This document shows, piece by piece, positions 1-20,757 of a DNA stretch of 20,757 nucleotides (within the stretch, counting starts at the first letter, position 1; each line of letters begins with the position of its first letter). The translations under genes and the position numbers were made by a program. This DNA is from a virus. The notes below the pieces were generated by a model that was given only the letters and a program-made list of their open reading frames with translations, had not been told where the DNA came from and did not search any database. Where the stretch lies: the IMG/VR virus record IMGVR_UViG_3300042390_001180, positions 1 through 20,757 of that record; one strand, 5' to 3'.

Positions 1-2486
1 TTGACTACACTGTCATGATGTTGGGGGTTGGTAATGGCATCTTCCATTTCTTCCACAGTGTTCCAAAAGTTCTGAACAATGACTGAATCAGATTTAAGGA
101 TTTTGTCGCGGTTTTGAGCCATTGCCAGTAATTCGGCATGCACCTGTTTCTGAATCTGTTCCGGTACTTCAATCACGTGTTGGCACATTGCATCGAATAG
201 CGCCATCAGTTGGGCATGGTTATGCACCACACGTGAACTTTGGATGTTGTGCTGTTCCTGGTGCAGGAATACATCGTGCTTTTGCAAATTTAAGTTATAG
301 GATTCCAGTACTGCTTTTTCTTTATTGAGACATTGCAAAATAAATTGGCTGACATGTTCATGCTCATATTTGCCCAATCTACGTGATGCATAAAGACTGT
401 TTTTAGTCAGTTGATCTTTAACAAACCCCACATGAACAATACGCCCCATGATTGCTTCAGATGCTAAAACCGGTGCATTTTGACTGATGACTAAAGTTCC
501 CATAAACGGTGGTTCATAGGTTTCATTACCGCCATTTTTTACGCCTTGAGCACCGAGTGAACCACCGTCATACAAGGTTTTGCACATATCCCAGTTAAAC
601 TGCTTAGATGCACTTTCACCTTGACGATCCGATTCAATCAAAATTACTGGCAAGTTTGATACTTGTCTAAAAGTACGTGTTAAACCGGCTTTTGATGTTT
701 TGGTTGGATCGACCCCTTCGTAATTAATACGACCAAAAAGTTTCCATAAAAATTGTAAAAGTGTGGATTTACCTGTACCCGGTTCACCAACGATTTCTAC
801 AAAGGGAAAGGATTTATGTGTTTTACGAATTTGCTGTGCATACAGGCTGCCGAAAAATGTTGTAAGCGCGATAAGCCCTTTTATTCCATATGCTTCAATT
901 AAGTCCTTGCTCCATGCATTTTGGTATTCAGCCTGATTTGCATTGATATCTAGGGTAAATGGTGCACGACTTTTTAAATTGATGTTCTTAGGTAATTCAA
1001 AATAGTCTTCATTGTTCATTTTGAACTGTTTACCATTCTGGTATGCCAATTCACCCAAAACATAAGTTTTCAGTTCGTTGTGATAGCCCACATAGTTAAT
1101 GAGTTGGACACGTTTAATGTCCTCAATCCATCTTTCTAATAAACGGTCGAGCTGTGTTCCACTCCCGGTGTAAACCACACCCGGTGCAACTGCTAGTAAG
1201 CGTTTTTTAAATTCTGATGCTGCAGCAAGTTGTGAACCGGTAAAGGTGTTTTTTACTGAATTCTGATTGCGTGGAAAGTCGATATTGAAGTAATACCAAG
1301 CTTCGTCGGTTTCATCACTGTACTGGTAATACAAAGCTGTCGGTTTACAGTTCACAATTTTGGTGACGTTGGCTGCTGCATGTAATGCTTTATCACGACG
1401 ATCTGCCAATGCCTTTTCTTTTTCATCTTCTAACCAATCTTCATTTTTATCTTCAAAATTGATGTCCTTCATGTACTCGTCGTACTTATCGTTATCTAAT
1501 TTGAACCAATAAACCTGATTGTTAAAATCGAAAGGAAAAGTTTTATTGCCACTGCGCTTGTAGATAAGTATTGCTTTATCCACAGGTTTTTCTGCAATGA
1601 GTAATGCACCATAGTATTTATATGTTTCAAGATCGGTAAATTTTAGGCGATCCTGTTTATAAAGATCATTCCAGTCAGTTTTACGTCCTGAAGATGGTGG
1701 CAGTGCAGCTTCACATTCAAAACCGTCAGCAATTGCCCTTTCGATATTCTTAAAAATACCGTCGTACCCAGATTTGTCATTGTCAAATGCCCAGATCAGC
1801 TTTGGTAAAGTTAGATCACCACGTTCTGCACATTTCTGTTTAATATGATTTAAAAATATAGAAGGGTAATAAACTGAAGATAGGCAACTAAAACTGGTAA
1901 TGCCTGATAACCATAAGGCAATGGTGTCGAATATACCTTCAGTAATCCAAATTTCTTTAGATTCGATATAGTTGGTATTTGGTGTAAGCCAAGAATGCCC
2001 TTGTGATTTCCAGCCTTTTTTGTACGTTGTTTTAGGTAAAACACCCTGTTCATCTAAAATACGTTGCCACCAACCATGATTACCTTCTTCATCTGTAATG
2101 GGAAAGCGCAAGGTAATAGATCCGACTTGCGTGTCGTAATCTTTATGATATTCCTGTGAATAAAGACCTTTGAGCTGGTCGATCGGTAAACCGCGACCTT
2201 CAACTAAATAGGCATCCACAGTTTTTGTTGGGTTTTCAGCTGTTGGCGTGAATCGTTTTTCCCATTTTTCAAATAAATCTGGGTAAAGGTCACGAATATA
2301 TGTGGGAGTCCCACATTTATTGCTGCGTGGACAGTGAATCACCCATGGTGATTCAAAACTCGTCCACGCTTCTTTTTGGGAACACGTTGGACATTTCCCC
2401 AAACGTAATTTATCGCCACGTTCTTTAAATTCAAACTCTTGTTTTAAGCGTTCGACCACTAATATCTGAGTTTCTGGGAACATCAT
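1..2486 (-). CDS. Phage Toprim primase / P-loop helicase (partial, C-terminus beyond the left edge)
   Basis: The reading frame stays open from a double ATG at 2486/2483 to the window edge, giving 828 codons. An upstream AAGG serves the start. Seen: a zinc-ribbon-like N-terminus (CPTC at 32-35, further Cys at 52 and 58); a Toprim fold with EGIFD near 183-187, FDNDKSG near 234-240 and DWND near 271-274; then a Walker A loop GEPGTGKST at 567-575 and a hydrophobic strand ending ESD as probable Walker B. Zinc finger, Toprim and ATPase in one chain is the layout of phage primase-helicases that start replication on phage DNA. P2 itself uses a rolling-circle protein, so this replication module is not P2-like. 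It is the last visible gene of a leftward operon following three small RHH-like genes, 14 bp after the nearest. The family is clear; the exact subfamily is not. Confidence 0.9.
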   Translation of the reverse strand, partial: MMFPETQILVVERLKQEFEFKERGDKLRLGKCPTCSQKEAWTSFESPWVIHCPRSNKCGTPTYIRDLYPDLFEKWEKRFTPTAENPTKTVDAYLVEGRGLPIDQLKGLYSQEYHKDYDTQVGSITLRFPITDEEGNHGWWQRILDEQGVLPKTTYKKGWKSQGHSWLTPNTNYIESKEIWITEGIFDTIALWLSGITSFSCLSSVYYPSIFLNHIKQKCAERGDLTLPKLIWAFDNDKSGYDGIFKNIERAIADGFECEAALPPSSGRKTDWNDLYKQDRLKFTDLETYKYYGALLIAEKPVDKAILIYKRSGNKTFPFDFNNQVYWFKLDNDKYDEYMKDINFEDKNEDWLEDEKEKALADRRDKALHAAANVTKIVNCKPTALYYQYSDETDEAWYYFNIDFPRNQNSVKNTFTGSQLAAASEFKKRLLAVAPGVVYTGSGTQLDRLLERWIEDIKRVQLINYVGYHNELKTYVLGELAYQNGKQFKMNNEDYFELPKNINLKSRAPFTLDINANQAEYQNAWSKDLIEAYGIKGLIALTTFFGSLYAQQIRKTHKSFPFVEIVGEPGTGKSTLLQFLWKLFGRINYEGVDPTKTSKAGLTRTFRQVSNLPVILIESDRQGESASKQFNWDMCKTLYDGGSLGAQGVKNGGNETYEPPFMGTLVISQNAPVLASEAIMGRIVHVGFVKDQLTKNSLYASRRLGKYEHEHVSQFILQCLNKEKAVLESYNLNLQKHDVFLHQEQHNIQSSRVVHNHAQLMALFDAMCQHVIEVPEQIQKQVHAELLAMAQNRDKILKSDSVIVQNFWNTVEEMEDAITNPQHHDSVV

Positions 2487-2500
2487 TAAAATAAACTGCC

Positions 2501-2686
2501 TTAGAAAAAGTGTCGTTTTGACTTTGATTTAAGTTCTTGTCCGACGAGTTTTAGAAGTCGCTCTTTCAAACGTGCACTAAGTAGATACTCAATGGTTTCT
2601 TCGTCTGTTTCGAAACCCATTAAATGTTTTACATCTTTGATGACCTCAAGTTCTTGGTCACTGAAAAGCACGGGTTGAATTGGCAT
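2501..2686 (-). CDS. Small RHH-like hypothetical protein (61 aa)
   Basis: This short gene has a strong ribosome site (AAAGGAGCTGAAC before ATG) and lies 11 bp after the previous gene and 14 bp before the primase, so it is co-transcribed and very likely translated. The protein has one possible beta strand (QPVLF) followed by two helices, the second rich in Leu and Arg (EETIEYLLSARLKERLLKL), then a basic tail. This is compatible with a ribbon-helix-helix fold but has no diagnostic signature. I do not recognise the family. A DNA-binding or replication-accessory role is inferred from position. Confidence 0.7.
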   Translation of the reverse strand: MPIQPVLFSDQELEVIKDVKHLMGFETDEETIEYLLSARLKERLLKLVGQELKSKSKRHFF

Positions 2687-2697
2687 GTTCAGCTCCT

Positions 2698-2916
2698 TTA
2701 GAGGTGGTCTAAAACGCCTTTCTGAAAGCCTTCATTTTGATATTGTTCAACAGGTTCTTCGTTGACCAGTTCAAAAGCTTGCTTCATTGCCATTTGACGA
2801 AGAAGTATGCCGACTGGAATACCTGTCATTTTTGACAGTACCGTGAACAGATCTAATTCATCATTTGTCAGATTGACGTTTTTTCGATTGGTACGTTTCG
2901 GATTGATCAAAGACAT
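2698..2916 (-). CDS. Small RHH-like hypothetical protein (72 aa)
   Basis: The start is supported by ATAGGAGCTGACA before ATG, almost the same initiation sequence as the next gene downstream. The N-terminus is basic (KRTNRKN), then a short strand (NVNLT) and two helices (NDELDLFTVLSKMTG, VGILLRQMAMKQAFEL), which fits a ribbon-helix-helix DNA-binding dimer. It sits 13 bp after the 63-aa RHH gene in the leftward early operon. The target is unknown; regulation of early phage genes or plasmid-like copy control are both possible. The acidic C-terminal tail after residue 52 has no recognisable motif. Confidence 0.7.
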   Translation of the reverse strand: MSLINPKRTNRKNVNLTNDELDLFTVLSKMTGIPVGILLRQMAMKQAFELVNEEPVEQYQNEGFQKGVLDHL

Positions 2917-2929
2917 TGTCAGCTCCTAT

Positions 2930-3121
2930 TTATTTGCTGTTATTTGTTTTTCCTTGGAAATATGTTTGCGCGATCAGGCTTGAACGGCTCATATCTGTTT
3001 TTTCCGCCTTTTTATCGAGTGCATCGACTTCATCTTTAGGTAGATAAACAGTGCAGCGCACACGTCCACCGGGCATTTTTTTAGATCGCAAACGATTAGG
3101 TGGTGAAATTGGTGTAGTCAT
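2930..3121 (-). CDS. Arc/CopG-type ribbon-helix-helix protein (63 aa)
   Basis: This is the first gene of the leftward early operon. Residues 20-27 (RVRCTVYL) form the DNA-contacting beta strand, followed by PKDEVDALDKKAEKT and MSRSSLIAQTYFQ as the two helices, a good match to the Arc/CopG/MetJ fold. The N-terminus is basic and proline-rich. The start ATG at 3121 has no good Shine-Dalgarno sequence, and the leader is short because the promoter and operator lie only about 15-65 bp upstream. By position it could be a Cro-like or Arc-like partner of the divergent repressor. The fold is fairly sure; the role is inferred. Confidence 0.75.
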   Translation of the reverse strand: MTTPISPPNRLRSKKMPGGRVRCTVYLPKDEVDALDKKAEKTDMSRSSLIAQTYFQGKTNNSK

Positions 3122-3134
3122 AAAGTATTCTACG

Positions 3135-3165
3135 GCTATAGTGATGTGCTAAGGCTCACTATAGC
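3135..3165. promoter_or_regulatory. Operator: perfect 10-bp inverted repeat between the divergent genes
   Basis: GCTATAGTGA (3135-3144) and TCACTATAGC (3156-3165) are exact inverted copies around an 11-bp spacer. The right half overlaps the -10 box of the leftward early promoter. This is the expected layout for a phage repressor blocking the early operon, with the repressor gene immediately to the right. Binding by the 3204-3554 product is inferred. Confidence 0.75.
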
Positions 3166-3185
3166 ATAAATATTTAGTCTTACAA
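3158..3185 (-). promoter_or_regulatory. Leftward early promoter
   Basis: On the minus strand, TTGTAA (3185-3180) is followed after 16 nt by TATAGT (3163-3158), preceded by TGC as an extended -10. It would drive the three RHH-like genes and the primase. The -10 box lies inside one operator arm, so repressor binding would occlude it. Confidence 0.6.
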
Positions 3186-3203
3186 TATTTAAAGGTGAAA
3201 TAT

Positions 3204-3554
3204 ATGTCCGATATTGCTATGGATATGGCACAAGAAATATCTACGCGGTTTAAGGAAGAGCTTGACCGTAATGGATTGAAGGCTAAATCTTTGAGCCGGG
3301 ACATTGATGCGCATGAAAATACGCTGGGCAATTACGTGCGAAATAAAGTGCCAGACCAATGGGTTTATTTGGCTAAATTGCATGAACAAGGCATAGATAT
3401 ACGCTATGTGCTTTTAGGAATAGATCCAGACTTTAATGGGCTGACCAGTGAAGAAAGTTTACTGTTGAAAGCTTATAGACAGCTTGGCCCTGAAGCGCAA
3501 AGTGCGTTATTAGGTTTAAGCACGGTATATGCGAAAGACATGGAAAATAAGTAA
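3204..3554 (+). CDS. Phage repressor-like helix-turn-helix protein (116 aa)
   Basis: I place the start at ATG 3204 because AAAGGTGA at 3191-3198 is a well-spaced ribosome site; the in-frame GTG at 3195 lies inside that site. Residues about 10-55 (helices around ISTRFKEELDRN, KAKSLSRDID and ENTLGNYVRN) look like an XRE-type helix-turn-helix. The middle (DQWVYLAKLHEQGIDIRYVLLG) resembles the region following the HTH in small phage repressors. The C-terminus (LTSEESLLLKAYRQLGPEAQSAL) is a short helical tail, with no LexA-type peptidase domain, so induction by RecA cleavage is not expected. It stands alone, divergent from the early operon and flanked by an operator and a terminator, the classical position of an immunity repressor. 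Confidence 0.75.
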   Translation: MSDIAMDMAQEISTRFKEELDRNGLKAKSLSRDIDAHENTLGNYVRNKVPDQWVYLAKLHEQGIDIRYVLLGIDPDFNGLTSEESLLLKAYRQLGPEAQSALLGLSTVYAKDMENK

Positions 3555-3570
3555 TGCAAAAGTGCAAAAA

Positions 3571-3596
3571 AGCCCGCTTTGCAACGGGCTTTTTGA
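3571..3596. terminator. Bidirectional intrinsic terminator after the repressor
   Basis: AGCCCG (3571-3576) and CGGGCT (3585-3590) form a GC-rich 6-bp stem with an 8-nt loop, followed by five T on the plus strand and preceded by six A, which give U on the minus strand. It separates the converging repressor gene and the 186-aa gene and can serve both. Confidence 0.85.
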
Positions 3597-4157
3597 TTAT
3601 TCCTCTAGTTTAGTCTGAACTTGGGTCAGCTTATGTTCTAAATCCATCAGTTGATAAATTAAGTCATTGGTTTGATAAGTGACATCTTTTTGCTTTACTG
3701 CTGTCTCTAAAGATTGTCGCCAAATACGCAGTGTACTTAGTGAACAGTCGAGTAATAGTTCTGCTTGATCTTGTGAAATTTCCATTATTTCCCCCTGGGC
3801 AATTTGATTTAATTGAAATTGCCAAACACGGATTTCCGCGTTGTTCCAGATAGGGCTGGAAATGGTATGTTCTCCATTGAACTTAGGATAGATCAGGTCT
3901 GAAAGCGACTCTTTTAGTATCTCTATATCCAATTTTTTGTTCGATTGCTCACTTTTTGCGAACTCATTGAGTAAGTCATTAATTTGGTCTGGACTAATGG
4001 ATAAATGCCCTTTTGCGGTGTCGTGGTTAAATGAAAACTGCGCTTGAACACAGCGATCGACAATTTCAAATAACTGTTTACACAACAATTGGCTTTTTTC
4101 TGTTTTGGCCTGTACCCGGTCTGCAATAGGTACATAGGGAATAATATTGTCGTTCAT
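3597..4157 (-). CDS. Unknown 186-aa protein, candidate antirepressor-position gene
   Basis: The start ATG at 4157 has a GGAAGTAAG ribosome site and overlaps the stop of an upstream reading frame as ATGA, so translation is probably coupled. I do not recognise the family. Residues about 127-148 (ISQDQAELLLDCSLSTLRIW) read like a helix-turn-helix, and residues 160-186 form a heptad-like helix that may mediate dimer formation. The rest is helical and acidic with no export signal. It is the last gene of the leftward C4-RNA transcript and stops at the shared terminator with the repressor. By analogy with P1, where C4 RNA silences icd and the coupled ant gene, an anti-immunity or lytic-switch role is plausible, but there is no visible similarity to P1 Ant. 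Confidence 0.75.
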   Translation of the reverse strand: MNDNIIPYVPIADRVQAKTEKSQLLCKQLFEIVDRCVQAQFSFNHDTAKGHLSISPDQINDLLNEFAKSEQSNKKLDIEILKESLSDLIYPKFNGEHTISSPIWNNAEIRVWQFQLNQIAQGEIMEISQDQAELLLDCSLSTLRIWRQSLETAVKQKDVTYQTNDLIYQLMDLEHKLTQVQTKLEE

Positions 4158-4402
4158 AATCTTACTTCCCTAAAAAAATAGAAAAAGTAAGTACCACACC
4201 GAATAAAAAGGTGAATGACTGAAAAATATTTGCAAGAAGCTTTGCGGATTTTTGCTTTTTTTGGCGCTGGAGATATGCATCTAAGTCGTAAATTGGGGTG
4301 TGCTCTATGATTTGAGCATGATTTGAATGTACGTGTGCGCGGGCTTGAATCTGTCTTTTCATGACTTTTACTCTGATAAGTTTTTTGCAAACCTACCGCC
4401 AT
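4154..4402 (-). other. Overlapping leader reading frame under C4 control
   Basis: An ATG at 4402 with AGGA 5 nt upstream opens an 82-codon frame whose TGA stop (4156-4154) overlaps the start of the 186-aa gene as ATGA. It contains the 66-aa membrane protein gene in another frame. The product is Ser, Arg and Pro rich and does not look selected as a protein. The frame may matter as a ribosome delivery path, since it is the one whose Shine-Dalgarno sequence is complementary to the C4-type RNA. GTG at 4405 is an alternative start. Confidence 0.35.
4162..4362 (-). CDS. Small single-pass membrane protein (66 aa)
   Basis: The protein has a basic, His-rich N-terminal half (MKRQIQARAHVHSNHAQ), a lysine-rich stretch (RQKKQKSAK) and one transmembrane helix at about residues 46-64 (FQSFTFLFGVVLTFSIFLG). 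The positive charge before the helix suggests N-in topology. It ends 4 bp before the 186-aa gene. GAG lies 8 nt before its ATG, a weak ribosome site. A second frame (4402-4154) runs through the same DNA, but its Ser/Arg/Pro-rich product looks like an off-frame shadow, so I prefer this one. The position matches P1 icd, a small inhibitor of cell division under C4 control; the function here is unproven. Confidence 0.6.
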   Translation of the reverse strand: MKRQIQARAHVHSNHAQIIEHTPIYDLDAYLQRQKKQKSAKLLANIFQSFTFLFGVVLTFSIFLGK

Positions 4403-4427
4403 CACTTTCCTAGAATGATGGTGGCAG
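4393..4427 (-). promoter_or_regulatory. Start-site hairpin targeted by the C4-type RNA
   Basis: On the minus strand, 4427-4416 pairs with 4404-4393 in a 12-bp stem with one A-C mismatch and one G-U pair. The start codon of the leader frame lies in the stem, and the Shine-Dalgarno AGGAAAG lies in the 11-nt loop (4415-4405). Eight loop bases, CUAGGAAA (4413-4406), are perfectly complementary to UUUCCUAG at 4446-4439 in the RNA upstream. Confidence 0.6.
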
Positions 4428-4495
4428 ACCGAACAAGGCTAGGAAAACCGTATCAGAGAACGGCCAGCGCGAAGCTGCCCTGCCCGATCTGCCAT
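4420..4495 (-). ncRNA. C4-type phage antisense RNA
   Basis: On the minus strand a 7-bp closing stem, UGGCAGA (4494-4488) with UCUGCCA (4428-4422), encloses two hairpins. One is CAGC/GCUG with loop 4473-4469, extended by two G-C pairs past a mismatch; the other is CCGU/ACGG (4463-4460 with 4451-4448). A single-stranded segment UUUUCCUAGCCUUGUUC follows. This closed multibranch shape, about 75 nt, with an unpaired anti-Shine-Dalgarno segment and a complementary target just downstream on the same transcript, matches the known logic of the P1/P7 C4 RNAs and relatives in proteobacterial phages. A promoter ends exactly at its 5' end. Strand choice rests on that promoter and on the target hairpin; the family name is from memory, not a covariance-model search. 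Confidence 0.65.
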
Positions 4496-4499
4496 AACG

Positions 4500-4527
4500 A
4501 GTATAGCTGATTAGACATTTTAGGCAA
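4500..4527 (-). promoter_or_regulatory. Promoter of the C4-type RNA
   Basis: TTGCCT (4527-4522), a 16-nt spacer and TATACT (4505-4500) on the minus strand place the transcript start near 4494, the first base of the closing stem of the RNA. The -35 box overlaps the A-tract of the neighbouring terminator. Confidence 0.65.
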
Positions 4528-4558
4528 AAAAAAACCGCTGCGAGCGGATATTTTTTGC
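4524..4558. terminator. Bidirectional intrinsic terminator upstream of the C4 promoter
   Basis: CCGCT (4535-4539) and AGCGG (4543-4547) form a stem around GCG, flanked by nine A on the left and six T on the right. The outer GCAAAAAA and TTTTTTGC can also pair. It probably insulates the C4 promoter from leftward readthrough and ends any rightward transcript. Confidence 0.75.
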
Positions 4559-4562
4559 TCTC

Positions 4563-4616
4563 TGATATATTTAACAAGTTTCCTAGGCTTGTACGTAGAT
4601 TTTGCTACGTTTTTTT
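4563..4616 (+). ncRNA. Possible mini-RNA carrying the same seed as the C4-type RNA
   Basis: A plus-strand extended -10 (TGATATATT, 4563-4571) is followed by TTTCCTAGGCTTGT (4579-4592). That segment differs by one base from the anti-Shine-Dalgarno segment of the C4-type RNA. A clean terminator hairpin follows: ACGTAG (4593-4598), CTACGT (4605-4610) and seven T. No coding frame ends here, so the terminator needs another explanation. ACAAG and CTTGT (4574-4578, 4588-4592) can also form a stem displaying the seed in a loop, which read on the minus strand would be a decoy for C4. No -35 box is visible. Speculative. Confidence 0.3.
4593..4616 (+). terminator. Intrinsic terminator
   Basis: A perfect 6-bp stem ACGTAG/CTACGT with loop ATTTTG is followed by a run of seven T (4610-4616). 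It lies upstream of the lipoprotein gene and downstream of no plus-strand gene, so it either isolates the cargo operon or ends a small RNA. Confidence 0.7.
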
Positions 4617-4680
4617 ATATTGCCGATAGTGTGCTGGTATGTCAAGATAGTGAGGTACTATTTTTTATAAAACATTCATT

Positions 4681-5262
4681 ATGAAAAGAATATGCTTAGG
4701 ATTATTTTGCACACTTAGTGTTTTAGGCTGTTCCAATCAAAATCAAAAGTCTACTGATATTGCGTCAAATCCTAAAAGTGAAACTGCACAAAATGAATAT
4801 AAAAATTTAGGTGTTTCTATTGAAGATTTTAAAACCAATTTTAATAAAGAAGCTGAAGCTCTAAATGCACCATTAATTAAAGCTTTTGATCTTGAAGATA
4901 ATAAAAAAGATTTTTCAACAAAGTTACCCAGTCATTTAAAAATTTTGGGTTCTATTGATTCTTCCGGAAATATTGATCGTTTGGTTATTGGATTAGATGT
5001 TTCAAGTATTCCACGAGATCAAGTTGCAGATCACTCTATGATGCTTGGCGGTTTAGCTATCACAGCATTTAAAGCTGTTGATAAAAATAAAATTAATGAA
5101 AAACGTGATGATAGTGTTCAAGACTCCCTTGAAGCATTATTTTCTGATCCAAAAACCTTAGAGGAATTTAATTCCAAAATTAATTTTTATGATCAATACA
5201 AGTTTAGTGCGTCCAGTGACCCAGAGCTTGGGGCAATTATATTAAGTATGGAACCTAAATAA
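4681..5262 (+). CDS. Outer-membrane-type lipoprotein (193 aa), cargo gene
   Basis: The N-terminus is a lipoprotein signal: MKR, a hydrophobic stretch, then VLGC with the acylated Cys at residue 17 and Ser at +2, which predicts outer-membrane sorting. The mature protein is hydrophilic, acidic and asparagine/lysine rich, with no motif I recognise. The start has no clear ribosome site. It begins the AT-rich rightward cargo block, 24 bp before an exported Excalibur protein. Phage-borne lipoproteins often act in superinfection exclusion or lysogenic conversion by masking receptors; that role here is inference from location and export only. Confidence 0.8.
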   Translation: MKRICLGLFCTLSVLGCSNQNQKSTDIASNPKSETAQNEYKNLGVSIEDFKTNFNKEAEALNAPLIKAFDLEDNKKDFSTKLPSHLKILGSIDSSGNIDRLVIGLDVSSIPRDQVADHSMMLGGLAITAFKAVDKNKINEKRDDSVQDSLEALFSDPKTLEEFNSKINFYDQYKFSASSDPELGAIILSMEPK

Positions 5263-5286
5263 TCAATCTAAAATTTTGAGATAGAA

Positions 5287-5502
5287 ATGAAAAACCTAAT
5301 TTTAACTCTTGTGCTTGCACTAAGTGTCCCATCAATGGCCTTCGCCAAATATTGCAAAGACTTTAAAACCCATCAAGAAGCGCAAGCCTATTTTAATGCT
5401 AAAAAACCCGGATATAAACCTTTAGATCGGGATAAGGATGGCAGTGCTTGTGACTGTTTACCTGGTGGAAATGGTAAGAAGTGCCCTAAGAGTAAAAGAT
5501 AA
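5287..5502 (+). CDS. Exported Excalibur calcium-binding domain protein (71 aa)
   Basis: Residues 1-20 form a Sec signal peptide ending AFA. The mature part is a single Excalibur domain: Cys23, an amphipathic helix, then the Ca-binding loop D47-R-D-K-D-G-S-A-C55. The short Cys/Gly/Lys-rich tail ends in CPKSKR. The Asp triad matches the DxDxDGxxC core of the family, found alone or on the ends of secreted nucleases and envelope proteins. Cys23 and Cys55 probably form a disulfide. A weak GAGATAGAA lies before the ATG. A nuclease domain is absent, so a structural or ion-binding envelope role is likelier. It is downstream of the lipoprotein and probably co-transcribed. Confidence 0.85.
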   Translation: MKNLILTLVLALSVPSMAFAKYCKDFKTHQEAQAYFNAKKPGYKPLDRDKDGSACDCLPGGNGKKCPKSKR

Positions 5503-5525
5503 GTAATACCAAGGAAATCTAATAT

Positions 5526-6545
5526 ATGTCTATTTGTGCCACATATCATGAATTAACTGCATCAGTTGAATCTCTACTTCAAGAAAAACCAAAAGCAATT
5601 GCAACAATAAATCTGTTTGAGTATTTTCAAAAATTAGCAGAGTGGGGTTATGTAGATTTTAAACGTAATTTTTTAAATGATAGATTTTGTGGCTTGATTT
5701 CAGATTTACAATTTGATGATACAAGTCATGAAGTTAAATTCGTATTTATTATTGCGGATGCAAATGCAGAGAATCAAATTGCACGAAATATGGAAACAAA
5801 TAAAACACGCCATTTAAAAAGAGAAAATAATGAAGGTGCAGATAAAAGGGTTAATGTTGCCATAAGAGTAGATGCTGTTAATCCAGCAATTGCTAAAATT
5901 GCTTTAGAGTATGAGCGAGGTATAACAATTAAAAAACTTGTTGATACCTTGAATTATTTTCTTGGTCATGCAAGAAACCATGGTGGTTTTGAAAGCTATT
6001 TTATTGGTGATGATCCTGTAGAGCGGTATCAAAAAGGACCTAAGACTGGCCAACCTAAACCTTTGGCTTATAAACCTAAATTAGAGATTAAAGCCGAAGT
6101 TGATCCAAGTATTGTCAAAGCCTTTGAAGACGGCAAAATTCAGCACGTAGATTTTTATAAACAAGCACAAAACAATACTTCATTTGATGCTACTGGGCAC
6201 TTTACACAAGATAAAATTAAAGTATCTATGAAGGTGGATACTCAAATTATTGATCCTAATTCAACAGCATTTGAAGCAAAAGTAAACGATATTAAAAATA
6301 CCTTTAGAATGTTTAAAAGTGGACAACCTGATATGCAAGGTTCTGTTTTCAATATTAATTTTAAAGATAATAATGGAAGTCTAAGATCGGCAGAATATGA
6401 TGCTGATGATGAGATTTTTCGTTTAGTTAAAAAAGAATATTTTCCAGAAGAGTTGCGACAATCTATGTCGGAGGAAGATGAAAATGGTGAGAGCCCTGCT
6501 CGTGCCAACATTCCCCTGTGTGATAGAATGTTAGCTAAGATGTAA
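5526..6545 (+). CDS. Unknown 339-aa cytoplasmic protein, candidate defence/sensor component
   Basis: AAGGAA upstream of ATG 5526 supports the start. There is no signal peptide or membrane segment. An N-terminal part (about 1-160) alternates strands and helices, with KTRHLKRENN near 95-104 and a long helix IKKLVDTLNYFLGHARN. A proline/lysine-rich linker (about 166-185) leads to a second globular part (about 186-315) and an acidic tail (SMSEEDENGES). I see no Walker, nuclease or methylase motif. The tail end overlaps nothing, and the membrane-protein gene follows after 24 bp with a strong ribosome site, so the two probably form one unit. A soluble protein paired with a small multi-helix membrane protein in a phage cargo slot resembles known two-part anti-phage systems; that reading is inference. 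Confidence 0.8.
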   Translation: MSICATYHELTASVESLLQEKPKAIATINLFEYFQKLAEWGYVDFKRNFLNDRFCGLISDLQFDDTSHEVKFVFIIADANAENQIARNMETNKTRHLKRENNEGADKRVNVAIRVDAVNPAIAKIALEYERGITIKKLVDTLNYFLGHARNHGGFESYFIGDDPVERYQKGPKTGQPKPLAYKPKLEIKAEVDPSIVKAFEDGKIQHVDFYKQAQNNTSFDATGHFTQDKIKVSMKVDTQIIDPNSTAFEAKVNDIKNTFRMFKSGQPDMQGSVFNINFKDNNGSLRSAEYDADDEIFRLVKKEYFPEELRQSMSEEDENGESPARANIPLCDRMLAKM

Positions 6546-6569
6546 TCCCACCTATAAAAGGAGGTAGTT

Positions 6570-7160
6570 ATGTTTGAATTGATATTTAAGCCATTAAACT
6601 ATCTTAGTATAAGATGGGATAATGGAATCATTAATAAAACTCGGTTTGATTTTATTATTCCCACTATAATTGCTTTATTTATTAGTGCAGTTATGACTTT
6701 TATATGGTTTATAATTGGTTCTGGTAAATCAAACATTTTTACAAATGATTTAACTTATTATTTAATTTGTTTTCTACAAACTATGCCGGGTTTTTATATT
6801 GCAGCCTTAGCTGCAATATCTACTATCAATAGTACTACTATGGATCAGCCTATGGCGGGAGACCCTCCTAAAGAAAAGTATGTTGAATATAATCCATATA
6901 AAGTTTATTGGATTGAAATGAACAGAAGAAGATTTTTAGCAAGATTATTTTCTTACCTTACATTTATTAGCATTACATTGTTTGGTTTTTTATTAATCAT
7001 TAGATTTTCTTATAGTTTAGAAATTAAAATTTCTTCACTTTGGTTGATTTATTTAACCTATTTTATTTCTTGTTTTATTATTATTTTTTCTCTCGCACAA
7101 CTAATAATGATGACATTTTTAAGTCTTTATTATTTAGGTGAAAGAGTACATAAAAACTAA
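6570..7160 (+). CDS. Four-helix inner-membrane protein (196 aa), candidate effector partner
   Basis: A near-ideal ribosome site, AAAGGAGGTAG, precedes ATG 6570, the strongest in the cargo block. Hydrophobic segments lie at about 27-50, 61-84, 121-149 and 155-190. A polar loop at 85-120 contains a Pro/Gly-rich patch (MAGDPPKEKYVEYNPY) and the basic MNRRRFLARL before the third helix. Both termini are probably cytoplasmic. No transporter or enzyme family is recognised. It closes the cargo operon and is followed directly by an intrinsic terminator. Partnering with the 339-aa protein is suggested by spacing. As a membrane effector of an abortive-infection or superinfection-exclusion system it would be typical in size, but it could also be an unrelated envelope modifier. 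Confidence 0.8.
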   Translation: MFELIFKPLNYLSIRWDNGIINKTRFDFIIPTIIALFISAVMTFIWFIIGSGKSNIFTNDLTYYLICFLQTMPGFYIAALAAISTINSTTMDQPMAGDPPKEKYVEYNPYKVYWIEMNRRRFLARLFSYLTFISITLFGFLLIIRFSYSLEIKISSLWLIYLTYFISCFIIIFSLAQLIMMTFLSLYYLGERVHKN

Positions 7161-7184
7161 ATCCCTCACTAAGAGGGATTTTTT
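7160..7184. terminator. Strong terminator ending the cargo operon
   Basis: AATCCCTC (7160-7167) and GAGGGATT (7173-7180) make an 8-bp perfect stem with loop ACTAA, followed by a T-run to 7184. It lies at the stop codon of the four-helix protein and touches the stop codon of the convergent 52-aa gene. Weaker U-rich sequence on the minus side lets it work both ways. Confidence 0.9.
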
Positions 7185-7341
7185 ATAATTTAGAAATATA
7201 AGTACCAGTTAATAGCTGACGGTGATGATGTTGTTTTGCTTTTAAAGTTCCTTCTGCATCTAGATCCCAGCCGATATACCAGCCAGTGCTCCTTATTTGT
7301 CTTGAATCTCCCCATAAAATAAAGCCAACATCCAAGCTCAT
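7183..7341 (-). CDS. Small protein (52 aa) coupled to the Ogr-like activator
   Basis: ATG 7341-7339 overlaps the TGA of the Ogr-like gene as ATGA, and the frame runs 52 codons to TAA at 7185-7183, just before the terminator. The product starts MSLDVGFILWGDSRQ and contains a central aromatic block (GWYIGWDLDAEG) and a histidine cluster (QHHHRQL). It has no membrane segment and I do not recognise it. The tight overlap and the natural-looking composition argue for a real gene whose level is tied to the late activator. It may assist or modulate Ogr-type activation, but this is only positional. Confidence 0.65.
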   Translation of the reverse strand: MSLDVGFILWGDSRQIRSTGWYIGWDLDAEGTLKAKQHHHRQLLTGTYISKL

Positions 7342-7631
7342 TCTTTATTCTCATCAAAGCCATCATTTGCTGCTTTACGCCCAGTTATTTCTTTAAGTGT
7401 CATGAGTTTTACTTCGGAATTTGGCGTAGCGCTTGGTGATATTTCATGTGTTATCTCAATATTTCCGCTACAGGTAAAACCACAATAAATATTGGGACAT
7501 TGCAGGAATATTGTTTTTAAAAGTGGATGCTTTTGATTGCTGGAGCGAATACGAAGATTGGTCGCAGTACAATGAGGACAGAGTAATTGAGGTCTTGCAT
7601 TATTTTTTTGTGTTAAAGCAGGTGTTGTCAT
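7338..7631 (-). CDS. ogr: Ogr/Delta-type late gene transcription activator (97 aa)
   Basis: AAGAAGGT precedes ATG 7631. The N-terminal half carries the family zinc finger: CPHC at 18-21, an arginine/serine stretch (LRIRSSNQ), a hydrophobic strand and then QCPN...CG with Cys near 45 and 50, followed by FTC. In P2 and P4 this protein binds upstream of late promoters and recruits RNA polymerase through its alpha subunit to switch on capsid, tail and lysis genes. At 97 aa it is longer than P2 Ogr (72 aa), with an acidic 25-30 residue tail. Its probable target is the palindrome upstream of the tail sheath gene in this window. It lies beside the D gene block, as ogr follows D in P2, although here a com/methylase pair intervenes. 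Confidence 0.85.
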   Translation of the reverse strand: MTTPALTQKNNARPQLLCPHCTATNLRIRSSNQKHPLLKTIFLQCPNIYCGFTCSGNIEITHEISPSATPNSEVKLMTLKEITGRKAANDGFDENKE

Positions 7632-7642
7632 TTTTTACCTTC

Positions 7643-7688
7643 TTATACAAATATTTAGTCTATTTTATACAAAAGAATAAATATTTGT
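7643..7688. repeat. Repeat-rich divergent control region between ogr and com
   Basis: ACAAATATTTA (7647-7657) and TAAATATTTGT (7678-7688) are an 11-bp perfect inverted repeat with a 20-bp spacer. TTATACAAA occurs twice (7643-7651 and 7665-7673), 22 bp apart, on the same face of the helix. On the minus strand the second copy gives TATAAAAT, a possible -10 for ogr. It is probably an operator for one of the two divergent genes. Confidence 0.5.
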
Positions 7689-7713
7689 TAGAAATGTTAA
7701 TTTTTTATATCAT
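7685..7713 (+). promoter_or_regulatory. Probable promoter of the com-methylase pair
   Basis: TTGTTA (7685-7690), a 17-nt spacer and TATCAT (7708-7713) would start transcription near 7720, giving a leader of about 25 nt before the com ATG. The -35 box overlaps the right arm of the inverted repeat, so the repeat could control it. Confidence 0.45.
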
Positions 7714-7743
7714 CAGGTTGTTTTTTTATTTAGTAAAAAAATC

Positions 7744-7947
7744 ATGCAAAATTTAAAGTGTAGCTGCTGCTTCAAGCTACTGGCAAAAATAGGACTGTTT
7801 AATCATATAGAGATTAAATGTCCACGCTGTAAAACGATAAATGACTTCCAGAGCACCTTGAGTGCCTTACCTGAACGCCCAGAGCGTCCTTTAACAACAG
7901 GTAAGATTGATGAACAACTCTTCTGTAACACCGCAATACAATCCTAA
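7744..7947 (+). CDS. com: Com-like zinc-finger translational regulator (67 aa)
   Basis: The protein begins MQNLKCSCCFKLL and has a second pair CPRC at residues 26-29, giving four metal-binding cysteines (CxCC / CPRC) in the first 30 residues, the signature of the Mu Com family. In Mu, Com binds the mom mRNA and opens its blocked translation start. Here the gene overlaps the methylase start by 38 nt in another frame, the same physical relation as com and mom. The C-terminal 30 residues are proline/arginine rich and encoded over the methylase ribosome site. There is no obvious Shine-Dalgarno sequence before its own ATG. Role assigned by family and context. Confidence 0.75.
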   Translation: MQNLKCSCCFKLLAKIGLFNHIEIKCPRCKTINDFQSTLSALPERPERPLTTGKIDEQLFCNTAIQS

Positions 7948-8716
7948 AGGTCATAGCTTTTCTGGCTGGCTAGGTGGCAAATCACGGCTTTCACGCACTA
8001 TTGTTGAAATGATGCCTGAACATAAAACTTATGTTGAAGTGTTTGGGGGTGCTGGCTGGGTCTTATTTAAAAAAACGCCTTCTCGCGCTGAAGTCATAAA
8101 CGATGTGAATGATAATCTGGTTAATCTATACCGCATTTTAAAATTTCATTTTGATGCCTTCCTAGCTGAATTTGAGCACCAGTTATTTTCACGAAGCATT
8201 TTTAATGAAATGCGAAAAAATGAACGTGGTCTGACTGACATTCAACGTGCTGCCAATTTTTATTATTTATTAAGAGCTGCTTTTAGCTGCCAACTGGACG
8301 GCAGCTTTTCTTATAGTCGTGAACGTAAAACCAGTTTAAAGCTGGGTGATGAACTGCGGGAACACTTAAGTTCTATTCATGACCGGCTGAAAAAGGTAGT
8401 CATTGAAAATGCCAGTTATGACTATGTGATTAAGCGAATGGATGCACCTGAGACATTATTTTATCTGGATCCGCCCTATTGGGATTGTGAAAATGATTAT
8501 GGGGATGGGATCTGGTCTAAACAGGATTTTTATAATTTAAAAGAGCAGCTGGACAAAATTAAAGGAAAGTTCATTTTAAGCCTGAACGATACCCCTGAAG
8601 TTCGTGAACTGTTTAAAGGTTATAAGTTTGAGCAGAAAAAAATACGCTGGTCTGTAAATAACAAAGCAGCGCATGAAGATCATAATGGAAATGAACTGAT
8701 TATCACCAATTTCTAA
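7910..8716 (+). CDS. D12-class DNA adenine N6-methyltransferase (268 aa)
   Basis: I choose ATG 7910 (AGGTAA just upstream) over the in-frame TTG at 7907. Class D12 motifs are in order: GWLGGKSRL at 19-27 (motif X), VEVFGGAGWVLF at 42-53 (motif I, S-adenosylmethionine binding), a target-recognition region at about 75-165, FYLDPPYW at 184-191 (catalytic motif IV) and a final ELIITN strand. It transfers a methyl group from AdoMet to adenine N6, as do Dam and T4 Dam. No restriction partner is adjacent, so it is an orphan enzyme, probably protecting phage DNA or altering regulation. Whether it recognises GATC cannot be read from the sequence. Its stop overlaps the stop of the convergent D gene by 4 nt. 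Confidence 0.9.
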   Translation: MNNSSVTPQYNPKGHSFSGWLGGKSRLSRTIVEMMPEHKTYVEVFGGAGWVLFKKTPSRAEVINDVNDNLVNLYRILKFHFDAFLAEFEHQLFSRSIFNEMRKNERGLTDIQRAANFYYLLRAAFSCQLDGSFSYSRERKTSLKLGDELREHLSSIHDRLKKVVIENASYDYVIKRMDAPETLFYLDPPYWDCENDYGDGIWSKQDFYNLKEQLDKIKGKFILSLNDTPEVRELFKGYKFEQKKIRWSVNNKAAHEDHNGNELIITNF

Positions 8717-10200
8717 TTGTCGGCTTTGACCTGTTGTAGCATATCCTTCTTCGCATTAAGCCGCGGTAATTCGCTTTTTAAGCGTTTTTCTGCGGCTTTT
8801 TTACTTTGATAGACGTTATCAATCACTTTCGGATTGGATTGATCACCCAAGGTTACCCAATAGCGCGGTGCAGGTTTTTTACCGACCGTATATTGTGCTT
8901 TAAGACCGGTATAGGGTTTAATTTCAAGTTCATTATGCGCTGAAAACTTTCCAGTCTCCGGATCCAGCAAGGCAAATTCACGATTCAAACGGGCTTGAGC
9001 AGCTTCCTTGCTGATATATAAATAAGTGAAGTGTTTGGGATTGGATTGATCCCCTTTTGTCAGCGATACAGCTTTATCGCCTAATTGGTAATAAACTACT
9101 ACCCCTGTCCATTTCTTATCTTTTTCTGCTTCAAACTGGTCTTCAAACAGTTCTGCCACGTCATCGGCATCCGGACAGAATACTTCCAATTCAAGCCCTG
9201 TAGTGAAGCCATTGTCTGCATCCAAAGTGTGAGTAACCCGTGTACCTAGCCAGTAAATATCATCAATCTGCTCTTTCAAACCATCAAACAGATAAGTCAT
9301 TTCCGGAATAAGTTCAGGCTTGCCCAATGCGAGCGTATAGCTGAATGTGAGTGCCGAGCGTTTTAAGTCAGCCAGTTTAGCTTTTGCTGCCAAGGTTGCG
9401 GACTGTTTGTCCTGGTGAATATGGCGAAGTTCTTTAATGTTCTGGTTGCTTGCATCGCCATAAACGACTTCGAGTTTCTTTGCCTGTTCAGCATCGTAAT
9501 ACCAGGCTCGGACTGCGGTAATCTCTTCCCCACCATCGGTATTGCTGTAGCGGTGCTGATCTCCTTTATCACGAGTGATTAGGAACGTTGGCAAAGTTTG
9601 CCCAGAAACGGTTTGTGCTGCACCTTTAGGCATAAATAATAAAGTGCCATTTTTAATCGATGCGATGGCATCGTGTTCATCTGCCAGCCGAGTCAATAGA
9701 TTGGCATTTGATTCATTTTGAACAAGATGAATGACTTTGTGCTGAGCAAGCGATTCATGAATCACGACATCGAGCTCATGTTCAAATGCAATTGCGTACA
9801 TGATTTCTGAAAGTGTGACGTTATTAAAACTACGATCCTTTTTCTGCTTCAGTCCCGCTTTTAGGTCGGCACTGGTTGCACGAATAGTCAGTACATCCGG
9901 TGCACCGGAATGTTCGACTTCCTTCACGGTATATTGGCCTTTATAGACCAACCCTTCATTGCTCCAGCCGATCCATGCCTCTATTACAACCCCCTTGGCC
10001 GGAATATTAAGGATGCCGTCATGGTCTGAAAACTGTAATTCAAGTGAATCTGATTCTAGACCACGGTTGTCTGTAATCACTAAACTCATTAGTCGTTCAA
10101 CGGCTTCTTTACGAAGGTCATTTCCTGAAGTTTTCAGCTTAAAGATTGCTTGAGGATAGCTGTCATCTAGTTTATTGCTGATTACTGAAAGAATACTCAT
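8713..10200 (-). CDS. D: P2 gpD-like baseplate hub/tail protein with repeat extension (495 aa)
   Basis: The body matches P2 gpD, the hub protein linking tube and baseplate: ESDSLELQFSDHDG, VIEAWIGW...VYKGQYTVKEVEHSG, LTIRATSADLKAGLKQKKDRSF and the later WLGTRVTHTLDADNGFTTGL are typical. P2 gpD is about 387 aa; this one has roughly 110 extra C-terminal residues holding two related units (about 370-412 and 440-485), each with LxxGDQSNPK, an aromatic strand and SKxAAxxRL. Such an extension could bind an envelope polymer or another tail protein. It is the last gene of the tail operon; its ATG overlaps the U stop as TAATG. Confidence 0.9.
   Translation of the reverse strand: MSILSVISNKLDDSYPQAIFKLKTSGNDLRKEAVERLMSLVITDNRGLESDSLELQFSDHDGILNIPAKGVVIEAWIGWSNEGLVYKGQYTVKEVEHSGAPDVLTIRATSADLKAGLKQKKDRSFNNVTLSEIMYAIAFEHELDVVIHESLAQHKVIHLVQNESNANLLTRLADEHDAIASIKNGTLLFMPKGAAQTVSGQTLPTFLITRDKGDQHRYSNTDGGEEITAVRAWYYDAEQAKKLEVVYGDASNQNIKELRHIHQDKQSATLAAKAKLADLKRSALTFSYTLALGKPELIPEMTYLFDGLKEQIDDIYWLGTRVTHTLDADNGFTTGLELEVFCPDADDVAELFEDQFEAEKDKKWTGVVVYYQLGDKAVSLTKGDQSNPKHFTYLYISKEAAQARLNREFALLDPETGKFSAHNELEIKPYTGLKAQYTVGKKPAPRYWVTLGDQSNPKVIDNVYQSKKAAEKRLKSELPRLNAKKDMLQQVKADN
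8831..9051. repeat. Direct repeat within the D gene
   Basis: GGATTGGATTGATC occurs at 8831-8844 and again at 9038-9051, 207 bp apart. It encodes the GDQSNPK core of the two C-terminal protein repeats of the D product. The identical bases suggest recent duplication or strong conservation of the motif. Confidence 0.8.
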
Positions 10201-10625
10201 TAAAACAAACTCCCCGCTACTGCACCCACTACCCCGGAAATGAGTGCGCCTGCGGATTTGGTTTTACTGAGTTTCAAACTGAATTCGACTTTGCGTGGTT
10301 TACCATTTTTAAAAAAATAGGTCTGGGTTTCATCAAGTGAATCAATTTTCCACATACCATAGATTTTCCCGCTTCCAGAAATAAGCGGAAAAGATTTTCC
10401 TGTATTACCCATTAAGCGTAATGCCGTCAGGGAAAGCTGAGATCCAAATTCGGGAACAATAGAACCATCCAGAGTAATGTTGTCCTCTCCGGGACCGGTA
10501 TATTGATATGCTGGTGCTTGACCGACGCGAGAATTACTCGCGTGTCGCCAACTGGTTGTACGTTGCAGGCTTTGATAAGTTGCTGTTGGTATTGAAAATA
10601 CAAACATGCCAAAGATCATCATCAT
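10200..10625 (-). CDS. U: P2 gpU-like tail terminator protein (141 aa)
   Basis: The sequence MMMIFGMFVFSIPTATYQSL, then WRHASNSRVGQAPAYQYTGPGEDNITLDGSIVPE and a KSFPLISGSGKIYGMWKIDSLDE core, are characteristic of P2 gpU. This protein caps the top of the tail tube and sheath and controls tail length completion. Length is close to the P2 homologue. AAGGAAAA lies 9 nt before the first of three consecutive ATGs, so initiation could use any of them. It is 12 bp after T and joined to D by a one-base TAATG overlap, indicating coupled translation. Confidence 0.9.
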   Translation of the reverse strand: MMMIFGMFVFSIPTATYQSLQRTTSWRHASNSRVGQAPAYQYTGPGEDNITLDGSIVPEFGSQLSLTALRLMGNTGKSFPLISGSGKIYGMWKIDSLDETQTYFFKNGKPRKVEFSLKLSKTKSAGALISGVVGAVAGSLF

Positions 10626-10637
10626 TGTGTATTTTCC

Positions 10638-13331
10638 TTATTCCGAGTCTTGGTAGCTGTCGCGTACGCGCTGCATTTTTTGACGTTGGCGCTGGTCCAG
10701 CATTTGCCCTACCATTTGCGCGATCTGCTGTACTGACTGCCCCGGCTGTGCATGAATATGCATAGTGATGGTGTCACCCTGAACCGTAATGTCACCACGG
10801 CTGCTGCCGACTGGTTGTGCATGTGAGGTTTTTATTTTGGCCAGTGCCGGAGCAACATTAATCTTTTGCATTACTCCGGACATGTTTGGACTAAAAATAC
10901 CGAGCACGTCTGCAAACTTGGTTTTTAGTTCTGGAAAACCCTGTTGTAGACCTAAGCGCAAGCCACCCATGATGTGACCACCCAGCCCTGCCATGACACG
11001 CGATGGACTTCTAATTTTTTGTTTTTCTTTGAAATAAGAAGGTATATAGCTTGTCACTTCTGACCAGATTGATTTGAGTTTGTTAAAACCTGATTTAATA
11101 CCATTAACCAAACCATCAATGATCATGCCGCCAAAGCCAGTAAACTTTGCAGGGAGTTCAATGCCAAACCAGCTTAGAACCTTAGCAAATACTGCATAAA
11201 ACAGCCCGATAGGCGACCAGTTCAGAATAAGTGCACTCATGCCTTGAATACCGCCTGAAAAAGCCGTTTTGGCTTCGGTAATGCGTGCTCCGAACCACGC
11301 CCCGATAGGTGCAAAAATGGCTGTGATTTTGGTCCATAAATCACTAAAGAATGCAGAAATGGGTCCCCAGTTTTTGTAAATGAGATAGGCAGCAACCGCA
11401 ATGGCTGTGATGGCCAATAGAATTGGGTTGGTCAGCATAAGTCGGCCTAACCACATAAATACATTGCCCAAGCCCATAAATGCCATTTTAACGACATTAA
11501 AAATAGCGGGTAATACTGAAAACACTCTTGAAAATATGGCTGTGGATCCAGTAAACGTTGCCATCATGAGCCGAAGACTCAACATGCCCAGAATAAGCGG
11601 TGAAAAGACTGCAAGCGCCCCACCAATTACGATAAGACTGGCTGCAATACCCAGTAAACCCACGCCTAGCATTTTGGCTAATGTTGGATTGCGTTCCATC
11701 CAACCATTAAAGCCTTGAAGCGCACTGGTGGCAGTTTCAATCGCACTGGTATAAATGGGTAAAATCGTGGTGCCGAACTTAAGATAAGCATCGTGCAGAT
11801 TGGCCTTTGCTTCAATTTCTTTACCCGTTGTTGTTCCCATGGCTTTGGAATTTAACTTGTCAATGTCGTCTGCACCTGAATTGAGCTTGGCATTTTTATG
11901 AATCTGCTCACGTTGCATATACATTTGAGCAAACAGGTTGGATGCAGTCCGGTTAGTAAAAACACTGCCCATTGCATCGATAATATCGCCTTCTTTGGTA
12001 ATGCCTTTGGATTTTAATTGTGGTACCAGAACCTGTTCCATCCAAGCGAACTGATCTTTCTTAAAGAGTTCGGCACCTTTAATGGCTCCAACATCTAAAA
12101 ATGAAATTTGACCCGCTTTATCATGTTTGACTTTACTCGGGTCTTCAATCAACCCTAGACGTTCCATATTATTTGCAGCACGTTTAGTCGTACGACCTTG
12201 GTAAACGTTTTGGTAAGCGGACATCATGGCTGTACCAACACGAAAGCCACCCATTTCCTGCACCAGCGGTTCAAGTTTGTAATAAAATGCCTTGTTGTCA
12301 ATGCCTTTGGCAGCAATACCACCAGTCTTGATCACGTTTAGCCACTCTTCAGCCTGAACACGTCCACCTGTTGCCGTAATGACTTGCTGAATGATATTGG
12401 CTTGTTCGTGGAAGGCTTTTTCACTTTTTAAGCCGTTACGCATTTCGATGACTTTGAGCATATCCATGAATTTTTTTTCATTTTCTGCTCCGTCATCGCC
12501 ATACATGGCTTTGTTGGAAAATTTCATTTTAGCCAATGTGGGTGCAACCATTTGTGCATGATGTACGTCTGCAAATGCAGTTACGCCATCACGTACCAAT
12601 TGCAAATTATCAAGCGTAGACGTACCAAAGGTTTTCATAGCTTTAGCATATTGAATGGCTTCTTTTGTGGATTCTTTGCCTAAACCTAAAGATGCAATCC
12701 TATTTTCTTCAACCTCAACATGCTTGGTTTCATCAATAGGCTTACGCATTGAATACATTGCACCAATGCCTGTTGCTGCTGCACCCGCACCGTACATAGC
12801 CGCAGAACGTAAATTTCCAGATGTACGCTGATAGTTCTGTTGCATCTGATTCATGCGACGTAGTCGGTTCTGCTGTTCTTGCAACGCCTGATTGGCTTGA
12901 TTGAGCTGATTACGCAAACGCTGCTGATGATCTGCTAGTCGATTCGTCGAGAGTCCTGAATTGTTCATTTCAGTACGCATGCGCTGCAGCTCAACACGGT
13001 TTTTTTCATATTCCTGTTTAAGCTTGCGTGCTTTGGCGACAGATTTATCAAATTCTTTTGTTAAAGCATCTGATGGGTTGGCAGACATTTGCTGGCGCAA
13101 AGATTTGATATGTGATTGAAGATCCTGAAGTGCTTTCGCATTATCTTGTACAGCTTTTTTCTGTTTTGTGTAGCCATCTATTTTCTTTTGCTGATCATTG
13201 AGGGCTTTAATTTCATCTTTTGTTTTCTTCAAAGCTTTGCTGGCAGCATTACTGCTACCAACAATAAGCTTTAAAGCTGGGCTAAGGTTATTTCTTCCCC
13301 CAAAAATAACTTCTAATCTTAATTGTTTCAT
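10638..13331 (-). CDS. T: Tail tape measure protein gpT (897 aa)
   Basis: At 897 codons this is the longest gene in the window, as expected for a tape measure whose length sets tail length (P2 gpT is about 815 aa). Residues about 35-165 are a Lys/Gln-rich coiled coil (repeated LQSHIKSLRQQM-type heptads, QQRLRNQLNQANQALQEQQN). A TP901-like core follows at about 200-450. Hydrophobic helices cluster at about 545-620 (LGVGLLGIAASLIVIGGALAVF) and again at about 640-665, consistent with membrane insertion during DNA injection. The Gly/Ser-rich C-terminus ends in QRQRQKMQRV. Its ATG (13331) overlaps the stop of the E' frame as ATGA, so it is coupled to the frameshifted E+E' chaperone, as in P2 and lambda. 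Confidence 0.95.
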   Translation of the reverse strand: MKQLRLEVIFGGRNNLSPALKLIVGSSNAASKALKKTKDEIKALNDQQKKIDGYTKQKKAVQDNAKALQDLQSHIKSLRQQMSANPSDALTKEFDKSVAKARKLKQEYEKNRVELQRMRTEMNNSGLSTNRLADHQQRLRNQLNQANQALQEQQNRLRRMNQMQQNYQRTSGNLRSAAMYGAGAAATGIGAMYSMRKPIDETKHVEVEENRIASLGLGKESTKEAIQYAKAMKTFGTSTLDNLQLVRDGVTAFADVHHAQMVAPTLAKMKFSNKAMYGDDGAENEKKFMDMLKVIEMRNGLKSEKAFHEQANIIQQVITATGGRVQAEEWLNVIKTGGIAAKGIDNKAFYYKLEPLVQEMGGFRVGTAMMSAYQNVYQGRTTKRAANNMERLGLIEDPSKVKHDKAGQISFLDVGAIKGAELFKKDQFAWMEQVLVPQLKSKGITKEGDIIDAMGSVFTNRTASNLFAQMYMQREQIHKNAKLNSGADDIDKLNSKAMGTTTGKEIEAKANLHDAYLKFGTTILPIYTSAIETATSALQGFNGWMERNPTLAKMLGVGLLGIAASLIVIGGALAVFSPLILGMLSLRLMMATFTGSTAIFSRVFSVLPAIFNVVKMAFMGLGNVFMWLGRLMLTNPILLAITAIAVAAYLIYKNWGPISAFFSDLWTKITAIFAPIGAWFGARITEAKTAFSGGIQGMSALILNWSPIGLFYAVFAKVLSWFGIELPAKFTGFGGMIIDGLVNGIKSGFNKLKSIWSEVTSYIPSYFKEKQKIRSPSRVMAGLGGHIMGGLRLGLQQGFPELKTKFADVLGIFSPNMSGVMQKINVAPALAKIKTSHAQPVGSSRGDITVQGDTITMHIHAQPGQSVQQIAQMVGQMLDQRQRQKMQRVRDSYQDSE

Positions 13332-13839
13332 TCGGCATCGGATCCATTTCGTTCAATGGCTTTTTGATGCCATTGCATCAGTTCTGTAAGTGACATGTCT
13401 TCATAGGCTTGCGGTGACCAGTGGAACACCACCGCAATATTGGCCATTGCATCTTCTACTGTGGGCGTGATAGTTCCGCACGTACTGATTTCGGTTGCAA
13501 AAAATAAATCACCGCTGCACCGAGCTGCACAATGTCTGCCGGTTCAACGACACCGCTGTTGAGCATGGTTTGTGAAATGGTCGGTGTGGTACAGAGTGGC
13601 AAAATGGTACAGATAGAATTGATGTCACCATTGAGAATGTCTGCAATACGAATTTTACGCAGCGCAGGAACAGAAGGTTTACGTACTTCAATTTGCGTAT
13701 AGGTTGTTTGACCAATTTTGATGTGCTCATCTAAATCAATAATTTGTACGTCAGGATTTTCAGACAGCAATTTCTGATTTTCGATTTGGTCAGGTGTAAG
13801 TTCTGCTGCTACATTTTTCTCTGGGTTTTGAGTATTCAT
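13328..13839 (-). CDS. Frameshift product gpE+E' (tail assembly chaperone, about 170 aa)
   Basis: Read in zero frame from 13839 to 13498, then -1 with base 13498 read again, through to TGA at 13330-13328. That gives 114 + 56 residues. The slippery heptamer T TTT TTG lies at 13504-13498 and is the one I recall for P2 E/E'. The added segment begins ATEISTCG and contains NIAVVFHWSPQAYEDMSLTE, then WHQKAIERNG, which resembles P2 E' and has no start codon of its own near the junction. In P2 and lambda (G/GT) the longer product coats the tape measure while the tube is built. The stop overlaps the T start. Confidence 0.85.
13456..13839 (-). CDS. E: P2 gpE-like tail assembly protein (127 aa)
   Basis: This zero-frame product starts at ATG 13839 with AGGAAT 8 nt upstream. 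It contains the DEHIKIGQTTYTQIEVRKP and PALRKIRIADILNGD segments of the gpE family, followed by a hydrophobic C-terminus (VQLGAAVIYFLQP). After the slippery TTT TTG it continues 13 codons to TAG. Most ribosomes should make this short form and a minority the E+E' fusion. It follows FII after an 85-bp gap containing a terminator-like hairpin, so its dose may be set lower than that of the tube protein. Confidence 0.9.
   Translation of the reverse strand: MNTQNPEKNVAAELTPDQIENQKLLSENPDVQIIDLDEHIKIGQTTYTQIEVRKPSVPALRKIRIADILNGDINSICTILPLCTTPTISQTMLNSGVVEPADIVQLGAAVIYFLQPKSVRAELSRPQ
13498..13504 (-). promoter_or_regulatory. -1 ribosomal frameshift site (T TTT TTG)
   Basis: The heptamer is in the correct phase: TAT TTT TTG in the E frame becomes TTT TTT G after slipping back one base. 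The downstream -1 frame stays open for 56 codons to a stop overlapping gene T. This is the position and heptamer type expected for P2-like tail genes. Confidence 0.85.
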
Positions 13840-13881
13840 GTGAATAATTCCTAAAAATGATTGTTAAAAGACGAAAATAAT

Positions 13882-13915
13882 AAAAAACCTTCTGCGGCTC
13901 TAAAGCTACAGAAGG
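13882..13915 (-). terminator. Intrinsic terminator or attenuator between FII and E
   Basis: On the minus strand CCUUCUG (13915-13909) pairs with CAGAAGG (13894-13888), with further inner GC pairing, and is followed by UUUUUU (13887-13882). It lies just after the FII stop. No promoter is evident before E, so partial readthrough would set a high FII to low E ratio. Confidence 0.75.
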
Positions 13916-13924
13916 GTAGGAAAA

Positions 13925-14440
13925 TTAATGACCAATGTTTGCCCGGTGTTTTTCATTCAGATCCACACCGTTGACCATTTCAATCATGTTTGGAATATCA
14001 ATTTCGACTTTAACGACGTTATTGATACTGAGTTTGTAATATGACCAAATAGTTTTAACTGAGGTTTCAGTGTCATCCCCTGCTTTCTGATTACCGAAAT
14101 CAATTTCTTCATGACGACCACGAACCACGATTTCGACTGCTGTTGTTTCGCCTGTGTCATCACGCTGATATGAACCGGCAAAACGCAGCATGTTTGCGCT
14201 GACTGTTTGTGCACCCCATTGTTCGATGATTAATTCATCAATACCACCCAGTTTCCAATTGAACTCGGTAATGTCATCGCCTAGACCCAGGTCAATTTTG
14301 ACGTTGCCGTTCATGCCACCACCACGCCAGTCTTCAAACTTACGAACCAGCTTAGGAATAGTGATTTCACCGGTTTGGCCAAGGTAAGAATTACCTTCGT
14401 TAAACAGATCCGCCATTTTTAATTTTTTTGGTAAAGCCAT
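13925..14440 (-). CDS. FII: Major tail tube protein gpFII (171 aa)
   Basis: MALPKKLKMADLFNEGNSYLGQ, then TIPKLVRKFEDWRGGGMNG and later QRDDTGETTAVEIVVRGRHEEIDFG are typical of the P2 FII tube family, and the length (171) equals the family norm. Hexamers of this protein stack to make the inner tube through which DNA passes. The TVSANMLRFAGSYQ segment is the central strand region. It follows the sheath gene by 15 bp, with AAGGA before its ATG, and precedes a terminator hairpin, as expected for a highly expressed structural gene. Confidence 0.95.
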   Translation of the reverse strand: MALPKKLKMADLFNEGNSYLGQTGEITIPKLVRKFEDWRGGGMNGNVKIDLGLGDDITEFNWKLGGIDELIIEQWGAQTVSANMLRFAGSYQRDDTGETTAVEIVVRGRHEEIDFGNQKAGDDTETSVKTIWSYYKLSINNVVKVEIDIPNMIEMVNGVDLNEKHRANIGH

Positions 14441-14455
14441 CGCTCATATTCCTTC

Positions 14456-15628
14456 TTATGCATTCATACGAGACGCGAAGTCTGCTAAGTATTTATCTGT
14501 AATGCGCTGACGAAGGGTCAAATCTTCGAGTGGCGGTACAGGTGTGTAGTCGTAATCTAGGATCAATTGACCATTTTTAAGTTGTTCTTTGCTGTTCGAA
14601 TTCGGATCAAACCAACACGATGCATCAATAATGTAACCAGCCGTTTTTAAATCACGGAATTTGGCATTGATCCCTTCCACGATGTCACGTGCCAAGCTTG
14701 GATGAAGTGGTTTGTCCACAGCCCACATATGCCCTTCAGCCATAGTGTCGGCAATGATTTGTGCAGTACGGGTGTAGTTTTCAAACTGGAATAGCGGGTC
14801 TGCAGAACAGGTACGTGAACCCCAAAAACGAAAGCCATCACGCTGGATCAGCGTTGTGATTTCATTTGAGTTGAGATAACCAGCATCGGTATCCATGCTT
14901 TGAAGCTGCCAATAGATATCTTTTGAAATACCAGTCACGCCATTCACAGGTACGTTGGACAAGGTTTTATGCCAGCCAGTGTCGTTGTCGATTTTTGCAC
15001 GTAGACCCAGCGCTCGAGCGGTTGCTTCAAACGTGGTGGTGCTTGATGAAACCGTGTCCCAGCCAAGGAAGTCTGGCCAGATCATCATGGTTTCACGCGA
15101 ACCGATTGAGTCGCGATATGCAGCTGCTTCTTCTTTGGTTGCACAGCCATGTGCTGACACATAAACAAATGCACGAAGTTTTTCTGCAATACCACCAAAT
15201 GCAGATGTGACTGCTGCAGTATCAAGCCCTGGTGCACCTAAAATGCGTGGTTTCACTTTGAGGTTCTGTTCGGCAGTGAGCAAAGCTTTCATGCCTGTGT
15301 ATTTGCCGTTGACTTGGCCACCAATGACTGCAGTGGTTTGCTCTGCTTCATCAGTTTTTTGTTCTACGCGTACAACAACAATGACAGCATTGGTCTGGTC
15401 TGCAATGGCTTGTAATGAACGTGCCAGCGTACCTTTGGTCCCTGCTTTTTCGATTGAGCCTTGTACATTGGTTAAAAGTACTGCGGTGTCTAATGGGAAT
15501 AGCAGCGGATCTGCATCTTCTGCAGTTGCTAATAAGCCAATAACAGCGGTGGAAACGGTTCGAATGGGTCGTGTGCCTTCATTGAGTTCGTAAACCCGGA
15601 CACCGTGATGATATGAATCTGTAGCCAT
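14456..15628 (-). CDS. FI: Major tail sheath protein gpFI (390 aa)
   Basis: The protein opens MATDSYHHGVRVYELNEGTR and carries PIRTVSTAVIGLLATAED, the motif with which P2-type sheath proteins begin; length 390 matches P2 FI (396). The central part (about 130-330) includes ILGAPGLDTAAVTSAF and YVSAHGCATKEEAAAYRDS. The C-terminus (LEDLTLRQRITDKYLADF) is the conserved region that links sheath subunits in contraction. It is the first gene of a new transcription unit: the 108-bp gap upstream holds a palindrome and a hairpin whose 3' arm contains its Shine-Dalgarno sequence, AGG 8 nt before ATG. Confidence 0.95.
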   Translation of the reverse strand: MATDSYHHGVRVYELNEGTRPIRTVSTAVIGLLATAEDADPLLFPLDTAVLLTNVQGSIEKAGTKGTLARSLQAIADQTNAVIVVVRVEQKTDEAEQTTAVIGGQVNGKYTGMKALLTAEQNLKVKPRILGAPGLDTAAVTSAFGGIAEKLRAFVYVSAHGCATKEEAAAYRDSIGSRETMMIWPDFLGWDTVSSSTTTFEATARALGLRAKIDNDTGWHKTLSNVPVNGVTGISKDIYWQLQSMDTDAGYLNSNEITTLIQRDGFRFWGSRTCSADPLFQFENYTRTAQIIADTMAEGHMWAVDKPLHPSLARDIVEGINAKFRDLKTAGYIIDASCWFDPNSNSKEQLKNGQLILDYDYTPVPPLEDLTLRQRITDKYLADFASRMNA

Positions 15629-15634
15629 AAAATT

Positions 15635-15672
15635 AGCCTGTGATCTGTTGTTTTATATTCAGATCACAGGCT
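15635..15672 (-). promoter_or_regulatory. 13-bp perfect hairpin covering the FI ribosome site
   Basis: AGCCTGTGATCTG (15635-15647) and CAGATCACAGGCT (15660-15672) are exact inverted copies with a 12-nt loop. On the minus strand the 3' arm ends 6 nt before the FI ATG and includes the AGG ribosome site. AATTTT follows, so it could instead act as a weak terminator for the upstream fibre genes. Confidence 0.7.
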
Positions 15673-15706
15673 TACAAAATGGCTTTTCAATTGCGATTGG
15701 ATGAGC

Positions 15707-15727
15707 TTGTATATGGGTTATATACAA
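15707..15727 (-). promoter_or_regulatory. Candidate Ogr-binding palindrome of the FI late promoter
   Basis: TTGTATAT (15707-15714) and ATATACAA (15720-15727) are perfect inverted halves. They resemble the TGT-N12-ACA dyad, centred near -55, that I recall for P2 late promoters; here the gap is 13. A TTGTAA at 15677-15672 could be the -10, placing the start near 15665 and the palindrome about 52-55 bp upstream. Confidence 0.5.
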
Positions 15728-15736
15728 ATGGGAAGA

Positions 15737-16018
15737 TTATTTTTCTATAAGCTTAAGTACATCTGGATTTTGTGCCAAAAACTCTGCCAGTTTTTCTTCT
15801 GGTGAAGTTGCCTGCTGAACCTGAGGCTTTTGGATAAGTTCCCATTTAAATCCATTCCAACGTGGCCATTTGTCCTCTGGCCACGTTTCAGGCGGTGCCA
15901 GTTCAACACAGCCTGCTGGAATAAGAAATGTACCGGGTTCAAGCGGAGATTCGTCTGCAAAATTTTCACCGACAAAAAGACCTGAATAATTGGTTTGATA
16001 GACCGATTTTTGATTCAT
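15737..16018 (-). CDS. Small tail-fibre-associated protein (93-94 aa)
   Basis: Two adjacent ATGs (16021 and 16018) follow AAGGA; the second has the better spacing. The sequence contains PLEPGTFLIPAGCVELAPPE and WPEDKWPRWNGFKWELI, the Trp-rich pattern of short proteins encoded after tail-fibre genes in many gammaproteobacterial phages and at the start of fibre assembly chaperones. The C-terminal 25 residues are a predicted helix (EEKLAEFLAQNPDVLKLIE). It lies 8 bp after the H-like fibre, in the place of P2 gene G. A fibre folding or attachment function is inferred from that position; it is too short to be a full Tfa/gpG protein. Confidence 0.75.
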   Translation of the reverse strand: MNQKSVYQTNYSGLFVGENFADESPLEPGTFLIPAGCVELAPPETWPEDKWPRWNGFKWELIQKPQVQQATSPEEKLAEFLAQNPDVLKLIEK

Positions 16019-16028
16019 CATTTATTCC

Positions 16029-17375
16029 TTAATATCGGATGCAGGCTAATAATGCTAGGTTACGAGGACGAGTTTCTACTCCACCAATATTTAAAATCTG
16101 TTTACTTCCTTCTGATGCTCCTGCTGCTCCTTGATTTGCTGTAGTCACTGCATTGTTAGTATTTGTATTAACAACAGAGTTGCCATCACCACCCATTTTA
16201 ATAATGTGATTGTGGCTTTTTAGTTCATCAGCTTGCCAACTACCTACAGCACGCCCAGGATCAATACCACGACCATCATCAACATATCGCGGAAATTCAC
16301 TACGGGCTTCTGGTACGTTAAATGTATAAACGCCATCGCCATTGCCATAAGTAGTACCAATTGCAGCAAATAGATCTGCATAGGCAGTACGTGATACGGC
16401 TGCACCATTACATTTTAATAAACGGTAACCAGTAGGGATAATTGGTGAAGCAAGTGACACAACTGTACCTGGTGGACAGTCATTAAACTTAGCTTGATCA
16501 GCACTCATCACGCCTAAGTTTTGTCGTGCCAAAGGCTTATCCAACAGGTCTGAAAGATTATTTTTTTGAGCAAGTGGATAAGGCGCAGCGCCTAATGGTT
16601 CATTTTGAACAATCAGGATTTTTGCATCCGGATAAGCTTTGCCCAATGTAATTCGTGTATCTGATATTGCCAGCCAACCATCGGCACCCACTTTATTGGT
16701 AATTCGGTCGCCATTGATGTAGACCGCTGCACCATGGGTGGTGGTTTCACTTAGATCTACAATCAGTTGATCAGCCACCAGTGACTGTTCTTCTTCAATG
16801 GTATTTACAAAGACTTCTGCCGATCCGGCATCTGCCCATTCCGTGTCACCATCTGTATTGGTTTTTTTCTTCAATACTTGACCAATGGTACCGCCAGGAA
16901 ACATATTGGCTGGTGTGAGTGTATTCAGGATCCATTGATGGGTGGCAATGATCACATTTGGATCAAAATTCAGTTCAAGGACTTCAGGGTTTGAAATCAC
17001 GAACGGAATTCGATAAACCGAATCTTGTGTGACTCCTTCTGCAAGCGTGGGTTTATATACTTCTGGTGTATTACCCACAAGAATCATGTTGCCATTACGA
17101 TCAAACAGTGCAATTTCACGAACCACGAAGCCTTCAACGGTCACTGGAATAATCATTTCAGCAGTGTATTTATTTTCGTTCTCAGGATCTTGATAAATCC
17201 GGTTGACCGTTGCACGATATTTTTCACGCACCAATTGAGTCATCGACTCAATTGGTCCAATGGAGTTGCCACCGCCATCACCCACGGCAAAGTTGGTGAT
17301 TTCGATGGTACGTTGCTGGCTGACGGCTTGAGAGACTAAAGCTAAGCCTAAGGCTGTATAGATGGTTTTGTACAT
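16029..17375 (-). CDS. H: P2 gpH-like tail fibre with collar domain (448 aa)
   Basis: The start is ATG 17375, with GGAA 8 nt upstream; an in-frame TTG at 17390 has less support. Residues about 1-150 are the conserved attachment domain of P2-type fibres (FAVGDGGGNSIGP, YRATVNRIYQDPEN, VEGFVVREIALFDRNGNMI). The middle (about 185-280) is a linker with strand repeats. CPPGTVVSLASPIIPTGY at about 305 begins a phage tail collar domain, continuing through RSEFPRYVDDGRGIDPGRAVG. A Gly/Asn-rich tip with histidines (LKSHNHIIKM) and an RPRNLALLACIRY ending follow. The tip is likely to bind the host receptor. It is the second of two fibre genes, after the SGNH protein. Confidence 0.9.
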   Translation of the reverse strand: MYKTIYTALGLALVSQAVSQQRTIEITNFAVGDGGGNSIGPIESMTQLVREKYRATVNRIYQDPENENKYTAEMIIPVTVEGFVVREIALFDRNGNMILVGNTPEVYKPTLAEGVTQDSVYRIPFVISNPEVLELNFDPNVIIATHQWILNTLTPANMFPGGTIGQVLKKKTNTDGDTEWADAGSAEVFVNTIEEEQSLVADQLIVDLSETTTHGAAVYINGDRITNKVGADGWLAISDTRITLGKAYPDAKILIVQNEPLGAAPYPLAQKNNLSDLLDKPLARQNLGVMSADQAKFNDCPPGTVVSLASPIIPTGYRLLKCNGAAVSRTAYADLFAAIGTTYGNGDGVYTFNVPEARSEFPRYVDDGRGIDPGRAVGSWQADELKSHNHIIKMGGDGNSVVNTNTNNAVTTANQGAAGASEGSKQILNIGGVETRPRNLALLACIRY

Positions 17376-17410
17376 AGATGATTTCCACAATATTTATAAT
17401 TTATTTTTAC

Positions 17411-17438
17411 TGATCAAATTATGAATCAGGGTTGATCA
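17411..17438. repeat. Short inverted repeat between the two fibre genes
   Basis: TGATCAA (17411-17417) and TTGATCA (17432-17438) are perfect inverted halves with a 14-nt spacer. They lie in an 80-bp AT-rich gap between the SGNH fibre and the H-like fibre. No T-tract follows on either strand, so an operator or RNA-stability element is likelier than a terminator. Each half contains GATC. Confidence 0.4.
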
Positions 17439-17455
17439 CTATTTATTGTGTTATT

Positions 17456-19621
17456 TCACGTGACATATATACCCCCCTGCATTTCTAAGCACTCGTATAC
17501 TTTTTTATAAATCAAATCACAAAAAGCCGCATTTGGATGCAAACCATCGGCCGTGAGTGACGGTGGGCATTTCCCTTGAGCTTTTGCTGCTGTATCCGCA
17601 GATGTTGGAGTAATACCCGCATCACTCAATGCGTTAGTTGTTACATACTTGCGCATATTAATGTAGTGACTGCCAAACTCCTTCAGCATTCTTTCTTCCA
17701 TTGCTTCAAGCTGAGCAACGCTCATACCGCTAATACCAGTACCACCATAGACGCCAATGACTACATAACGACTTACGCCCTGATACTGAATATTTCGTTT
17801 CAGCACATTGATATATGCATCAACATCCATTACACCGCCTGTGAATGACTCGTTTGTCCCCATCCAGAAAACAGATGCAGTTGATTTGATATTTCTTGCG
17901 CCATTAGTATAAAACGGTGTATGTGCATAAATAGTGCGCGGGGCTACGGCATCAACATTCCGCTTTAGGAACCAGTCGTAGTTACCGTCACTGATCTTGT
18001 TAATTGAAAGCGTACACTCGATGCCGTCAACATAAACTGGGTTGATTGTTTTAATTTTTTCATAACGGCCAGTTTCACCTTGAATCAACAAATACACATT
18101 TTTTGTCAAATCATAAGACGACTTGAAGAAATTGTTGTATGAGTAGTTGACCATTGAACCAACTTGTACAGTTTCAGATGCTAAAGCAGGCAACACAAAA
18201 TCAACTGTATTAACAAACGGGATAGCGCCTGAACGTGCCGAAATTTGCCAAATACTGTCACCACCGATACCGCAATTCAGAACAGTCGCGCGTTTTCCAA
18301 TGCGCGTTTGCAATCTTTGTGCCCAAGTTACCCCATCTTCGGGCGCTGAACCCCAAGTAATTGAATCACCCCAAAGTGTAATGACATTTGGAAAACGGTT
18401 AGCGATAGAGGCCATATTTGGTGATCTTTTAACGACGGTTACATCGGTGCCTCTCTTAACTGAAATGTTCAGGTATTTAGCGCCCGGCGGAACGATGTAA
18501 GATACCGCGTACGATTTAGTTGAGTTCTCGGCTTGCTGCGTCAATGAGCCTGCAATTAACGACCCCATGCTTGTTGTTGTGTAGAATCCACAGTAACCAA
18601 TAGTTTTAGTTGAACTCGGACTTAGCGGCGCTGTGAATTGACCATCAATAAATATAAAGTCCCCCTCCAAAACGTCGTAGCGATGCAGCTCATAATCAGT
18701 ATTCACGTTAGCTGTGCCAACATAATTTAAATACTGACCATTTGTGACATAAGGAGAAAGTACAGCAGCCTTATTTTTAATGTCTGTTTCAATTACGCCA
18801 AGACGATTATTATTTGTGCCAATCTGCGGAAGTTGTGCATCAATATTATTTAAACGTGGTTCGAGTTCATAATATTCATACAGCGATAAACTATCTGTCG
18901 ATTTTTGCGAGACAATTAAATATTGGGCTTCTGCAACCGCTTCTATGTCTATGTCGATATTGTGCATCGTCGAGCCTTGCACTGTACTTGCTGAAGCTGT
19001 CACAAGTGTATCAATAAGGCGGTTTGCTTCGGATATTGACGAGGCTTTTGATTGCATGTAAAGCCCAAAAGTAGTCCACGCAGGGCTAGGTAAAGGCGGC
19101 GATGTAATCGTCCCAGTTAACCGATACTTTTTTCCCGCTGTGATTTTAAATTTTGTTTGTTGATACCCCGCCATTGCTCCGGTCCAACCGTCGCGCTGAA
19201 TATAATAATTAAGCGTTGGAGTGTCTTGTGTAATAGGTTTTATACTCTTACCTAGTTTGCTTTTAGTAAACCTATTTGATTTTTCAACAGGATCAAAACT
19301 ACTTTTACTTAAAACGGATCCACTCCAGCGGTTATTCCCGATTCCCCAAGTACCAGTACCAGTCGTATTTTCTTCGCCTATAACCACAGTACAGTTCAAA
19401 GGTAAAGTAGATTTTGCAGCGTTAAATTCAGCATAGGTATTAAACTCAAATACACCCTGCACGATTTCTGATTTACTGGCTTTTTGTTCCATCAAAAGTT
19501 CAGTACGTGCAACCAATGCTTTAGCCTGTTCATTCATGTTGCCATTTGGACCACCACGAGCAAGCTCTATTCCAATTTCCCTAACTTTTGGCCAACTCGG
19601 TTGTACTTCTAAATCTGCCAT
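17456..19621 (-). CDS. Tail fibre/spike with SGNH (GDSL) hydrolase domain (721 aa)
   Basis: I place the start at ATG 19621, which overlaps the gpI stop as TAATG and has GGAG 10 nt upstream; the longer frame to 19666 runs back inside gpI. Residues 1-100 look like an adapter (WPKVREIGIELARGGPNG, TELLMEQKASKSEIVQGVFEF). A beta-rich stem runs to about 410. The C-terminal domain holds all SGNH blocks: GDSITWG with Ser420, CGIGGDS with Gly451, GTNES with Asn590, and DGLHPN with Asp692 and His695. This enzyme class removes ester groups, typically O-acetyl, from glycans, so the phage probably modifies capsule or surface polysaccharide while binding. An inserted region (about 470-570) separates blocks II and III. 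Confidence 0.88.
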   Translation of the reverse strand: MADLEVQPSWPKVREIGIELARGGPNGNMNEQAKALVARTELLMEQKASKSEIVQGVFEFNTYAEFNAAKSTLPLNCTVVIGEENTTGTGTWGIGNNRWSGSVLSKSSFDPVEKSNRFTKSKLGKSIKPITQDTPTLNYYIQRDGWTGAMAGYQQTKFKITAGKKYRLTGTITSPPLPSPAWTTFGLYMQSKASSISEANRLIDTLVTASASTVQGSTMHNIDIDIEAVAEAQYLIVSQKSTDSLSLYEYYELEPRLNNIDAQLPQIGTNNNRLGVIETDIKNKAAVLSPYVTNGQYLNYVGTANVNTDYELHRYDVLEGDFIFIDGQFTAPLSPSSTKTIGYCGFYTTTSMGSLIAGSLTQQAENSTKSYAVSYIVPPGAKYLNISVKRGTDVTVVKRSPNMASIANRFPNVITLWGDSITWGSAPEDGVTWAQRLQTRIGKRATVLNCGIGGDSIWQISARSGAIPFVNTVDFVLPALASETVQVGSMVNYSYNNFFKSSYDLTKNVYLLIQGETGRYEKIKTINPVYVDGIECTLSINKISDGNYDWFLKRNVDAVAPRTIYAHTPFYTNGARNIKSTASVFWMGTNESFTGGVMDVDAYINVLKRNIQYQGVSRYVVIGVYGGTGISGMSVAQLEAMEERMLKEFGSHYINMRKYVTTNALSDAGITPTSADTAAKAQGKCPPSLTADGLHPNAAFCDLIYKKVYECLEMQGGIYVT

Positions 19622-20220
19622 TACATATCTACTCCATTCAATTTTTTTGTACCATCTAGCAACCACGTTCCATCTAGATAAAGACCACCCGCTGCCTGTG
19701 TGAACTCTGTGTCATGGCCAGCTTGAGTAATTGCATTCACTTGCAAATTCGATGGACTTTCCAGAACAACTGTGGTGTCAATAAGATGGGAACGTAAATT
19801 CTTATAAGCTCTAACGACCTTAAATAATTCTTTGTAATCGGTGACTGAGACATTGTCTTGGTTCGTTTGAATAAAAATTTTGAATGTATATGGCTTGCCG
19901 ACCGGCACCATGTTGAACCATTCCTGGACAATCACTGGAAAGCCCAAAGAGTTCAAAGCGACTTCAAGCGATTCGACTGTTCCTTTAATTGAATGGTTGT
20001 ACAGTGAGGTTTTAATCACTTGACGTTTTTGTATATCCGACCAGTTTTTATTCCATACATCGACAGAGCGTTCCCATGCCAACCACGGTAAAACTTCAAC
20101 TGGTGCAGTCAAAGGGTCATTGAAACTTCGTATATTGATTTCAACATTTGAAACACGTGCAAAGGCTGCTTCAAAGTTCATTTCAAATTTAGTGGAGTTT
20201 GGGGGTAAAAGCTTGTTCAT
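19621..20220 (-). CDS. I: P2 gpI-like baseplate assembly protein (199 aa)
   Basis: MNKLLPPNSTKFEMNFEAAF, FNDPLTAPVEVLPWLAWERS and VDVWNKNWSDIQKRQVIKTS are the hallmark sequence of the P2 gpI family, and the length is close to that of P2 (176 aa) with a longer tail. The protein belongs to the baseplate wedge to which fibres attach. The C-terminus has a repeated hydrophobic turn (GGLYLDGTWLLDGTKKL) often seen where gpI meets the fibre. ATG 20220 overlaps the J stop as ATGA, and the stop overlaps the SGNH fibre start, so J, I and the fibre form a coupled chain. Confidence 0.92.
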   Translation of the reverse strand: MNKLLPPNSTKFEMNFEAAFARVSNVEINIRSFNDPLTAPVEVLPWLAWERSVDVWNKNWSDIQKRQVIKTSLYNHSIKGTVESLEVALNSLGFPVIVQEWFNMVPVGKPYTFKIFIQTNQDNVSVTDYKELFKVVRAYKNLRSHLIDTTVVLESPSNLQVNAITQAGHDTEFTQAAGGLYLDGTWLLDGTKKLNGVDM

Positions 20221-20757
20221 GTGCTTGCCCTCACAATATTGATACCAGTGCAGAATGCGACTTGGCCAATGGATGTATCGATATTACTTGTAGGTGAAAT
20301 CAGATTGACTCGACTCACACCTGGTTGATGTAAGGCTTGATAAATACCTGACAGAGAAATGCCATCATTAAATGAGTGACTTTTTTTCGTATATTCTTGG
20401 GCTGCTTTATAACAACTGTTTAAGACAATATTTTCATCTGGACCTTCATCAATAAATATTTCAGCATTGATGCTGTAATTTAGGATTGATGCTGAGTAAA
20501 TGATTGGTCGATCAGTTAAAGGTCGTACTGATTTGGCATTTAAGGCAGTGCTAACAATATTGAGTAAGTCTTCTGGAGCTGTACCATCACTTTCATTTGA
20601 AAGTACATAAATATTGCAAATGCCAGTTGGATTACCGGCTTCATTTAAAGGTGCATAAGCGTAAATATCTTTGACACGTGGGTCAGCATTTAAGCCATGA
20701 AAAATATATGAACCTTCACTGCCTGCAGTGGTCTGGCCTTCGGGTGCTAATTGAACA
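20217..20757 (-). CDS. J: P2 gpJ-like baseplate wedge protein (partial, N-terminus beyond the right edge)
   Basis: The minus-strand frame is open from the right edge to TGA at 20219-20217. It encodes about 179 residues that include VQLAPEGQTTAGSEGSYIFH, DPRVKDIYAYAP, VLSNESDGTAPEDLL and ALNAKSVRPLTDRPIIYSA. These match the C-terminal half of P2 gpJ, including the conserved GDGT-like turn and VRPLTDR. gpJ is the baseplate wedge component that contacts gpI and triggers sheath contraction. The stop overlaps the I start as ATGA. Only the C-terminal portion is visible. Confidence 0.92.
   Translation of the reverse strand, partial: VQLAPEGQTTAGSEGSYIFHGLNADPRVKDIYAYAPLNEAGNPTGICNIYVLSNESDGTAPEDLLNIVSTALNAKSVRPLTDRPIIYSASILNYSINAEIFIDEGPDENIVLNSCYKAAQEYTKKSHSFNDGISLSGIYQALHQPGVSRVNLISPTSNIDTSIGQVAFCTGINIVRAST

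Follow-up and report, generated by a model that had tools for sequence, protein, structure and literature searches.

Beside the repressor gene of this prophage lies a control region that resembles the immI switch of phages P1 and P7, a textbook antisense switch from two E. coli phages. Does it work in the same way, and what does it control? The window analysed here is the whole of the IMG/VR record of the prophage (IMGVR_UViG_3300042390_001180, 20757 bases). The prophage is P2-like and of the Acinetobacter type, with genes for GpU, the FII tail tube, the sheath, Tail_P2_I and Ogr. Its 116-aa phage repressor-like protein of the HTH Cro/C1 type (3204-3554, plus strand; a sub-threshold Pfam match, and phrog_8, transcriptional regulator, at 1e-5) is encoded convergently with an operon for a 66-aa and a 186-aa protein. 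An initial annotation had read this operon as following the C4-icd-ant logic of P1 and P7. When checked against the annotated P1 record, the full P1 layout proved to be present, which supports that reading. We put at nearly four in five the probability that the module is an immI-type switch of the P1 kind, controlled by the repressor, in which a C4 RNA silences the 66-aa/186-aa operon. At the level of sequence, this reading is carried by the fold of C4, by four complementary sites that covary with it, and by gene order, linkage, the shared operator and the conserved internal ATG.

A C4 RNA with four covarying complementary sites

The Rfam covariance model for C4 antisense RNA (RF01695) matched positions 4417-4499 on the minus strand over its complete length (model positions 1-87) and scored 59.7 bits, well over the gathering score of 45. 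The stretch folds into a three-stem multibranch structure of -39.5 kcal/mol (z -5.3). Both the C4-type RNA and its multibranch shape had been proposed in the initial annotation, and both were borne out by these results. Among 19 C4 sequences including that of P1, 12 of the 24 stem pairs have changed on both sides with the pairing kept. The window C4 also carries GGC after the expected RNase P cut region, as do two C4-like RNAs of A. baumannii AB5075 (PMC5320573).

We adopted the P1 usage, in which a denotes the 3' single-stranded segment of C4 and b the loop of its second hairpin. The window's a segment is UUUCCUAG (4446-4439) and its b segment is UCUCUGAUA (4459-4451). Each has two complementary sites on the minus strand, and all four pair perfectly with C4 over 8-9 nt. 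Upstream of C4 are a1 (CTAGGAAA, 4579-4586, flanked by the short arms CAAG and CTTG) and b1 (TATCAGAGA, 4559-4567). Downstream are a2 (CTAGGAAA, 4406-4413), which lies in a hairpin loop, and b2 (TATCAGAG, 4371-4378), which lies just 5' of the start codon of the 66-aa gene. The initial annotation had correctly noticed the complementarity of UUUCCUAG to CUAGGAAA (4413-4406), which is one of these four pairings; the other three had escaped it. In the a2 hairpin, the 3' strand of C4 pairs with the bases 3' of a2 (ATGGCGGTAGG, the second strand), exposing a2 in the loop. This hairpin forms in P1 too.

Relatives of the 186-aa protein were taken from viral contigs and genomes. Across 43 distinct modules, perfect matches of 7-11 nt link the a and b segments to a1, b1, a2 and b2 in nearly all cases. 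The exceptions are an orphan C4 that lacks downstream sites and a module whose b1 is broken. Among these modules, a occurs in seven sequence versions and b in about fifteen. At each of the four sites, none of 5000 shuffles was as good as self-pairing, a count that is not a probability and that overstates independence, because the loci belong mostly to one group of Acinetobacter prophages with many close relatives. Repeated matched changes in C4 and in its targets are hard to explain without pairing, and the UUUCCUAG/CUAGGAAA pairing, which covaries across the 43 modules, exceeds chance.

Promoters, operator and leader region

Directly 5' of C4 lies the promoter-like sequence TTGCCT-16-TATACT (4500-4527, minus strand). 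The initial annotation had proposed it as the C4 promoter; the single match is not above chance in a scan of the window, but its form (a TTG-type -35 with a TATACT- or TAGACT-type -10) is kept in 41 of the 43 modules, 34 of them with the 16-nt spacer. Farther upstream is a second promoter sequence, TTGACA-17-CAATAT (4617-4645, minus strand). It is followed, in this order, by the a1/b1 region, by an intrinsic-terminator-like hairpin with a subsequent T9 (4535-4547, minus strand) and by TTGCCT-16-TATACT.

The divergent region between the repressor and the lytic genes contains a putative operator, the perfect inverted repeat GCTATAGTGA...TCACTATAGC (3135-3165), which includes the window's best match to the operator profile, ATAGTGATGTGCTAA (3138-3152). 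The second best match is a putative operator palindrome, ATAGTGAGGTACTAT (4647-4661), and it abuts the -35 element TTGACA (4645-4640) of the upstream promoter. This palindrome has 2 mismatches, and two matches as good in the whole window arise in 16 of 100 shuffles. Because matches in the window are not rare by chance, the case for this operator rests on its position and its conservation: an operator-like palindrome occurs at fixed positions at 47 distinct C4 promoters, with a median score of 13.5 against -1.7 for background stretches. The putative site would thereby match the placement in the P1 record (NC_005856), where the C1 operator Oc4 covers the -35 of the upstream c4 promoter P2c4 (formerly P51a). 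That record has a second promoter, P51b, and also annotates a1, b1, C4, a2, b2, icd, ant1 and ant2.

The leader region itself was compared with two RNA families. An isrK-like element (RF01394) at 4528-4611 on the minus strand scored 31.9 bits, below the gathering score of 50; P1's own a1/b1 region scored 35.1 bits against the same model. The c4-a1b1 model (RF03163) gave no match in 4100-4700 at E up to 1, whereas it matched P1, and the a1 and b1 sites of the window were identified by their complementarity to C4. The isrK resemblance raises the question of whether the operon could instead be controlled as in Gifsy-1, where the published action is trans-activation by the short IsrK RNA (PMC4825925). 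The short leader would then activate translation of the operon in trans, and the C4-like part would be a stable by-product. The isrK-like match comes with a terminator, and the Gifsy-1 locus isrK-STnc1160-orf45-anrP has a similar layout (PMC4825925), with a terminator-bearing leader RNA, a processed C4/CI-like RNA (STnc1160), a small ORF and an antirepressor-like gene. However, the window's isrK score stays below the cut-off, and P1, in which translation of icd/ant is annotated as repressed by C4, scores about the same. Moreover, the two C4 segments covary with the downstream sites so that complementarity is preserved, as would be expected if C4 itself acts. We give the Gifsy-1 type of control a low probability, although it is compatible with repression by C4 and the two are not exclusive.

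The regulated genes and the proposed antirepressor

Which start codon C4 would control was decided by conservation. The initial annotation had placed the regulated small gene at 4402, with CUAGGAAA as its ribosome site, and had described it as joined to the 186-aa gene by ATGA. In this window the leader frame (4154-4405, minus strand; 83 or 82 codons from 4405 or 4402) indeed has AGGA before its GTG/ATG, is open to 4154 and overlaps the start of the 186-aa gene by ATGA. But the window is the sole module without a stop in this frame; in relatives the frame meets a stop after as few as 6-15 codons, is shifted, or is fused with the gene that follows. The leader peptide was rejected as a conserved product, since its length and frame vary freely. 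Its start region is the stem of the conserved hairpin, and the bases there are conserved because they pair with the 3' strand of C4. In addition, CUAGGAAA is the equivalent of the P1 a2 site, which is no ribosome site in P1 and has no start codon after it. That C4 targets the leader frame is thus very doubtful.

The conserved small protein is instead encoded by the 66-aa frame (4362-4162, minus strand), a small membrane-protein-like gene at the icd position (phrog_24540, 1.5e-14). Its ATG lies 55 nt after C4 in the window and at +49 to +58 in the modules carrying the gene, and the 186-aa gene starts 4 nt after its stop. Since this frame is conserved and the leader frame is not, the regulated start is placed at b2; b2, not a2, would cover it, as in P1. 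The spacing after the end of C4 is also close in P1 and the window: +4 in both for a2, +33 and +39 for b2, and +51 and +55 for the ATG at the icd position. Homology of the 66-aa protein to Icd was not found, with no BLASTP alignment and different PHROGs.

The gene at the ant position (3597-4157, minus strand) encodes the 186-aa protein, our proposed antirepressor, which belongs to phrog_25537, a family of unannotated function. Neither this protein nor the 66-aa protein matched a named family. A relationship between the 186-aa protein and known antirepressors was considered and rejected after searches of Pfam, PHROGs, NCBIfam, PADLOC and PDB sequences and an hhalign comparison with P1 Ant1: phrog_25537 was the only match, with no PF09669 or antirepressor PHROG among the results, and the hhalign probability was 0.2%, with different PHROGs for the two proteins. 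The initial annotation saw no relation between the effectors and Icd or Ant, and by profile and BLAST this holds. It had also called the 186-aa protein HTH-like. The structural model (mean pLDDT 71) has an alpha/beta part and a helical hairpin, with a low-confidence linker (residues 118-128) between them. In fold searches neither of the two models used had a match with E below 0.001, and the VIA-align Z was at most 6.0, the rows for residues 19-117 being mostly winged-helix proteins. The N-terminal half can accordingly be called winged-helix-like, but with a Z of about 6 and a pLDDT of about 71 the matches are too weak to claim a winged-helix fold for residues 19-117.

A second feature of this gene recalls ant. 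In P1, Ant1 forms the antirepressor complex together with Ant2, which is made from an in-frame start inside the same gene (PMC8546580; P1 record). In the window, an in-frame ATG at 3785-3783 (codon 125), with the Shine-Dalgarno sequence AGGGGG at 3796-3791, would give a putative C-terminal product of 62 aa (3597-3785, minus strand). This ATG sits in the interdomain linker, the most variable part of the sequence, and yet the methionine is kept in 15 of the 16 rows of the homologue alignment and shifted by one in the other. A purine-rich stretch resembling a ribosome site usually precedes it in the homologues. Its Shine-Dalgarno energy ranks third among 180 codons in the window and exceeds that at the start of the 186-aa gene; in some homologues the strength at this ATG is unremarkable.

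We lean towards the 186-aa protein being a new antirepressor that inactivates the neighbouring repressor. The narrower proposal, that members of its family act as a new antirepressor unrelated to Ant1/Ant2 and made of two products, the full-length protein and the 62-aa C-terminal piece, is put forward tentatively, with slightly less than even confidence.

Taken together, the switch would most likely operate as follows. By binding the operator at 4647-4661, the phage repressor would keep the upstream promoter (4645-4617) shut. C4 would be made from its own promoter and/or excised from a long transcript by presumed processing. By pairing with a2 and b2 of the operon mRNA, C4 would block ribosome entry at the 66-aa gene in trans, and the 186-aa gene, presumably coupled to it in translation, would stay silent. 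If the repressor fails, the upstream promoter would yield a short a1/b1 leader RNA as well as read-through mRNA, and the operon would be translated. By a suggestion borrowed from Gifsy-1 IsrK (PMC4825925), the leader RNA could act as a sponge that soaks up C4. The 186-aa protein would then inactivate the repressor, probably as the full-length protein together with the 62-aa internal-start product. The roles assigned here to C4 and its sites derive from the P1 homology and the covariation.

Linkage, distribution and relation to known systems

A repressor homologue was found beside the 186-aa gene at 55 of 56 loci, and at all 21 further loci (diverged or additional), including those with homologues of 36-58% identity. 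A C4 RNA lies upstream of the 186-aa gene at every locus with enough upstream sequence. With the repressor as the query, 40 loci were obtained, most of them contigs already found; the five new ones all have C4 and the 186-aa gene. The trio of C4, repressor and 186-aa gene is kept by homologues down to 36% identity. The 186-aa protein occurred in 13 of the 299 Moraxellaceae genomes searched and was absent from the 50,697 phage and 72,556 plasmid records searched. Some sister operons have a further gene between those for the 66-aa and 186-aa proteins; it encodes a Rha-family regulator (PF09669, which also matches antirepressor PHROGs). Loci L020, L009, L138, L190, L198 and L199 have a Rha-family gene between C4 and the 186-aa homologue.

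These data bear on whether the C4 switch might be real while the 186-aa protein serves early lytic growth or host takeover in some other way (as an activator, a replication protein or a toxin-like protein) and only happens to be kept beside the repressor. The constant linkage fits any phage control function. The protein is similar to no antirepressor, a winged-helix-like N-terminal half is what a DNA-binding regulator might have, and the Rha-family regulator, where present, could be the antirepressor. However, the Rha gene is missing from most modules, whereas the 186-aa gene and the repressor family always occur together, even at 36-51% identity, and the 186-aa gene stands at the ant position with an internal start like that of Ant1/Ant2. 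We consider such another function unlikely, though it deserves serious weight, and retain the antirepressor as the preferred reading.

Several loci differ in the arrangement of C4. Two tandem C4 RNAs with different antisense sequences occur in L009, L012, L014, L016 and L044. In L009 and L012, a truncated small gene and a gene on the opposite strand come after the first C4, and in L044 the first C4 has lost its downstream targets. On one A. rathckeae contig, the C4 module is present in two identical copies separated by about 377 kb (L056/L057). An A. calcoaceticus genome (G004, loci L066-L085) contains 24 dispersed C4 matches, with complementary-looking sites of their own upstream; in the 20 regions retrieved, no conserved effector operon is visible. 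The dispersed loci are mostly orphan elements, and their antisense sequences are unlike those of the prophage modules.

C4-like RNAs are already known in Acinetobacter. A. baumannii AB5075 has 21 C4-like sRNAs (Weiss et al. 2016, PMC5320573), and their processing was seen by RNA-seq (PMC5320573). The Group 1 RNAs of that strain share with the window the C4 fold, the variable antisense loops and the genus, but they are dispersed chromosomal RNAs for which no effector operon is described (PMC5320573). Both these sRNAs and the 20 orphan-like regions in A. calcoaceticus would be in keeping with the window's C4 being a degenerate, functionless relic of the same kind. Here, by contrast, nothing is missing from the two target pairs, the two promoters, the operator or the two genes, and they covary; we regard a relic as extremely improbable. 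Two A. baumannii RNA-interactome papers of 2024-2025 do not mention C4 antisense RNAs, and in the open-licence literature we found the prophage module and its effector operon nowhere described. What appears to be new in these sequences is the prophage module with an effector operon.

The likeness to P1/P7 immI extends over C4, a1/b1, a2/b2, the terminator-like hairpin before C4, the a2 hairpin, the repressor operator on the upstream promoter, the genes at the icd and ant positions and the in-frame internal start in the latter, which in the window is a matter of sequence evidence. The differences lie in the proteins, which are unrelated to Icd and Ant1 by profile and BLAST, in the extra promoter-like sequence between the terminator and C4, and in the phage itself, which is P2-like and in which the switch is partnered by an HTH repressor of 116 aa that has another operator. 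P4 immunity by CI RNA (seqA/cI/seqC), as outlined in PMC4825925, likewise involves a small RNA that pairs with sites up- and downstream of itself; in that outline CI acts on transcription termination of replication genes, whereas b2 of the window lies at a start codon.

The RNA and DNA design known from P1 thus recurs in a large group of P2-like prophages of Acinetobacter and other Moraxellaceae, with unrelated effectors and in dozens of variants, suggesting that the classic E. coli phage switch is a module that can couple to new proteins. Because dozens of natural variants exist, the evolution and mutual exclusion of antisense immunity groups can be studied. On our reading, phrog_25537 is a likely prophage inducer family in Acinetobacter. 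If the two-product antirepressor is real, the C4 switch would be an exchangeable RNA front end for unrelated antirepressors, and, if the switch works as proposed, Acinetobacter prophages would fall into many separate immunity groups, defined by the a types, of which there are at least seven, and the roughly fifteen b types.

Divergent from the C4 operon, at 5526-7160 on the plus strand, is an adjacent gene pair similar to the PADLOC candidate defence genes PDC-M53A (2.7e-20) and PDC-M53B (7.2e-37). A gene at 5287-5502 on the plus strand encodes a secreted-looking 71-aa protein with an Excalibur calcium-binding domain, and the diverged module L139 is also adjoined by a gene similar to it.
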